Shown here: piece after piece, positions 1 through 64,000 of the stretch
Layout of the letters: every line of letters begins with the position of its first letter
How positions within the stretch are numbered: the stretch's first letter is position 1
Origin: Deltaproteobacteria bacterium
GTDB taxonomy: Bacteria; Myxococcota_A; Polyangia; JAAYKL01
Direction of reading: 5' to 3'
DNA length: 64,000 bases
Assembly: GCA_030595125.1 (NCBI GenBank)
Contig: JAUVDV010000014.1
Location: 1 to 64,000 of the forward strand
Made by a program: the position numbers and the translations under genes
The notes under the pieces: generated by a model
Told to the model about the DNA's origin: nothing
Databases searched by the model: none
What the model saw: only the letters and a program-made list of their open reading frames with translations

Positions 1-178
1 CGTACTGGCTGAGCCTGTCGGCTCGCAGGGCATCGATGACTATCAGTATCACGGGTGAGGGTGGGTGAGGCGGCTTCACCTTCGCGTCGGAGAACAATTC
101 GGCGCAAGAAGCAAACCCAAAGCTTACTCCCCCCAGTGCCACCAGGATCACGGCGATAATGAATCCTTTTCGCCTCAC
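1..178 (-). CDS. Sulfatase/alkaline-phosphatase-superfamily lipoprotein, N-terminal part
   Basis: The reading frame opens at a GTG (176-178) with AAAGGA eight bases upstream and runs off the left edge, so only about 59 residues are visible. They start with a basic, hydrophobic signal peptide ending in FASCAEL, which looks like a slightly atypical lipobox. Next comes VILIVIDALRADRLSQY, the opening metal-binding strand typical of sulfatases and related phosphodiesterases (first Asp of the metal site). The protein is probably exported and anchored in a membrane. It follows the KAS III gene by 81 bases on the same strand and could be its last operon member. Substrate cannot be inferred, because the nucleophile motif lies outside the window. 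Confidence 0.7.
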   Translation of the reverse strand, partial: MRRKGFIIAVILVALGGVSFGFASCAELFSDAKVKPPHPPSPVILIVIDALRADRLSQY

Positions 179-259
179 AAAAAAAATCCTTTGAAGATAA
201 AGGTCTTAAAAAAAAAGGAGTCTGACATGTCTGGGAGTGTACGTCCAGGGAAGGGTCGA

Positions 260-1351
260 TTACCTGCCCCAGCGGAGGATCGTGGCGGAGTAAGTCATGC
301 CGGATCCCGCCTGATACATTGCGACGAGGTCGCCGTCTTCCAGGAGCCTCTCGCGCTCGCCGTTCTCAAGTATCAGGGGCAGATTGGCGGAACTCAGTGT
401 TCCAGCTATCGGGTAGGTATCGTAGGTTTTTGCTCTCTGTAGACCAACGTATTCCTGTACGACCTTTCGAAACCACGACGTTGGCTGATGGCAGGCGAAA
501 AATCGCACCTCTTCCGTCGAGTAACCGGCTTTTTCCAGAGCTTCGAAGAGGACTTCTCTGGCGCAATCCGGTCCGGACTTGAACATCCTCATCAACGCAT
601 CACGATCGAGCGAGGATGACTTGAGTCGACCGTCCTCCCACCAGCTTTTTCCCTCGACAGTGCACACGACCGCCTTCTGTACGCTCCCATCTGTCCGATG
701 TGATTGAGCCAGTATGCCGCGGTCCCCTGAGACGGGACCGACCACGACTGCGGTTGCGCCGTCACCGAAATGGACGGAGACCGGGTAGTCCGAGGAATTC
801 ACCCGCCAGATCGCGGACGACTGGACGAGCAGACCGTATTTCGCCTGTCCCGAGAGAATCATCTGTTTCGCGATAGTCAGCTGCAACTGCAATGAATTGC
901 ATGCCGCGAAAGTGCCCAGAGTGAAGCAATTGGACGGTAGCCCGAGACGGTGGTGGAGAAGGCAAGCATGATTGTCGCTGAGGTAGTCGGGGATCAGCGC
1001 GAACCCGAGCAGCAGGTCGATCTCCTGCAGGTCGATGCCGGACTTTTCGATAGCTTTTTGGGCCGCTATTTGCTCCATCTCGACGAGTTGCATATCGTCG
1101 GGCATTACGCGACGCTCCCTCGCACCCTGAAAAGGGTCATCCGAAAGCTGTGTCAGAGCATCGATAACCCGACGCGCGCTTTCGGTCGTCGATTCCTCTT
1201 GTGCGGTGTCCAGACTTTGCTCGGTAAGTGAGTTCCGGTTCTGCCAACTCTCTACCGTCTCGTCATCCCACCAATCATTGGTGCGCACCTCGTCCGGCAG
1301 ATAGGTCCCGATCGCGAGGATTCCCACGTTTTGTTCTTTTCTTTCCGCCAT
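260..1351 (-). CDS. Divergent beta-ketoacyl-ACP synthase III-like enzyme
   Basis: A 363-residue thiolase-fold protein of the FabH/KAS III family, which condenses an acyl-CoA with malonyl-ACP or another nucleophile. The active-site cysteine is visible in TFAACNSLQ (about C151), the histidine in FACHQPTSW (H288), and FGDGATAVVVG (about 195-205) is the usual glycine-rich stretch. The third catalytic position looks altered: where FabH has GNTSAAS, this protein has GTLSSAN, so Thr318 replaces the Asn. The N-terminal region is longer than in FabH. The gene starts 14 bases after the ThDP enzyme and is clearly its operon partner. No acyl-carrier protein or other fatty-acid gene lies beside it, so a role in a special acyl product is more likely than in bulk lipid synthesis. 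Confidence 0.85.
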   Translation of the reverse strand: MAERKEQNVGILAIGTYLPDEVRTNDWWDDETVESWQNRNSLTEQSLDTAQEESTTESARRVIDALTQLSDDPFQGARERRVMPDDMQLVEMEQIAAQKAIEKSGIDLQEIDLLLGFALIPDYLSDNHACLLHHRLGLPSNCFTLGTFAACNSLQLQLTIAKQMILSGQAKYGLLVQSSAIWRVNSSDYPVSVHFGDGATAVVVGPVSGDRGILAQSHRTDGSVQKAVVCTVEGKSWWEDGRLKSSSLDRDALMRMFKSGPDCAREVLFEALEKAGYSTEEVRFFACHQPTSWFRKVVQEYVGLQRAKTYDTYPIAGTLSSANLPLILENGERERLLEDGDLVAMYQAGSGMTYSATILRWGR

Positions 1352-1365
1352 GCCTCCCCGCCTCT

Positions 1366-3111
1366 CTACCTCCCGGCGATGAACCCCTCGACCGCGCGGG
1401 CACGGTCTTCCACTGGTGGGGATATTTCCGCGTCAACTCGCACCTCGATGACGGCGGGTCCGCCGCTTTTCAGAGCGCCGGACATCGCTTGTTGCATCTG
1501 GTCCGGCCTTTCAACCACCCAGGCGCCCAGCCCCATGGCTCTTGCTATGGCCGCTACCTCTATGGTTTTGCGAAACCGGGCCGACTCGAGGGGCCCGCTC
1601 CCGCCAAGTCTCTTGGTGCCGTGCCATACGATGCCGTGCATGTTGTTGTTCTCCACGATCCACGTCACCGGGATATCGTACTCACGGGCTGTGAGCAGCT
1701 CCATGCCGTTCATTGCAAAGCAACCGTCGCCGACAATGGCGATCACCGGTCGTCCCGGATCGGCCAGGGCCGCTCCGATCGGCGCGGCCGTGCCGTGGCC
1801 CATCGAGCCGAACCCCATGTTGATGATGAACTTCTGTTCTTCCCGGATGCGCAAGTGGTGAATGTTGAACAGCATGTGACCCCCGATGTCCGAGAAGACT
1901 ACCGCGTTGTCCGGGAGCGCCTCCTCGAAATCGACCCGCCACCGTTGCGGGGTCACGGGCACCGCGTCGGAAACGCGCAGGTTCGGGGTTGTATATATAT
2001 TGCGTTCGATGGGTGTCTCATCGCCCCACACCGACTGTGGCGAGGCTCCGTCCCGGATAAGCCGGTGAATATGGTACACAAGCTCGACGAGAATGGTCTG
2101 GGCGTCTCCCACCAGGGGAATTTCCACCGGGTAGTTCCGGCCGATCCTGTCCGGATCGATGTCCAGCTGGACCAGCGTCTCCCTGGGTCGCAGCTTCCTG
2201 TCCCAGTTGAGCGTGGTGGTTTCGTTCAGGGAAGCGCCTACCGTGAGCAACAGGTCGACCTTGTCCCCGAGGATCGTGTCCCTGGCCGGAGCGTGTCCGG
2301 CAAAACCCAGCACTCCCATGCTCAGTGGGTGGTCCTCCGGAAAGAGCCCCTTGCCCCGAGGGGTGGTGGCCACGCGCGTGGACAGCAACTCGGCCAGGGC
2401 TCGCAGGTGATCCTCGGCGCACGCGATCCTCACTCCCGAACCGGCAAGGATCACGGGATGTCGCGCCGCGATTATGGCCTCGGCCGCCTGCTGGACTCTG
2501 CGCCTGTCGAACAGGCTGGTTTCCGGACGGTAGCTCGATGGTTCGAACCATTGCTCCTCGACCGGCTTCTCCCATAAATCCACGGGCACGTTCAGGTGGA
2601 CCGGGCCGGGCCGACCCGTGAGCGCCAGCCTCAACGCCCTGCGCAGGTGGTGGGCCAGGCTCCCTGGAGATACGACCATGGCGGAGTACTTGGTCACCGG
2701 ATCGAACATGGCCACAATGTCCATGTCCTCGCGGCCGGCCTCCTGGGCCGCTCCCTTGCCGATAGTGCTGCTCGCGGCCTGCCCCGTGATCACCAGCATG
2801 GGAACGCCGTCGGCGAACGCGCACGAGACCCCGGTGATGAGGTTTGTAGAACCCGGTCCCGATGTGCCGGCGCATACCGCGAGTCTTCCGCCGGTCCTGG
2901 CGAACCCGTCGGCCATGAACGCGGCTCCTTCTTCGTGTTTGGTCACGACAAGACGCAGGTTCGGGTCATTTTCCACGGCCGCGAACAGCGGATGCAGCAA
3001 CCCACCGGGCACGCCGAACACTACTTCGGCCCCCTCGGCTCTGAGGTAATGCAGGAAAACATCGACCGCGCGTCCATCGGCGGGCGTGTTGTTCTCTCCC
3101 GTTCCGGTCAC
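1366..3111 (-). CDS. ThDP-dependent acetolactate synthase-like enzyme
   Basis: A 581-residue enzyme of the acetolactate synthase large-subunit/benzoylformate decarboxylase family. The N-terminal pyrimidine-binding domain carries KHEEGAAFMADG, with the activating Glu near residue 60, followed by AGTSGPGSTNL. The C-terminal domain carries the ThDP/Mg motif starting GDGCFAMNGMELL and ending in ENNN. Such enzymes decarboxylate a 2-keto acid and transfer the acyl anion to an acceptor. The start overlaps the stop of the upstream sensor kinase by four bases (ATGA), and a ketoacyl synthase follows, so the three are co-expressed. No ilvN or ilvC is nearby, so branched-chain amino-acid synthesis is unlikely; acyloin formation or 2-keto acid decarboxylation is possible but unproven. 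Confidence 0.85.
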   Translation of the reverse strand: MTGTGENNTPADGRAVDVFLHYLRAEGAEVVFGVPGGLLHPLFAAVENDPNLRLVVTKHEEGAAFMADGFARTGGRLAVCAGTSGPGSTNLITGVSCAFADGVPMLVITGQAASSTIGKGAAQEAGREDMDIVAMFDPVTKYSAMVVSPGSLAHHLRRALRLALTGRPGPVHLNVPVDLWEKPVEEQWFEPSSYRPETSLFDRRRVQQAAEAIIAARHPVILAGSGVRIACAEDHLRALAELLSTRVATTPRGKGLFPEDHPLSMGVLGFAGHAPARDTILGDKVDLLLTVGASLNETTTLNWDRKLRPRETLVQLDIDPDRIGRNYPVEIPLVGDAQTILVELVYHIHRLIRDGASPQSVWGDETPIERNIYTTPNLRVSDAVPVTPQRWRVDFEEALPDNAVVFSDIGGHMLFNIHHLRIREEQKFIINMGFGSMGHGTAAPIGAALADPGRPVIAIVGDGCFAMNGMELLTAREYDIPVTWIVENNNMHGIVWHGTKRLGGSGPLESARFRKTIEVAAIARAMGLGAWVVERPDQMQQAMSGALKSGGPAVIEVRVDAEISPPVEDRARAVEGFIAGR

Positions 3112-4841
3112 GGCGCCAGCGACTTGCGGAACGTCACAACTTTTCCGACTATATCCGCCGGTTCCGGCGCTACGGACGGTCGCGTGCTCTTTTCTTCGGG
3201 ACGCCGCATCGTTACCGGGAAGTGGACCCAGAAGGTGGTGCCCTTCTGGGGAAGTGACATCACTTCGATCTCGCCGCCGACAAGGTTCATGAGCCGGGCC
3301 ACCCCGGACAGGCCCACGCCGTGGCTGCGTTCGGCCCGCCGAAGAGCGTTAGAGCCGTTCGGCAGGAAGATGCGCGCTTTCTCTTCTTCCTCAATTCCCC
3401 TGCCGGTGTCCGACACCTTGATAGTGAGAAAACCGGGCTTGCCGTCTAGTTCCACCAGCACGTTTCCCCTATCGGTGTACTTGACTGCGTTGGTCAACAG
3501 GTTGTCAGCCACCCGATCGAGCACTACCCGGTCCATCGCGATCATGGGAGGGGCCTCCCTGGTTGCGAAGACGTTGGTGCTCAAGCGCTTGCCCCTGGCG
3601 TACGCGGCGAGGCGTCGTCTGAGCTGATCCACCAGTTGCGAGGTCTGGATCATCTCCGGTTTTACCGCGACGACACCGGAGCCGGACTTGACCATGTCGA
3701 CCATCTCCGCGATCAACAGATCCATCTTGTTCATCGAATCCTGGTGTTCTTGGAGTGCTTCGCTCGTGTTCTCGTCCACTCCTTCCGGAAGCGCCAGCTT
3801 GATGAAGTCCGCCTGCAACATGAGATGAGTGAGCGGATTCTTGAGATCGTGGGACAGCCCGAGCAGGGCGGCGTCCCGTTCTTTCATGATCTTCTGCAGA
3901 CGGTTCACGGTCTTTTCCAGTTCGGCGTCGCGTTCTGCCGTCTGCTCCTCCATGAGCCGGTTCCAGTCTTTTTCGCGTTGCTGGCCCGCCAGGAGTTCAC
4001 GACGTGCGTCCGCGTCGTTTCGGGCGAGCTCGCGAAGCGCGCTGTTTATCTCTTCACCGATAGCAAGGTTCGTCTTGTTGGTTCGGTAGATCTCGAACGC
4101 GTAGCCGAGAAGGCCGCCCAGCAGGGGAAGGGTCGCCCATAGCGGCAAGGTAGTCATACCCAACCAGTCCAGCCCGATCGTGGCAAGAGCGCCCGCCACG
4201 AGCCCGGCAGCAGTGGGTAACCATCGCCGATGCTGGTACCATCGCAGATGGTATTCGCAGTAATCGTCACCGTTGGCGATGCAAGATGTCTCTGTCAATA
4301 TCGCCTGCGGCAGGTTCCAGAGTGTAGGCAAGACGGCCATCTGTGCCTGCCTGGAAAAGCACATCAATCGACTTTCGGATTTGTTGCTGAAATACCGTAT
4401 TTTTATGTGGTTTCTACCCGCAGAAAGGACTTCATTGCGGCTGATGTTGGACATGACATGATGTTCTTTGACACCTAGCTCATAGACCAACCTCGGTGAA
4501 ACAGCCCGCAGCGGAAACGCCATCGCTCCGAACGATTCCTTTAACCTGAAACGGCATGCCTCCTTGAATTTTTCATCGTCATCGACCAGTTCGCGAACAC
4601 CGGCGAGAAACGTCTCGACCTGCTCCGCCGAAGCCCAGTTGCTCTTTCCGTCGAGTTTATCAAGGGTCAAGCCGGCGGCGGATGAAATCCTCTCCAGAAC
4701 ATCCACTCCGTGTTTCTCTCGAACAAAATGTGCGAGCGGCTGCACTATCCGCAGATTGAGATCCCCATCGTCCCCGGGTGTGCCAACCTTGTCGTGGGAG
4801 CTGACCGGCCTCAACGTTCTTCGCGTTTTGCCGCCCAGCAT
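3108..4841 (-). CDS. Membrane histidine kinase with N-terminal V4R-like sensor domain
   Basis: A 577-residue kinase counted from the ATG at 4839-4841, which has GAGG five bases upstream; a TTG at 4880 would add 13 residues but has a weak ribosome site. Residues about 30-200 form a small-molecule sensor resembling V4R/XylR-N domains, ending in ETSCIANGDDYC with two cysteines eight residues apart. Two hydrophobic helices (about 208-250) and a charged coiled coil follow. Then come HisKA (GLSHDLKNPL, phospho-accepting His near 331) and a HATPase domain with N box DNLLTNAVKY, DTGRGI and GVGLSG. No response regulator lies nearby. It heads the operon with the ThDP enzyme and KAS III, suggesting it senses a related metabolite. 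Confidence 0.85.
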   Translation of the reverse strand: MLGGKTRRTLRPVSSHDKVGTPGDDGDLNLRIVQPLAHFVREKHGVDVLERISSAAGLTLDKLDGKSNWASAEQVETFLAGVRELVDDDEKFKEACRFRLKESFGAMAFPLRAVSPRLVYELGVKEHHVMSNISRNEVLSAGRNHIKIRYFSNKSESRLMCFSRQAQMAVLPTLWNLPQAILTETSCIANGDDYCEYHLRWYQHRRWLPTAAGLVAGALATIGLDWLGMTTLPLWATLPLLGGLLGYAFEIYRTNKTNLAIGEEINSALRELARNDADARRELLAGQQREKDWNRLMEEQTAERDAELEKTVNRLQKIMKERDAALLGLSHDLKNPLTHLMLQADFIKLALPEGVDENTSEALQEHQDSMNKMDLLIAEMVDMVKSGSGVVAVKPEMIQTSQLVDQLRRRLAAYARGKRLSTNVFATREAPPMIAMDRVVLDRVADNLLTNAVKYTDRGNVLVELDGKPGFLTIKVSDTGRGIEEEEKARIFLPNGSNALRRAERSHGVGLSGVARLMNLVGGEIEVMSLPQKGTTFWVHFPVTMRRPEEKSTRPSVAPEPADIVGKVVTFRKSLAP

Positions 4842-5014
4842 ATCAACCTCGCTTCTATTGAGAAGATCTTGGTGATTCAAACCCAGTTTTCAAAAAATAT
4901 AGTAACACACATCCCGTACCGTGATTGCGGAAAAATGTGGTAAAACCATTTTTCTGGAATATATGGTGAATCTAGTCGATCTGTAACAAACAGTGCAGCC
5001 TGGGTTGCTTCATA

Positions 5015-5100
5015 CCGCGCCCTGAATAGGGCGCGGTCAGGATGAATGAAGCCCAGAGGGCTTGCGAAAGCGCATCGTTGCCGTGGTGTTTACGCCGCGG
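5015..5100. repeat. Four-hairpin dispersed repeat, copy A
   Basis: Four inverted repeats in fixed order. I: CCGCGCCCT/AGGGCGCGG with loop GAAT (5015-5036). II: AAGCCC/GGGCTT (5049-5063). III: TGCG/CGCA (5063-5074). IV: CCGTGGTG/CGCCGCGG with loop TTTA (5081-5100). It lies nine bases beyond the stop codon of the transglutaminase-like gene and upstream of the histidine kinase gene, so on the minus strand it would fold in the 3' end of the transglutaminase mRNA. There is no U-tract typical of a simple intrinsic terminator. Related copies are at 16478, 42515 and 52579. Confidence 0.85.
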
Positions 5101-5109
5101 GACAGGATT

Positions 5110-8100
5110 CTACCTGGGCTTTTTGGCCTTCTTCTTTTTCTTCTTCTTGCCCTTCACCGGGTCGAGCACCAGATCCTGCTTGAGGTTGTCCACGACACCT
5201 GTGACCGCATCGCGGAAATCGGCGTAGTCCTTCTGGTCGATCCTGGTCACCTTCTCCTCGAACTTGAGAGTGATCAAGACGCGATCGCTTTTCATTTCAC
5301 TGACGCGCTCGAAATGGAAAAAGCGGTTGTCCACGATGAGATCTTTGGGCCTGTGGCGCACCTTGTATCCATCGGGGATGATCACCTCGTCCGTGCTCTG
5401 CGCGTACGTCAGGAAGATGCCTGTCTGCAGCGGCAGGCGGCGATCCGTGAGGCTCACGTACTTTGAGAGATTCTCCGACTTGGGTATGTCCACGATAAGA
5501 GACTCACCCTGATCGCGAAGGAGCTGGCTCGTGACGGCGGTGATGTTGAGTGTCAGCGGCTTGTCGATGTCATCGTGGCCGTCGAAGCTGATATCCTCCA
5601 CCGTTGAAGCAGGGAACATCTGAGAAGCCAGCTGGGATATAAAGACCGTTGTCTCGTCCTTGTTTCGCAGAATCTGGCGAAGGGTGGCCGCCGTCGGACC
5701 CTGGAACGAGAGATTCATCGACACCTTGCTCGATTGTTCCGTGTCTTCGGTGCCGACTGCCGGCTCCATGACGGTATGGCGAATGGTGAATTGATCGCGG
5801 CCGGGGGCGAAAGGAATCTCGACGAACTCCCATTCGCCGGTGTCCACGTCGATGGTCATCGCCCAGGTGCCCTGATCGTCCGGTCGAAGGGTCGAAAGAT
5901 CCAGGGTGTCCGGTGTCGCGTCGAGGAAGAATGGCTTCTCGATGCCGTCCTGGGCGGGCACGTATACGATGGCGTGGTTGAACTGCAAGAAGGGCATGTC
6001 CTTGATCAGGTCGCCGTAAACGGTGGTGCGCAGGATCGCAAAGCGCGTGTCGATATCCAGGTCCCGCGCCAGCGTCATCAGCAATACGGACTTGTCCTTG
6101 CAGTCGCCGTAGCCGCGCTGGAGAACAACCGATGCGGTGTGGGGCTTCACGCCCGCGATGGTGTTTTCGTAGTCCTGCTGGTAGCGGATCTCCCGCATTA
6201 CGAACCGTGTGATGGCCCGGAGCTTCTCGCTTTTCGTCTTCTTGCCCGCCGTGAGCTTTTTGGCCAGATTGGCGGTCGCGGGAGTGGAGCGGAAGGCGTT
6301 GACCAGGAGCGCCTTTTCCCAATGCGCGATGTTTTCCCAGTCAGGGTTCATGGAGATGATCACTTGCGAAAGCAAGTTCGTAATAGGGGGGATTCCCGGC
6401 TCCGCCACCAGCGGCTCCACATGCGTTGCTCGATATGACAGAACCTTGTACTCGCCGCGCTTCTTCTCGTCGCGCTTCCAGTCGCCCTTGCCCCACTGCG
6501 AGAATTTCATATTCTCTGGCATTATCAGCACGTAGGTGGAGTCCTCGAACTGCTGGTTCAGGCCGTGGAACCACCAGCGTCTGTGAGGATATCTTGCCAG
6601 GTAGCCGCTGGGGTAGTTGTTGACGCGGTACTGCATGACCACCGTGCTGCCGGCCTTGAGCTCCCGAAAACGCACTTCGTGCCCGCGAACGGAAGAAGCC
6701 TCCCGCCGCGTGCCGTCCGGATCGACGACGTAGGTTTCGAGAACCTTGAGGCGGCCGGGCTCCAGGTAACGGCTGGTGATCTGATCTCTGCCCGTGTCGT
6801 TGGCGGCCATGAAGATCTGGGTGACTACTTTTCGCGAAGAGCCGTCCCGCTCTATCTGCTCCACCGCGTGATCCAGCAACATAACGATATTGGCGCCGGG
6901 GGAAATCTCCGTTGTGCCTCGACCGGCGAGGATCTTGCGGATTTGCTCCTTTGACGGAACGTAGTCGCCGAGGATTCCCGCGTCGCTGGGTGCGACGAAC
7001 TCCACGCGATCCGCGAGTGAGTGGTTGTTGGGATCGAATCGCAGCCCTTCTTTCCACAGGGCGACGGCGTCTTCAGTGTCGCCTTCTTCGTAGGACATGG
7101 AGCCGAGTTTGACGATGGGCGCCGACCACCTGGCGTCGATCTCCCTGGCCCGGGAAAAAGCTTCTTTCGCCCTGTCTTTTTTGCCGGCCCGGCGCAAGAG
7201 AATTCCGAGATCGTAATAACAGGAGGGAGTGTTGGGATAGATGTCGCATATCTTCTGCCTATAGCGGATGGCTTTGGAGTAGTCATTCTTGCGAAGCGCC
7301 ACGGCGATCATCTGGTCAAGAACGTCTTGCGCCCCCTTCCAATCCTTCAGGATGGCCTGGTGGATCTTATCCGCCTTTTTTACACGACCCAGGGAATTGT
7401 AGGCGTTCGCAAGTCCCCACAGGATCCGGGTGTCGTCGGGCCATCGCTCCTGGTTTTTCAGCTGGGCCTTGAGGTGATCTTCGGCCCAGCCCTCGGCGCG
7501 GTAGTTGGCGGCCAGACGAAAATGGGCCGAACGGTAATTGTCGTTGGCCTTCACGGCGGCCCGGAGGTCTTCTCTCGAGCGGTCCGAGCGGCCCTGACTT
7601 TCGAAAAACAGCGCCCTGAACATGTGGAGACGAGGCGCCTTGTCGCCGTTCTTCTCGATCAGGTGATCGAGGATATCGATGGTGCCCCCTACCTGGCCTG
7701 TCTGCCAGGAGATCGCGGCCGACACGAACAGCGAGAAGAACCCGTCGGGGACAACGTGACGGTAAGTGTCCGACAGATTTTGGGCGTTCGCGGTCAGGCC
7801 GAACGCGTTTGCGAGTTCGATGGCCATGCACAGCTTGCGGGAGGGTTCTCTCACGTCCTGCAGCCTTCGCTCCATGTCAGAGACGAAGTCGTATCCCGGC
7901 CCCGGGGCAGGTCCGTCGTCGATCTCCATGGGCTCCGACGTGTTCTCGAGGTCCTTGATCAGTCCGCCGTCGGTCCCGGTCAGACCGAGTCCTACCTGCC
8001 ATCCACCGGTCTCGTGGCAGCTCTTGACGAGGATCCGGTTCCAGCCTGACCTGAGGGTCACGGGAATGACGAACTGATCCGTGGTGTCGTCATCGACCTT

Positions 8101-8949
8101 TTGTTCCTTGAGCACTTCGATGTCATTGACCCAGAGTCGTATCGGGTCGGTTGTGGTCGCCCGGATGAGGTAGTTGCCCTCGGATGGAACCCTGACATAG
8201 GTGTTGGCGTATGCGGTGACCCAAGATCCCGGTGATACGAGATCGCCCAGGTCCAGGTTCCGCTGATGGTTCATGGGCACGCCGGTTCTCCACCGCGCGG
8301 GGAAGTGGGTTCCCTCGTACTCCTCTTCGTAGTTGAGCTCGCGCTCGGGCGGGTACTCCACAGCAAACCCCTTGCCGTCATCGTTGCCGAACGGGCTGAT
8401 CACCGCGAAGTGCTCCAGCAACCCGCGTTTGTCGAGGGCGCGATCGGCTGCCACGGTGTCCGCGTTGAGGCGGCGTTGCCAGCTGGCGATGAAGGCGGCT
8501 GTTACCCTGCGAAGGTTTTTGTCCGGATGTTTCTCCAGAATCTCCTGGAAAAGGGCCAGCACCTCCCGGTACTGGTCGGTGGTCATGGGAAGATCGAGAA
8601 TGGCCAGGAGGTGGGCGTAGGGCGCGTCGTTGTTTCGGGACGCAAGCGCCGTGTAGTAGTGGCGCCACGCCTTATTCTCGTTGCCCTTGAATCGCTCGAG
8701 TCGTCCTGCGATTTCGTGGGTGACCGGCGCGTCGGGGGCTATCGATATGGCCTTGTCGACGGCTTCCTGGGCTTCGTCAATATCTGGCGCGGTGTAGAAT
8801 TCCTCCACGATGATCGACAGCTTCCGCTCGTCCCAGGAGGCCTTGACGGGACCGAGGGGATAGCCGGGCATAATCCGGGTGGATGGTGCGCACGCCTGGA
8901 GCGCCAGGAGGATCAGGGCGCAGGTCAGAATGGAGATTTGTCTCGGCAT
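5110..8949 (-). CDS. Large lipoprotein with TPR repeats, DUF3857 and transglutaminase-like domain
   Basis: A 1279-residue exported protein. The signal peptide ends in the lipobox LQAC (Cys20). Residues about 60-170 are helical repeats, and about 205-330 form a beta-rich stretch resembling a PA14-like or carbohydrate-binding fold. TPR repeats follow to about 640, then a DUF3857-like beta domain. The transglutaminase core has Cys near 950 in GYGDCKDKS, His near 991 in FNHAIVYV and Asp near 1010 in FFLDATPD, so the triad is intact. The extreme C-terminus is a lysine run (KGKKKKKKKAKK). The DUF3857/transglutaminase pairing is common in Bacteroidota and Myxococcota envelope proteins of unknown substrate; cleavage or cross-linking of peptides is possible. 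Confidence 0.85.
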   Translation of the reverse strand: MPRQISILTCALILLALQACAPSTRIMPGYPLGPVKASWDERKLSIIVEEFYTAPDIDEAQEAVDKAISIAPDAPVTHEIAGRLERFKGNENKAWRHYYTALASRNNDAPYAHLLAILDLPMTTDQYREVLALFQEILEKHPDKNLRRVTAAFIASWQRRLNADTVAADRALDKRGLLEHFAVISPFGNDDGKGFAVEYPPERELNYEEEYEGTHFPARWRTGVPMNHQRNLDLGDLVSPGSWVTAYANTYVRVPSEGNYLIRATTTDPIRLWVNDIEVLKEQKVDDDTTDQFVIPVTLRSGWNRILVKSCHETGGWQVGLGLTGTDGGLIKDLENTSEPMEIDDGPAPGPGYDFVSDMERRLQDVREPSRKLCMAIELANAFGLTANAQNLSDTYRHVVPDGFFSLFVSAAISWQTGQVGGTIDILDHLIEKNGDKAPRLHMFRALFFESQGRSDRSREDLRAAVKANDNYRSAHFRLAANYRAEGWAEDHLKAQLKNQERWPDDTRILWGLANAYNSLGRVKKADKIHQAILKDWKGAQDVLDQMIAVALRKNDYSKAIRYRQKICDIYPNTPSCYYDLGILLRRAGKKDRAKEAFSRAREIDARWSAPIVKLGSMSYEEGDTEDAVALWKEGLRFDPNNHSLADRVEFVAPSDAGILGDYVPSKEQIRKILAGRGTTEISPGANIVMLLDHAVEQIERDGSSRKVVTQIFMAANDTGRDQITSRYLEPGRLKVLETYVVDPDGTRREASSVRGHEVRFRELKAGSTVVMQYRVNNYPSGYLARYPHRRWWFHGLNQQFEDSTYVLIMPENMKFSQWGKGDWKRDEKKRGEYKVLSYRATHVEPLVAEPGIPPITNLLSQVIISMNPDWENIAHWEKALLVNAFRSTPATANLAKKLTAGKKTKSEKLRAITRFVMREIRYQQDYENTIAGVKPHTASVVLQRGYGDCKDKSVLLMTLARDLDIDTRFAILRTTVYGDLIKDMPFLQFNHAIVYVPAQDGIEKPFFLDATPDTLDLSTLRPDDQGTWAMTIDVDTGEWEFVEIPFAPGRDQFTIRHTVMEPAVGTEDTEQSSKVSMNLSFQGPTAATLRQILRNKDETTVFISQLASQMFPASTVEDISFDGHDDIDKPLTLNITAVTSQLLRDQGESLIVDIPKSENLSKYVSLTDRRLPLQTGIFLTYAQSTDEVIIPDGYKVRHRPKDLIVDNRFFHFERVSEMKSDRVLITLKFEEKVTRIDQKDYADFRDAVTGVVDNLKQDLVLDPVKGKKKKKKKAKKPR

Positions 8950-9077
8950 GTGTATTCGTTTCCTTCCATGTCTAAAAGGGGATCGATCATGGACAGAGGT
9001 CAGGGAACTATACAGCGAAAATGCCTATTTTATTCCCGATTATTGCATTGTTGCGCATGAAGATCGAAACCGCCGGG

Positions 9078-11048
9078 CTACTTGCGATAGATCGCGTAGG
9101 CGTGGTTCGAGAGAAACTTCACCCAGTTGTACGTGCGCTCGATGATCCGTTTGGAGTACTTTGCGGAATATGGATAGGGGCCGCCGTAGTTGTAGGTAAG
9201 CTCCTCACCCTCGCCTTCGTAGATCGAATCCCTCACGTAGAAGATGCCCATGTCTGTGCAGCCGCCGATCTCTTCCATGTGGTTTTCTATCTTGGTCACG
9301 TAGCCGTCGGCGCCCTCCTGGGCGAAATGGGTGAGCATGGAGTTGACCATGGGGCATCCGTTTGTCTCCACAGTGTCGTCATAGCCCACGATAATGTCCG
9401 CGTGCCAGTACAGGTAATGGTTGTACACGATCATTACCGGCGCGTTCTTGGTGCGCAGCTCGTACTTGATCTGCTCCACGGTGGTTTCGTCCATGAGGGC
9501 AACGTTCCACTCGCTGCTATCATTCTTCAAGGGATCGATGAAAATGGTGGTTCTCTCGAACCCGGGTGTCTCCACCAGTTGATCTTCCCAGTCGTCCGGG
9601 AGATCGTTTGTCCAGCTGTAATAGACTTCGATGTAGCCCCCGTCGAGATCCGTGGCCATGGGGTAGTCCCGGTCCAGCATGGAACCGCCGAGGTAGTTGT
9701 ACGTGTAAATGAGATCGGACAGCACCCACAGGATCTCGAAAGCAGGTACGTAGTTGTTTGCATTCATGAGGAAACGCTCGGAGAGATCCGTATCGCCCAG
9801 GTACTGGATATCATCGAGAGGAGTGTGCTGGTTCAACAGGATCTCGGCGACCCCGGTGGTGGCCATGAAGAGGCAGCTCCCGGCGTCGAACTGGTTTGGA
9901 GATGCGAGCACAAAGGGGAGCATCTCGGTGTTGACCGCGCCGAAGGCCGTGTCGAATGCGCGGGGAGATGTGGACGTCGGATCTTTTGCCGCAGTTCGCT
10001 TGATTGTCAGTGCGGCGGAGAAAACCGGCAGGTCGGGCACACCCGGCACACTCACGCCCGGCGCCCTTGTGCCGGTCTTCATCCCGATGTGGAGACTGCA
10101 CGTATTCGCGTGGACGCCCGAGCAGAGAGACCAGCCATCAGAGCTCATTGCGCCGACCGTCACCGGGCCTGCGGATCTGCCCTCGAGCACGATGAGGTTG
10201 TCGCGTGAGACGAGCTTGCCGGAAAACTCCGGATGGATCCGGTATGTCGCGCCGCCGATTTCGTACTCCATGCCTATCTCGTCTCCAATGGTGTTGACGA
10301 AGTTCAGGCGGCCTTTTTCCATATCGGGAGTCGCGATTTGTCTGGCGCTGGAGTGAGTGTCCGTGTGGACGATCTGCGAAGTCGGATTTTGAAGATAATC
10401 GCCCGATGTGTAGTTCTGGTACTCCATGTAGATGTCGCAACCGCCTGCGGCAAGACCGTCCAGGGGGGAGAGATCGGAGATCTTGTTGCGCTCCACGGTG
10501 AGCCACTCGAGGCCGGTCATGCCGGCGAGGGGTGATGCATCGACGATAAGGTTGGCGTCCAGGTTTAACCAGAGCAGGGACGCGAGGGGGGCGAGGGGGG
10601 AGACGTCGATTATCCCGTTGACCGACAGCCCCAGGTAGGTGAGGCCGGTGAGGGTGGAGAGGGGATTCAGGTCTGCGATCAGATTGTTTCCCAGCTGTAA
10701 CGAGGTGAGGGTGGTCAGCCCCGCGAGGGAGGAGATGTCAACGATTTCGTTTTCCCAGAGCGAAAGGCTCACCAGGCTGGTGCAGTGCTCGATTCCCGCG
10801 ATATTCGCGATGCCCATGTCCTGACATTCGAGATCGATGATCAGGGCAAGGTGTTCGGCGGTAATATCCGCGTCGGGTATGTTCAGGGCGGTGCGAACAC
10901 ACGCCTCCAGCTGGGGATCGGCAAACTGTCCCGCCGGGATACCCCCGTCAGCCCCACCGTCCGGATCGGAATCGCTGTCGTCGTTACAGCCCGCGAAAAG
11001 AACCGCGAAACCAGCGATCAATAATGGGATGATATTGCTTTTTATCAC
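9078..11048 (-). CDS. Lipoprotein with leucine-rich repeats and papain-like domain
   Basis: Start chosen at GTG 11046-11048, because GGAGGT lies just upstream; an in-frame ATG at 11075 lacks a site. The 656-residue protein has a signal peptide with FAGC lipobox and an Asp/Gly-rich linker. Five to six internin-type leucine-rich repeats follow (about residues 80-210, e.g. LTSLQLGNNLIADLNPL). The C-terminal half has NQFDAGSCLFMA (Cys near 391, matching the Gln...GSC start of papain-type proteases) and YWHADIIVGYDD (His near 549). This suggests a surface cysteine peptidase with a binding module. The third catalytic residue is not obvious. It follows the YchJ-like gene by about 80 bases and may share its transcript. 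Confidence 0.75.
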   Translation of the reverse strand: MIKSNIIPLLIAGFAVLFAGCNDDSDSDPDGGADGGIPAGQFADPQLEACVRTALNIPDADITAEHLALIIDLECQDMGIANIAGIEHCTSLVSLSLWENEIVDISSLAGLTTLTSLQLGNNLIADLNPLSTLTGLTYLGLSVNGIIDVSPLAPLASLLWLNLDANLIVDASPLAGMTGLEWLTVERNKISDLSPLDGLAAGGCDIYMEYQNYTSGDYLQNPTSQIVHTDTHSSARQIATPDMEKGRLNFVNTIGDEIGMEYEIGGATYRIHPEFSGKLVSRDNLIVLEGRSAGPVTVGAMSSDGWSLCSGVHANTCSLHIGMKTGTRAPGVSVPGVPDLPVFSAALTIKRTAAKDPTSTSPRAFDTAFGAVNTEMLPFVLASPNQFDAGSCLFMATTGVAEILLNQHTPLDDIQYLGDTDLSERFLMNANNYVPAFEILWVLSDLIYTYNYLGGSMLDRDYPMATDLDGGYIEVYYSWTNDLPDDWEDQLVETPGFERTTIFIDPLKNDSSEWNVALMDETTVEQIKYELRTKNAPVMIVYNHYLYWHADIIVGYDDTVETNGCPMVNSMLTHFAQEGADGYVTKIENHMEEIGGCTDMGIFYVRDSIYEGEGEELTYNYGGPYPYSAKYSKRIIERTYNWVKFLSNHAYAIYRK

Positions 11049-11129
11049 GGCACACCTCCAATGAATGATTAACAATCATATCATCAAGTACTATGTACGA
11101 TCGGAAATTTACATGCGCGGCCAATTGCC

Positions 11130-11615
11130 TTAGCCGCAGCACCTTTTGAATTTCTTGCCGCTCCCGCAGGGACATGGTTCGTTGCGACCCACTTTGGGTT
11201 GTTCGCGAACGTATGTTTCCGGGGTGAGAGCATCGCCGTCGAGGAAAAACCACTCGTCGTCTTCCTTCTGAAATATGGCCCTTTCCCGGTGATCTTGCTC
11301 TTCGCCGTCCTGAACATATCGGGCGCTGAACTCCACCGTTCCGGTTTCGTCGTCTTGCGCGCCTTTTTCAACCTTCAGGATCTCCAGCCCGAGCCACTTC
11401 GAATCTCTTGCCCACTTGAGGGTTGCCGCTTCGTCGAAGTCATCCTTGCTGCGCTCGTGCCGTGTGCGGCGGATGTAATCGATGTCCGCTTTGGTGAACG
11501 CCGTATAACGCGCTCGCATGAGCGCCTCGGCTGTGGGCGTTTTTTGAGAGCCGTCGAGATAAGGGCCGCAGCATTTGTCGTAGTCGGTATCGGAGCAGCA
11601 TGGGCAAGTTGTCAT
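11130..11615 (-). CDS. YchJ-like SEC-C motif protein
   Basis: A 161-residue cytoplasmic protein of the YchJ/UPF0225 family. Start ATG 11613-11615 has GGAGGA five bases upstream. It opens with [16 protein letters not shown] and closes with [16 protein letters not shown], the two zinc-binding cysteine clusters of SEC-C type seen in full-length YchJ. The middle is an NTF2-like fold ([18 protein letters not shown], then WLGLEIL). The biochemical role is not established; SEC-C zinc clusters commonly mediate contact with protein or nucleic-acid partners, as in SecA. It lies back to back with the secreted-protein gene at 11744. Confidence 0.85.
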
Positions 11616-11743
11616 CTTTTCCTCCGCAAGATTTCGCGGAGGATACCTCATTGCCGTTGCAAATAAACTTAAAAAGATGGTGCGCGACATTGCGTTTCGC
11701 GTGTCAAAACAGCAAATGGGAAAGAACCCAACGGGAGGAAAAA

Positions 11744-12829
11744 ATGAATTTGAAAGCTCTTGTGTCCATTGTAGCGCTTGTCTGTGCGAGTTTGATCGGT
11801 GGCGTGTACGGCGGCTGCTGGCCCATTGACTACGCCGACGAGGAGTTCAGGCAGGCTATCCCCAGGGAAGAGGATCTTGTGGTCAGAATAGGGCAGGAAG
11901 ATGGAGAAACGGTTCAGACCGCTTCGATCATGCCGCCCGCCGGCGCGCTGGACCCTTATGCGGATTGCGACGAGTGCTGCATAGAAGAAATAGAAGGAGA
12001 GCAGTACTACGTGGACGGCGAGATCTACCAGATGACAAGGGACGCCAAGTGGCACATCAACGGCGGGCTCGTGGTCACCATGGGTTGGGTCTGGGCCATC
12101 GTCAACTCCCCCGACCCCGAGGAGACCGATCTGGGTTACACCTGGGGGCCCTGGCAGGAATCCCTGTCGCGTATCGAGTTCCGGTTCGTAATGGACAAGA
12201 CCTCCGCCGGGCATTTCTCGTTTCGGCTGGAGGGCAAGAACATCAACGACACCACCGACAACTGGGAAACCGTTGTGGACGGTGACGTGACGACCACGGA
12301 CGAGCCGCACGCGAGCATGGGAACCATCGTCCTCGACTACGACAAGGTCCATGAAATCGATACTTCCCACCCCACTCCCGACACGGGAAAGATCATCTAC
12401 GATTTCGACGTGCGGGATTATCCGTACAAGGTGGACGCAACCTTCCAGGACTTCCAGACGTGGGAGGGGGATGTGATCAACGCCGACTACAGCTACAGAC
12501 GATTCGATGTCGGGATGGCCGGCCAGTTCAGCTTCGAGATGCTGGCGGATATCTGGCCCGAGGATGCGCCGGACGGAGAGATCGAGACTGTCATGATAGA
12601 GTCCGCATGGGTCTCCACCGGGCAAGGGCAGGGCGCGGCTTCCATTTCCGGTGGAACCATGGATCTGCCGTCGAGTGTGGTGGACTCGGTCAGCCTCGAT
12701 GAGTGCTGGGCCGATTCCGACGGCCTGTTCTACGCAACCTACGAGTCCAACAGCGTGGAGTACAACGACGGCACTCCAACCGAGAACACCATCGGCTGCG
12801 GCGCAATCGGAACCTGCCCGTCTATTTAG
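11744..12829 (+). CDS. Secreted protein of unknown function
   Basis: A 361-residue protein that I do not recognise. The ATG at 11744 has GGGAGG six bases upstream. A 23-residue signal peptide ends VYGGC, close to a lipobox, so it may be a lipoprotein or a cleaved secreted protein. The body is rich in Asp, Glu, Trp and Tyr and looks all-beta, with paired cysteines (CDECC near residue 75; GCGAIGTC at the C-terminus). No enzyme motif is visible. The gene is a single transcription unit, divergent from the SEC-C gene and followed by a strong hairpin at 12857. Confidence 0.7.
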
Positions 12830-12856
12830 TCAATCCAAGGTCCAAGATCGGGCCAT

Positions 12857-12890
12857 CCTGCAAAGCTCGGCAGCAGCCGAGCGACGCAGG
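12857..12890 (+). terminator. Two-tier hairpin behind the secreted-protein gene
   Basis: An inner stem GCTCGGC/GCCGAGC with loop AGCA (12865-12882) sits inside an outer stem CCTGC/GCAGG (12857-12890). It lies 27 bases after the stop codon at 12829. There is no run of T after it, so it may be a weak intrinsic terminator or a 3'-end protecting structure. From here to 13020 no other feature is seen. Confidence 0.5.
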
Positions 12891-13020
12891 ACAAACCAAA
12901 ACGACGCCGGGAGCGCGGCGGGCAGTAGGAGCTGGAACAAAACACATATCGACCTGTACGAATCCCAGCAACCCCTCAAAAAACAGCGTTCAGACTCGAA
13001 AAATGCGCTGTAACTTCCCA

Positions 13021-13500
13021 AAATTCCGAGATTGAACCACTTGGATTCACGTCTCTGAAGAAATTCCCTATCTGGAACTGTGAAAATTCCAGGTTGTTAT
13101 AGAAATTCCCCATTTGGCAACGTGGAAATTCTAGGTTGACGAAAACATTTCCTAGATCGGCTGGGAAAAATTCTCGTTTTTAAGAAATTCCCCTAGATCG
13201 GCTGGGGCAAAATCTCATTCCTGGAGTTTTCCCCTAGAGCAGCTGGGGCAAAATCTCGTTTTTGAAAAATTTGCGCGTTGGGGCACGTGGGAAATTTACG
13301 ATTTTGGAAAATCCCCCCTTTGGGCAACGTGAGAATTTTACGTTTTGGAAAAAGTTCCCTAGATCGGCTGGGGCGAAAACTCAGATTTGAAAAATTTTCC
13401 TAGATCGGCTGGGGCAAAAGATCAGAAATGAGAAAAAATCTAAGCCTGGCTTAGGAAAAAGATCGTTTCTGAGAAAATTTCGCTTTGGGGGACGTGTTCC
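13021..13500. repeat. Degenerate tandem array, 12 units of about 41 bp
   Basis: A non-coding block made of twelve consecutive units of 38-44 bp, most 40-41 bp. Each begins with an A-rich AAAATT-like box and carries a short inverted repeat near the middle. Unit starts are approximately 13021, 13061, 13103, 13147, 13185, 13225, 13265, 13308, 13349, 13390, 13431 and 13472 (last one partial). Two centre types alternate: CCTAGATCGGCTGGGG (units 4, 5, 9, 10, variant in 6) and TTTGGGCAACGTG-like (3, 7, 8, 12). Unit 11 has the perfect palindrome CTAAGCCTGGCTTAG. Stops occur in all frames. No spacers exist, so it is not CRISPR. It fills the gap before the restriction-gene remnant. Confidence 0.85.
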
Positions 13501-13602
13501 AGTTAGGTTCGACATGCGCGTTCCATGAGGTTATTGTGAAATTTCAACTGATGACGATGTGGGAGGGGCAATGACGCTCGTTCCATCCCTTTCGGAGTTC
13601 TG

Positions 13603-14016
13603 ATGTCAAATGATGTAGTCGCATTCATCGATAGGTGGTCCAAGTCCGAGGCTGCCGAGCAGAAGAACAAGGATCTGTTCCTCACCGAGCTGTGCGACGT
13701 TCTCGGAATCGGTCATCCGGATGCTGCCGGTACGGTGGGAGTGCAGGATGACTTCGTGTTCGAGAAGGACGTGCGCATCCCCGACGAGGGCGGCAGCTCC
13801 AGCATCGGGCGAATCGACCTGTACAAGCAGGGCTGCTTCATCCTGGAGGCCAAGCAGGGTTCCACCGGGGCCACCAAGAAGATCGGCACGGCAAAGCGCG
13901 GCACCGGCGGCTGGTACATGGCGATGGAGGAAGCCCGCTCATGGGGCACTCGCCCTAACGTACCTCCCCAACGGCGATTAGAAATTGCTCAAACTGTTTT
14001 TCAGTTTCAACCTTGA
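13603..14016 (+). pseudogene. N-terminal remnant of an MmeI-type restriction-modification gene
   Basis: The frame starts at ATG 13603 with CGGAG upstream and encodes about 110 residues resembling the N-terminal domain of MmeI/type IIL restriction-methyltransferases: FIDRWSKSEAAEQKNKDLFL, then TELCDVLGI, VFEKDVR, GRIDLYKQGCFILEAKQG (Asp...Glu-x-Lys nuclease core). Family members run to 900 residues or more, with a methyltransferase and target-recognition domain. Here homology stops near 13940 and the frame runs into the 3' end of the opposite-strand nuclease gene (stop 13955), ending at 14016. The methyltransferase part is absent, so the gene is dead as a modification enzyme. The cause looks like a recombination or deletion junction. 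Confidence 0.75.
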
Positions 14017-14938
14017 AAGTATAGCCAGATGTGCGCGTCTTGTTTGAACCCCAGGTGTCAAGCGGGATGCCTTCACCTAGCGCAGCTTCGAGCGCCTCTT
14101 TAGCTTCGGTCGATTGATCGTAACTGTAGATTTTAAGATAGTTTTTGCGGAGCATGATGCCCATGGGGCCGCCTGGCCCAGTGTCCGCGTACATGTGAGT
14201 AAATCTTCGCCTACCGGGATCGCCGTCCTTCTGCCTTCGGAAGATCTCGACCGCGCGCGCAGCGAAAGGGAAGTTCAGCTTGGCGAGGGCTTCATCCCAG
14301 GAAACGTCGGGACTTGCGGAAACGACACGACTCTTTCGGCGGCGCTCATAGAGATCATCGAGTCCGGGAAGCGGAAAGCGCTGGTCGATGGAGAGTAGAG
14401 TCTCGCCGCCGTGATCGACGACAGAGATGGTGAAAGCAGAGATCTCCACTCCGTACTCCGAGAGCCAATCGGCGGCAAGGATCACCTCGGGATCGTAGGA
14501 TTCGGCGAGCAGCACGATTTGTGGGTCCTGTAGCGAGAACGCGTCATCTCTGACGATCGCCAGAAGCTCTTCTGTCCGCTCGTTGTCATCGACAGGCATC
14601 AGCTTGAGAAGACGATCTTTATCCCATCGTGCGATCATCGAGGCGTAGGTGATCGCCTGAAGAAGCTGAAGTTTATCTCGGCCCCTTTTCAACTCGAAGA
14701 TAACGGGAACACCGTTATGGTCCAGGGCCAATATGTCGATCCTGTCACGGCATGAATCGTGGGGTTCGATCTCTTGCCCGATCAGAAACAGATCCTCGTA
14801 GCCCAGGTCCTCGTAGAATGCTTCCCAGCTGTTGATGATGGCTCTTTGGAGGTTCGCTCGTTCCTTGATATCCGACTGTTCGAGTGATGAGAGCGGAAGT
14901 CGGGACAGTGTATTGTCACTCAGGTTTACTTTGAGCAT
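13955..14938 (-). CDS. PD-(D/E)XK nuclease-like protein, NucS/DUF91 type
   Basis: A 327-residue protein. Residues about 20-110 contain a restriction-endonuclease-like core: EIEPHDSCRDRIDILALD (Asp), then VIFELKRGRD (Glu-x-Lys), as in NucS/DUF91 and similar defence or repair nucleases. The remainder is alpha/beta. A C-terminal segment (about 240-325) resembles a small DUF5655-like module with YTFKVETEKQFEQFL. It is probably a cytoplasmic DNA-acting protein. It sits beside the truncated MmeI-like gene and a toxin-antitoxin pair, which suggests a defence role, but no partner gene is in an operon with it. Its 3' end overlaps the end of the remnant frame on the other strand. Confidence 0.65.
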   Translation of the reverse strand: MLKVNLSDNTLSRLPLSSLEQSDIKERANLQRAIINSWEAFYEDLGYEDLFLIGQEIEPHDSCRDRIDILALDHNGVPVIFELKRGRDKLQLLQAITYASMIARWDKDRLLKLMPVDDNERTEELLAIVRDDAFSLQDPQIVLLAESYDPEVILAADWLSEYGVEISAFTISVVDHGGETLLSIDQRFPLPGLDDLYERRRKSRVVSASPDVSWDEALAKLNFPFAARAVEIFRRQKDGDPGRRRFTHMYADTGPGGPMGIMLRKNYLKIYSYDQSTEAKEALEAALGEGIPLDTWGSNKTRTSGYTFKVETEKQFEQFLIAVGEVR

Positions 14939-15056
14939 ATTCGTGCCCTTTCATTGTTCCCATAGCTGATGCAACTATTCATCGATTCGTGCCCCTTCTG
15001 GAGTATATCGGAATGGTTGGGGTTTGGGGAAGTGGATGAGAGCCCCCCACCAATCC

Positions 15057-15117
15057 CAATCCCACAATCCATTGCATCACAGCCACCCAGGTTCTATCGT
15101 CCCCCTCATGGACAATG
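15057..15117 (+). repeat. 61-bp direct repeat, left copy
   Basis: The 61 bases 15057-15117 match 15890-15950 at 55 of 61 positions; the first 28 are identical and the last ten are ATGGACAATG in both. The two copies bracket the mntA-hepT pair. In both cases the repeat ends in the start codon of an open frame beginning Met-Asp-Asn, so it is a duplicated gene 5' end rather than a transposon end. Confidence 0.85.
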
Positions 15118-15182
15118 CGGAACGCATATTTACCCTCGAACGTGCGGATCGTTTCTGCCGGTTCGTGCGGGAGGACGTGTAG
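15108..15182 (+). pseudogene. Truncated paralogue of the gene at 15941
   Basis: A 24-residue frame starting at the ATG that closes the left direct repeat: Met-Asp-Asn..., then LERADRFCRFVRE, then a stop. The intact gene at 15941 also begins Met-Asp-Asn and continues MERRDRLSRLARR. The resemblance in both leader and first 20 residues indicates duplication followed by loss of the rest. It ends 36 bases before the mntA start. Confidence 0.5.
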
Positions 15183-15218
15183 GCTTTATTCGTGGTACAG
15201 TAAGCGAGGAGGTTTGCG

Positions 15219-15512
15219 ATGAGATGGACATTGACGACGCTCAGGCAACGGCGCGGCGAGATCCTCGAAATCGCGCGTAGGCATGGCGCGAGGAGCGTGC
15301 GGGTGATTGGCTCGGTGGCGAGGGGCGAAGCCGGTGCGGACAGTGACATTGATTTGGTCATCGAATACGAGCCGGGCACAAGCTTGATGGATCACGGCGA
15401 GCTGATAATGGATCTTCGGGAGGCGCTCGGATGTCAAGTTGATGTTGTCAGCGCCGGAGGAATGCGGGAGCGGATGAGATCGCGCGTGGAAAACGAGGCG
15501 GTGGCGCTTTGA
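15219..15512 (+). CDS. mntA: MntA-like nucleotidyltransferase antitoxin
   Basis: A 97-residue minimal nucleotidyltransferase. The motif GSVARGEAGADSDIDLVIEY (about residues 31-50) holds the GSx(10)DxD signature with both metal-binding aspartates, and a third Asp follows in CQVDVVSAG. In the HepT/MntA (type VII) family this enzyme transfers nucleotides onto the HEPN toxin and silences it. ATG 15219 has GGAGG six bases upstream. The stop overlaps the toxin start by four bases (ATGA), as usual for this pair. All catalytic residues are present, so it appears functional. Confidence 0.9.
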   Translation: MRWTLTTLRQRRGEILEIARRHGARSVRVIGSVARGEAGADSDIDLVIEYEPGTSLMDHGELIMDLREALGCQVDVVSAGGMRERMRSRVENEAVAL

Positions 15513-15859
15513 CATCTGCCAGGCCAGATGAAGATCGCATGCTGGACATCTCCGAGGCGATGGCTGCCATCGCGAATCGCGTCAAGACGCGAGAGGATTT
15601 CGATGGTGACGAAGTACTTCGCGTTTGGTGCCTGCATCACATCGTTGTCATCGGGGAAGCGGCGTCACGGGTCTCTGACGCCTTGCGCGGCCGATATCCC
15701 GTACTACCCTGGAGAAGGGTCATCGCCATGCGCAACGCAGTTGTCCATGGTTACTTCGAGGTGGACTGGGATCAGGTGTGGACGGTTGTCGAACGTGATC
15801 TCGAACCATTGCGAGTGGAGGTTGAAAAGATCCTGAGCGCCGAGGGATGGACGATGTAG
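15509..15859 (+). CDS. hepT: HepT-like HEPN ribonuclease toxin
   Basis: A 116-residue all-helical HEPN protein of the DUF86/HepT family. The RNase motif Arg-x4-His-x-Tyr is intact in MRNAVVHGYF (about residues 75-84). The Tyr is the usual target of modification by MntA. The N-terminal part (MLDISEAMAAIANRVKTREDF) fits the family. It is translationally coupled to mntA through a four-base overlap. The module is bracketed by 61-bp direct repeats, suggesting a recent insertion or duplication event. Confidence 0.9.
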   Translation: MTSARPDEDRMLDISEAMAAIANRVKTREDFDGDEVLRVWCLHHIVVIGEAASRVSDALRGRYPVLPWRRVIAMRNAVVHGYFEVDWDQVWTVVERDLEPLRVEVEKILSAEGWTM

Positions 15860-15889
15860 ATCCGATTGCCCTTTGCAGGCTACCAAGCC

Positions 15890-15950
15890 CAATCCCACAA
15901 TCCATTGCATCACAGCCCCCGAGGCTCTAACCTCCTCCTCATGGACAATG
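15890..15950 (+). repeat. 61-bp direct repeat, right copy
   Basis: Partner of 15057-15117, differing at six positions. It starts 30 bases after the hepT stop and ends in the first codons of the gene at 15941. It contains CCTCCTCCTC but no obvious Shine-Dalgarno site on the plus strand before the ATG, so the downstream gene may start leaderless or be poorly translated. Confidence 0.85.
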
Positions 15951-16462
15951 AGGATCAGAAAGCCGAGATGGAGCGGCGGGATCGTCTGTCGCGGTTGGCT
16001 CGAAGGCTGCCTTCGCTGGTTGATGCGCCGGGGCTTGCTCCTCCGATGGACGCGTTAGTGCTCGCCTGCTGGGCGGTGGATCCGTTGCTTTCTCCGATCA
16101 AGCGCGTTTCGGCCCAGTTCGTGTTGGCCGTGGTGGACCCGATGACGATCTGGGACTGCGGCAGGCTCGATCTGGACGACGCCGGCCTGTTGTGGGACGA
16201 CGAGCACCACCGCGTGTTCTCGGAGTGGTCGCGGGACTACTGGTTCGTGAGCGAGTACGAGATCCCGCTGGATAGAATAATCACCTACCCCTCGTTCAAG
16301 ACCATGGCAAAAGAGCGCGGCAAGCCGGTTGCGTACTTCAAAAAGGAATTCAGCGGCATCTTTAGCAAGCTCCACGTGCGCAACCTCGCGGAACTCGGCC
16401 GAACGATGACCATTATACAATTCCTCAGCCGAGGCGGCACCATGCCCGCTGTTGATGCCTGA
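15941..16462 (+). CDS. Hypothetical protein downstream of HepT
   Basis: A 173-residue protein not recognised. The ATG at 15941 is preferred to an in-frame one at 15866, because the truncated copy at 15108 shares this exact start and leader. It begins with a charged helix (MDNEDQKAEMERRDRLSRLA). A hydrophobic stretch (LLSPIKRVSAQFVLAVVDPM) and a Trp-rich middle follow (EWSRDYWFVSEYEIP). The C-terminus is basic and helical. There is no signal peptide or catalytic motif. It lies between hepT and a four-hairpin repeat. Confidence 0.55.
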   Translation: MDNEDQKAEMERRDRLSRLARRLPSLVDAPGLAPPMDALVLACWAVDPLLSPIKRVSAQFVLAVVDPMTIWDCGRLDLDDAGLLWDDEHHRVFSEWSRDYWFVSEYEIPLDRIITYPSFKTMAKERGKPVAYFKKEFSGIFSKLHVRNLAELGRTMTIIQFLSRGGTMPAVDA

Positions 16463-16477
16463 TAGCCAGGGCTTTGA

Positions 16478-16616
16478 CCGCGCCATGAATGACGCGGCAA
16501 GGATGTTGCCCGAGGCAACAAGACCCAATGGGCTTTCAAGCGGACGACAAGCCGTCCAAAACATAGTCCGCAGGACTTGTCCTATGGACATCGTTGCCGT
16601 GGGGTTCACCCCGCGG
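16478..16616. repeat. Four-hairpin dispersed repeat, copy D (extended)
   Basis: The most divergent copy. Hairpin I is CCGCGCCAT/ATGACGCGG with one mismatch (16478-16497). An extra hairpin GTTGCC/GGCAAC (16505-16519) is inserted. A GACCC/GGGCT-type hairpin II follows, then two more stems around GGACG/CGTCC and AGGAC/GTCCT. Hairpin IV is CCGTGGGG/CCCCGCGG with loop TTCA (16597-16616). The spacer CATCGTTG before hairpin IV is as in copies A and B. It lies between convergent genes, 15 bases after the stop at 16462 and 13 bases beyond the stop at 16630. Confidence 0.7.
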
Positions 16617-16629
16617 TAGATAGAGATCC

Positions 16630-18138
<1,509 letters not shown>

Positions 18139-18291
18139 TGATGTTCTTCTTTTATCACAGTAGTTGCTTAGGTGTTCCGGTCGCATCCAAGTGCGGAGGA
18201 TCCACCTGCGCAATGAGCCTCCTTCGTGCACAGCAGAAAATCAAACAGAAGAAGGGCCCCGGATGGGGCAGTGACTCAAAGGACAGCTGAT

Positions 18292-18825
18292 CTACTTCAA
18301 TCCCCTCCATCCCAGAAACACAGTTGTCGTAACCGCGAAGATCGACACGGCTTCCTTGAAGGGGGATGCAAACGAGGGTGGGTGTTCGCCGGCGGCGATG
18401 CCGACGAACGCGAAGACAATACATACAGCCGGAAACAGCGCGAGGACGGCCATACCCGCCCATGTCTTTCCTGATTTCCAGGTGACGCCCGCAGCCGCGA
18501 CAATCGTTCCGCAGGCAATGCAAAGCGCGCCGAGGCCGCCGATGGGCAACGCCGGTACACCAAAGACGCAGGGAAGCGCAAGGCTCGCGAGTCCCGCGAG
18601 GACGAAAAATACGGACGCGGGAACGCGGCTCAGGGGAGAGAGAGCAGCCAGCAGGATCAGCGCCGCGGTAACCGGCCTGGCTACCATGGCGATCAGATTT
18701 GTACCCGTGGCGGTGCCCAGCCGTTGTAGCGGAAACACCGGATCCGAGCTGATGATATCGGGGACAAGCCAGGCGATGATGACCACCGTGGACGCGATAA
18801 TGATGCCCGGTCCGTGACTTTTCAT
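18292..18825 (-). CDS. Small integral membrane protein of unknown function
   Basis: A 177-residue protein with five to six hydrophobic segments: IIIASTVVIIAWLV near the start, then about 45-65, 70-90, 95-115, 125-145 and a terminal segment. It has no charged catalytic motif and resembles no family I recognise. It is divergent from the secreted-protein gene at 18915, with an 89-base shared promoter region. The 150 bases between its stop and the SEC-C gene start hold nothing I can identify. Confidence 0.6.
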   Translation of the reverse strand: MKSHGPGIIIASTVVIIAWLVPDIISSDPVFPLQRLGTATGTNLIAMVARPVTAALILLAALSPLSRVPASVFFVLAGLASLALPCVFGVPALPIGGLGALCIACGTIVAAAGVTWKSGKTWAGMAVLALFPAVCIVFAFVGIAAGEHPPSFASPFKEAVSIFAVTTTVFLGWRGLK

Positions 18826-18914
18826 TCGTTGAGGGAGCCTTTTTCAGTAAAGAAAGTCAAAGATCTTATGGCAGCTTTTTTTGATCCGGATAAGTCGTCT
18901 GGCAATATCTGTAC

Positions 18915-19427
18915 ATGACTATCAGGCAAACAATACCAGTGCTTATCATCGCCATGGTCACTATGGGCGCCGCCGGCCCGTGTGACATTCTGGGCATGGG
19001 TGGTGAGGAATCGGATTCCGGCGTTCCCGAGGGTTGCGGGGAGATCCTGTGCGATCACCAGCTTCTCGTGGAAGTGTTGAGAGCGGACAACGAAGCCTTC
19101 TGGGCAGGATCATACAGATTCATGCTCGAGACGCCCGATACGGAGCAGTACTTCATAGAGTGTTACCTGAGCCATCCGGAAGAGGGCTTCGAGTGCTCTA
19201 TGGGGGATCTCGATCTCATCGACGCGGTCAACGACCCCGGTACCGGCAAGATCTGGCTGGTCATTGCGGGAGCGCCGGCATCGGTGCTCGTGACGCTGGA
19301 ACACGACGGATGGGTCATCGGCGAGCGCGTCCTTGCCCCGGAGTACGAGGAAAATAAACCCAACGGGGACGAATGCCCGCCGGTCTGCTATGTGGGCGAG
19401 GACAGCATGGCCGTGGAGTCCTGGTAG
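18915..19427 (+). CDS. Small secreted protein of unknown function
   Basis: A 170-residue protein with a signal peptide (MTIRQTIPVLIIAMVTMGAA) and possible cleavage before GPCD. There are eight cysteines, including GCGEILC, ECYL, FEC, ECPPVC, which suggest disulfide bonding outside the cytoplasm. The middle looks like a small beta sandwich (KIWLVIAGAPASVLVTLEHD). No family is recognised. It ends 16 bases from the convergent S46 peptidase gene. Confidence 0.6.
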   Translation: MTIRQTIPVLIIAMVTMGAAGPCDILGMGGEESDSGVPEGCGEILCDHQLLVEVLRADNEAFWAGSYRFMLETPDTEQYFIECYLSHPEEGFECSMGDLDLIDAVNDPGTGKIWLVIAGAPASVLVTLEHDGWVIGERVLAPEYEENKPNGDECPPVCYVGEDSMAVESW

Positions 19428-19443
19428 TAAGCCCCGGCCGTCG

Positions 19444-21717
19444 TTACTTCACACCAAGCTCTTGTTGAATATTGTCGGCGCCTATGACGGCGTCCAGGTA
19501 CCAGAGCACGGATCTTATCTCCACCATGATGTTCCTGGAGAGCGACGGGTTGTAGCCGTAGTCGCCGCTGATGTTTTCGTAGACCCGATCGAAGTTCAAT
19601 CCCACCAGGCGTCCATTTGCATCGAGGGCAGGGCTGCCGGAGTTTCCGCCGGTAGTGTCCGCGTTGGAAAGGAAGCAGACGGGAACGTCTCCGAGTTTGT
19701 CGTCCGCGAAAGGCAGCCGTTTGTCGCGGATGGCCTTCACCACGTTGTCGGGGGCGTTGAAGGGCTTCTTGTCGGTGACCTTGGCGAGCAATCCCGAGAG
19801 GGTCGTCAGGGGCGTGTGCCATACGCCGTCACGGGGGCTGTACCCCGCCACGGTCGCGAAGGAGATACGTGGGCTGGCGTTGGCGTCCGGGTAGAACGCG
19901 GCGCCTCTCATCTCCACCAGTGATTCGATGTAGGGCGGGCGCAGTCGAGAGAACGCGCCATTGCGCGCTTTCTTGTCGTCGTCGTAGGCGTCGAACTCCT
20001 GCGCCATATCCCAGGCGAGCTTGATTGCCGAATCCGTGCTTCCCTTGACTCGGTCCATTTTCGCATTGAAGAGGTCCTCTCGAACAGAGACATCCAGGAG
20101 CCGCGAGCCTCTGTACAGCCGGTCTACGAAGCGCTTGATGGACGCCTCCCCGTAGTCGCCGCGCAGGGCTGTCTCGAACGTCGCGATCCTCTCGGACTGC
20201 GGCAGCTTGCCGAGACGACCGAGGAACATGGCCAGGATCCGGCGATCTGCCTCGGGGTCCAGGCTGCGCTGAGCCTGCCTGAGATCGTCGAGGGTGTTGT
20301 CCCGGTCCCGATCCTGGAACCCGGGCTCCCGCTCCTCGTCGGGCTTGAGTTGTTCCGAATGCCACTTGGTGATCGTGCGGGCGAAACCAACCAGCTTGTT
20401 GCCCCACAGGATGTAACGGATGAGGAAGTTCCGATCCCGACCCTCATCACTTTTCTCCAGGTACCCGGTCAGGTCGTCGAGGGCGGTCCCCCAGCGTGCG
20501 GCGCGTTCGGGCTCTTTGGCCACCCATTTTTGCCACTCCTTTTCCTGCTTCGCCTTCTTCTCGAGAATATTTTTGCGCTCCAGGCCCGTGATCATCCCCC
20601 GGGCGTTGGTGAGGGCGTTGTTGAGGCTCTTCACCATGCCGGTCGTGGGCAGGCAAGATTCCGGTACATCTGCGCATACCTTTTCCATCACGCCGTTCCA
20701 CTCAGTGAAGAGGTTCAGGCGCGTGGGGTAGTACCATTCCAGATCCCGGCGCACCGAAGCCAGCGTGCGGTAACGCGCGGTCCGGTAGGGCGTTCCCACT
20801 ACCATCACCAGATCGCCGGGGGAGACTCCTCCCACGCCTACCTTGAAGTGGGCCTCCGGCTTGTATGGAACATTGTCTTTCGAGTACTCGGCGGGCTTGC
20901 CGTCTTTATCGACGTAAGCGCGCACGAACGTGAAGTCCATTGTGTGTCGCGGCCATTGCCAGTTGTCGACCTCCCCGCCGAATTCGCCGAGGGATTGGGG
21001 CGGAAGGGCGACCAGGCGGACGTCCTTCAACTCCAGGTTCTCCAGCAGGATGAACTCGAGCCCGTCGTTGTTGCGGGACACGCGGCAGCGGGTGTTCGGT
21101 TTTTTCTCACACTCCTTGACGGCCGCCTTCTCCCTCACCTCGATGAGTTCGATCCTCTCGAGATCGGATCCCTCCTTCGGCATGTCACGGAGTATCTGTT
21201 CGGTTATCTCGGTTTGTTTCATGAAGACGAAGGCGCGAAGCCCGTGGCCATCCAGCTCTTCTGTGCGATCGTTCGCCAGGAAACCCGTCTCCAGGAGGTT
21301 GTTCTCGGGTGTGGAGTTGCGCTGGATTCCCGCAAATGCGCAATGGTGATTGGTGATCATGAGGCCGTCCTTAGACACGAACGACGCGGAGCATCCCCTG
21401 AGACCGACGGCTGCGCGGGCCAGGCCGCCCACGCCGGGTGTCCACAGATCCTTGAGGGGGATCTTCAGTCCGCGCTTCTTCAGGGCGTCCTCGTCCAGAT
21501 CGCAAAGCCCGTCCCATGGCCACATGCCTTCGCCGCTCGGCGGGAGAGGGGAGAGATTCGGGCGACAGGGAGTGTTGTCGGCAACATCGGGGGTGTCGTT
21601 CGACTCCGGGGCCTCCTTGTCGGGCTTGTCTGCAGAAGGTTGCACCTCGCCGCAACCGACTGTTGCAAGGAGGGTCACAAGCGCGGCCATGAGTGCGATT
21701 CTGGTTTTGAAGTGCAT
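19444..21717 (-). CDS. S46 family dipeptidyl-peptidase, lipoprotein
   Basis: A 757-residue exported serine peptidase of the DPP7/DPP11 (S46) family, which removes dipeptides from peptide N-termini. The signal peptide has a TVGC lipobox. The chymotrypsin-like halves carry His in MITNHHCAF (H125), Asp in GEVDNWQWPRHTMDF, and the nucleophile Ser near 693 in GGNSGSPALD. The characteristic helical insert lies between them. Length agrees with the family (700-760). It starts three bases after the stop of the upstream lipoprotein gene and ends a run of four minus-strand genes. A role in peptide nutrition is likely for a proteolytic, amino-acid-using bacterium. Confidence 0.92.
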   Translation of the reverse strand: MHFKTRIALMAALVTLLATVGCGEVQPSADKPDKEAPESNDTPDVADNTPCRPNLSPLPPSGEGMWPWDGLCDLDEDALKKRGLKIPLKDLWTPGVGGLARAAVGLRGCSASFVSKDGLMITNHHCAFAGIQRNSTPENNLLETGFLANDRTEELDGHGLRAFVFMKQTEITEQILRDMPKEGSDLERIELIEVREKAAVKECEKKPNTRCRVSRNNDGLEFILLENLELKDVRLVALPPQSLGEFGGEVDNWQWPRHTMDFTFVRAYVDKDGKPAEYSKDNVPYKPEAHFKVGVGGVSPGDLVMVVGTPYRTARYRTLASVRRDLEWYYPTRLNLFTEWNGVMEKVCADVPESCLPTTGMVKSLNNALTNARGMITGLERKNILEKKAKQEKEWQKWVAKEPERAARWGTALDDLTGYLEKSDEGRDRNFLIRYILWGNKLVGFARTITKWHSEQLKPDEEREPGFQDRDRDNTLDDLRQAQRSLDPEADRRILAMFLGRLGKLPQSERIATFETALRGDYGEASIKRFVDRLYRGSRLLDVSVREDLFNAKMDRVKGSTDSAIKLAWDMAQEFDAYDDDKKARNGAFSRLRPPYIESLVEMRGAAFYPDANASPRISFATVAGYSPRDGVWHTPLTTLSGLLAKVTDKKPFNAPDNVVKAIRDKRLPFADDKLGDVPVCFLSNADTTGGNSGSPALDANGRLVGLNFDRVYENISGDYGYNPSLSRNIMVEIRSVLWYLDAVIGADNIQQELGVK

Positions 21718-21720
21718 TGG

Positions 21721-22497
21721 TTAAAACTTTCTTATCAGCGATTCTATTCGCTCAAGTGAATCGGCCAGTGTCGAGGGAGGGCAGGGCAGGCTTCTGGTTT
21801 CACCGATCTTTTGTTTACCCTCATAGAAGTAAAAACGTTGCGAGGAGGACGTGCAGCCCACGCCTGCGGAGCTGGAGTAGTGCTCGTTGAAATCCGCGCA
21901 TACGGAGTCGATGATCTTTGCGGATTCGTTTGCCTTCATCCTGATTCGCGAGATGGAGGGGGCAGCGCATTTGAGCTTCTTGCCCTTGTAATAGGGAGTT
22001 GTCCGCTCCAACTTCGACGCGCCTTTGCGTTCGATGGAGAACCTTTGCACAGGCCCGCAGGGTCCCTCCGACCCACGGAAGTAATAAACCAGGCGATCTA
22101 TTTTGTCACAGGGAATGGGAGGGGAGGAGTGCGTGGGCACGGCCTGTTTCTCGGCTCTTTGCCGTTTGCAGTAGGTGGTGTCAAGATCCGGGGGAGAGGG
22201 TTTGTCGACGTATGGCTCCGCCGGAATCGGAGAGACACTCTCAACGGTTTCAACGTGCGCCTCGACCGTTGTGGGTTCAGCGGGCGTGGGTTCTTCTGAA
22301 GTCGCTTCGTCGACCGGTTCATCCACGATCAGCACTCCCGGCGGAACCTCCTCGCGACCCGCGTCTGATGTCACGTCTTCGTTTTCCCCAGACTTCAACC
22401 GGTCATCCACCGCCCCGGAGCATGATAAGCAGAACAGGGAAAGAGCCGTCAGGATTGGGAGGTAGGATGATTTAGGCATTGCTGTCCACAATACCAT
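21721..22497 (-). CDS. Lipoprotein with acidic stalk and Cys-rich C-terminal domain
   Basis: A 258-residue lipoprotein. The start at ATG 22495-22497 lies five bases after the DUF362 gene stop and has GGTAGGGG before it; ATG 22479 is an alternative. The lipobox is CLSC. Residues about 35-100 are a Pro/Glu/Thr/Val-rich low-complexity stalk. The C-terminal half is compact, with eight spaced cysteines (YCKRQ, IPCDKI, GPCGPV, KCAAP, SVCADF, GCTSS, LPCPP). No family recognised. The context is an operon with a DUF362 ferredoxin-like protein and an S46 peptidase, so it may be an envelope partner of the peptidase. Confidence 0.65.
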   Translation of the reverse strand: MVLWTAMPKSSYLPILTALSLFCLSCSGAVDDRLKSGENEDVTSDAGREEVPPGVLIVDEPVDEATSEEPTPAEPTTVEAHVETVESVSPIPAEPYVDKPSPPDLDTTYCKRQRAEKQAVPTHSSPPIPCDKIDRLVYYFRGSEGPCGPVQRFSIERKGASKLERTTPYYKGKKLKCAAPSISRIRMKANESAKIIDSVCADFNEHYSSSAGVGCTSSSQRFYFYEGKQKIGETRSLPCPPSTLADSLERIESLIRKF

Positions 22498-22502
22498 CAC
22501 CC

Positions 22503-23675
22503 CTACCGCGTTCCAAGGCCCAACAGCCGGGCGGCGAGGCCGGCGCGGACGGTTATGGCGCCCTCGGGGCAGATCTCCTGGCAACAGAAACAGGAGATGC
22601 ATTTTTTCTTGTCGATCTCGAGCCGGGGCTGGGACATGGGTCCTTCCGCAACGATCTCCATGGCACCGGCGGCGCACGAATGAATACACTGTCCGCAAGC
22701 GATGCACTTGCTGTGATCCACGTTCGGTCGCAGGGCCATGAGCCGGTCGATCACCGGGATCATCCAGCTCGGTCCAAGCATGTTTTGGACGAGATGCGGG
22801 CGGGCCGGCTTCCAGCGGGGGTGAGGGTGGAGGCTGTCGGGATCGGCGCCCGTGATCTCTATTCGGTCGGGTGAGGGGAGGAGCCCCATTTCCTTCGCGA
22901 CGGCAAGGGTGGGGACCGTATCCGGATCCATCTCGAGTATGCGGCACAGGGTATGATCGAGAGCATGACCGTTGGTCGAAGCCATGAGGAACCCGAGCTG
23001 TCTCGGATCTCCCGCCCCGGGGCCGTTGCCCTCCATGCCGACCACTGCGTCCAGGATATTCAGGCGCGGCGCGATCGCGCAGTGGATGTGCACGATGAGC
23101 CTGGCGAAATCCATTGGGTCCTTGCCGGATCGATAGTGCCACTGGGCTTTTTCCAATCCGATCACCGCGCCGAAGGTGTTCTTGACCGCGGCCGTGATGA
23201 GCATTTGACCGTGTGTTTTCGCCTTGGAAAGGTTTATGAGCGTATCCGCTTCCACCATTTGTCTGGAGAGGAAGAGCTGGTGATACTCCGTTCCCTTTGG
23301 CGTGATCCCCGATTCCTTGTCCACGTTCACGACATCGAAGGACTCGTCGTCCAGAAGTCCAAGCTGCCTTGCGCAACGGCGGGCAGTGCCCACCCCCGGG
23401 CTATCCGTCACCGTGACGGTCGAGGCTCCCGCTGCAGCGGTTGCTCTGGCGACGGACCTGATGATTTCCGGATCCGTGCAGACGGCGTTCTGCCGTGGTT
23501 TGGCGAAGAGAAAATTTGGCTTGAGGACGGCCCGGTCACCATGACCGACGAAGGCTTTCATGCCGCGCAGGGGTGCCAAAAGCCTAACGAGGGCTTCCTC
23601 GACAGCGGCGGGATCGTAGCTGTCCAATCGGGTAATTGAAACGAGGGCGTTTGCAGGGTTGGTGGTGTCAGACAT
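22503..23675 (-). CDS. DUF362 protein with two 4Fe-4S clusters
   Basis: A 390-residue protein from ATG 23673-23675 (MSDTTNPANAL). The N-terminal 310 residues are a DUF362 domain (GHGDRAVLKPNFLFAKPR, then VTDSPGVGTARRCA and INLSKAKTHGQ). The C-terminal part has two ferredoxin-type motifs, CIACGQCIHSC and CISCFCCQEICPEG, each with four cysteines. Such proteins are widespread in anaerobes and deltaproteobacteria as likely electron carriers; their reaction is unknown. There is no good Shine-Dalgarno sequence at this ATG, so the start is less certain. It is the second gene of a four-gene operon ending in the S46 peptidase. Confidence 0.85.
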   Translation of the reverse strand: MSDTTNPANALVSITRLDSYDPAAVEEALVRLLAPLRGMKAFVGHGDRAVLKPNFLFAKPRQNAVCTDPEIIRSVARATAAAGASTVTVTDSPGVGTARRCARQLGLLDDESFDVVNVDKESGITPKGTEYHQLFLSRQMVEADTLINLSKAKTHGQMLITAAVKNTFGAVIGLEKAQWHYRSGKDPMDFARLIVHIHCAIAPRLNILDAVVGMEGNGPGAGDPRQLGFLMASTNGHALDHTLCRILEMDPDTVPTLAVAKEMGLLPSPDRIEITGADPDSLHPHPRWKPARPHLVQNMLGPSWMIPVIDRLMALRPNVDHSKCIACGQCIHSCAAGAMEIVAEGPMSQPRLEIDKKKCISCFCCQEICPEGAITVRAGLAARLLGLGTR

Positions 23676-23707
23676 GTGTATGAGAGGAGTGCCCTGGTGT
23701 TGGGTGG

Positions 23708-24277
23708 CTACTTGACGCCCTGTGCACCTGGGAAGGGAATATCCGCGCAGCAGTAATCGCCGCCGGGGCATCCGATGGGGAATCCCATGGACTGGCCCTG
23801 CATTTCAGGGCATTCGTCTTCCTGGCAGAAGAAATTGAAAGTGCCCCAATCGGTGACCAACTCCATATTCGAGCACTCGTCGGTGTTGATGCAGCAGACC
23901 AGAGATGAACTGCACGTGCCCGCGGGATCGACCCCGTCGACGCCCTCGAGGGTTCCCCCCTCGCAGGCCGATCCGGTGGTCTGGCATTTCCCCTCAATTA
24001 CCAGATCATCGCCAATTGGTAGTTCGATATCCACCGTGCAGGGGTTGCCTACATCCGTGTCGGAATCAGTGTCAGAATCGGTGTCGGAGTCGCTGTCAGT
24101 GTCAGAATCGGAATCGGTATCGGAGTCCGTGTCACCGTCGGTATCACCGTCGGCACCGGTGTCCAGTTCTCCTCCTCCGTCGCCGCGCCAAAATTCCGGC
24201 GCTCCGTCACAACCCGAGAAGAACACCGTCAGGCAAGCCAGGCAAAGATAAACGATTGAAAGATCTTTATTACTCAT
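23708..24277 (-). CDS. Lipoprotein with Asp/Ser/Thr repeat stalk and Cys-rich domain
   Basis: A 189-residue lipoprotein. ATG 24275-24277 has AAGGAGG seven bases upstream. The signal peptide ends FSGC. A stalk of about 45 residues made of GDTD/SDTD/SDSD units follows, then a C-terminal domain with ten or more cysteines (NPCTVDI, SACEGG, LVCCINTDEC, FFCQEDEC, IGCPGGDYCC). The stalk is written in near-perfect hexanucleotide repeats (24047-24150), so its length could vary by slippage without frame loss. No family recognised. It leads the operon with DUF362, a lipoprotein and the S46 peptidase. Confidence 0.7.
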   Translation of the reverse strand: MSNKDLSIVYLCLACLTVFFSGCDGAPEFWRGDGGGELDTGADGDTDGDTDSDTDSDSDTDSDSDTDSDTDSDTDVGNPCTVDIELPIGDDLVIEGKCQTTGSACEGGTLEGVDGVDPAGTCSSSLVCCINTDECSNMELVTDWGTFNFFCQEDECPEMQGQSMGFPIGCPGGDYCCADIPFPGAQGVK

Positions 24278-24442
24278 GGTTATCCTCCTTGAGTTTTCTT
24301 TGACGCGATAGAACATATACAGCATTTCATTGAGTGATGTGTACGCATTTACTTGTGAAGTTACGCGAAGTCCGTTTTTGGGCCACTATTATTTGTCCGC
24401 TGTCTTGTTTTTTTTGATGTCATCTGTACTCTCTATGCTTTC

Positions 24443-24503
24443 CCCCTGTTGATAAGGGGCGCGAAACCTACGCGTAGCTGCCCGGGAACCAGCGCAGGTT
24501 TCG
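24443..24503 (+). promoter_or_regulatory. Structured 5' leader of the RRM protein gene
   Basis: Directly upstream of the RNA-binding protein start are a hairpin CCCCT/AGGGG (24443-24459) and a perfect 8-bp stem CGAAACCT/AGGTTTCG (24462-24469 with 24496-24503). An internal GCTG/CAGC stem lies within the second. Small RRM proteins in bacteria are often cold-regulated through their leaders, so a thermosensing or autoregulatory leader is plausible. No clear -35/-10 pair was identified in 24278-24442, which otherwise holds nothing I can name. Confidence 0.45.
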
Positions 24504-24539
24504 TCCGACGAGTCTCGGGCAAGAAGAGCGAGCGAAGCA

Positions 24540-24848
24540 ATGAGGATCTATGTTGGCAATTTGCCATTCAGCACAGATGATCAGGAACTCACCAAATTGT
24601 TCGAGGCCTATGGCGCCGTTGACTCCGCCAAGGTGATCACGGATCGCGATACGAGTCGTTCGCGCGGTTTTGGTTTTGTGGAGATGTTGAATGACACGGA
24701 GGCCAAAGCCGCGATCGAGGGTCTGACCGATTTCCAGCACGATGGTCGCAACTTGACGGTAAACGAAGCACGCCCCAGGGAGAATCGTGGCGGCGGCGAC
24801 CGTGGTGGTGGCGGCGACCGTGGTGGCGGCGGCGGGAATCGCTGGTAG
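24540..24848 (+). CDS. RRM-type RNA-binding protein
   Basis: A 102-residue single RRM protein. RNP2 is IYVGNL (residues 3-8) and RNP1 is RGFGFVEM (about 42-49), both with the aromatic residues that stack on RNA. The tail (about 80-102) is Arg/Gly rich: ENRGGGDRGGGG. This is the classic bacterial glycine-rich RRM type, thought to act as an RNA chaperone in cold adaptation. The ribosome site is weak (GAGCGAGCGAAG). It converges with the GGDEF-EAL gene, ten bases apart. Confidence 0.92.
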   Translation: MRIYVGNLPFSTDDQELTKLFEAYGAVDSAKVITDRDTSRSRGFGFVEMLNDTEAKAAIEGLTDFQHDGRNLTVNEARPRENRGGGDRGGGGDRGGGGGNRW

Positions 24849-24857
24849 GACCGGGGG

Positions 24858-27404
24858 TTACTTTTTCCTGTTCTTGAACCCCGATTTCAGGAGTTCGGAA
24901 GCATCGCTCGCCGTCATGGGGCGACCGTACATATAACCCTGTACCTCGTCGCAGCCCATTGATCTCAGGAACATTGCCTGTCGTTCGTTTTCCACCCCCT
25001 CGGCGACCACCTTGAGGCCCATGGCCTGCGACATTGCGATCACGGTTTTGGCTATGGTTGCGTCGTCCTGGCTCTCGGGCAGGCCCTGGACAAAAGAACG
25101 ATCGATCTTCAGCGCGTCGATTGGCAATCTCTTGAGGTAGGCCATGGATGAGTACCCGGTGCCGAAGTCGTCGAGGGCCACCCTGATGCCGTGTTCCTGG
25201 AGGTCGCCCAGCATTTTTACGGCTCGCTCGGGATCCTCGACGGCGGTTCCCTCGGTGATCTCGAGTTGCAGCCTTCGGGGGTTTACGCCGGAGGTAGCGA
25301 TGGTGTGCAGAATTTTGGGGACCAGATCCTCGTCCTTGAATTGGTGGGCGGACAGGTTCACTGAAACCCAGGCCAGGGGCATCTTGGAGTCGCGCCATCT
25401 TCTTAGTTGCTTGCAGGCCAGCTCCAGTACCTGCTCATCCAGGGCAGAGATCAGGCCGGACTCCTCAGCAAGCGGTATGAATTCGTCCGGGAACACGAGC
25501 CCGCGGCTGGGATGATTCCAGCGAACAAGTGCTTCGAAGCCACGAATCCTCAGATCTTTCAGAGAGAGGATGGGCTGGTAGTAAGCTGTCAACTGACTAT
25601 GGTTCAGGGCACTCTGGAGATCGGACTGGGCGCGCTGGCGTTTAAGGGTGTTTTCATACATGGCCTCGTCGAAGACCACGCACTCTCCACTCCCCGCCCC
25701 CTTCGAGCGATACATGGCGGTATGAGCGTCTCCTATCATCTCCTCCGCGCTCTCGTACGCCGGCTTGTTCATCACCAGTCCCATGCTCATGGTGATGGCG
25801 ACCTTGGAACCCACAACCAGCATCGGCGAGCTTAACCGTTCCTGGATGATATTGGCTGCTCGAACGGCGCTTGCGAGATCGCTCACGTCTTCCATCAGCA
25901 CCATGAATTCATCTCCGCCGATCCTGCCGACAGTGTCCTCCGTGCTGACACATTGCACCAGACGACCGGCCACCTCTGCGAGGATCTTGTCTCCTGCGGA
26001 ATGCCCCAGACTTTCGGTTATCACCTTGAATCGGTCGATATCCAGCAGGAGCACCGCAAACCCGTAATCGCTCCGGCGTCGCGCCATTCCTAGCGCGGTG
26101 TTGACGCGATCGAGGAGCAGGTTTCGGTTGGGGAGATCCGTGAGCCCGTCGTGCATGGCGTCGTACACGAGACGCTTTTGCGCCCTGTCAAGATCCGTGA
26201 TGTCACGACCGGATATGTGAAGTCGTTCCTGGGCGGGGATCGGGTGGTAGGTCCAGTGGTACAGCCTGTCTCCCACCTTTCCGCGTGAGTGTCGAGCGGA
26301 GCATGAGCCCGTCATGCAGGTTTCGATGATTTCCTTGTGGTTGGCTGGAAGCAGATCGTTGATGTCCAGATCGTGTTGCCACATGAGCGCCTTTGCGGCG
26401 GGATTCTCGTAATTGATCGAGCCGTCCGGGTTGCACTCGATGATCGGGTCCGGGTTTTCACGCGGTATCGAGGCGAGGCGAACGTTTTCCTCGTCCATGC
26501 GGAGCTTCCTGAGGATTTTGGCCAGCACGCCGGCCATCAGTTTCAGCTCTTTTCCGATGTTCTTGGTCGGCGCCGTATCTTTGGAGGACCACAGCGCGAG
26601 CACGCCGTGGACCTGACTGTTCGATTCTATGGGAATTGCGTATCGATTGGGTCTGCAGACATTGGGACACTCGCCGGGCGAGGGCTCGGGGCCGGTTACG
26701 AGCAACGCCTGTCCCGTGCGAGCCGCTCGGACGAACGTGCAATCCTCGTGTTCGATGAGCGTGCAGGTGAGCACCTCGGCTTGATCGGGACCCTTGCAGG
26801 ACGCAAGGGTAAGGTGCCGGGTGGCGTGGTCCATGAGGAAGATCCCCCCGGTCGGATCGAGAGACAGGCGGTCGAGGGAGAGGATGTGCTCCAGCGCCCT
26901 GTCCAGCAATTGTGTGGTGCTGTCGGACTCCATGGCCAGGCTCATGAGGGCGTTTGTCGTCTCGAGGGTTGCCAGCGATTGCAGCAGGCTGTCGACGACC
27001 TCCACCCGTTCGGAGATATCTCGTGACAAGACCAGGATTCCACGAATTGCCGGATCGTGGAGGAGATTGAGCAGCCTGTTTTCGTACAGGCTCCAGCTTC
27101 CGTCGGAGCGTTCCAGGCGAACTTCGCAGGTGATGGGTATGTTTGGGTTTTCCCTGGCGAATGCGAGCGCCTTTCGCGCGCTGCGCCGATCGTCTTTATG
27201 AATGAAGTCTTCGCTTATCTTTCCCAGGTAACGCGCCGTTGGATATCCGAGTTCCTTTTCAACTGTGGAGGAGATGCGAAGAATGGTCCCCTCCTTGTCC
27301 AAAACGATCGCCACATCGAGCAGGGTGTTTTCGAGGGACTCGAAGTTCTTCAGGAAGGGCTTCGTTTCCCCATCGGGTCCATGTGTATTATTTTGTCGGC
27401 TCAT
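24858..27404 (-). CDS. PAS-GAF-PAS-GGDEF-EAL cyclic-di-GMP enzyme
   Basis: An 848-residue cytoplasmic signalling protein with no membrane segment. Domains in order: PAS (about 20-135), GAF-like (about 150-305), second PAS (about 315-415), GGDEF (about 420-585) and EAL (about 595-845). The GGDEF motif is intact in VGRIGGDEFMVL, so diguanylate cyclase activity is possible. The phosphodiesterase domain has GFEALVRW, LEITEG and DDFGTGYSSM, also intact. Which activity dominates cannot be told from sequence. A PilZ protein at 51723 in this window is a possible effector of the same messenger. It is transcribed alone. Confidence 0.93.
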   Translation of the reverse strand: MSRQNNTHGPDGETKPFLKNFESLENTLLDVAIVLDKEGTILRISSTVEKELGYPTARYLGKISEDFIHKDDRRSARKALAFARENPNIPITCEVRLERSDGSWSLYENRLLNLLHDPAIRGILVLSRDISERVEVVDSLLQSLATLETTNALMSLAMESDSTTQLLDRALEHILSLDRLSLDPTGGIFLMDHATRHLTLASCKGPDQAEVLTCTLIEHEDCTFVRAARTGQALLVTGPEPSPGECPNVCRPNRYAIPIESNSQVHGVLALWSSKDTAPTKNIGKELKLMAGVLAKILRKLRMDEENVRLASIPRENPDPIIECNPDGSINYENPAAKALMWQHDLDINDLLPANHKEIIETCMTGSCSARHSRGKVGDRLYHWTYHPIPAQERLHISGRDITDLDRAQKRLVYDAMHDGLTDLPNRNLLLDRVNTALGMARRRSDYGFAVLLLDIDRFKVITESLGHSAGDKILAEVAGRLVQCVSTEDTVGRIGGDEFMVLMEDVSDLASAVRAANIIQERLSSPMLVVGSKVAITMSMGLVMNKPAYESAEEMIGDAHTAMYRSKGAGSGECVVFDEAMYENTLKRQRAQSDLQSALNHSQLTAYYQPILSLKDLRIRGFEALVRWNHPSRGLVFPDEFIPLAEESGLISALDEQVLELACKQLRRWRDSKMPLAWVSVNLSAHQFKDEDLVPKILHTIATSGVNPRRLQLEITEGTAVEDPERAVKMLGDLQEHGIRVALDDFGTGYSSMAYLKRLPIDALKIDRSFVQGLPESQDDATIAKTVIAMSQAMGLKVVAEGVENERQAMFLRSMGCDEVQGYMYGRPMTASDASELLKSGFKNRKK

Positions 27405-27580
27405 GGATTGTTAGCCATCACAAACATTATTACTGAATATTGACAACGTTACTAGAAAAATCAACCCATTAAATGCCTTTTCCGTCTAATATGCCACACT
27501 TGGTGTAGTTTAATGGGGACACGTTGAAGAAGTCAATGGTCGGAATCATTGTTGTCCGAAAACAGTGGCGATGAGATAAT

Positions 27581-29497
27581 GTGATCATGGGTAGTGGGGG
27601 CAAACGAAGAAGAAAATCGGTCATAGGAGCCGGTTGTTTTTTTGCGGCGCTGGCATTGCTCACGCATGCGTGTACCGTTGCAGATGAGTTGTCCGCTTCT
27701 TTCTTTCCCCTGGAGGACGCATCGTCCGAGACCGGAACGGAGGAAGGGGATGATACCGCCGTTCTCGGCATACTGCCCAAGGGTCCGGACCCGGACGACG
27801 AGTGGATCGAGTGCGAGGAGACCGAGTGCCCCAGTCCATGTCGTTTTCATGTCAACATCAATGTTGACATCATGGGCGACGGGCTCTCATGGGAGACAGC
27901 CTTCCCGACCATTCAGGAGGGAATCAACGCTGCTCACTGCGCGGCGATTGCCTGCGAGACGCCGTGTCAGGTCTGGGTAGCGACGGGAGCCTATTATATC
28001 TATCGGTACAAGATCGACAACACCGTGAGACTGCGAGAGTGGGTCGAGTTGTACGGTGGGTTCCAGGGAGACGAGCAGCACCTGGACGCGCGGGACTGGG
28101 TGAGTAATGAGGTTGTGTTGCTCGGCTCACACGAGAATGACGACTCCCTCCATGTGGTTCATGTTGTATGGGCTCAGGATCATACGCGCCTGGACGGTTT
28201 CACCGTGACCGGCGGCAGGGGGCCGACCGAGTGGACGGAAGACATTTTTACCGATGGGGAGAACGAGCATCGGCGCTATGGGGCGGGGCTATACAGTTAC
28301 AGAACTTCGCCGGTTATTGCCAACTGCATCTTCGTGGACAATGACGCTGGTGAGGTCGTCGGGTGCGGAGGCGGGGCCTACTTCGGCTGCGACTACTTGT
28401 CCGTGCCGAGCGAGCCGGTGATCGAGAACTGCGTTTTCGAGAACAACGCCGCTATTTCGGGGGGGGCGGTCTGTTCGGAGTACTCCAGGCCGTCTTTCTA
28501 CGGAAATATATTCAAGTCCAACGCGGTTCGTCGGAACGGTGGGGCAATATACAGTAGTGGAGGCAGGCTCGATATTGAAGAGTGCTTCTTCGAGGAGAAC
28601 AGCGCCTGCATGTACCCTTCCGATCCCTGGAACGACGACGATGGTGGAGCCGTCTATCTGGACTATGGTGTGTCCGCGATCATCCTGGACAGCGATTTCT
28701 ACTCCAACCACGCCGGCAGGGGCGGGGCGATCTGCGATAATGGGTACACCGATCTTCTTGTCGAGCGGAGCACGTTCGACGGGAACTTCGCCGAAAGGGC
28801 CGGGGCTGTGATGGAGAGTCTGGGGAGCCACTGGCGGATTTCCGATAGCGTCTTTTCGAGGAACGAGGCATCCAATCGCGGCGGCGCGATATGGAATATA
28901 AACAGCAACGAGGACGAATCCATTGTGCTGGAGAGATGCCTGTTCGAGGAGAACACCGCTGAGCTGGGCGGGGCAATTTCCGACTCCAACGGGACCCCGC
29001 AAATCTCCAACTGCGTCTTCGTGGCCAATTCGGCGCAGGAGGGGGGCGCCATTCATCACTCTGGTTGTTGCTCGTCAGTCGGGAACCCGGTCTGGTTCGG
29101 CAACACATTTTACGGGAATCAGGCCGACGTTGGAGGTGCTATATATGATTGGGCGAGTTCATGCTTCCCGATCATCCGGAACTGCATTTTTTGGGGGAAC
29201 TCGAATGATCAAATCCTGGTGTATGGTGGAGGAATACTGAGTGCGCTGGATTACAGCCTCGTGGAGGGTGGATATTCGGGTGAGGGCAACGTCGACGGTG
29301 ATCCGCTGTTTGCCGATGTGGCTGGACTGGATTTCCATCTGCTTCCATATTCACCATGCATCGACGCAGCCGACGGCGACACGGCCCCCCCGATGGATAT
29401 GGAAGGTAACCCACGCCATGACGATCCCGCCACGGTCAATACGGGGGTAGGGACGCCGCCATGGACCGATATCGGGGCATTCGAATTCATCCCCTGA
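27581..29497 (+). CDS. Parallel beta-helix surface lipoprotein (right-handed repeats)
   Basis: A 638-residue exported protein. It may start at GTG 27581 or ATG 27587; neither has a strong ribosome site. A basic signal peptide is followed by LLTHAC, a lipobox-like site. After an acidic linker comes GDGLSWETAFPTIQEGINAA, the usual opening of polymorphic right-handed beta-helix proteins. About twelve repeats follow of the NCIFVDNDA / GGAVCSEYS type (GGAI and N-x-F-x-x-N-x-A). The end has DPLFAD, SPCIDAADG and DIGAFEF, the typical C-terminal cap. No catalytic residues are identifiable. The convergent gene at 29525 is a paralogue. Confidence 0.85.
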   Translation: MIMGSGGKRRRKSVIGAGCFFAALALLTHACTVADELSASFFPLEDASSETGTEEGDDTAVLGILPKGPDPDDEWIECEETECPSPCRFHVNINVDIMGDGLSWETAFPTIQEGINAAHCAAIACETPCQVWVATGAYYIYRYKIDNTVRLREWVELYGGFQGDEQHLDARDWVSNEVVLLGSHENDDSLHVVHVVWAQDHTRLDGFTVTGGRGPTEWTEDIFTDGENEHRRYGAGLYSYRTSPVIANCIFVDNDAGEVVGCGGGAYFGCDYLSVPSEPVIENCVFENNAAISGGAVCSEYSRPSFYGNIFKSNAVRRNGGAIYSSGGRLDIEECFFEENSACMYPSDPWNDDDGGAVYLDYGVSAIILDSDFYSNHAGRGGAICDNGYTDLLVERSTFDGNFAERAGAVMESLGSHWRISDSVFSRNEASNRGGAIWNINSNEDESIVLERCLFEENTAELGGAISDSNGTPQISNCVFVANSAQEGGAIHHSGCCSSVGNPVWFGNTFYGNQADVGGAIYDWASSCFPIIRNCIFWGNSNDQILVYGGGILSALDYSLVEGGYSGEGNVDGDPLFADVAGLDFHLLPYSPCIDAADGDTAPPMDMEGNPRHDDPATVNTGVGTPPWTDIGAFEFIP

Positions 29498-29524
29498 CGT
29501 CCGACGGAGTGGGGAAGGGCGCGA

Positions 29525-30913
29525 TTATGGAAGGTACTCCAGGGCTCCGATGTCGGCGAATTCGCAGCAGTCGCTGTCTCCTTCGACGCACTCGTAATTG
29601 TTCCCGGTTGATGGATCGTCGTGCCTGGCGTTTCCCGCCATATCCTTTTCGGGAGCGCGACTACCGTCGGCGGCGTCGATACAGGGTGAACCCGCGAGTG
29701 GCTCAAAGTGCAACCAGTCCATATCGGCCAGGAGCGGATCGCCGTCGACCACGTCCGTTCCCTCGTATCCTCCCTGAACGACGCTGTGGGATACCGTCAG
29801 CGGTGCGTTACCGTTTCCGAAGATCTGGGCCGGTTCGTTGCCCCAGAAGATGGAGTTGATTACGGTCGCTCCGGCGTTTTCAATTGCCGCCAGCGCCGCC
29901 CCGTTTTCCGAGACGGCGTAGTTGTCGACGAAGGTGCAGTTGATGATTTGGGGTACGCAGGTGTCATCGGCGGTAATGGCCCCTCCGTAATATGAGGCGT
30001 TTCTGTAGAAGACGGTATTGACTATCAGCGCATCGCCGCAACAGGGTCCGCTAAGGGACACAGCCCCGTTGTCGCCGTTGTCGTAGAAGGCACAGTCGAT
30101 GATGGTAACCCCGCTTGAATCCCTTACACGTATTCCCCCCTCGTTGTCATCGAATACGCAACGCTCGAAGACCGGGTTGCTGTTCCAGCAATTTCTGACT
30201 GCTCCCTTGTTGGAAACGAAAACGGTATCGGTAACATGGGGGGAGCTGTAACGGTTATCTATCGCGCCTCCACTTTCACTGCTGTTGCCAGTGTTGTTTT
30301 CGAACCGGCAATTGGAAACAGTGGGGGATACCGAGAAGTTTAACAGGCCTGCCCCAATGCTGTCGGGGAAGTCGCCGTCGGCCCTCCCGTTCCTTATGGT
30401 AAACCCGTCAATGGTTGCGTTAGAGGCGCCGGTGAGTATGTGATAGACGGCCATATCGTTGTCTGGTCCGACCCTCCCGTCGAGGATCGTCAGGTTGGCG
30501 ACCGGATCCCGCTTGGAAGAAGTGGTCTCGTCCCCGGCGAATCCGCCCAGAATTCGGACCCCGGGCTCCATCTGGATGGTATCGTTGCGCGAGGCCCGTA
30601 GAACGTAGTAGATGCCGGCGGCGACCCAGACGTCGCAGGGGGCTTCGGTAGCGGCTTGGTCGACCGCGTCGATGACCGAAGAAAATGCACTCTCCCAGGT
30701 CAGCCCGTCCGATTCGAGGACGTTGCCGCCCCAGGGCGCTGCGTATCTGCGACAGTTTTCCGGGTCGGTGTTCTCGGACTCCGTGTCGTCGGAGCCGCCG
30801 TCATTATCTGATGGTGGTATGGAATTGCATGCTCCGCACAACAGGCACGCGAGCGCCAGTGTCGTCACAGCAATCTGGATTGCGGGAATACGTTTGTGTT
30901 CTGGTGGTGTCAT
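29525..30913 (-). CDS. Parallel beta-helix surface lipoprotein, paralogue of 27581
   Basis: A 462-residue lipoprotein from ATG 30911-30913; the longer frame adds six residues. The lipobox is LCGAC. An acidic Asp/Ser/Glu linker and SDGLTWESAFSSVIDAVDQA lead into right-handed beta-helix repeats (NCRFENNTG, DTVFVSNKG, NTVFYRNAS, NCTFVDNYA). The cap, DPLLAD, SPCIDAADG and DIGALEYLP, matches that of the neighbouring gene almost residue for residue. The pair is convergent with 27 bases between, consistent with an inverted duplication. The ligand is unknown. Confidence 0.85.
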   Translation of the reverse strand: MTPPEHKRIPAIQIAVTTLALACLLCGACNSIPPSDNDGGSDDTESENTDPENCRRYAAPWGGNVLESDGLTWESAFSSVIDAVDQAATEAPCDVWVAAGIYYVLRASRNDTIQMEPGVRILGGFAGDETTSSKRDPVANLTILDGRVGPDNDMAVYHILTGASNATIDGFTIRNGRADGDFPDSIGAGLLNFSVSPTVSNCRFENNTGNSSESGGAIDNRYSSPHVTDTVFVSNKGAVRNCWNSNPVFERCVFDDNEGGIRVRDSSGVTIIDCAFYDNGDNGAVSLSGPCCGDALIVNTVFYRNASYYGGAITADDTCVPQIINCTFVDNYAVSENGAALAAIENAGATVINSIFWGNEPAQIFGNGNAPLTVSHSVVQGGYEGTDVVDGDPLLADMDWLHFEPLAGSPCIDAADGSRAPEKDMAGNARHDDPSTGNNYECVEGDSDCCEFADIGALEYLP

Positions 30914-31044
30914 CTTACCCAATACAAACACTATATCACGTGGCGCGAATTTCTTTTGGAACTGTTGTTCTTCCCTGTCGGTTGACGGGGGGTATGCTCG
31001 TGATTACGCTTCGGTCGATCGAGTGAACCCGATGGAGGAATACA

Positions 31045-31974
31045 ATGGCCGATACGCAAACCATAGACGTAGTGATAGTCGGTTCGGGACCAGCCGGATA
31101 TACGGCGGCGATTTATGCCGCGCGGGCCGGTCGCAAGCCCCTGGTGATTGAGGGGTTGGCCCCCGGCGGACAGCTGATGATCACCACGGAGATCGAAAAC
31201 TTTCCCGGGTTCAAAGATCCACTCGCCGGCCCGGAACTCATGGCCGCCATGCGGGCGCAGGCGCAGCGCGTGGGGGCGGAGATCATGGTCGATGCGGTGG
31301 AGGAAGTGGATCTCTCGTCCCGGCCGTTCAAGGTGAAAATGAGTTCGCGGGAGGTGGCGGCGGAAACCATTATCATCGCGACGGGGGCGGAGGCCGGGTG
31401 GCTGAACATCCCATCCGAGCAGAAGTTCCAGGGGCGTGGTGTATCCGCGTGCGCGACGTGTGACGGGTTCTTTTTCCGGGGAAAAAAAGTGGCGGTAGTA
31501 GGGGGCGGTGATACTGCGGCGGAGGAAGCGCTATACCTGACGAGCCATGCCTCGGAGGTTTATCTGGTTCATCGCCGGGACGAGATGAGGGCCTCCAATA
31601 TCATGGCCGATCGTGTTGCGAACAACGACAAGATCAAGCCCAAGTGGTTTCGGGTAGTCGACGAAATTCTTGGCGACGAATCGGGCGTAACGGGAGTCAG
31701 GCTCAAGGACCCCCGCAACGACGAAACAGAGGAGATTGCGCTGGACGGTGTCTTCATGGCCATCGGTCACCGACCCAAGACGGAGTTCCTCAAGGGACAG
31801 ATCGAAGTCGATGGCGAGGGATATATCGTTACCAAGCCGGACTCCACAAGGACAAGCGTCGAGGGTGTTTACGCAGCGGGCGACGTGCAGGACAAGGTGT
31901 ACAGGCAAGCGATCACAGCGGCAGGCACCGGCTGCATGGCCGCGCTGGAAGCCACCCGATTCCTTGAAGAGTAG
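31045..31974 (+). CDS. trxB: Thioredoxin reductase
   Basis: A 309-residue flavoprotein that reduces thioredoxin with NADPH. FAD-binding GSGPAGYTAAIYAARA is at residues 13-28, the redox-active pair is in CATCDGFFFRGK (about 136-147), NADPH-binding GGGDTAAEEA follows at about 154, and the C-terminal FAD motif is VYAAGDVQD. ATG 31045 has GGAGGAA five bases upstream. The length is standard for the low-molecular-weight type. No thioredoxin gene is adjacent. It is followed after 39 bases by the BrnT/BrnA pair on the same strand, probably without functional link. Confidence 0.97.
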   Translation: MADTQTIDVVIVGSGPAGYTAAIYAARAGRKPLVIEGLAPGGQLMITTEIENFPGFKDPLAGPELMAAMRAQAQRVGAEIMVDAVEEVDLSSRPFKVKMSSREVAAETIIIATGAEAGWLNIPSEQKFQGRGVSACATCDGFFFRGKKVAVVGGGDTAAEEALYLTSHASEVYLVHRRDEMRASNIMADRVANNDKIKPKWFRVVDEILGDESGVTGVRLKDPRNDETEEIALDGVFMAIGHRPKTEFLKGQIEVDGEGYIVTKPDSTRTSVEGVYAAGDVQDKVYRQAITAAGTGCMAALEATRFLEE

Positions 31975-32013
31975 GGGGCGCGATAGACATATTCCGGCCT
32001 GAGGAGATTTCGA

Positions 32014-32334
32014 TTGTCAAAAGGGCCGAAGCGGATATGGAGGGTTCCGTTGCTCAAGTTTGTTTGGGAAGAGAAGAAGGCAGACGTAAATGCCAGCAAA
32101 CATGGCGTGACGTTCGAGGAGGCGGCGACGGTGTTTGCCGATCCGCTGTCGATGACAATCGAAGATCGCGACCATTCCACCGACGAGGTCAGATTGGTGA
32201 CATTGGGTCTATCCATTTCTGGTAAAATGTTAGTTGTGGTACATGTCGACAGGGGCGATGACTTGCGGATCATCAGCGCGAGGCAAGCTACCGCACGAGA
32301 AAAGAGAAGCTACCATGGCGAAGATCAAAAATGA
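32014..32334 (+). CDS. brnT: BrnT-type ribonuclease toxin
   Basis: Up to 106 residues from TTG 32014 (GAGGAG upstream). A TTG at 32050, with GGAGGG five bases before it, gives 94 residues starting LLKFVWEEKKADVNASKHGV and fits the family better. BrnT toxins are RelE-fold ribonucleases; recognisable parts are FVWEEKKADVNASKHGVTFE, ATVFADP, and the C-terminal ISARQATAREKRSY. It overlaps the antitoxin start by 20 bases. The pair is intact and probably autoregulated by the antitoxin. Confidence 0.88.
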   Translation: MSKGPKRIWRVPLLKFVWEEKKADVNASKHGVTFEEAATVFADPLSMTIEDRDHSTDEVRLVTLGLSISGKMLVVVHVDRGDDLRIISARQATAREKRSYHGEDQK

Positions 32335-32521
32335 TCGCGTTGGAGAAATGAAAGCCGAGTACGACTTCAGCGGAGGCGAGCGTGGTCGATACGCGAAACG
32401 GTTTGCCGAGGGAGCGAACGTCATTGTGCTCGACCCCGATGTGGCGGAGGTGTTTAAGAATTCGCGCGAAGTCAATGATGCGCTCAGGACCCTTGTCCGG
32501 CTTGAAGAGGCCCGAGAGTGA
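32315..32521 (+). CDS. brnA: BrnA-type antitoxin
   Basis: A 68-residue antitoxin starting at ATG 32315 inside the 3' end of brnT. It has the usual order: charged N-terminal arm that wraps the toxin (VGEMKAEYDFSGGERGRYAK), then a ribbon-helix-helix-like DNA-binding part (NVIVLDPDVAEVFKNSREV) and a short C-terminal helix (ALRTLVRLEEARE). The order toxin then antitoxin, and overlap, are typical of BrnT/BrnA. It ends 54 bases from the convergent metal-transport permease gene. Confidence 0.85.
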   Translation: MAKIKNDRVGEMKAEYDFSGGERGRYAKRFAEGANVIVLDPDVAEVFKNSREVNDALRTLVRLEEARE

Positions 32522-32575
32522 GAGAAAAGGGTCAGCTGGGGTTGAGGGAGGGGTAGTCCCGAACGAATGCAACCT

Positions 32576-33940
32576 TCATTTCCCTGAGTTCCAGGTGTTC
32601 CATTTGACAAGAGCTTCGAGGTTGCCCTGCGAGTCCGGTTCGTCCATGGGGGCGTAACCGAAATCGTTGCCGCTGGATTTGACCAGGGCGGTCATGGCCT
32701 CGTGTCTGAACAACGGGATCTCGCCGCTCTTCATGATCTCCAGCAGAACGGCACGGCCGGACGGCGGATCGAGCGTGAGCAACCTCATGGCCATGGCGAC
32801 CCGCAACTCCTCGTCGTCTGTCGTGGCGATAGCCTTGTTGATTGCCGCTGCATCGGTCACTTCCTTCAGGATTCCGGCTCGCTGAGTGATGTCGACTGCG
32901 GAGAGCTTGTCGATGAGCGAGGCCTCGGGCGTGGCGTCGTCGTGATGGTGGTCGGCATGACTAATATCTGCGCCGTGCCCCAGAGAATGGGTCTCTCCCT
33001 TGCAATCGTGATCGTGTCCGCAATCCGCAGGGGAGAAAAACCCTCCCATCATGTAGAAGGCGATGACAATGACAGCCGTTGTGGCTATCCCCGCGGCCAC
33101 ATAGCCGGCGGCAACCCCCGGTCGGGCCGATCGAATAACGAAGAGCACAAGGGCCACCAGAAGGAGCGCGGCACCGTAAACCGAGACCACCATGGGTCCG
33201 CTGGGGAAGTCGAATGTGTAGCTAGCGACCAGTCCCACGAAGCTCACCAGCGTGCCGGCAAACCAGCCGATGAGGAGCTGGTGCATGAGCCGGTCGGTGA
33301 TGGAGATCGCCATGATGGCGGGAACAACCAGGAAGACGAACACGAGCAGAACCCCGGCGGTATTCACCGAGAGGGTGATGACCAGACCGAATGACATGTA
33401 AAAGAGAAAGTCCCACAGCCTGACGTTGATGCCGCGCCGGTAAGCCTCGTCCGGATCGTTGGAGATCAGGAGGAACCGTTCCCGGAAGACGTAGTGAAAG
33501 ATGCCCACTGCCGCGTACACCACGGCGGCGATGACGACTGTCTGCCACTTGACCCACAGGATGCTCCCGGTGAGGACCTCCTTGATGTGCTCCGCCCCGT
33601 GTGGGGCCCGATCGATGATCAGGATCGCGACGGCGGCGGCGAGGGCGTACACCAGGCCGATGACCGCTTCCTGGGGGATTCGCTCATCCCGCAGCCGGGT
33701 CAGGGAGAACACCGCCGCGCCGATGAATGTGAAAAGCAGTGAGAAGACGTACGCGCCGGGCGTCTGGGGATGGATGCCAAACAGGAAAGCCACGATGGTT
33801 CCCAGTGCCGCGATCTGGGCGAGGGCCAGGTCAACAAAAATGACCTTTCGCTTGATCACGTGAATTCCCAGGTAGGAGTGAATGCCCACCAGAACGAGGC
33901 ATTCCATGAACGGCAGCATCATCAGTTTCCATGGGGACAT
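32576..33940 (-). CDS. Zn/Mn-type ABC transporter permease with extra C-terminal domain
   Basis: A 454-residue protein. ATG 33938-33940 has GGAGGA seven bases upstream. The first 290 residues are a ZnuB/MntB-type ABC-3 permease with eight or more membrane helices and the coupling region ISNDPDEAYRRGINVRLWDF, TAGVLLVFVFLVVPAI. Family members end near 290. Here a His/Asp-rich loop (CGHDHDC, then HADHHHDD, about 305-335) and a soluble helical domain of some 115 residues follow, like HEAT repeats. The His-rich stretch could bind the metal. It is the last gene of the operon with the binding protein and outer-membrane protein. Confidence 0.88.
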   Translation of the reverse strand: MSPWKLMMLPFMECLVLVGIHSYLGIHVIKRKVIFVDLALAQIAALGTIVAFLFGIHPQTPGAYVFSLLFTFIGAAVFSLTRLRDERIPQEAVIGLVYALAAAVAILIIDRAPHGAEHIKEVLTGSILWVKWQTVVIAAVVYAAVGIFHYVFRERFLLISNDPDEAYRRGINVRLWDFLFYMSFGLVITLSVNTAGVLLVFVFLVVPAIMAISITDRLMHQLLIGWFAGTLVSFVGLVASYTFDFPSGPMVVSVYGAALLLVALVLFVIRSARPGVAAGYVAAGIATTAVIVIAFYMMGGFFSPADCGHDHDCKGETHSLGHGADISHADHHHDDATPEASLIDKLSAVDITQRAGILKEVTDAAAINKAIATTDDEELRVAMAMRLLTLDPPSGRAVLLEIMKSGEIPLFRHEAMTALVKSSGNDFGYAPMDEPDSQGNLEALVKWNTWNSGK

Positions 33941-33993
33941 GTGAATTTCCTCCAAGTGGTTCAGTTACAGCAATATATGTAGAAAAGGAATTG

Positions 33994-35079
33994 CTATTGT
34001 ACGTTGTAACCGGCTTTGAGGTCTTTGACCCAGCGGTCGATGAGTTGGGAGTATACTTTCACGGTGGGCACGCCCTTGACGGAGAGGGGTACGATGATGG
34101 GTGTGGCGTCGACCGCGCGGCAGATCTTTTTGACTTTGTTTTCATCGTAGTAGTTCGCGGCGAGCACGACCTTGACGTTCAACCGACCCATTGTCTTTAT
34201 CAGACGTTCCACGTCCTTGGGAGACGGCGGAATAGAGGGCTTGGGCTCCACTTCGCCCACCACGTCGAATCCGAAGAGCTTGGTGAAGTAGATCCAGTTC
34301 TTGTGGTAGGTGACCAGCTTTTTACCGCGCAGGGGCAGCATCTCCTTCATCCAGCCTCCGAGCTTGTCGATCAGCTTGACGCCGCCGAGTTCCTTGTCTT
34401 TCAGGAACGAGATCAGGTTGCCGGAACGGGCCAGGCGGTCCAGGGTTTTTGCGCCCAGGATCCCGATCAGGTCCTTGCCGTACATCTTGTTGTTCATGTT
34501 TCGCTTGAACTTCTTGAGCTGCTTCGCGTAGTAGTCGCCGTTGTCCGGGTCGACCTTCTTGAGGCCGATGGCGATGTTGGTGGCGATGGTCTTGGCGTTC
34601 AGCGGGCTGGTGTGAATATGGGGGTTGCCGTACACATGGACGCCTCCCTGACCGCGGTCCAGCACCGCCGGGATCTCTCGGAGTTTGAGACCGTCGGATA
34701 CAGACACGTAACCGATCTGTCCTTCCCTGATGTTTTTGTTCTGCGATTTGTCGATCACGGCCGGTCCCCACAGCTCCAGGTCGAGGCCGGTGGTGAGGAA
34801 CAGGTCGGCCTTGGCCAGCTTCTGCGCGTAACTGGGCTTGGGTCGCACGAAGTGGGGATCCTCGTCTCCCTCGGCGATGGCGACCACCTTGACCTTGTCG
34901 CCGCCGACCTCTCGAGCGATGGCCGCATAGTCCGTGAGCGTGGCGACCACGTAGATCTTGCCGCCGGCCTTTGCCGCGCCGACCCCGGGGACGCCCAGGA
35001 TCAGACAGAACAGGGCCAACCCCGCGAGGGCCGGTCCCAGAATCGAGGATTTCAAATTGTGATGTTGGTTTTTCTTCAT
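33994..35079 (-). CDS. Zn/Mn-type ABC substrate-binding protein
   Basis: A 361-residue periplasmic protein of the ZnuA/cluster A-I family. The signal peptide ends GVGAAKA. Candidate metal ligands are His in DEDPHFVRP, His in YGNPHIHTSP, His in TYHKNW and an acidic residue in YYDENK, each at the family position. The charged His-rich loop of ZnuA is nearly absent, so zinc versus manganese is not decided. ATG 35077-35079 has GAGG seven bases upstream. The permease follows 53 bases downstream. No ATPase gene is present in the operon. Confidence 0.9.
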   Translation of the reverse strand: MKKNQHHNLKSSILGPALAGLALFCLILGVPGVGAAKAGGKIYVVATLTDYAAIAREVGGDKVKVVAIAEGDEDPHFVRPKPSYAQKLAKADLFLTTGLDLELWGPAVIDKSQNKNIREGQIGYVSVSDGLKLREIPAVLDRGQGGVHVYGNPHIHTSPLNAKTIATNIAIGLKKVDPDNGDYYAKQLKKFKRNMNNKMYGKDLIGILGAKTLDRLARSGNLISFLKDKELGGVKLIDKLGGWMKEMLPLRGKKLVTYHKNWIYFTKLFGFDVVGEVEPKPSIPPSPKDVERLIKTMGRLNVKVVLAANYYDENKVKKICRAVDATPIIVPLSVKGVPTVKVYSQLIDRWVKDLKAGYNVQ

Positions 35080-35099
35080 TTTAGTGCCTCTTTATTCCT

Positions 35100-36563
35100 C
35101 TAGTATCGTTCATGTTTATGTGGACCGACACTGAACGTTGTCTGCAGGAACACCCTGTGCTCCGGCTCCATCCCCGTCATATCCGCCCAGTCAATGTAAT
35201 CATATTCCAGGCGAAATCTCACCCACGGGCTCTGCCACCACGTGATGTAGGGAACGACTCCCCATGTGAATTCGCCTTCGTTGTCCAGCTGGAAAGGCTG
35301 GGTGAGATCTCCGCGAACGCCGAAGTACCAGTTGCGAATGGGTTTGATCTGCGCGTACGAGTACACGCCCCATGACTTGATCACGGTGTCCTTCATATCC
35401 GAATCCAGGACTTCCTTGTATGCGTACAGGAACTCGCTGCGCCAGGTGAAGCCCTTGTACTTGGCCTGGTTGACCGGCTCCCAGTTGATGGTGAGATCCG
35501 CGCCTCCGACAATAGTGCGTCGCCAGTCGTCGTCGTTCACGGTGGCGGTGGTAGTGGTGGAAGCCAGCGGAACCGGGTTGCCTTCCGCGTCGTAGAAGGT
35601 GACGGGGTTTTCGCCGTTCTCGTCCGAGTAGAGCTGCATCGGTGTCTGTGTTTCCACAGGTTGTCCCCAGGTGTTGTTTACGCCCACGATGCCGCTCAGT
35701 CCGAGCTCCATGTAGGTGTCCCTGTTAAGATCCCAGTAGTTTCGCATATGGACCAGGCCGCTGGGGACCGAGAAGAAATCGCCGGCGAAAAGTTTGCCGT
35801 TCTGCCCGTTGGTGACCTGTATTTCGAGCTCCAGGTGATGCGCCCACATGGGGGGCAGGGTCATCAGCGCGGACAGGCCCGTCTGGTTGAGGGGGCCGCC
35901 GAAGTGCTCGGTCAGCATGAGCGGGTAGAAGAACTGGTCCAGGCCCGGGGCGTGCCACCGGTTGACCACGCCGAATTGCTGTTGGAATTTGCCCAGGGTC
36001 AGGGAGAGCCAGGGTGTGAGTGCGTTCCAGGTGATGTAGGCCTCTCCGAAGACAACGCCTCCCGGGGTAAATGCAATCACCATCTTGGTGAAGCAGTAGG
36101 GATCCGGGTTGGCCTGGAAATGGATCCCGAGAACCCTGGGAAACACGCCTGTGCGTCCGCCGCCCGGAGAATAGATCTCGCCGTCCTGGTATACAAAACG
36201 GCCGAAGATATCCCCCACGATGCTGAGTTCCGGGTTGAGAGCCTGCAGAGATCTTTCCCCGCCGCTGAAGGTCTTGGCCTCGAGTTCATTCTCGTCATCG
36301 TCGGGTTCGGCAGTGATGGCCGTCTCTGCGTCCGCCTTCAATTCCGCCAGTTCTCGATCCATGTTGTGTTGTCTCAGCTTGTCGATTTCGGCCCTGAGAA
36401 CCTCGATCTCGGCCTTGATTTCCTCTGAGTCGGCAGCCGTTTCCGGTGCGACGGTAGCCTCTTCCGGCTCGGTGGTTTCGTCCTGAGCGAGGAGCGCTCC
36501 AGGAAGGAAGGATGTGGCCAAAAAGCAGATTGCGAAGCTCCAATTCTTGTTTTTTCTATGCAA
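35100..36563 (-). CDS. Outer-membrane beta-barrel protein of the metal-uptake operon
   Basis: A 487-residue protein with signal peptide ending LLAQ. The start is TTG 36561-36563 with AAGGAGCT six bases upstream, an unusual but well supported start. Residues about 45-80 form a coiled coil (SEEIKAEIEVLRAEIDKLR). From about 115 the sequence alternates aromatic and polar residues as in porin-type barrels (ITWWQSPWVRFRLEYDYIDW) and ends in a C-terminal Tyr. Co-transcription with a metal-binding protein and permease suggests it brings metal across the outer membrane, but it lacks TonB-receptor plug features. Confidence 0.7.
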   Translation of the reverse strand: MHRKNKNWSFAICFLATSFLPGALLAQDETTEPEEATVAPETAADSEEIKAEIEVLRAEIDKLRQHNMDRELAELKADAETAITAEPDDDENELEAKTFSGGERSLQALNPELSIVGDIFGRFVYQDGEIYSPGGGRTGVFPRVLGIHFQANPDPYCFTKMVIAFTPGGVVFGEAYITWNALTPWLSLTLGKFQQQFGVVNRWHAPGLDQFFYPLMLTEHFGGPLNQTGLSALMTLPPMWAHHLELEIQVTNGQNGKLFAGDFFSVPSGLVHMRNYWDLNRDTYMELGLSGIVGVNNTWGQPVETQTPMQLYSDENGENPVTFYDAEGNPVPLASTTTTATVNDDDWRRTIVGGADLTINWEPVNQAKYKGFTWRSEFLYAYKEVLDSDMKDTVIKSWGVYSYAQIKPIRNWYFGVRGDLTQPFQLDNEGEFTWGVVPYITWWQSPWVRFRLEYDYIDWADMTGMEPEHRVFLQTTFSVGPHKHERY

Positions 36564-36642
36564 TGTGTAGCTCCTTTTGTCATCGCGAAGATGATGAAAG
36601 CATTGCCTGGTCTAGTGTGCCGAAATACCGTCCGGGAACAAA

Positions 36643-37008
36643 TCAGGATGTCGCGGGAGGCGAGTTGGACGGGGCGAATGTGTATATATCGCCATCAATA
36701 ATGACATGATCTTGCATGGTTGGGACATTGTCGTTCGTCATTTCGGCGGCGGGCACATCCGGTGCGCCGTCGCTGATAATGGTTCTGGCGACCGTGAGGG
36801 CCGTCAGGAAAGCGCAGTCATCGTGATTTGAAGGTATGTCACTGGCATAGGGATTATCGGGAAGATCGTCCAGATCAATGATCTTTCCGTGAGGACAGAC
36901 TATGTGAACCACAGAGACCAGGTGGATCATGGTGCCTATTTGCCAGACGGCAAAAGCAGCCAGCATCACACCGGCGATCCGCTTCCTGGTTTTCTCGAGT
37001 GCTCTCAT
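36643..37008 (-). CDS. Small His/Cys-containing membrane-anchored protein
   Basis: A 121-residue protein from ATG 37006-37008 (MRALEKTRKR). One N-terminal membrane helix (GVMLAAFAVWQIGTMIHLVSVV) is followed by VHIVCPHGKIIDLDD and SNHDDCAFL, which pair Cys and His and could bind a metal. The C-terminal 50 residues are acidic and disordered. It resembles DUF2946-like metal-associated proteins only in outline. It stands at the head of the ABC metal-uptake operon, 79 bases before the barrel gene, so a metal-handling role is likely by context. Confidence 0.6.
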   Translation of the reverse strand: MRALEKTRKRIAGVMLAAFAVWQIGTMIHLVSVVHIVCPHGKIIDLDDLPDNPYASDIPSNHDDCAFLTALTVARTIISDGAPDVPAAEMTNDNVPTMQDHVIIDGDIYTFAPSNSPPATS

Positions 37009-37035
37009 GTGGCGTCCCAAAGTAGTACTTCTTTG

Positions 37036-37049
37036 TGTATCATTTTACA
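37036..37049 (-). promoter_or_regulatory. Candidate metal-regulator operator
   Basis: The 14-mer TGTATCATTTTACA has outer arms TGTA/TACA around an AT-rich centre. It lies 28-41 bases upstream of the first gene of the metal-uptake operon. Zur and related Fur-family boxes are AT-rich palindromes in this position. This is a single site judged by eye, so support is weak. Confidence 0.3.
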
Positions 37050-37083
37050 TTTTCGACGCAACATTAAGATAAAGAATTCAATG

Positions 37084-38124
37084 TTATGGAAGATACCATG
37101 ACGCCACCTCCTTTGCGGCGGGCTTGTTTCGAGGTGTGTATTCCTTGCTTTTGGGCCCGCCCCAACCGAACCAGTTCCAGAAATAAGCGCCGACCAGGCG
37201 CTTTTCGTTGTCCCACACACGCGCAAACGCCTCGTAGCATTTGCGTTGGATTTCCAGATCGAGGTCCTCGTTCGCGCTCTCGTCCCACGGTTTTGCGGCG
37301 GCTCCTTTCTGGCTCAGATAGCCCACCTCCGTGAGGATCAGGGGCTTGCCGATCTTGTGTTGCCATCGCATGAGCGCCATGTAGTTGTTTCGCCAGCTGT
37401 GGACGAGTTGCTTGATGGGAGGATCCTCGTCGGGGGCCTTTTCCTTGTTTGCCAGCTCGAAATATCCGGTGACGCCGGCGTAATCGAGGTCGGAGAAGAA
37501 CTTTACCTCGCGGTAGTGGTCCCAGTTGGCGGAGTAGGTCAGCCGGCCGCTGTACACCTGACGGACCGCGGCTATGATCTTTTTCCACCGGGCGGTGTTC
37601 ACGTCCAGGGTGGAGAGCTCCGAGCCCACAGACATGATCGGTATGGCCAGGCGCTGCGCGAGGCGCGCGAATTCGAGGATGTACGCTGTGTAGCTCCTGT
37701 AAAAACCGTCGACGTCGTCCGGCTTCAAGGTGCCGCGCCAGCCGTTGTTGGATTTGTCTTCCACGCGAAGAATGGGAAAGAGAAATATCTTCATCCCCCG
37801 TTTTCTCGCGTCATTGACGGTGCGTTCGAGGGTGTGCATGGGCACCGAATAGCGTGGATGCTTGTAAATGACGGAAGAGGAGTCGTTCTTGATGTAATAG
37901 GGCACGACTATCGCCACGTGGCTGACGCCCGAGTTCTTCATCTCGTCGAGCATGTCCACGTAGGACCAGTTTGGGTCTTCGCTGTACAGGCCGAGCGCGA
38001 CGCCCCTCTGAACAGGAGGGTTATCGGTACTTTGAGCTTGCGCCACGGCTCCCACGCAGAAAAGGCTCAACGCGAGGGCGCACGCAAAGGCCGGCGAACT
38101 ATGCAGGTTAAAGCAGTGCATCAT
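37084..38124 (-). CDS. GH113-like exported glycosidase
   Basis: About 346 residues; ATG 38122-38124 or the next codon is chosen because the longer frame overlaps the upstream gene further. The signal peptide ends VAQAQS. The body is a TIM barrel resembling GH113 mannanase-type enzymes: GVALGLYSEDPNWSY, then SVGSELSTLD with the likely acid/base Glu (about residue 168), and ILTEVGYLS with the likely nucleophile Glu (about 265). WNWFGWGG near the end fits the final barrel strand. The substrate may be an envelope or environmental polysaccharide. It overlaps the upstream hypothetical gene by 17 bases, so they are coupled. Confidence 0.78.
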   Translation of the reverse strand: MMHCFNLHSSPAFACALALSLFCVGAVAQAQSTDNPPVQRGVALGLYSEDPNWSYVDMLDEMKNSGVSHVAIVVPYYIKNDSSSVIYKHPRYSVPMHTLERTVNDARKRGMKIFLFPILRVEDKSNNGWRGTLKPDDVDGFYRSYTAYILEFARLAQRLAIPIMSVGSELSTLDVNTARWKKIIAAVRQVYSGRLTYSANWDHYREVKFFSDLDYAGVTGYFELANKEKAPDEDPPIKQLVHSWRNNYMALMRWQHKIGKPLILTEVGYLSQKGAAAKPWDESANEDLDLEIQRKCYEAFARVWDNEKRLVGAYFWNWFGWGGPKSKEYTPRNKPAAKEVASWYLP

Positions 38125-38749
38125 CGGGATACTGGTATACATGGCGAATCTTGACGTTGGAATACCTGTCGAGCTTGAGGCGCATCTTGTCCAGGTGATC
38201 GACTATCTGGCGCGCGGGCATCTCCTCCCGGTAGGCGCGGGCTACAATGCTCTCCACGGACTCGAGCGCTTCTCTCGGGTGAAGGACCGCGCCGCGGCCG
38301 ATGGTCACAGTGTCGTCGAACAATACCATTCGTGAGTTGAGTATGTCGTTTTTCTTGAGTCCGACCGTCGGCAAAATCCACCGCGCCAGCCATTGCCCGC
38401 CGCCGGCAAGATCGTCGAGCAGAAGAGAATCCCCGCGCATCCTCACGATCTTGAAAACCGACCGCAACGTCACAGTGAGATGCTCGAACTGTTTTCTGTC
38501 CGCGTCGTCGAGCGTGCTTCTGTTTGCCTCAATGAAGCTCTCGACAGGAGTGATGTCGTCGTGGCCGCGTCGATCGAGGAGGTACCAGTCGAGGAACATT
38601 CTCATCCTGGTCTCGAACCAGGGCTCGCCTTCCTCGAACTCACCTGTCAAGCGGTGGAACTCGTCCCTCGCGAGCCTCAAGTCCGAGAGTCCCTCGCGGG
38701 TGGCGTGTTGCTGCAGGCGCTCGATAAAGGCTTCGTAGAAATCTTCCAT
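38108..38749 (-). CDS. Hypothetical protein coupled to the glycosidase
   Basis: A 213-residue soluble protein from ATG 38747-38749 (MEDFYEAFIERL). It is helical and charged in the first half, with WFETRMRMFLDWYLLDR. The second half holds a possible beta part (RMRGDSLLLDDLAGG, NSRMVLFDDTVTIGRGAVLHP) and a helical C-terminus. No signal peptide is present. I do not recognise the family. Its 3' end overlaps the start of the glycosidase gene, implying joint expression. Confidence 0.65.
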   Translation of the reverse strand: MEDFYEAFIERLQQHATREGLSDLRLARDEFHRLTGEFEEGEPWFETRMRMFLDWYLLDRRGHDDITPVESFIEANRSTLDDADRKQFEHLTVTLRSVFKIVRMRGDSLLLDDLAGGGQWLARWILPTVGLKKNDILNSRMVLFDDTVTIGRGAVLHPREALESVESIVARAYREEMPARQIVDHLDKMRLKLDRYSNVKIRHVYQYPDDALL

Positions 38750-38946
38750 CGAACCGATGATCGTGGAGGGATAGCCTGCGGTCAAGATAGATCACAAGTC
38801 AATGCAACGGCGTGACCGGTCGGTTTTTTCCGGGTGGGGGAGGGGTGTGGAGGTGAAACATCAACCACGTTACTTCAAGATTGGTATAATGCCGTTACTG
38901 AGGTTACGGGTCGTGCTGGTTTTGCTTTCAGTGGGGAAAAATCAAA

Positions 38947-40878
38947 ATGAAGCACTTGTTGGTTTTACTGTTCGTTAGTTCGATGAGCTTTGGGTTGATT
39001 GCTTGTTCGAAGAGCCACGGCGGCAACGGCGATCCGGACGGCGGAGATACGGATACCGACACGGATACTGATACGGATACAGATACGGGGGAGGAGTGGT
39101 GCCCGGAGCTGGAGACCTCCTGCGAGGCGCCGGAGGCGCTGGAGATCTGTGACGTCACCAAGCTGAACGCGCCGAGGCTGATCTTCCCGCTGTCTGGGAG
39201 GCATATCAGGGATCGTCGGCCTCAGATTATCTGGGAGGAGGCGCCGGGGGCGACCCAGTATCGTCTGGAGATAGCGCTGGATCGCGCGTTCACCGACGTG
39301 GTGTACCGCTCCACCGACTACCAGCCTTTCGGAACGGACCGGTTCGAGCACATCGTGAGTTGCGACCTCGACTGCGGAGTGCATTTCTTCCGCGTCAAGT
39401 CGGTGACTTCACCCGAGTGCGAGGCGGGCGCTTCATCGTACACGTGGGAGATATTCGTCGGCATGGCCCCCGGAGACCTCGACCGGGACGGAGTGCCCGA
39501 CATCATGTACTGGAAGCTCATCGAGCCCGGGGGGGAAATGCAGCCCTACCTGGTTCAGGGCTGGGCATTCTTCAACCTGGATGAAAAAGGGGGACAGGTA
39601 GCAGAGGCGGAGAAGGTAGTGGAGTTTGAGGTGGAGGGGACAGGTGTCAACTTCGGAGAATCTTCTTATGTGGGTGATACAAATGGCGACGGTTTTGCGG
39701 ACATTAGCATCGGTTATGGATATGCCCCTCCCCTAACTATTAATTACCATATCTTTACTGGTTTAGTTTCTGGCGCTGTTGTCGATGATGGTGACGCCAC
39801 GATGGCTTTTCAAAACAACGCAGAAACAGGTTTCTACATTCGCCCGTTGTCTAATCGTTACAGTGATATTAATGGAGACGGGTTGTGCGATATCGTCGCT
39901 TCTTGGTGGGATGATTATACCGATAATGATTTCACGGAAACATTACTGATTTTCCATGGTGGAAGTTCTCAAAACCAGAATCTGACGTTGGAATCAGCGG
40001 ATGTTGTTATTCCCTGTCCGGTGGGTTGTACTCCAACTTCCGAGATCACCCCTACAAGTTTCGGCGGATTTTCATCCATGGCGGACTACAACGGCGACGG
40101 GTTGGCCGATATTGCAACAGAGTTAAGGCACTATTCTTCCGGCATCACGGACGCGGGGGTAACACACACCGCGCTTATCTTCGGCGATGAGAATCTGCCT
40201 TCTGAGATCGATGTGCTGACAGACGGTTCTATCGTCTCATCAACTCAGAATTCCATTATCGCCGGTGATTGGGATCTAGGCGACAACGCCAATCTCGGGG
40301 TCATCTACTCATTGGGCGACGTCGATTTCGACGGATACCCGGAACTGGGAACCTTCTTGCAGGATGCTTTTGACACAACTCAATCGCCGATAGTGGAGAC
40401 CGGCGGATGGGTGATTTTCGATGACATCTTCGGACCCGATCAGCACCTGTTGCCGGACGTTATGGACACCATAATAGTCGCGGATTTTGACACCCATACG
40501 GATGCTTCTAACACCGAAACTATTTCCAAATTTTATTTTTCGGGAGATGTCGATGGGGATGGCCTTGATGATTTCATTCTGCAAACATCCCAAGGCAGTG
40601 AGAGTTATCCCAATTACCCTGGAAGGTTGTTTTATATGTTGGGCAAAGAACAATGGGATGATTTTGTCGAATTATCGACTATTGCGGAAAACGAATTGTT
40701 AGGATGGTTTTCCCTTGTAATTTCTGACATTGATGGTGACGGAATAGTTGAACTTATTTACCTCAAATCAGGAAATGACACGGTGCAACTTTCCGCTTCT
40801 GGAGAAGAAATCGAGTTGAACATAGATTATTCGGGGACTGTTGCCGGCTATGGCCCGGTGCTACCCGAGATTTACTGA
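38947..40878 (+). CDS. FG-GAP repeat lipoprotein with Asp-Thr stalk
   Basis: A 643-residue lipoprotein. ATG 38947 has GGGGA upstream. The lipobox is LIAC, followed by seven Asp-Thr pairs (39046-39087 in DNA). Residues about 65-170 look like a fibronectin-like domain (PQIIWEEAPGATQYRLEIA). The rest is a beta-propeller-type series of FG-GAP/VCBS units with calcium-loop motifs: GDLDRDGVPDI, GDTNGDGFADI, SDINGDGLCDI, ADYNGDGLADI, GDVDFDGYPEL, GDVDGDGLDDF, SDIDGDGIVEL. From about 39650 onward the DNA is clearly more AT-rich than the start of the gene and its neighbours. Confidence 0.85.
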   Translation: MKHLLVLLFVSSMSFGLIACSKSHGGNGDPDGGDTDTDTDTDTDTDTGEEWCPELETSCEAPEALEICDVTKLNAPRLIFPLSGRHIRDRRPQIIWEEAPGATQYRLEIALDRAFTDVVYRSTDYQPFGTDRFEHIVSCDLDCGVHFFRVKSVTSPECEAGASSYTWEIFVGMAPGDLDRDGVPDIMYWKLIEPGGEMQPYLVQGWAFFNLDEKGGQVAEAEKVVEFEVEGTGVNFGESSYVGDTNGDGFADISIGYGYAPPLTINYHIFTGLVSGAVVDDGDATMAFQNNAETGFYIRPLSNRYSDINGDGLCDIVASWWDDYTDNDFTETLLIFHGGSSQNQNLTLESADVVIPCPVGCTPTSEITPTSFGGFSSMADYNGDGLADIATELRHYSSGITDAGVTHTALIFGDENLPSEIDVLTDGSIVSSTQNSIIAGDWDLGDNANLGVIYSLGDVDFDGYPELGTFLQDAFDTTQSPIVETGGWVIFDDIFGPDQHLLPDVMDTIIVADFDTHTDASNTETISKFYFSGDVDGDGLDDFILQTSQGSESYPNYPGRLFYMLGKEQWDDFVELSTIAENELLGWFSLVISDIDGDGIVELIYLKSGNDTVQLSASGEEIELNIDYSGTVAGYGPVLPEIY

Positions 40879-40920
40879 GTTGTTAAAACAAAAAGAAAAA
40901 CCGAGAAAAGGGGGATTGCG

Positions 40921-41031
40921 ATGAGAACGTTGAGCATTTCATTGATCGTGTTGTCGCTGACGGCGACGGCGGTGGTTTCGGCGGATCCGTTTCCCGTACT
41001 TCCGTTCCCTTCCCTGCAGGAGTCCTGGTAG
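40921..41031 (+). CDS. Small secreted peptide, 36 residues
   Basis: A short frame with ATG 40921 and AGGGGG six bases upstream, 42 bases after the FG-GAP gene on the same strand. It encodes an almost ideal signal peptide (MRTLSISLIVLSLTATAVVSA) followed by a 15-residue proline- and aromatic-rich end, DPFPVLPFPSLQESW. It could be a secreted peptide or the remnant of a longer protein. The 180 bases between it and the next gene hold no other frame of note. Confidence 0.5.
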   Translation: MRTLSISLIVLSLTATAVVSADPFPVLPFPSLQESW

Positions 41032-41215
41032 CAGGATCGAATATCCCGTTTTTTCACAGCCAAGCGTCCAAGGGAGGGTCCGGAAAGCGTTCGCGGAACG
41101 TTCCATGGCCCGGATTACAGCTTCTCTGTATTTCGGGCTTGGCGAACCCGCGTCAAGTGGTAAGATGCGCTCCAATCGAAACCCAAAGCCGAGCTGCCAT
41201 TCAATGGAGGAGATA

Positions 41216-42499
41216 ATGCCTAGTAGACGTCACCGATGGGGATTGGTTCTGTTTGTCGTTGCGAGCCTGACGCTCACGGTCGGATGCGGATCCAAGGAAC
41301 CGGAGATCACCGGACCCGTCGATGTGAAGCCAAAGGGACCAAACTACGAGGTCTTCGCCCCCCTGGACCAGGCCACCATGGATGTATCGCTACCCATGAT
41401 CCTCGGCACCGATGAGCCGGAGGATTGCTTCCAGTCCGCTGAAGGTCTCGCATACGAGGAGGCCGACGTCGTTCTCAAGGAGCAGATTCTCGAGCACATT
41501 CCGGAGATCACCAAATCTCTGGCCGCATGGCTGGTCAGGGATCTCGAGCCGGACGGTATCAACGAGGCCATGGTAAAAAAATGGGACATCTCCCTCGAAG
41601 ACGTGGTTGTCATGGAACTCCCCAGAGAATATTTGCGTTTCGTGGACGATCCCCAGTGTCTGACCGGCAAGGGATGGGTGCCCGAGGGGCAACATGTCGC
41701 CGTAAGCTATTACGGAGCCAAGGCGTTCAAGTTCGAAACCGACATTCCCATTGACCAGGAAGGTCAAGAGGCGCTTCTCGAAGCGGTTGGAATGGCGAAC
41801 ATCGTGATGGAATCCGAGGCGATGTTTGTCTACGAAGCAGCAACGGATGAGGCTGGAGAACCGTTACTCGATCCCGAGGGAAACCAGCTGTTCACCTCGC
41901 CGAGCGGAGACTTCATCGCCGAGGCGGATATCCCGCCTGTGGAAGAGCGCAAGATGAAAGAGTGGACCTTCCAATTGGAGAATCCAATCTATTTTGCATA
42001 CAAGGAATTCCCCAGAGCCGCCTGGCGCAAGGAGGGAGCGAAGGACAAGTGCAACATCATCCTCATCCCTGACGCCCTGAGCCCGCAGAAGCCGGATTGC
42101 GCCGAGTTCCAGGAGTCGGGATTTTCCGTTTCGATCATCGATGACGAGGACCAGCCTGTTTCCATAACCATCAAGACCGGCGAGGAGCTCAAGGGAGTGA
42201 ACCTTGCGTGGAAAGAATCCACAAAGGTGCAGGTAAACGATCGCATCATCATCTGGCTGATGCCGGAGAAGGTGGAAGTGGGCGTAAACTTGTGGCTCAA
42301 CAGCCTGGTTATCAATCCTGAACCTTTGCCTGAGGGGATGAGCGAGGACGGCGATCCCGGCTACGGTGTTCCCGTCTCCAAGGAGAAGGAAGCCGCCGCC
42401 GAAGAGAAGAAGGAAAAGGACGACAAGAAGGCCGCGAAGAAGAAGAAGAAGAAAAAGAAGAGTTCCGGCAACTCCATCGACGATTACCTGAACGAGTAA
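41216..42499 (+). CDS. Lipoprotein of unknown function with lysine-rich tail
   Basis: A 427-residue protein. ATG 41216 has GGAGGAG four bases upstream; the longer frame is not used. The lipobox is TVGC. The body is mixed alpha/beta with several acidic stretches; no family is recognised. A Glu-Lys rich end (KEAAAEEKKEKDDKKAAKKK) is followed by a run of lysines and SSGNSIDDYLNE. Such tails may bind peptidoglycan or nucleic acid, but this is a guess. The gene ends 15 bases before hairpin repeat copy B. Confidence 0.65.
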   Translation: MPSRRHRWGLVLFVVASLTLTVGCGSKEPEITGPVDVKPKGPNYEVFAPLDQATMDVSLPMILGTDEPEDCFQSAEGLAYEEADVVLKEQILEHIPEITKSLAAWLVRDLEPDGINEAMVKKWDISLEDVVVMELPREYLRFVDDPQCLTGKGWVPEGQHVAVSYYGAKAFKFETDIPIDQEGQEALLEAVGMANIVMESEAMFVYEAATDEAGEPLLDPEGNQLFTSPSGDFIAEADIPPVEERKMKEWTFQLENPIYFAYKEFPRAAWRKEGAKDKCNIILIPDALSPQKPDCAEFQESGFSVSIIDDEDQPVSITIKTGEELKGVNLAWKESTKVQVNDRIIIWLMPEKVEVGVNLWLNSLVINPEPLPEGMSEDGDPGYGVPVSKEKEAAAEEKKEKDDKKAAKKKKKKKKSSGNSIDDYLNE

Positions 42500-42514
42500 C
42501 TCCTACCTGCCGAT

Positions 42515-42605
42515 CCGCGCCCTGAATAGGGCGCGGTCAGGATGATCAAAGCCCAAAGGGCTTGTGTGCGAAGCGCGCATCGTTGCCGTGGCGTTTACGC
42601 CGCGG
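42515..42605. repeat. Four-hairpin dispersed repeat, copy B
   Basis: Hairpin I CCGCGCCCT/AGGGCGCGG, loop GAAT (42515-42536). Hairpin II AAGCCC/GGGCTT, loop AAA (42549-42563). Hairpin III TGTGCG/CGCGCA (42565-42579). Hairpin IV CCGTGGCG/CGCCGCGG, loop TTTA (42586-42605). It sits between convergent genes, 15 bases after the lysine-tailed lipoprotein stop and 44 bases from the nnrD stop, so both transcripts could end in it. Confidence 0.85.
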
Positions 42606-42649
42606 GACGGCCGGCCCTCCAGCACGGATACATACGGAAGGACCTTATC

Positions 42650-44215
42650 CTACCTGGACCATTCCTTCAGAATTGAGGGAAGCTCACAGATCAGATCGGA
42701 AGCAACGAGGGCGGGCTGTCCCAGTTTTTGCGCGGCGAGATCTCCGGCGTGCCCATGGATGTACGTTCCGAGGAGCGCGGCATCCAGAGGTTCGAGTCCC
42801 TGGGCAAGAAAACCGCCGATGATCCCCGAGAGCACATCTCCCATCCCGCCGCTGGCCATCCCCGGATTTCCTGTCGGATTGACGAATACACGTCCGTCCG
42901 GCGTCGCGATAACCGATCGTGAGCCCTTGAGGACGATCACCACCTTGTGCCACTTGGCGGCTTCTCTGGTGACCGAAATCCGATCGGCCTGGATCGCCGG
43001 AACGGACTTGTTGACAAGGCGCGCCATCTCCCCGGGGTGCGGTGTGAATACCATGGGAGCGGTGATTCTCCCCGCCCCGGTGGGATCCTTTGCCAGGATG
43101 TTGATCCCGTCCGCGTCCACCACTGCCGGGACCTCCATCATCTGAAGCAACCGCATGGTCAGGGCCGACACGCCGGGCGCTGTTGTGATCCCGGGTCCGA
43201 CGACCACCGCCTTCTTGTCTTCGAGGAGTTTCCCGAGGCGCTTGACCATCTTGTCCGTGATGGGCGCATCAGTCCTGTCCAGCAGGGCTTCGACCATGAC
43301 TTCGAGGCATTTTGACTCGATGACGGGCTGGGCGTTGGCGGTTGTCGCGATGGTGACCAGGCCCGTGCCGACCCGCATGGCGGAATTTCCGCACAGGACC
43401 GCGGCGCCGGTTTTCCCCAGGGATCCCGCCAGCAACAGCAGGTGACCGAAAGTGCCCTTGTGCGAATCCTCGGTTCGCATTCCGGGCAATCTGCGAAGTG
43501 GCTCCGGGTCGATCATGCTCCCGTCCCAGCCGGCCCTGTCAGACACGATGCCCGGCACGCCGATGGAGACGACCCGGATACGGCCCGCAAGCCCGGCGCC
43601 CGGATGCTGGACGAGTCCGCGTTTCAAATGACCGAAAGTTGCGGTGCCGACGGCCCTGACAACCTTGCCCCACGCAGTTCCGCTATCAGCGTCGAGCCCG
43701 GAGGGGATGTCCACCGCCAGCACGGGAACCGCGGCATCGTTGATCATGTCTATCAGGTCGCCCAAGTGACCCTCGACGTTTCTGGAAACCCCGGTGCCGA
43801 GGAGCGCATCCACCACAAACCCATCCTTGCGCAGCATTTCTGTGAGCCCGGACGCCTTGTCGGGGTCGGACACCTCCACGATGGGCGCGTCCATGGCGTG
43901 CAGGATTCCGTGGTTGAGCAGGGCATCCCCGGCGAGGTTGGAGGCCGGTACCGCCATGTAGGTTCTGACCTCGTATCCGGCGTTGAGGAGATGGCGGGCA
44001 ATGACGAATCCGTCGCCGCCGTTGTTACCCGGGCCCGCAATGACCGCGAGACGGCGCTTTTCCCCGAGGAGATCCATCGCCATCCTCGCCGCTCCCGCCC
44101 CGGCGTTCTCCATGAGGACCGGCCCGGGGATTCCGATGTCCTCGATGGCTATCCGGTCGTACTCGCGCATCTGGGCGCGGGTCATGAACAAACGGTCATT
44201 CCATTCTTCAGTCAT
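42650..44215 (-). CDS. nnrD: Bifunctional NAD(P)HX epimerase/dehydratase
   Basis: A 521-residue metabolite-repair enzyme that restores hydrated NAD(P)H. The N-terminal YjeF_N epimerase domain (about 1-215) has IAGPGNNGGDGFVIARHL. The C-terminal ribokinase-like dehydratase (about 230-520) has VVGPGITT, FTPHPGEMARL and NPGMASGGMGDVLSG with the phosphate-binding glycines. Length and order fit the fused bacterial form. The start overlaps the acpS stop by eight bases, as is common for nnrD/acpS pairs. It is the last gene of the long conserved operon. Confidence 0.95.
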   Translation of the reverse strand: MTEEWNDRLFMTRAQMREYDRIAIEDIGIPGPVLMENAGAGAARMAMDLLGEKRRLAVIAGPGNNGGDGFVIARHLLNAGYEVRTYMAVPASNLAGDALLNHGILHAMDAPIVEVSDPDKASGLTEMLRKDGFVVDALLGTGVSRNVEGHLGDLIDMINDAAVPVLAVDIPSGLDADSGTAWGKVVRAVGTATFGHLKRGLVQHPGAGLAGRIRVVSIGVPGIVSDRAGWDGSMIDPEPLRRLPGMRTEDSHKGTFGHLLLLAGSLGKTGAAVLCGNSAMRVGTGLVTIATTANAQPVIESKCLEVMVEALLDRTDAPITDKMVKRLGKLLEDKKAVVVGPGITTAPGVSALTMRLLQMMEVPAVVDADGINILAKDPTGAGRITAPMVFTPHPGEMARLVNKSVPAIQADRISVTREAAKWHKVVIVLKGSRSVIATPDGRVFVNPTGNPGMASGGMGDVLSGIIGGFLAQGLEPLDAALLGTYIHGHAGDLAAQKLGQPALVASDLICELPSILKEWSR

Positions 44216-44594
44216 GATTTTTCCCCTCGAGGATAACTACCGCCACCGATACTCCACCCGCGTGGCTGAGGCTGATGTGCACGCGCTCCACTCCGATACT
44301 GTCGGCGTGCTCTTTTGCCGCCCCCCGCAGGATCAGCGAGGGTGCTCCGTCCGGGGAGTTCGCGACCTCCATGTCGTGCCACTTCAGCCCGCCTGGAGCT
44401 CCCAGCGCTTTTATGGCTGCCTCCTTGGCCGCCCATCTCGCTGCCAGCCGCTCGCCGGTGACCTTCTTGCCTTTTTTTGCGTGGTCTAGTTCTTCCTGTG
44501 TGAACACGCGATTTGTGAACAGGTCTCCCTGACGATCAACTATGTCCTCGATCCTCGAAATAGGGCAAATATCGATTCCCATTCCAAGAATCAC
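44208..44594 (-). CDS. acpS: Holo-[acyl-carrier-protein] synthase
   Basis: A 128-residue phosphopantetheinyl transferase. It starts with GTG (44592-44594) overlapping the pdxJ stop (GTGA). The family motifs are GMGIDICPISRIE near the N-terminus (Mg-binding Asp) and RLAARWAAKEAAIKALG (Glu, Lys). HISLSHAGGVSVAVV is at the end. It transfers phosphopantetheine from CoA to ACP. The pdxJ-acpS order is widely conserved. Confidence 0.96.
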   Translation of the reverse strand: MILGMGIDICPISRIEDIVDRQGDLFTNRVFTQEELDHAKKGKKVTGERLAARWAAKEAAIKALGAPGGLKWHDMEVANSPDGAPSLILRGAAKEHADSIGVERVHISLSHAGGVSVAVVILEGKNHD

Positions 44595-45307
44595 AGTTCC
44601 CCCATCGCCTCGAGCATTTGCCGCACGGCCTTCTCGAGTCCGGAAAAAACCGCGCGGGCTATGATGGAATGACCGATGTTCAACTCTTCGATCTCGGGGA
44701 TCCGGGCCACGGGCGCAACGTTGTGGTAGTGAAGTCCATGTCCGGCAGCCACCCGCAGACCCAGGTCGGTGGCGATCATCGCCGCTTCGCTCAATCTGTC
44801 AAATTGGCGCGCACGCTCCGCTATGGGCGCCACGCAGTAGTCGCCGGTGTGAAGCTCCACGATGTCGGCGCCGGTTTCGCGGCTCGCCTCGATCTCTTTT
44901 CTGCTGGGGTCGATGAAAAGGCTCACCGAGATACCGGCTTCCTTGAGAGAACCGACTGCGGAGGTCACGGCATCGAGATCTTCTGCCACCACAAGCCCGC
45001 CCTCAGTTGTGCGCTCCTCTCGCTTCTCGGGTACCAGCGTGCATATGTCCGGGAGCACGGCGCGGGCTATTCCGATCATTTCGTCGGTGGCCGCCATCTC
45101 CAGGTTGAGGACCGTGGTGACGACCTTGCGCATGATTTCCAGATCCCGGTCGACGATGTGACGGCGATCTTCTCTCAGGTGGATGGTGATGCCCTGCGCC
45201 CCGGCCATCTCGCAGATGGCGGCGGCGGGGATCGGATCAGGGTAGTCGATCCCTCGGGCCTGCCTCAGGGTGGCAACGTGGTCGACGTTGACATGTAGCC
45301 TGGTCAT
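44591..45307 (-). CDS. pdxJ: Pyridoxine 5'-phosphate synthase
   Basis: A 238-residue TIM-barrel enzyme that condenses 1-deoxyxylulose 5-phosphate with 3-amino-2-oxopropyl phosphate in vitamin B6 synthesis. Recognisable parts are LHVNVDHVATLRQARG at the start, HLREDRRHI, NLEMAATDEM, LHTGDYC and AAGHGLHYHNV. All usual active-site His, Glu and Arg residues are in view. It overlaps both neighbours by four bases, so translation is coupled. Other steps of the pathway are not in the window. Confidence 0.96.
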   Translation of the reverse strand: MTRLHVNVDHVATLRQARGIDYPDPIPAAAICEMAGAQGITIHLREDRRHIVDRDLEIMRKVVTTVLNLEMAATDEMIGIARAVLPDICTLVPEKREERTTEGGLVVAEDLDAVTSAVGSLKEAGISVSLFIDPSRKEIEASRETGADIVELHTGDYCVAPIAERARQFDRLSEAAMIATDLGLRVAAGHGLHYHNVAPVARIPEIEELNIGHSIIARAVFSGLEKAVRQMLEAMGEL

Positions 45308-45996
45308 TGTTCGTCCGGCTCCTTCCGGGTTTCGCTTACTGGGTTTTCTTCGGGGCTTTCTTCGGGGTTCTCTTCGGGGTTCTCTTCGGTCTCTTCGTCG
45401 GCTCCGAAATCATCGTCGATGATCTCCTGGTGCTCCTCCCACAGTTCGGTGAACTCGTGCAAGGAGGGCAGGTCGTTGAGCGCCTTGAGGTTGAAGAGTT
45501 CGAGAAACGCCGCCGATGTCCCGTAGATGATGGGTCTTCCGGGCTCTTCCTTGCGGCCGAGAATCCGAACGAGCGCCTTTTCAAAAAGGAAACGGAGCGT
45601 GCCCCCCGAATCGACCCGGCGAATCTCCTCTACCTCTGCCCGGGTGACGGGCTGGCGATAGGCCACTATCGCGAGGGTCTCTAGGGCGGGCCGGCTGATC
45701 CTCATCGGCTTGATCTTCATCGCCGAACGAATCACGTCCGCGTTTTGTGGGTTGGTGTGGAACTGGAAACCGCCGGATATTTCGCGAAGGAGAATTCCCC
45801 GATCTTCGTAATGGTTCTTCAGTATGTCTATCAGCTCGCGGACCCTCTTGCCGGTGAGGCTCAGGACTCTGGCGAGGCGCCGCACTGTGATGGGCTCCGG
45901 ATAGACAAAGATGAGGCTTTCGATGCGAGAAAGGAGCACTTCTTGTGGGAGGGTCTCCTCGGTTTCCTCTGGCGTTTTTTCGTCGTCGACGTTCAT
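45304..45996 (-). CDS. scpB: Segregation and condensation protein B
   Basis: A 230-residue partner of the SMC-ScpA condensin, formed of two winged-helix domains (about 20-180: ESLIFVYPEPITVRRLARV, then LETLAIVAYRQPVTRAEVEEIR). After about 185 the protein ends in an acidic tail of repeated ENPEE units, longer than in most ScpB proteins. ATG 45994-45996 has GGAGGACG upstream. It overlaps scpA and pdxJ by four bases each. Confidence 0.95.
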   Translation of the reverse strand: MNVDDEKTPEETEETLPQEVLLSRIESLIFVYPEPITVRRLARVLSLTGKRVRELIDILKNHYEDRGILLREISGGFQFHTNPQNADVIRSAMKIKPMRISRPALETLAIVAYRQPVTRAEVEEIRRVDSGGTLRFLFEKALVRILGRKEEPGRPIIYGTSAAFLELFNLKALNDLPSLHEFTELWEEHQEIIDDDFGADEETEENPEENPEESPEENPVSETRKEPDEQ

Positions 45997-46793
45997 TCGT
46001 CCTCCAACGGGATATCGTTCAAGATTTTGTCGGATTCCTCGATGTTAGATGATGCAAGGATATGTATCTCGGCTCCCGGGCCCGCCTGGTGTAGCCGCAA
46101 CAGCCCGAGCTTGGTCATCTCCAATATGGCCAGGAAGGTCACCACGACGGTGGAACGAGTTGAGCGTTCGTCGAATAGCTCGACGAAGGGCATGCGCTTT
46201 CGTTCCCGGAGGAAATCGATGACCTGGTGGATTCGAGCCGAAACCGACATTCTGGTCACCGAGATTTCAGACGCGCCGTTTCCGTCTTCGATCCGGTTGA
46301 GCACCTGCAGCAGCGCCTCCATGAGAGAGAACATGCCCGGGGACACGAGATCCCGGTCCTGCGGCGGAATCTTGTCGGGACTTCGGGGGAAAGTGTCGCG
46401 GCCTGTGCGGGGCATGGAGGCGAGTTGCTCCGCCGCCGACTTGTACTTCTGGTACTCGAGCAACTGGCGAACGAGCTCCTCGCGGGGATCAGGGCCGTCA
46501 TCAAGGTCGAGTTCGTCGCCTTCGTCGGAAGGGTCCACCGGGAGCATCGACCTGGACTTTATAAAGGCTAGATGGGCGGCCATCTCCAGGTATTCGGATG
46601 CCATGTTGAGGTTGAGCTCCCGCATCAGATCCATGTACTCCAGATACTTCCCGGTAATGAAGGAGATGGGAATATCGAAGATGTCGAGCTCGTGCTCCCT
46701 GATCAGATGGAGCAGCAGGTCGAGCGGCCCCTCGAACACTTCGTGGCTAACCACGTAGCGTTCATCGAGCGTTTCTCGAAGCTTGTCGTCCAC
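45993..46793 (-). CDS. scpA: Segregation and condensation protein A
   Basis: A 266-residue kleisin subunit of the SMC condensin. It begins at GTG 46791-46793. The N-terminal SMC-neck-binding segment has VSHEVFEGPLDLLLHLIREHELDIFDIPI, shown here in part, and SEYLEMAAHLAFIKSRSMLP follows. The C-terminal winged helix (about 210-255) includes ATFLAILEMTKLGLL-like sequence. Operon order scpA-scpB is typical. SMC itself is not in the window. Confidence 0.95.
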   Translation of the reverse strand: MDDKLRETLDERYVVSHEVFEGPLDLLLHLIREHELDIFDIPISFITGKYLEYMDLMRELNLNMASEYLEMAAHLAFIKSRSMLPVDPSDEGDELDLDDGPDPREELVRQLLEYQKYKSAAEQLASMPRTGRDTFPRSPDKIPPQDRDLVSPGMFSLMEALLQVLNRIEDGNGASEISVTRMSVSARIHQVIDFLRERKRMPFVELFDERSTRSTVVVTFLAILEMTKLGLLRLHQAGPGAEIHILASSNIEESDKILNDIPLEDE

Positions 46794-46808
46794 CGGGTTT
46801 CTCCCCTC

Positions 46809-47573
46809 CTAGAAAATCAGCGACCAGAAGCCGAGCACGGCGTCCCCCATGAAACTGATGGGACCCCACATGAAACTTCCGAAGAAATTGATGGCCACGA
46901 TAAATACTATGAACACAATCATTGTGTAGCGTGAGAGCTTGACCTGCCACTCCAGCGGGAGGACCCGGGATCCGTCGAGGGGAGGAACGGGGAGCATGTT
47001 GAAGAACGCCAGGCCCAGGTTCATTATGAAGATGCGGCTCAGGAGCAGGGCGGCGATTGTCTGGCCCTTGCCGACGATTCCGTGCAGTTTCATGAACCTT
47101 GCGTTGGCGGATACGAAATCTTCCGACCCGATCATGAGAAACGCCATGGTGCGCGACCCGACTTTCGGGATCTCGGCGAGCTCGTCGACCGCGTCGGAGA
47201 ATAGAATCATTGATGCGCCGCCGACGAGTATTGCCAGTAGAACGTTTGATGCTGGGCCGGCGAGGGCGGTGATAATCATGCCGTTGCGCATGGTGACGTT
47301 TCGGCGGAAGCGATGTGGAGAGATGGGCACGGGCTTGGCCCATCCGATCAGGCCGATCCCGCCGCTCACCACCGAGAAGATCGGGATCAGCAGGGTTCCG
47401 AAGATGTCGATGTGGGAGATGGGGTTGAGGGTCATCCGGCCCTGGCGGGCGGCCGTGTCGTCGCCGAGCTTGTAGGCTGTCCAGGCGTGGGCGAACTCGT
47501 GCACGGTGAGGGAAAGGATCATCGGCACCAAGACGACGACGATATCCCGCAGGGTTGAGAGATCGATATTCAT
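46809..47573 (-). CDS. Site-2-type M50 membrane metalloprotease
   Basis: A 254-residue membrane protein with about six helices. The zinc site HEFAH is near residue 25 (LTVHEFAHAWTAYKLGDDTA). The second motif, NMLPVPPLDGSRVL, carries the conserved Asn-Pro-Asp group of the M50 family. ATG 47571-47573 lies two bases after the upstream stop; the longer frame is not real. Such small rhomboid-like site-2 proteases flank scpA/trpS in many bacteria and are of unknown substrate. The gene lies 15 bases ahead of scpA. Confidence 0.92.
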   Translation of the reverse strand: MNIDLSTLRDIVVVLVPMILSLTVHEFAHAWTAYKLGDDTAARQGRMTLNPISHIDIFGTLLIPIFSVVSGGIGLIGWAKPVPISPHRFRRNVTMRNGMIITALAGPASNVLLAILVGGASMILFSDAVDELAEIPKVGSRTMAFLMIGSEDFVSANARFMKLHGIVGKGQTIAALLLSRIFIMNLGLAFFNMLPVPPLDGSRVLPLEWQVKLSRYTMIVFIVFIVAINFFGSFMWGPISFMGDAVLGFWSLIF

Positions 47574-47575
47574 GG

Positions 47576-48088
47576 CTAATCGAGTCTGGAAATGATCTGG
47601 AAGCGATCGGTGATCCTGGATCGGAGACATCCCCAGGCGTTGCAGAGGGTCACCTGGTTGCCCTTGGTCATCGTGTCGTCCAGGAAGAGACCGACGAGTT
47701 GGGCGTCGGGCACGCAACCGCAGGGTTGGATATTGGGCAGCTCCACGCCGCACTCGGGGCATGTGAGCCTGGTCACTTCCCCGGGTTCGAAGTCGGCCTT
47801 TCCAAATCGGGTGTCGTCACCGTGGATGGGGCTGATAATCACGATGCCCTTTTCCTTTTTGCCCTCCACCATGATGGAGATTCCCGGATATCCGTTGAAG
47901 CGGGCGCCGGAATCCTCGTTAACGAGATTGTGCCCGTTGGGGCAGTACAGCCGCGAGACCGCTATTACGCCCGAGCGCAGCCGGACCAGTCCGTGGGGGA
48001 GGGCGTCCCTGTCGTCGACGACGATATCGAGCGTTGTGCCGTCATTTGCTTTCATCTGCTTGTCGTTGTCGGAGTTGTCGCTTGTCAT
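47576..48088 (-). CDS. Hypothetical zinc-ribbon-type protein
   Basis: A 170-residue cytoplasmic protein from ATG 48086-48088 with AAGGAGT upstream. It has two cysteine pairs (LYCPNGHNLV, then LTCPECGVELPNIQPCGC) that could form zinc ribbons, and a third group near the C-terminus (LCNAWGCLRSR). No enzymatic motif is seen. It is the first gene of the long scpAB-pdxJ-acpS operon, two bases upstream of the M50 protease gene. Family not recognised. Confidence 0.65.
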   Translation of the reverse strand: MTSDNSDNDKQMKANDGTTLDIVVDDRDALPHGLVRLRSGVIAVSRLYCPNGHNLVNEDSGARFNGYPGISIMVEGKKEKGIVIISPIHGDDTRFGKADFEPGEVTRLTCPECGVELPNIQPCGCVPDAQLVGLFLDDTMTKGNQVTLCNAWGCLRSRITDRFQIISRLD

Positions 48089-48150
48089 CTGGTACTCCTT
48101 GGGGCCCGTTCGATCCGATGCGGACTCTACACCATTACCGTGTAGCCCCC

Positions 48151-48210
48151 AAGGGTGCCAGACACATTTTTAGGGGGTGTCTCCAAAGGGTGCCAGAGTC
48201 ATTTTTTCTG
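48151..48210 (+). repeat. REP-like repeat, two units
   Basis: AAGGGTGCCAGACACATTTT at 48151-48170 and a variant AAGGGTGCCAGAGTCATTTT from 48186. They lie between the zinc-ribbon gene start and the SUMF-fold gene stop. The same core occurs at 49132-49174 and twice at 57067-57131, always in the same orientation. Confidence 0.75.
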
Positions 48211-48217
48211 AGGCATG

Positions 48218-49087
48218 TCACCTGATGCAGCGGAAACCAAAGTTCAAGTGGGCAGCGGACGGATCGCTGTATTGGCGAACGGTGGCTTGCAGGGCGTGGG
48301 ATGTGCTGCCGAAACTACCGCCACGACAGACCCGGTTGGAGTCGAATGGATCCTCCCATGCACTACCATCCGCCGGCGCGCCCGTATAGGTGTTGTGATA
48401 CCAATCCTGCACCCACTCCCACACGTTACCGGCCATGTCGCATAGCCCTTGGTCAGTATTCCCTGCGGTCTTGCCGCACACAGCCCACGTGCGTTCCGTA
48501 CCGCAACCATATTCTCCATTATCCATAACAGCGAGATCGCACGTAGCCATCTCATCACCCCAAGGGTACGTGATGTCCTGTCCTCCACTGCGAGCCGCGT
48601 ACTCCCACTCCGACTCAGATGGCAATCGACCTTCAACCCAAGTACAGAAGTCCACCGAATGCTGCCAAAGCACACAGTTTAAAGGATGATCCTCGTAACC
48701 GGTCTTGTCCCAGTTGCAAATAGAAAGATTGCTCGGCGCTATGCACTCCCCCGCCGTCACGCACTCACCGTACTGCGTCACCGTTACCTCCGTCTTCAAC
48801 ATTTCGAATGACGGCACTGTTACTTCGTGAATCGGCTGCGCGTCTGAATACCCCGATCCCATCTGGAAAGAACCGCCGCAAACCGATACCCATGTCGTGC
48901 CCGCCATTCCGACTGACGTTGCCCCGTCCACGCAATCATCCGTATCCGTATCTGTATCGGTGTCTGTATCGGTATCTGTATCTGTATCCGTGTCGGATGT
49001 ACCGCTGTCGGCGGCGTCCGACGAGTCGTCACCGCACCCGCCGTAAACCAGCACTGTCGCAAGTGCCATCACAAGCAAGTACCTCAT
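48218..49087 (-). CDS. SUMF-fold lipoprotein without the catalytic cysteines
   Basis: A 289-residue lipoprotein. The signal peptide ends VYGGC; nine Asp-Thr pairs follow (48941-48994 in DNA). The rest is a formylglycine-generating-enzyme (SUMF1/EgtB) fold: GGSFQMGSG, GRLPSESEWEYAARSG, YPWGDE, DMAGNVWEWVQDWY, RVCRGGSFGST. In true FGE the segment after RGGS carries two active-site cysteines; here it reads FGSTSHALQATVR, with none. It is therefore more likely a binding or structural protein than a sulfatase activator. It is bracketed by REP-like repeats on both sides. Confidence 0.85.
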   Translation of the reverse strand: MRYLLVMALATVLVYGGCGDDSSDAADSGTSDTDTDTDTDTDTDTDTDTDDCVDGATSVGMAGTTWVSVCGGSFQMGSGYSDAQPIHEVTVPSFEMLKTEVTVTQYGECVTAGECIAPSNLSICNWDKTGYEDHPLNCVLWQHSVDFCTWVEGRLPSESEWEYAARSGGQDITYPWGDEMATCDLAVMDNGEYGCGTERTWAVCGKTAGNTDQGLCDMAGNVWEWVQDWYHNTYTGAPADGSAWEDPFDSNRVCRGGSFGSTSHALQATVRQYSDPSAAHLNFGFRCIR

Positions 49088-49131
49088 TGCCCCACCTTTC
49101 TTTTTGAACGTGAGAGAATTCTAGCACTCCC

Positions 49132-49174
49132 AAGGGTGCCAGACACATTTTTTCTGGGTGAGACACATTTTTTC
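49132..49174 (+). repeat. REP-like repeat, one and a half units
   Basis: AAGGGTGCCAGACACATTTT at 49132-49151 plus the partial GGGTGAGACACATTTTTTC at 49156-49174, which ends right at the stop codon of the FakA-FakB fusion gene (49176). It is on the upstream side of the SUMF-fold gene. Confidence 0.75.
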
Positions 49175-49175
49175 A

Positions 49176-50990
49176 TCAAACCCTCGTGACGGCTACGCCC
49201 CATGTGCCGGGGCCCATGTGGACGGAGGAGGTGGATGACAGGGGGCACAGGTGGAAATCTGCAGGTTCTTCAAGCGCGTTTTGAAGGCGCGTTCGAACCT
49301 GTTCGACCCAGTCGAGGTTGTCCGTGTGCTCCAGCATGATGGTCAGGCGCCCTTCGCCGGGGTGCCTTGATACTTTGTCGATGATTTTATCGAGGGCGGC
49401 CTCGTGGGATCGGACCTTGTCGTGGGTAATGGCGCCGTCCGTTCCGTGACCGACGATGGGGCGCACACGCAGAGCGCCTGCGAACGCGGCTTTGACCTTG
49501 CCGATACGACCGGTCGCGGACAGGTACTTGAGGGTATCGATGACGAGATACTCGACACAGGTTTTGATCTGGTAGCGCGCAAACTCAACCAGGACGTCCA
49601 GATCGTTCTCCCGTTGCGCCCGGATGGCTGTTGCCAGCACCGCGAGCCCCTGTTGTCCGGAAGCCGCGCTCGTATCCAGGATGGTCAACCTTTCCCCTTC
49701 CGGATGCTTTCCCGCGACGCCGCGCACCAGCTCCTGCGTGCCGGTGTAAGGGCGCCCGACCGCCAGGTAGAGCACATTCCCGGGCTCTTTCAGCTGACCG
49801 TCAAGAAACAGACGAACCTCTTGCGGCGATGTCTGGGCCGTGGTGAAGACGTGGCCGTCGCGCATTTTGGCAAACAGCGCGTCCCTGTCCAGATCGCGGT
49901 CGCGGACCATCCGTCCATGGACGCTCACGTAGTTTTCGAGTCTGTCGACGCCGTGTTTTCTTGCCAGCTCTTCCGACAGCGACATGGAGGAATCGCTCAT
50001 CACTCGCAGGGGGCGCCGCGCGCGGGCCTCAATGGGTGTTTCGCCGGACATGGCCTTCACGCGCACAAGACCCTCCGACATGTCCTCAACGTCGACCGAG
50101 ATGATCCTGCCGAAGCGAGCCGAGGCCGACTTGACCGCTTCGGGATCGTTGCAGTGCACGTGCAGCTTGATGAGGTTCTTTCGCTGTATGATGTCCAGGG
50201 ATGCGCCGAGGGATTCGAACGAAGCTGCAAGCTTGTCCCCCGGGTCGCCGGTCGTTTCCAGGGCCACGTTCATGCAGTACCGAAGACGGGACTCGTCCGC
50301 GGCCCCGCTCGCCAGGAACCCGGGATCGATGCTGAGCGCTATCTCGCCCATGGGCGCCACGGTATCCCCCGTCTTCCTCGCCTCGATGGAGGCGATCCCT
50401 GCGGCCGGATCGTCAAGCGCGGGCAGTGCCAGGGTGAGCCCGCAGATGAAGACGTGAAAACCGAGGGCTCCGGAGTCGACTACCCCGGCTTCCCGCAGGC
50501 GGGGCATGAGATCGGGCGTCGTTCTGACCGCATGCGCGAGAGTGTTCTCCATGGCGGCGTGGGAGTTCATGTCAAAAGCTTGCGCGGACCGGTCCAGGGT
50601 GTCCCGCAGAACCGTCATCACCGTCAGCATGGTTCCCTCGCGGGGATCGGAAACGGCCTCGTATGCGAGATCGCGGCCCGTTGCGACAGCCTTTCTCACT
50701 TTGGAAAGATCGAATCTATCCCCGCTTCCGAGGGTGTCGAGAAACCCCACGAGGAACTGCGCCAGGATCACGCCGGAGTTGCCCCGCGCGCCAAGTAAAA
50801 GATCGGCGGCGATATCCCGCCTGCCGGATTCGATGGCGTCGACTCCCGCCTTCAGCGTCTGGCTCATGTTGGCGCCCGTGTCCGCGTCCACAACCGGAAA
50901 TACGTTTATCCTGTCCAGCAGGGCCGATCGACGGTTCAGGTCCGCAGCGCCGGCCAGGAAGGCCTTCATGAGCATTTCCCGGGGGGTCAT
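49176..50990 (-). CDS. FakA-FakB fusion: DAK2-type fatty acid kinase joined to DegV domain
   Basis: A 604-residue protein from ATG 50988-50990, overlapping the plsY stop by four bases with GGAGGAG upstream. The DAK2 kinase domain (about 1-190) has NVFPVVDADTGANMSQTL with the Mg/ATP aspartates and LLGARGNSGVILAQ. The middle domain (about 200-315) has RYCMNVALET and IKLHVHCNDP, the Cys and HxH zinc ligands of FakA. The C-terminal part (about 325-604) is a DegV/FakB lipid-binding protein (VMSDSSMSL, TTAQTSPQEV, TSAASGQQGLA). FakA and FakB are normally separate; together they make acyl-phosphate from fatty acid for PlsY. Confidence 0.9.
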   Translation of the reverse strand: MTPREMLMKAFLAGAADLNRRSALLDRINVFPVVDADTGANMSQTLKAGVDAIESGRRDIAADLLLGARGNSGVILAQFLVGFLDTLGSGDRFDLSKVRKAVATGRDLAYEAVSDPREGTMLTVMTVLRDTLDRSAQAFDMNSHAAMENTLAHAVRTTPDLMPRLREAGVVDSGALGFHVFICGLTLALPALDDPAAGIASIEARKTGDTVAPMGEIALSIDPGFLASGAADESRLRYCMNVALETTGDPGDKLAASFESLGASLDIIQRKNLIKLHVHCNDPEAVKSASARFGRIISVDVEDMSEGLVRVKAMSGETPIEARARRPLRVMSDSSMSLSEELARKHGVDRLENYVSVHGRMVRDRDLDRDALFAKMRDGHVFTTAQTSPQEVRLFLDGQLKEPGNVLYLAVGRPYTGTQELVRGVAGKHPEGERLTILDTSAASGQQGLAVLATAIRAQRENDLDVLVEFARYQIKTCVEYLVIDTLKYLSATGRIGKVKAAFAGALRVRPIVGHGTDGAITHDKVRSHEAALDKIIDKVSRHPGEGRLTIMLEHTDNLDWVEQVRTRLQNALEEPADFHLCPLSSTSSVHMGPGTWGVAVTRV

Positions 50991-51619
50991 CGATCTCCTC
51001 CCTCGGGGGGAGCGGTGCGCCCGCCCGTTCGCGGCTCGGTGCCGGCGAGAAGGCGCGAGATATTCTTGCGATGTGTGATCGGGATGATGAGGGCGATGGT
51101 TCCCGCGACGGCCATCTCGGTCGCGCTTCCTCCCCACAGCCATATCCAGGCGGGATATCCGAGGCACATGAGGATGGAAGCGGGCGACACTCTTCTGGTC
51201 AGGGCGAAGACAAGCAGGAACACACCGCCGCCGCAAAGCATCGATTGCCATGATATCGCGAGGATGATGCCCACGGACGCCGCGACACCCTTGCCGCCCC
51301 TGAACCGATGAAATATCGGGAAGAGATTGCCTGCAAGCAGGGGCAGGGCCATCGCGGGAGCCAGGTCTCCCATACCCATGATGAAGGCTCCGTGAATCAC
51401 CGCGAACGCGCGGACGAGATCCAGCGCGAGCACAACGGCCGCAGCCGGTTTTCCCGCCGCACGGGCGAGATTGGTAGCCCCCGCGTTGCCGCTGCCTGTT
51501 GACCGCAGATCGCCCGCGCCGAGAATTCGCGCCGCCACCACCGAGAAGTTGATCGATCCCAGCAAGTAGGCGCATGCGGCTGTCGCGACAACGAGTACAA
51601 TGTGATGGTCCGGCTCCAT
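50987..51619 (-). CDS. plsY: Acyl-phosphate:glycerol-3-phosphate acyltransferase
   Basis: About 210 residues from ATG 51617-51619; ATG 51649 is an alternative and neither has a good ribosome site. It is a multi-span membrane enzyme with the three PlsY loops: GSGNAGATNLAR, FRGGKGVAASVG and HRKNISRLLAGTEPR. It transfers acyl from acyl-phosphate to glycerol 3-phosphate, the first step of phospholipid synthesis. The following fused FakA-FakB would supply acyl-phosphate, so this is a self-contained exogenous fatty-acid incorporation pair. It is divergent from the PilZ gene at 51723. Confidence 0.94.
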   Translation of the reverse strand: MEPDHHIVLVVATAACAYLLGSINFSVVAARILGAGDLRSTGSGNAGATNLARAAGKPAAAVVLALDLVRAFAVIHGAFIMGMGDLAPAMALPLLAGNLFPIFHRFRGGKGVAASVGIILAISWQSMLCGGGVFLLVFALTRRVSPASILMCLGYPAWIWLWGGSATEMAVAGTIALIIPITHRKNISRLLAGTEPRTGGRTAPPEGGDR

Positions 51620-51722
51620 GGGATGCAAAGATACATTAACATCCGCCATCTGGCGATGATTCAGCAAGTCTGGTAAATTCTGGTGTTCGGAAGTTGTTTT
51701 TGCACAAGCTCCAGGGTGAACC

Positions 51723-52520
51723 ATGTCACAACTCACAGTGAATGATCATCTGAGGCAGCAGGTGGCGAGGGCGCGTGTCGCTCTGGGCGAGGCGCTCGGT
51801 CACACCCAGGAGATACGCCGGCCGGGCCTGGATGTGAGCACTGTGAGCGCATCCCTGGCGGGTGCGGTGAAGGCGCTGTTTGCGGCCGAGTCGAGCGGGC
51901 TTGCCGACGAGTCGCATGTGGGACAGTCGATGGAATACCTTCGAACAACGCTGACCCTCATGCAGGAAGTGCCGGACCAGGATGAAAAGCTGGAGATCGC
52001 TACGGCGACCGTGGCCAGGACCATGGCCATTTTGTTTCCTCTTTTCAAGGCGCTGGAGGGGCGAAAGCGCGCCGAGCCCGAGCCCATACCGCTCACTGGT
52101 GTGATTCCCGCGCGGCCACAGCAGGCTCCTATTCCGCTCTCCTCGAGGCGACGTTCCCGAGACGCAGTCTCCGACCGGGAGCGACGGGATGGAGGTCGCA
52201 GGTCTATCGAGGTGGACATCGGTATGCAGTCGGAGACTAACTTCTTTACCGGTTTCTCCCTGGACATCTCGTCGGGGGGGCTCTTCGTGTCCACATACGA
52301 TATTCTGCCTCTCGATTCCGAGGTGAATGTGAATTTCAGTCTTCCGGGCGGACCGATGATGTCGCTCACCGGACTGGTCAGGTGGGTCAGAGACTACAAC
52401 GAGATCGTGCCGGACACGGCCCCCGGGATGGGCATCATGTTCGAGGACCTCTCCGCCGAACAGGAGAACAACATCAACACCTACCTCGCTCGGAGCAACC
52501 CGCTTTTTTATGATATGTAG
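51723..52520 (+). CDS. PilZ domain protein, myxobacterial type
   Basis: A 265-residue protein. The first 130 residues are helical and unassigned. The C-terminal 120 residues are a PilZ domain, with an Arg-rich entrance (RERRDGGRRSIEVDI) and DISSGGLFVST, which together form the cyclic-di-GMP site. The ending, with GMGIMFEDLSAEQENNINTYL, matches the PilZ type common in Myxococcota. It may respond to the GGDEF-EAL protein or others. It is a single gene, with hairpin repeat copy C 58 bases downstream. Confidence 0.88.
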   Translation: MSQLTVNDHLRQQVARARVALGEALGHTQEIRRPGLDVSTVSASLAGAVKALFAAESSGLADESHVGQSMEYLRTTLTLMQEVPDQDEKLEIATATVARTMAILFPLFKALEGRKRAEPEPIPLTGVIPARPQQAPIPLSSRRRSRDAVSDRERRDGGRRSIEVDIGMQSETNFFTGFSLDISSGGLFVSTYDILPLDSEVNVNFSLPGGPMMSLTGLVRWVRDYNEIVPDTAPGMGIMFEDLSAEQENNINTYLARSNPLFYDM

Positions 52521-52578
52521 TGAGGGCAGGCCTCATTTTAGGTTCATCCGGATCCAGCCGTGCCGGCCGGCCTGTTCA

Positions 52579-52700
52579 CCGCGCCCTGATGAGGGCGCGG
52601 TCAGGATGACCTGTTCGACTGGGGGGTCACAGACGCATCCGGCCAAGCCCTTTGGGCTTGCGCGGAAACGCGCATCCTGACCGTGGCATTTATGCCGCGG
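52579..52700. repeat. Four-hairpin dispersed repeat, copy C
   Basis: Hairpin I CCGCGCCCT/AGGGCGCGG, loop GATG (52579-52600). Hairpin II AAGCCC/GGGCTT, loop TTT (52645-52659). Hairpin III TGCGCG/CGCGCA with a GAAA loop (52659-52674). Hairpin IV CCGTGGCA/TGCCGCGG, loop TTTA (52681-52700). The G-C to A-T change in hairpin IV is compensated on both arms relative to copy B. The spacer between I and II is 36 bases longer than in A and B. It lies between convergent genes. Confidence 0.85.
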
Positions 52701-52746
52701 AACGAGGGGAGGCGACCCCAACCCAGACCGCTGCGAGGAGGGGACT

Positions 52747-52789
52747 GTGGACCGAGTGGACGAAGTGGACTGAGTGGACTGTGGACGAA
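52747..52789. repeat. Short 9-bp tandem repeat
   Basis: Five consecutive units on the pattern GTGGACNGA/GTGGACGAA (one unit shortened to seven bases) between hairpin copy C and the stop of the Cys-rich lipoprotein gene. No coding role on either strand. Function unknown; likely a slippage-prone microsatellite. Confidence 0.7.
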
Positions 52790-52815
52790 GTGTACCATAA
52801 TTTGAGAGGTCCGGT

Positions 52816-53214
52816 TCAATACGTCCAGGGATAACAGACCTTGAGTCCGTCGACTTCGGCGCAGGACATGTTGAGGGGGCAGTCCTTGTTCGATCGGCAG
52901 GTGAGGGCGCAGTTCATCCCGCCGGAGGTTTCGTTTTCCAGGATGCAGCGCCGTTTACCGGAGCAGTCTGCCTCCCACGCGCAGTCGGAGTCCTTCTCGC
53001 AGGGTATGGAACAGAAGCCCACCTGATGCAATTCGCTCACTGCGCCGCAGACAGCGCCTTCACCGCAGCCGTCTTCCGGGTTGCATGGGCAGGGGAAGCC
53101 GAGGCCTTCGGGGCAGCCGATCTCGCACATTTCCGGCTCCTCGCCTTCGTCACATGAGAGTGGCGCGAGAAGAGCTGCCGTTGCGACGAGCGCTAATAGT
53201 CTAGTTGTTTTCAT
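52816..53214 (-). CDS. Small Cys-rich lipoprotein
   Basis: A 132-residue lipoprotein, ATG 53212-53214, coupled to the upstream gene by an ATGA overlap. The signal peptide ends PLSC. The mature part has about sixteen cysteines in spaced pairs (MCEIGCPEG, PCPCNPEDGC, SIPCEKDSDC, CSGKRRC, CALTCRSNKDC), an EGF- or Dickkopf-like disulfide pattern common in Myxococcota lipoproteins. Function unknown. It is the last gene of the acyltransferase-epimerase-lipoprotein operon. Confidence 0.75.
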   Translation of the reverse strand: MKTTRLLALVATAALLAPLSCDEGEEPEMCEIGCPEGLGFPCPCNPEDGCGEGAVCGAVSELHQVGFCSIPCEKDSDCAWEADCSGKRRCILENETSGGMNCALTCRSNKDCPLNMSCAEVDGLKVCYPWTY

Positions 53215-53825
53215 CGCACGCATCTTGCCGACCGCAGATCCAGCTCGGTCAGGGAGGGAGTGAGGAACCCGGAAAAGAAATCTGCGGTCCAGTTGGGTCC
53301 GAGACCCGATGTGGAGGTGTTTGTGGAAGTCCAATAGAACTCGGTGTCATAAGGGAACGCGCTCCAACAGGCGTCGCTCGTGCTGCACTGGTCGCAGTAT
53401 CCGGGCAGGAGGTCGTACGTCACGACCGCTTCGCAGTTTCCCAGGAGGTGAGCTATCTCGTACATGGTCGCCGTGTGATAGTAGCTTGCGATAAACTGGC
53501 AGGCCGAGAGCGCCCACGCCTGATCGCCGAGTTCGGCAGCGCCGACACAGCCCACTGAGGACCATTCCTGCCCGACCGCGCACCGCAACCAGCAAGACGA
53601 TGTCGCGTCTACGAAAACCTCTTCTTCGGTACATTCATCAGTGTCCGAGCCCGCGTCGGAATCCGTGTCGGAATCCGTATCGGTGTCCCCGTCGATATCT
53701 CCACCGCCGCCTCCGCCGCCGATGCCCGAGTCGCCGTACGGAGCACGAGCGTCGTCCTGACATGCGGCCTGGATGGCCACAACAGCCCCCAGGAGAAAAA
53801 GAAGCTGTGTCTTCGGTGCTTCCAT
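53211..53825 (-). CDS. Lipoprotein with Gly and Asp-Thr/Ser stalk
   Basis: A 204-residue lipoprotein from ATG 53823-53825, one base after the upstream stop. The lipobox is IQAAC. A linker of glycines then DTDTDSDTDSD units (DNA about 53641-53700) precedes a domain of about 130 residues with ten cysteines, including CWLRCAVG and YCDQCSTSDACW, and several Trp. No family recognised. Neighbours upstream are an NAD-dependent epimerase-like enzyme and an acyltransferase. Confidence 0.7.
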   Translation of the reverse strand: MEAPKTQLLFLLGAVVAIQAACQDDARAPYGDSGIGGGGGGGDIDGDTDTDSDTDSDAGSDTDECTEEEVFVDATSSCWLRCAVGQEWSSVGCVGAAELGDQAWALSACQFIASYYHTATMYEIAHLLGNCEAVVTYDLLPGYCDQCSTSDACWSAFPYDTEFYWTSTNTSTSGLGPNWTADFFSGFLTPSLTELDLRSARCVR

Positions 53826-53826
53826 C

Positions 53827-54780
53827 TCACTCCCAGATGTCCACGGCGGCGATGGTTTCCTCGGTTCCACACGCCGGAGAGTAACCGAAATCCGTTCTTG
53901 CCCTGGAATCCTCGACCATGCAAACGAAGCGGAGGTAATCCACATAAGCGGGGTCCAGATTGGTTCGACCCAGGCGTCGCAGGGGGCCCAGTAACCGGTT
54001 TGCCATGAAGTGCGGCACCGGCAGGGATTTTCTGCCCAGCCGTTCGATAATCCTGCTCAGGGGTAAAGGCGGGGGGCCTGCCAGGTTGAATACACCCCTG
54101 TGTCCGGGACCCAGGGCGAGCCGGATGGCCTGCACGAGATCCTCCTCGTGGATAAGCTGGATCATTGGATCAAAACCCATGAGGCGCATCACGGGCGACG
54201 TCCTCAAGTATCTCGCCATGACGCCGCCGACCCCTCCGGTAACGTGTGCCGGCCGCAGGATGACGGTCTCAATGTCCGGTCGTTTCCAGAAGAAGCTCTG
54301 GGCCATCATGTCCACATCGCGAAGGGCCGAGAGATCGGAGGCGAGGAGGGGGGCCTCCTCGGTGAGAAACTGTGGGTTGGAGGGGCGTGCCCCATAAACG
54401 TTGGCCGAGGAGAGCAGCACCAGTTTCTCGACGGCGTACTTGTCACAATAGTCGAGGAGCCTCGAGAAGTTCTCGATGGCTGTGGCGAATCGGGAAGATT
54501 CCTGCCGGCGCTCCTGGGAATGGTACGGTCCCAGCTGGATCACGGCCCGGATGTTTCCCGTGCGAAAGACGTTTCTACACTCCCTGCGTCGCAGCTCGGT
54601 CTTGAAGTGGGTGACGTCCGCAGGCCGACGATTGAAATCTCTGGGATCGATCGAGACTACATCGTCCGTTCGATGAAGACGACGGATCAGAAGGTTGCCG
54701 AAGCGTCCTGCGGCGCCGGAGATGGCAATGGTCCCGGGAAAGGCCCGGGCCTTGTTCATGATGGCATGAGATGCTGTCAC
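53827..54780 (-). CDS. NAD-dependent epimerase/dehydratase-like protein
   Basis: A 317-residue extended short-chain dehydrogenase. It starts with GTG 54778-54780, overlapping the upstream stop (GTGA), or ATG at residue 8. The nucleotide site is ISGAAGRFGNLLIRRL (Gly-x-x-Gly-x-x-Gly at about 22-28). LLSSANVYGAR holds the Ser strand, but the usual Tyr-x-x-x-Lys is not evident: the expected place reads LRDVDMMAQSF. It may bind NAD(P) without standard catalysis. The acyltransferase upstream suggests work on a lipid-linked or sugar-lipid substrate. Confidence 0.8.
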   Translation of the reverse strand: MTASHAIMNKARAFPGTIAISGAAGRFGNLLIRRLHRTDDVVSIDPRDFNRRPADVTHFKTELRRRECRNVFRTGNIRAVIQLGPYHSQERRQESSRFATAIENFSRLLDYCDKYAVEKLVLLSSANVYGARPSNPQFLTEEAPLLASDLSALRDVDMMAQSFFWKRPDIETVILRPAHVTGGVGGVMARYLRTSPVMRLMGFDPMIQLIHEEDLVQAIRLALGPGHRGVFNLAGPPPLPLSRIIERLGRKSLPVPHFMANRLLGPLRRLGRTNLDPAYVDYLRFVCMVEDSRARTDFGYSPACGTEETIAAVDIWE

Positions 54781-55694
54781 CAGAACAGGCTCCTTCTCTG
54801 ACCGCGCTGGTCTTCGAGCATATCGTTTATCGCCACGCGAACATCATCGACCAACAGGGAGACGGTTGCGTCCTCTTCGTCGTCATCGCTGGCGAAGTAC
54901 ATGGGTTCGCCGAATTCCAGATGATATTTGACGGGCAGGGGCAGGAGGCCGAAGACGGGAACGATCATCTGAGCCCAGATGGGAACCGCCGGCAGGCCGA
55001 CGATCTTGCCGAGGCTCTCCAGGTTGTACAAAGTCGGGTACTGCTCCTCCGAGCCGAGCACTGAGACGGGGATGATCGGTGCGCCCGTTGCCAGGGCGAG
55101 TCGCATGAAGCCGAGACCGAATTTCTGCAGCTGGTACGCCTTGTCCACGGTCTTGGTTATTCCTGCCAGGCCCTCCGGGAACGTCAGCAGCGCCTCCCCG
55201 CGTTTCAGGAGAAGGAGAGCGTTCTCTGGAGTGCCGAGGGTTACGCCGTTTCGGGCGTAAAAGGTAGAGATGAAGGGCACCGTCGGGACCCATCGATCGA
55301 CCATGCTTCGCGCGAGGCGGGGACGCTCGCCCTCCATGATCAGCGCGGTTGTGATCATCAGTCCGTCTATGGGGAGCTGCCCCGCGTGATTGGCCACGAT
55401 TATTACGGGTCCGTCAGGAACGTTGTCGATGCCCACGGTTGAGCAACGGAAATACATTTTGTACAGAAAAGAGGCTGCCACTGCTGTGCGCCGGAGACAC
55501 TCGGGATCCATTCCGAACGGGTCCACGCCGTCCTCTCCGATCTTGTCGGAAATCACCTTGAGGCGCCCGTCCAGATCGATGAGCACTTCCTCCCTGAAAC
55601 GCCGAAGGGCAGAGCCGCCCTTGTCAATCAGGCTCTCGGTCATCGACAGCAATTTGTCGGTGCTATCCATGGTTTGTCGTTCGGAGGTGTTCAT
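54777..55694 (-). CDS. Lysophospholipid acyltransferase-like protein
   Basis: A 305-residue PlsC/DAGAT-type acyltransferase. The first box is NHAGQLPID (His-x6-Asp form rather than the more common His-x4-Asp), the second is ARNGVTLG, the third is TFPEGLAG and the fourth is PIIPVSVLGSEE. These place it in the acyl-CoA or acyl-ACP-dependent lysophosphatidate family. A membrane-associated helix is around 60-80. ATG 55692-55694 begins the operon with the epimerase and two lipoproteins, all overlapping or one base apart. Confidence 0.87.
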   Translation of the reverse strand: MNTSERQTMDSTDKLLSMTESLIDKGGSALRRFREEVLIDLDGRLKVISDKIGEDGVDPFGMDPECLRRTAVAASFLYKMYFRCSTVGIDNVPDGPVIIVANHAGQLPIDGLMITTALIMEGERPRLARSMVDRWVPTVPFISTFYARNGVTLGTPENALLLLKRGEALLTFPEGLAGITKTVDKAYQLQKFGLGFMRLALATGAPIIPVSVLGSEEQYPTLYNLESLGKIVGLPAVPIWAQMIVPVFGLLPLPVKYHLEFGEPMYFASDDDEEDATVSLLVDDVRVAINDMLEDQRGQRRSLFW

Positions 55695-55744
55695 TCAGGC
55701 GAAGTTTGCCGGTGTGGAGGGCCAGTGTCAACTGGGTGAAATGG

Positions 55745-56950
55745 TCAGACGCTGGGATCGGCAGGGATGGAGGGGTCTGGTGATTTCTCGGAAGTCTCGA
55801 TCAGCGTTTCGGTATCGCCGACAATGGCATTGACAACGGCTTCGACGATCTGTTCCGCGTCCCCCTCGGCCTCGATCTGGTTCTGTATCGCTATCTTGGC
55901 CGGGCTCTCTTTTTCAGACTTGTTTTTCGGACCGATCTTTTTTGCCCTGCGCTGCGCCCGGATCTTCGCAATCTTTTCTTTTGTCATTCCGGAGCGTCCG
56001 TAGATGGATTTTTCGCCCGGACGGGAGTAGTCGATCCAGTAGGCGAGCTTGTCGCGGGTGTCCATGTGGATGAAAACCGAATTTGGATAGTAGCCCACGC
56101 CGACACGTTTGAAGGAGCGCACGAACTTGGAGAGATCCTTGTTGGATACTCCGGCGACTCTGAAATCGAGGGCCTGGCCCTTGTTGTGATACGATTCGTG
56201 GCCCGGAGTTTTCCTGGTGCGCTGGCCGGAGATGATCTCAATGCGTTGGCCAGGAAATTTCTCGGAAACACGCTGCAAGAGCTGGAGAAGACGGGGATGA
56301 AGCGGAAAGGGGACTTCCTTGCGCACTGGTCCGGACATGCCGGATAGAATATCGAGGGCCTCGGGATTGGGTTTTCCGTTGCAATAACAGAGCGCGACTT
56401 CGTGAGACTCATGGGTGCGCAACCGATAGACCGTGACCTTTTCCTTGTAGCAGGGGGGAGGCGGCACGAGCACGATCACTTTTGTGGCTCCAGGAATCAG
56501 GATCTCCTTTCCCGAACGAAGAAGATCTGGATTCTTGATGCCGTTTGCGCGCGCGATTTTCCTGACCGATACCCCGTATACCTCGGCGATTCGGGACAGG
56601 GTGATGCCCTTTGGGACCTTGAGCTTTACGCCACGCCTGGAAAGAACGCCGTTCTTCGGGTCGCCGGGAATCACGATGGAAGTGCCGATGCGGATCTTGT
56701 CCACGTCCTCGATCTGGTTCACCTCGGACAGATCTTCCAGGGACACACCGTGAGAAACGGCAATTGCGCCGAGGGAGTCGCCATCAACGATCTTGTATTC
56801 CATGATCGGCACAGGCGGTGTCTTTGACGCAAGGCTCTGCGCGGGTGCGGGACCGGCGGCGCGGGCAGACATGGACATGGCCCAGGCAGCGGTGGCAAAA
56901 ACGATGACCGCGAGCAATTGTAAAAACGAATTATTGTGTTGCAAACGCAT
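55745..56950 (-). CDS. LysM and DUF882/M15-type peptidoglycan protein
   Basis: A 401-residue exported protein. ATG 56948-56950 has AGGAGG five bases upstream. The signal peptide ends SARA. Two LysM-like modules (about 50-95 and 105-155; IRIGTSIVIPGD, LRSGKEILIPGA) bind glycan strands. The catalytic-type domain (about 205-315) has SGQRTRKTPGHESYHNKGQA, LDFRVAG and VFIHMDTR, with His, Asp and His of the M15/DUF882 zinc site. The tail is Lys-rich then acidic. It likely trims peptidoglycan cross-links. It is transcribed alone. Confidence 0.85.
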   Translation of the reverse strand: MRLQHNNSFLQLLAVIVFATAAWAMSMSARAAGPAPAQSLASKTPPVPIMEYKIVDGDSLGAIAVSHGVSLEDLSEVNQIEDVDKIRIGTSIVIPGDPKNGVLSRRGVKLKVPKGITLSRIAEVYGVSVRKIARANGIKNPDLLRSGKEILIPGATKVIVLVPPPPCYKEKVTVYRLRTHESHEVALCYCNGKPNPEALDILSGMSGPVRKEVPFPLHPRLLQLLQRVSEKFPGQRIEIISGQRTRKTPGHESYHNKGQALDFRVAGVSNKDLSKFVRSFKRVGVGYYPNSVFIHMDTRDKLAYWIDYSRPGEKSIYGRSGMTKEKIAKIRAQRRAKKIGPKNKSEKESPAKIAIQNQIEAEGDAEQIVEAVVNAIVGDTETLIETSEKSPDPSIPADPSV

Positions 56951-57066
56951 GGTGGCCTCCTATGTCAATAGTGGGCACACATGGGCCTACATGTCAAAAA
57001 AAGCACTACATGTGGTTCCAGGTAGGTATTGCTGTGTGGTAACCACTAAAGATGTCAACAGGTTAC

Positions 57067-57131
57067 GGGGTGCCAGACACTTTTTTTTTGACACTTTGGG
57101 GGGGGAGTTACAAGGGTGCCAGACACATTTT
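57067..57131 (+). repeat. REP-like repeat, two units before the RND pump gene
   Basis: GGGGTGCCAGACACTTTTTT at 57067-57086 and AAGGGTGCCAGACACATTTT at 57112-57131, the latter ending two bases from the RND pump stop codon. On the minus strand these lie in the pump 3' end. The core is the same as near the SUMF-fold gene. Confidence 0.75.
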
Positions 57132-57132
57132 A

Positions 57133-60100
57133 TTATGCGATCTTTTCTTTTTTGCGGAAAAGTCCTGGGATGTCCTCCACCAGGACCAGGTAAACCACGG
57201 GGATCATGAAGAGGGTGAGAAGTGTGCCCACTCCCAGCCCCCAGGCGATTGTGTTGGCCATGGGACTCCAGGTGAGTGACGCGCCGCCGATGCCCAGCGC
57301 CATGGGAAGCAGGCCCCCGATAGTGGTCAGAGAGGTGAGGAGAATCGGACGCAGGCGCAATCGGCCGGCCTCGATCAGCGCGTCCTTGGCCGGGGCCCCT
57401 CTCGCTCTTTCGTTGTTTACAAAAGAAATGAGCACGATGGCGTCGTTCACCGCCACCCCGGCGAGGGCCACGATCCCGTAGAGGGTGATCAGCGAGAACG
57501 GATTACCGGATATCCACAGGCCGAAGATCGCTCCGATGAAGGCAAACGGAACGGTGAAGAAGATAACGAAGGGCTGTATGTATGACTTGAACTGGGTTCC
57601 GAGAATCACGTACATGAGCAATATTCCGAAAAGAAAAAGCTGAACCAGTCCTGCAAAGGTGTTCTGAAACTCCTGGAATTCACCGGAGAAATCGAGTGAC
57701 ACCGATGGATATCGCCGCTTGATTTCCTCGAATTTCTCCTTGATGCCGTCATTTACATCCACGGAGCTCGGCCCATCCGCCGCCAGATTTGCGAATACGG
57801 TAATGGTACGTTGGCCCTTGTAGCGTCTGACCAGCCCCTTGGAGTATTCCAGTCGATATTCCGCCACGTCGCCCAGGGAGATATTGGTCCCGGTGGGAGT
57901 CAGGAGGGGAAGACGCAGCAGGTCAGAGGGGCGTTCGAGGGCGCCCGCGTCGAGCCTGACCACCACGTCCAGCTCTTCGTCACCGTCGTAAATCTTGTCG
58001 GCCACGACCCCGTCGATAGCATATCGTATGGCCATGCCCACCTGGGCAACACTCAGCCCGTGGATGGCGGCCAGCTCCGGATCCACATGGAAACGAACTT
58101 CCTTCTTGCCCGGCTCGAAGTCGTTGCCGATCTCCATCACACCGTCGAGGCCGTTCAGATAGTCCTCGAGCTCTTTTGAAGCGGATTCCAGCTGGTCGAA
58201 GTATTTCCCCTTCAACTTGACCTCCACCGGCTTCCCGACCGGAGGTCCCTGGTTGATTTTGGCTATCTCGATGTCTTTCGGACCCGAGATCTTGTCGAGC
58301 CGTCCGCGCAGGTCGGCCATGATCTCGTCCGAGATGCGATTTCTCTCGTAAACCGGAACCAGGTCCAGCCAGATCTGCCCCACGCTCGTCCTGAAGACCC
58401 AGTCCGCGTCTGTCATTACCAGACCGGCGGTGGCATGAATTGCCCGGATCTCGCTCTTTGGAAGCTTCTCGATCACCTTCTCGAATTCCTCGAGCGTTTT
58501 TGCCGTAGTGTCCAGGTTTGTGCCCACCGGCATGGTGACGCGAACCTGGAGGGTATTGATCTCCTCTCCCTGGAACATCTTCACGCCCAGCAGCGGGATC
58601 ATGGCTACCGCTCCGGCGAGCACGACGAGGATCAATCCCAGGAAGACGTAGCGAAACCGCATCACGAAGCGCAGGCCGCCGGTGTAGGCATCGGTCAGGC
58701 TCATGAGCCATTTTGGGGTAGGGCGAGGCTCGGCCTTTCCGCGTCCTGGCCATCCGGCGAAATGGGACGGCAGGATGAACAGCGCCTCGAAAAGGGATGC
58801 GGCCAGGGCCAGGCTCACGACGATGGGCACGATCCTCAGCCACTTGCCCATGATGCCCGGCATGAGCATGAGGGGCAGGAACGCGGCGATCGTGGTGGCG
58901 ATGGCGGAGAAGACCGGGGAACTCACCTCTTCGGTGCCGTCGATGGCGGCGTCTTTCCAGGACTTGCCCATCTGTCGGTGTCGATAGCAGTTCTCGATAA
59001 TGATGATGGCGTCGTCGACAACGATGCCGAGCACCAGGACAAGGGCGAACAGGGAGCTCCCGTTGAAGGACTCTCCCATGTTGAACATGAATATGAAGCA
59101 GATGAGAAAGCTCATGGGTATGCCCATGGCGGCGAGGATGGCGTTTCTGAAACCGAGCACCACCAGGAGCACGATCACGACGGTGATGAAACCGATCCAG
59201 GCGTTCCGCACGAGCTTTGAGAGAACGTCGTTTACCTGTTCGGAGGAGTCCTGGGTAAAGGACACGTGGAGCTTGTCGCCGTGACTGTTGGCGAAGGCCC
59301 CGGCGATTCGCTTTACTTCGTCCGTCACGTCGATGACGTTTGCGGTCGTCTGCTTGGTGATGGTGAGAGAGACCGCGGGTTCCTTGTTCAGCCGGCTCCG
59401 GGTTCGTTCGTCCTCGAAATCCTCGCGGATCTCGGCCACGTCGCCCACCTGAACAGTCTGACCGAGAGCGGTGGTCCGGACGATGACCTTCTCGATGTCC
59501 GAAATCTTTCCGTACTCGCCCATTGTCCGGACGAAGAGCTCCTGGCGTCCGGTAGCCAGGCTTCCTGCGGGGATATCCAGCCCGTGGGCCCCGATGGCGC
59601 CCTGGATCTGCTGGATGGACAGCCCGTGACCCTCGAGCTTGACCGGATCCGCCTCCACCCACACCTCCCGGTCGCGCACACCCGTGAGCTGAACCTTACC
59701 GATTCCTGGAATGTCCAGCAGCTCTTCCCGGAGGGTCTTGGAGAGATCCATGAGTTTCTTTGTGGGCAGGTCTCCGTGCAGGTGGGCGGAGATGATGGGC
59801 ATCATGTCGGATGTGCTGAACGCGTCGACCTTGGTGTCCAGCGCGTCTTCCGGAAGCCCCTGCGTCTTGTCCACCTCGGTGCGCAGGTCCTGTAATGCCG
59901 TTCGGAACTCCTCGTCGGACATCTCCTTGAACTTGACCGAAATGAAGCAACTGCCCTCTGCCGACTGGGACGTGATGGTGTCTATACCTTCCACGTCCTG
60001 AATCTCGTCCTCGATGGGTTTGGTGATGAGTTTTTCTATCTCCTCGGGAGACACGCCGGGGTAGGGCTTGATGATGAAGACCCACTGCATGTCGATCTCG

Positions 60101-60228
60101 GGGAACAGCTCTCGCGGGAGGCCTATGAGAGCCACCGTCCCCAGGCCCATCACGGCGAGCATCACCAGATTGACCAGCACCGGATTGTTGACCGAGAGCC
60201 GTGCCAGCGAGAACCTATTGGGCGCCAT
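57133..60228 (-). CDS. RND-type efflux pump subunit
   Basis: A 1031-residue inner-membrane transporter of the AcrB/HAE superfamily. Two halves each have a large periplasmic loop, with twelve membrane helices in total: the first near residue 15, a block at about 335-530, and the final block at about 850-1020. The helix-4 proton-relay pair is in GIVVDDAIIIIENCYRH. It starts inside the 3' end of the adaptor gene (14-base overlap). No outer-membrane channel gene is present, so it uses one encoded elsewhere. The substrate is not deducible; loop features fit a multidrug-type exporter. Confidence 0.94.
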   Translation of the reverse strand: MAPNRFSLARLSVNNPVLVNLVMLAVMGLGTVALIGLPRELFPEIDMQWVFIIKPYPGVSPEEIEKLITKPIEDEIQDVEGIDTITSQSAEGSCFISVKFKEMSDEEFRTALQDLRTEVDKTQGLPEDALDTKVDAFSTSDMMPIISAHLHGDLPTKKLMDLSKTLREELLDIPGIGKVQLTGVRDREVWVEADPVKLEGHGLSIQQIQGAIGAHGLDIPAGSLATGRQELFVRTMGEYGKISDIEKVIVRTTALGQTVQVGDVAEIREDFEDERTRSRLNKEPAVSLTITKQTTANVIDVTDEVKRIAGAFANSHGDKLHVSFTQDSSEQVNDVLSKLVRNAWIGFITVVIVLLVVLGFRNAILAAMGIPMSFLICFIFMFNMGESFNGSSLFALVLVLGIVVDDAIIIIENCYRHRQMGKSWKDAAIDGTEEVSSPVFSAIATTIAAFLPLMLMPGIMGKWLRIVPIVVSLALAASLFEALFILPSHFAGWPGRGKAEPRPTPKWLMSLTDAYTGGLRFVMRFRYVFLGLILVVLAGAVAMIPLLGVKMFQGEEINTLQVRVTMPVGTNLDTTAKTLEEFEKVIEKLPKSEIRAIHATAGLVMTDADWVFRTSVGQIWLDLVPVYERNRISDEIMADLRGRLDKISGPKDIEIAKINQGPPVGKPVEVKLKGKYFDQLESASKELEDYLNGLDGVMEIGNDFEPGKKEVRFHVDPELAAIHGLSVAQVGMAIRYAIDGVVADKIYDGDEELDVVVRLDAGALERPSDLLRLPLLTPTGTNISLGDVAEYRLEYSKGLVRRYKGQRTITVFANLAADGPSSVDVNDGIKEKFEEIKRRYPSVSLDFSGEFQEFQNTFAGLVQLFLFGILLMYVILGTQFKSYIQPFVIFFTVPFAFIGAIFGLWISGNPFSLITLYGIVALAGVAVNDAIVLISFVNNERARGAPAKDALIEAGRLRLRPILLTSLTTIGGLLPMALGIGGASLTWSPMANTIAWGLGVGTLLTLFMIPVVYLVLVEDIPGLFRKKEKIA

Positions 60229-61348
60229 CGACGTGCTCCGCTGCTTTTCCCGAATTCGTCACTTCGATAAGCGAACCGTCCTCGACCTCGTCGTATCCCA
60301 CCACGATCACCTCGGCGCCCGGCGTCAGGCCGGTGGTCACGATCACATCGTCATCGATGCGAGGTCCCAGCTGCACTGGAACCTCTCTCGCGGCATCACC
60401 GGAGGCGACCATGACCGATGAAGCATCATCCCTGGTGCGTACAACCTCCATCGGCACGACCAGAGCGTTCTCATGCGTGGCGAGCTCACAGACGGCGCGC
60501 ACTATCTGCCCGGGGCGCAGGAGCCCCTCGGAGTTTGAAGTGACTATCTCCACCGGGAAGGTCCTGGTCATGCGATCTGCGGCCACTCCCAGCCTCGAGA
60601 CCTCGGCGGGAATGCGGGTCGTGGACTCGGGGTCGGAAAGAAAAACACGCTGACCGACCTTCAAGCGGGTGAGCTGCGAAGAGGTCACGTTCATCACCAG
60701 TTTCAGCTGATCTATGTTGACCAGGCGCGCCAGAGGGACAGAAGGCCCGACGGTCTGGCCCAGATCGACATTTCGCTCGGCCAGCCGGCCTGCGAACGGG
60801 CATTTTATGGTGGTTTCCTTGAGGCTGCGCGCGGCGGCTTGCGCGGCGGCCTTTGCCAGTTCGAGCGCGGCCTGCGCTCCCTGAAGTCCGCCCTGCGCCG
60901 AGTCGAGTTGCTGCTCGGTGGCGACATCCTGCGCCTTGAGGGCTTCGGTCCTCGACATGGTGCGGCCCGCCTGGTCCACCGCCACCTCGGCCTGTTTGAC
61001 AGCCGCGCGGGCCTGGGCGAGGCCGATCCGGTAGCCTCCCCGGTCGAGCTGGAGCAGGGTTTCGCCCTTTTTGCACTCGTCGCCGAGGGCCTTGTTGATC
61101 TTGACGATACGTCCGGCCACCTCTGCGGTGAGCACCACGTCCGTGTTTCCCTGGAGAACGCCCGTGCGCTCCAGCTTCTCCGAGACGGTGCTCGGAATGA
61201 CCTTGATGGTCCGGACCGGATACCTCGTCCGATTCACCTCGTGAACAAGCTCATCCGAACGCTCCGGCGCGCGGTTCAGATACGTGATCGTCCCGCCGAT
61301 CCCCGCGACAGTAACCAAAACGATCGTTACGATTAGTCCGGTTTTCAT
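60215..61348 (-). CDS. RND periplasmic adaptor subunit
   Basis: A 377-residue membrane-fusion protein. An N-terminal hydrophobic anchor (LIVTIVLVTVAGIGGTITYL) is followed by a lipoyl half (VVLTAEVAGRIVKINKALGD), a coiled hairpin of about 70 residues (QLDSAQGGLQGAQAALELAK), the second lipoyl half (TIKCPFAGRLAERNVDLG) and beta-barrel and membrane-proximal domains. It links the pump to an outer-membrane channel. It overlaps the pump gene, confirming a pair, and starts 28 bases after glnS. Confidence 0.93.
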   Translation of the reverse strand: MKTGLIVTIVLVTVAGIGGTITYLNRAPERSDELVHEVNRTRYPVRTIKVIPSTVSEKLERTGVLQGNTDVVLTAEVAGRIVKINKALGDECKKGETLLQLDRGGYRIGLAQARAAVKQAEVAVDQAGRTMSRTEALKAQDVATEQQLDSAQGGLQGAQAALELAKAAAQAAARSLKETTIKCPFAGRLAERNVDLGQTVGPSVPLARLVNIDQLKLVMNVTSSQLTRLKVGQRVFLSDPESTTRIPAEVSRLGVAADRMTRTFPVEIVTSNSEGLLRPGQIVRAVCELATHENALVVPMEVVRTRDDASSVMVASGDAAREVPVQLGPRIDDDVIVTTGLTPGAEVIVVGYDEVEDGSLIEVTNSGKAAEHVDGAQ

Positions 61349-61376
61349 AGCGGGGTCACCTTAAACTGCAATTTGC

Positions 61377-63113
61377 CTATTTACCACCAAGCTTCTTCTC
61401 TATCTTCGCCCAGGAGTCCCGCAGGGTGATCGTTCGGTTGAAGACGAGTTTGTCGTCGGTGGAGTCGTATCTGTCCACGCAGAAGTACCCGATCCGCTCG
61501 AACTGGAAGCGGCTTTCCGGTTTTGCCCCGGCAAGGCTGGGTTCTGCGAGGCATCTGGTCAGGACTTCGCAGGAGGAGGGGTTGATATTTTCGACGAAGC
61601 TGTGCCCGTCCTCGACGGCAAGGGGATTTATGACGTTGAACAACCGGTCGTACAGGCGGACTTCGGCAGTGACGGCGGTGGCCGCGTTGACCCAGTGCAG
61701 CGTGCCCCTGACCTTGCGGCCGTCCGGTGACGTTCCGCCGCGCGATTCGGGATCCCACGTGCATCGAAGCTCGGTTACCTCGCCGTCGTCGTTCCTGATA
61801 ATCTCATTGCAGGTAATGAGGCAGGCGTATCGCAGGCGGACCTCCTTGCCGGGAGCCAGGCGGTGCCACTTTTTGGGCGCCTCCTCCCTGAAGTCGCCTC
61901 GCTCAACGAAGATCTCGCGAGAGAACGGAATCGCGCGGGTTCCTTTTTCCTCCTGGCCGGGGAAGTACGGGGCCTCAAATTCCTCGCTCTCGCCCTCCGG
62001 GTAATTATCGATGACTACCTTGAGAGGATCGAGCACCGCCATCACGCGCGGGGAGGTTTCGTTGAGATCCTCCCGGATAGTATGCTCCAGCAAGGCCAGG
62101 TCGACCGTGTTGTCTCGCTTGGCCACGCCGACGCGATCGCAGAAGGTGCGAATGGCGGTCGCCGTGTAGCCTCTGCGACGGAAACCGGAGATCGTCGGCA
62201 TCCTCGGGTCGTCCCAACCGTTGACGAGGCCTTCGTTCACGAGGTCCAGGAGCTTTCGCTTGCTCATTACTGTGTAGCTCAGGTTGAGGCGGGCGAATTC
62301 GATCTGTTGTGGGTGGTACACATCGAGTTGTTCGAGGAACCAGTCGTACAACGGGCGGTGATTCTCGAACTCCAGGGTGCACAGGGAGTGGGTAATTCGC
62401 TCGATTGAATCTTCGAGCCCGTGGGCCCAGTCGTACATCGGGTAGATGCACCACTCGTCGCCGGTGCGGTGATGGGAGGCGTGGCGGATTCTGTAGACGG
62501 CCGGATCCCGCATGTTCATATTGGGCGACGCCATGTCGATCTTGGCGCGCAGGAGGTGCGCTCCGTCTTCAAATTCGCCGGACTTCATTCGGGAGAAGAG
62601 GTCGAGATTTTCCTCCACCGAACGATCTCGGTAAGGGCTGTTTTTCCCGGGGCGCTTGTAGTCCCCGCGATACTCGGCGGTCTCTTCCGCGCTGAGGCTG
62701 TCCACGTACGCCTTTCCGTCTTCGATGAGCTTGACCGCGTACTCGTGCATCGTTTTGAAATAATCAGACGCGAAGAACAGCCGATCTTCCCAGTCGAAAC
62801 CAAGCCAGCTCACGTCTTCCTTTATGGACTCGACGTACTCCGTATCCTCCTTGGAGGGATTGGTGTCGTCGAAGCGAAGGTTGCACGTGCCGCCGTACTC
62901 TTTGGCGATGCCGAAGCTCAGGCAGATCGCCTTGGCGTGGCCGATGTGGAGATAGCCGTTGGGCTCCGGCGGAAACCGCGTGGCGACGCGTCCGTCCCAT
63001 TTGCCCGTCTCCAGATCCCGCTCGATGATCTCGACGATGAAATTGGAGCGCGATTCGGATTCGCTTGCGGCGTTGAAGTCTTTCCCCTGCTTGTTGTCGT
63101 TTTTTTCGCTCAT
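61377..63113 (-). CDS. glnS: Glutaminyl-tRNA synthetase
   Basis: A 578-residue class I synthetase that charges tRNA-Gln. The HIGH motif is in [15 protein letters not shown] (about residue 52) and the KMSKS-like motif is VMSKRKL (about 280). The anticodon-binding beta barrels fill the C-terminal half. Length fits bacterial GlnRS. Presence of glnS suggests a proteobacterial-type direct route. ATG 63111-63113 lies 24 bases after the sulfatase stop, so it may share that transcript. It is followed closely by the RND pair. Confidence 0.97.
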
Positions 63114-63137
63114 GGTTCCTTGGTCCTTGGTTTGATA

Positions 63138-64000
63138 TTATTCCGGCGGCCTGGCTTTTTCCAGCAGGTTGGCCATCAGGTCATTCATGTCCCCGGCCAG
63201 TCCGGGCTCTATTGCAATGAGGTCTTTCTTTTCGGAGGGGTCGTCCTTGAAATTGTAAAGCGACGTTCGGCTGCCGACTCTGTGCAGAACGTGATCCTTG
63301 TGGCGAACCGAGACGCGGCGCAGGGGATCTTTTCCCTTTGCGATGTTTTCGGGGAGGAACATCTGCTGCATTATCGGTCTGTTCGAGTCGGGCGCGCCCT
63401 GGATGGATGGGAGCATGCTGTCGCCGGATACATCGGCCTTCTTGATGCCCACCATGTTGAAGAAGGTCGGCGCGATATTCAGGGTGCTGGTCAGTCGGTC
63501 GCTTCGAAGGCCTTCCGAGTAGGGGCTCCACACTATCATCGGGACGTGGGTGACGGAGGTAGAGAGATCCCATCCGTGATGGCCCTTTTTCCTGTGTTTC
63601 CAGTCGAACGATTCACCGTGATCGGCGGTCAGAAGCACGACGTGAGGGATGTCGCCCATCCGGTCGTTGATTCCGTTGAGCAGCCGATCCACGTGCTCGT
63701 CCAGAATCTGCAGACTTCTGTCGTAGTAGTCCGTCTTGCGACCCCCGGGGAACGGGTCGATTCCCTCGGGCAGGACGTACTTCATCCGAGTGGCGTGGGC
63801 GTCGGTATAGTGCACCCACAAGAAGAACTTGTTCTTGGCAGCGAGATGGTCGAGCCTTGCGAGAGCCGCGTCGGTGACGTGCGTACCGGTGCAGTGGCGA
63901 ATTTCGTGCTCGGCGGCGCTGGTGTCCGTCTTGCGGAACCCCCTGTAGAGCCATCGGATTCTTTTTGAGAAGTAGGGGTCAGGGGCGATGGCTTCGGTTT
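63138..64000 (-). CDS. Sulfatase-family protein, C-terminal part
   Basis: The frame is open from the right edge to a stop at 63138, giving about 287 residues of a sulfatase/alkaline-phosphatase-type protein lacking its N-terminus. Visible motifs: FFLWVHYTDAHATR (metal and sulfate site region), VVLLTADHGESFDWKHRKKGHHGW (second metal site with Asp-His), VTHVPMIVWSP, then a C-terminal NFKDDPSEKKDLIA segment, usual near the end of sulfatases. Domain style matches the N-terminal piece at 1-178, but they are separate genes. The nucleophile Cys/Ser is outside the window. Confidence 0.85.
   Translation of the reverse strand, partial: TEAIAPDPYFSKRIRWLYRGFRKTDTSAAEHEIRHCTGTHVTDAALARLDHLAAKNKFFLWVHYTDAHATRMKYVLPEGIDPFPGGRKTDYYDRSLQILDEHVDRLLNGINDRMGDIPHVVLLTADHGESFDWKHRKKGHHGWDLSTSVTHVPMIVWSPYSEGLRSDRLTSTLNIAPTFFNMVGIKKADVSGDSMLPSIQGAPDSNRPIMQQMFLPENIAKGKDPLRRVSVRHKDHVLHRVGSRTSLYNFKDDPSEKKDLIAIEPGLAGDMNDLMANLLEKARPPE

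Follow-up and report, generated by a model that had tools for sequence, protein, structure and literature searches.

The window, by which we mean the whole 64,000-nt stretch of DNA analysed here, contains four copies of a dispersed hairpin element, at positions 5015-5100, 16478-16616, 42515-42605 and 52579-52700, all on the plus strand. The 17-mer GGGCGCGGTCAGGATGA, with up to three mismatches allowed, matches the window four times, against 0.41 matches expected. A covariance model (R1), built from 20 copies in the genome with these four among them, recovers 52579-52700 with an E-value of 2.8e-23 (106.8 bits), 5015-5100 with 1.2e-21, 42515-42605 with 4.3e-21 and 16478-16616 with 1.1e-19, and sees no fifth full copy in the 64,000 nt. 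The four locations and the common orientation reported in a preliminary description of this DNA are therefore upheld, all at E-values of about 1e-19 or lower. No family scored above the gathering score in an Rfam scan, and a scan of the window for tRNA and tmRNA found none.

Every element combines two REP-like units, inverted relative to each other and placed around inner hairpins. Such a unit consists of a hairpin of 20-22 nt and a conserved octamer, and in all paired elements the two units are inverted, with the octamers facing inward. There are two main types: REP-A, CCGCGCCCTGAATAGGGCGCGG-TCAGGATG, and REP-B, for example CCGCGGCGTAAACGCCACGG-CAACGATG. The feet, located 5' of the hairpin, are CTGA in REP-A and GTTG or GTGG in REP-B, while the criterion for RAYT/REPIN systems is GTAG or GTGG. 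The copies at 5015, 42515 and 52579 are A/B heterodimers, with REP-A to the left, a B-type hairpin to the right and an interior made of AAGCCCnnnGGGCTT (hairpin II) and a small G+C stem (hairpin III). In the copy at 52579-52700, REP-A is formed by hairpin I, CCGCGCCCTGATGAGGGCGCGG, and the octamer TCAGGATG (52579-52608, plus strand). It is followed on the same strand by hairpin II, AAGCCC-TTT-GGGCTT (52645-52659), and hairpin III, TGCGCG-GAAA-CGCGCA (52659-52674), the latter read from the sequence. The right REP lies on the minus strand (52673-52700) and is formed by the octamer CATCCTGA, 5' on the plus strand, and hairpin IV, CCGTGGCATTTATGCCGCGG, which is supported by covariation. Since the two octamers are complementary, this copy is predicted to adopt a clover fold with the two REP hairpins outside; the z-score of its fold is -6.2, in a range from -2.7 to -6.6 across copies. 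The copy at 16478 has a different hairpin I, CCGCGCCATGAATGACGCGG, and extra inner hairpins; together with a group of 145-nt elements it represents further subfamilies built on the same frame. The order of hairpins I-II-III-IV, earlier ascribed to all four copies, is thus shared by three of them, while the one at 16478 departs from it.

The stems had been said to change together, as the mark of a conserved RNA or single-stranded DNA structure. For hairpin IV this is clearly so: among nine distinct 20-nt variants genome-wide, 73 of 81 cells pair, which is above the maximum of 71 reached in 2000 shuffles. The signal is weak for hairpins II and III, and none was obtained in the test of hairpin I, which is near-invariant. 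To distinguish RNA from DNA we can use the transitions that break Watson-Crick pairing. In 30 genuine hairpin variants (two false hairpins were left out), the strand that carries the octamer 5' of the hairpin shows 19 G.T and one A.C. Because many of these variants share ancestry, the raw 19:1 overstates a bias that is nevertheless clear; we estimate about eight independent G.T events to one A.C event. At the left end of the element this is the bottom strand, at the right end the top strand. Selection on a single RNA would instead predict that the tolerated mismatches are G.U on one and the same strand throughout. The observed pattern indicates that each end is constrained on its own strand, as is expected for an HUH enzyme reading a single-stranded hairpin with a 5' guide. 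The fold is thus conserved, as proposed, but the wobble pattern favours single-stranded DNA hairpins read by a transposase, TnpA, over one folded RNA.

Placement relative to genes also bears on a role in RNA. According to a crude, purpose-made gene caller, 16 of 38 copies genome-wide lie between convergent genes, 14 between tandem and three between divergent ones, and five are at contig edges or undecided; the gene pairs of the window itself are 8 convergent, 25 tandem and 8 divergent. The same caller places three of the four window copies between convergent genes, as first described, and none of the 38 within a gene. Hairpin IV faces a minus-strand stop throughout the window, but genome-wide the copies occur in both orientations. 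The T run that, with a G+C hairpin, defines an intrinsic terminator is missing at all four copies, in agreement with the preliminary description.

A terminator-like hairpin of another kind, TGAGG-gcagg-CCTCA-TTTT, is found at 52521-52539, immediately behind the stop codon of a gene that ends at 52520. In the congener G002, which lacks the element here, a similar hairpin (CACGGGCAGGCCCCGTG) is retained. In the window the terminal repeat of the inserted DNA, described below, begins immediately behind the T run, at 52541. The terminator-like hairpin precedes the insertion, and the upstream gene therefore has a candidate terminator of its own.

Given stable folds, a covarying hairpin IV and intergenic positions between many convergent gene pairs, one could see in the element a conserved RNA at mRNA 3' ends, kept as a bidirectional terminator or a stability element. 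We regard this as very improbable: the strand with the wobble pairs is not the same at the left and right ends, the orientation to genes is variable, there is no T run, and the copy at 52579 is preceded by a separate terminator-like hairpin. Further, as shown below, the insertions are species-specific, with empty sites in congeners whose genes are otherwise conserved, and the same hairpins enclose a transposase gene. A terminator or mRNA-stability function is accordingly not borne out as the reason for the element, although the elements may affect transcript ends as a side effect.

All genomes compared are fragmented metagenome-assembled genomes (MAGs), and movement is deduced from comparisons between species. 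With at most 150 candidates scored per genome, R1 finds about 124 matches in the window's own MAG of 5.39 Mb, about 55 and 28 in two congeneric deltaproteobacterial MAGs and two to seven in each of four out of five other genera of the family; these counts are approximate, as some copies are listed on both strands. The genome-wide covariance search proposed earlier as a check thus returns over 100 matches in this genome and further copies in its congeners. With a single copy as BLAST query, the family is confined to the genus among 39 genomes.

Two variants of the frame can be mentioned here. The 145-nt subfamily is homogeneous (L064 9262-9406, which is contig C113:73261-73405, and L206-L221), with octamers CAACGATG/CATCGTTG at both ends and outer flanks of about 35 nt conserved on each side; it has at least 12 copies in the window's MAG (G000) and five in the congener G001. 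In tripartite elements (L107 811-1041, at C475:8410-8640 of G001, and L014 1391-1618) a REP-B hairpin is located between two outer REP-A units, and they look like one element inserted into, or fused with, another. The tripartite copy of G001 is absent in G000 and G002.

Over the compared region the congeners are about 88-92% identical, and several of their sites are without insert; the sites of 5015 and 16478 were left out of this comparison as the congener contigs end or differ there. The clearest case is the copy at 42515: the whole insertion, 42510-42647, is absent in G001, and it is flanked in the window by a clean 9-bp target repeat, TCCTACCTG, at 42501-42509 and 42648-42656, which is present once at the empty site. 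This copy has no terminal repeats. Two copies of the transposase gene described below, on contigs C134 and C7, are missing from G002 and have the target repeats TGATTGT and CCAAATAAT, respectively. With TATTTTTTT at L057, and L051, which is located in a T run and is counted as the fifth site, target repeats of 7-9 bp are seen at five insertion sites. In the same comparison no clear target repeat is found at L004, L026, L045, L060, L129, L148 or 52579. At L006, G001 also carries the insertion and G002 a part of it, which marks this insertion as older. The copy at 52579 is part of a larger insertion, 52541-52807, that is absent from the orthologous site of G002. Its left end is an exact match to a 22-bp terminal repeat, GGTTCATCCGGATCCAGCCGTG (52541-52562, plus strand), and to the right of 52700 it continues as a G+C-rich tail.

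The origin of this terminal repeat becomes apparent from the Y1_Tnp genes, of which the genome has eight. Five are closely related (87-98% identical) and encode TnpA-A, a protein of 138 aa. Each of these genes is enclosed by a pair of REP-A units in inverted orientation and has hairpin II on either side, although the left hairpin is truncated in the C162 copy. A full A element measures about 725 bp and has the 22-bp sequence GGTTCATCCGGATCCAGCCGTG as an inverted repeat at its ends, 38 or 68 nt outside the hairpins, which are therefore subterminal at both ends. In four tnpA-A copies dN/dS is 0.05-0.20, a ratio that points to purifying selection. The sixth gene, tnpA-B, whose product is 53% identical to the TnpA-A group, lies between REP-B units. 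Its surroundings (L058 1824-2565, contig C91) contain four REP-B units, of which three are in direct order, and thus amount to a small cluster, not just one pair. The left REP of the heterodimers matches the ends of TnpA-A elements, and the right one those of TnpA-B.

Both proteins are above the cut-offs of PF01797 and NF033573. They score 76.5 and 67.1 bits with the IS200/IS605 model of NCBIfam (cut-off 55), but only 17.5 and 17.2 bits with the RAYT model (cut-off 80), and IS608 and ISDra2 TnpA are recognisable as relatives of known structure. The tyrosine motif is YIRNQRKHH in TnpA-A, which fits Y---Q--HH, and YIRNQWKRH in TnpA-B, one residue off. TnpA relatives that are 53-59% identical, found in G001 as well as in three further genera of the family, have flanking hairpins of their own; examples of the feet are ATCGTAA, ATCCTGT, ATCGTTG and ATTTCTGG. 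The transposase and the hairpin type thus vary in concert.

The remaining two Y1 proteins, L037 (C83) and L038 (C64), are longer, with open frames of about 300 aa. The best match of L038 is the RAYT model, at a score below its cut-off. Both were rejected as partners of the elements, as no hairpins of the TnpA/REP family are found near either gene. With such genes present, the elements might be REPINs of the ordinary sort, mobilised by a class-2 RAYT that this genome encodes, and the layout of inverted REP pairs, heterodimers and a clover fold is indeed that of REPINs and BIMEs. We find this exceedingly improbable, given the lack of hairpins at the two long genes, the low RAYT scores of the TnpAs that do have them, and the fact that tnpA-A is multi-copy and apparently itself mobile.

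Between the full elements and the short copies there is a series of deletions. The distance between the outer hairpins is 619-620, 486, 344, 338 or 264 bp, and in the shorter forms (486 bp and below) parts of tnpA are left along with the two ends. The deletion junction 276|408 is common to four loci (C106, C175, C120 and C25), and another, 242|452, is shared by two species (G000 and G002). Recurrence at four loci and in two species indicates that deletion came first and mobilisation of the shortened forms followed. The window copies can be read as the last step of this series, where the two ends are left and the gene is lost.

Taken together, these sequence comparisons make it probable that the elements are non-autonomous mobile DNAs of the TnpA/REP family, derived by loss of tnpA and spread in trans. 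Most likely, they are miniature elements moved by the genome's own single-strand-DNA transposase, whose gene lies within longer elements that share the hairpin ends. The original suggestion of a REPIN-like non-autonomous mobile element is thereby strengthened by the associated transposase genes, the series of deletions, unoccupied sites in the congeners and the target duplications. In the proposed scheme, the gene of the IS200-class Y1/HUH TnpA-A lies between two inverted REP-like hairpins with the octamer CATCCTGA, read 5' of the hairpin, pointing inward, and internal deletions that remove it would have yielded miniature elements of about 90-490 bp. Pairing of ends would be mosaic, an A end being combined either with a second A end or with a B-type end as found around TnpA-B. 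TnpA would recognise each hairpin as single-stranded DNA, guided by the nucleotides 5' of its foot, and move the miniature forms. Acting in trans, it would spread these forms to intergenic positions, mainly to gene 3' ends and A/T runs.

Some observations do not fit this reading well: several empty sites show no target repeat, and most miniature A/B copies lack terminal repeats, while full A elements have both terminal and target repeats. IS200/IS605 elements are described without either feature, and a part of the chemistry is thus unexplained by the known TnpA mechanism. The main rival starts from here. An unseen DDE transposase could recognise the 22-bp repeats, make the 7-9-bp duplications and move the elements as MITE-like passengers, with hairpins and tnpA as mere cargo. 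Terminal repeats on both sides of the full copies, as well as target repeats at five sites, are usual for DDE enzymes and atypical of IS200/IS605. However, no other transposase gene is seen at terminal repeats in the three incomplete MAGs, where the genuine occurrences of the repeat adjoin REP hairpins or their remnants. The copy at 42515 has its clean 9-bp duplication without any terminal repeat. Further, a DDE helper leaves unexplained both the strand-specific constraint on the hairpins and the pairing of tnpA with hairpins across genera. We therefore judge it unlikely, and retain movement by TnpA as the preferred explanation.

The closest known kinds are REPIN/RAYT and IS200/IS605, and neither fits fully. 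REPINs or BIMEs with their RAYT, as in Pseudomonas fluorescens SBW25 (PMC3116915) and the E. coli REPtron (PMC6006769), share with our elements the inverted REP doublets with variable spacer, heterodimers, many extragenic copies, a flanked Y1 gene, a conserved 5' foot and the clover fold. In contrast to RAYTs, which usually have one copy per REP type, the transposase here is IS200-class, present in five copies and apparently self-mobile; the elements also differ by terminal and target repeats, inward octamers and the feet CTGA, GTTG and GTGG instead of GTAG. As the class-2 model was tried and the TnpAs fall below its cut-off, we do not class them as RAYT/REPIN. IS200/IS605 elements such as IS608 and ISDra2 are alike in having an HUH/Y1 TnpA of some 140 aa, a hairpin close to each end, A/T-rich target sites and a length comparable to the 725 bp found here. 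That group is also characterised by a single-strand circular intermediate and guide-directed cleavage, a trait on which the present analysis covered the strand bias of stem mismatches. Here, however, the hairpins are inverted copies and the constrained strand differs between the ends. The inverted ends, together with the 22-bp terminal and 7-9-bp target repeats, are the reason not to class them as ordinary IS200/IS605, from which the large miniature progeny also sets them apart.

The nearest described IS605 derivatives are the PATEs of Haloquadratum walsbyi (PMC3119063), which are non-coding, formed by core deletion and provided with near-terminal palindromes; they have no terminal repeats or target duplications, unlike the elements here. 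TIRYTs (PMC3733652) are also Y1 genes between terminal inverted repeats, but their repeat motif GGGGWSAS is not seen in our elements. The REP-A foot CTGA fits the CnGA of TnpA-Y1 class 3, an intermediate between IS and REPtron (PMC6006769), while the TnpA here lacks the YVxxEQ motif and the length of that class. Subclass 1.2 (Quentin et al. 2018, PMC6006769) is similar in its short IS200-class protein and a tyrosine motif close to Y---Q--HH. It is described as low-copy, without IS or REP features and mostly from Cyanobacteria and Bacteroidetes; here there are five apparently mobile copies with hairpins and empty sites, in Deltaproteobacteria.

What is new is the combination of an IS200-class enzyme with a REPIN-like layout and unexpected terminal repeats and target duplications, the last two of which pose a mechanistic question. 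How REPINs and their single-copy RAYTs arose from an IS200-like ancestor, and why RAYTs stopped moving themselves, is an open question (PMC3116915). In this family an apparently still-mobile IS200-class transposase shares inverted hairpin ends with a large miniature population, with related systems in other genera. The family forms a bridge between simple jumping genes of the IS200 type and the REP/REPIN repeats known from other bacteria. Subclass 1.2 would gain candidate substrates. It is possible, although we hold this only tentatively, that a subclass 1.2-like IS200-class Y1 enzyme uses inverted REPIN-like ends and makes 7-9-bp duplications, which would make it a still-mobile intermediate between IS200 and RAYT/REPIN and an undescribed variant of single-strand transposition.

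Finally, a separate repeat is present in the window. Sequences matching the region 48939-49126 occur at dozens of positions in both congeners; the region resembles the beginning of a gene of lipoprotein type, with repeats rich in Asp, Thr and Ser (DTDSDTDSDS), belonging to a large family in the genus.
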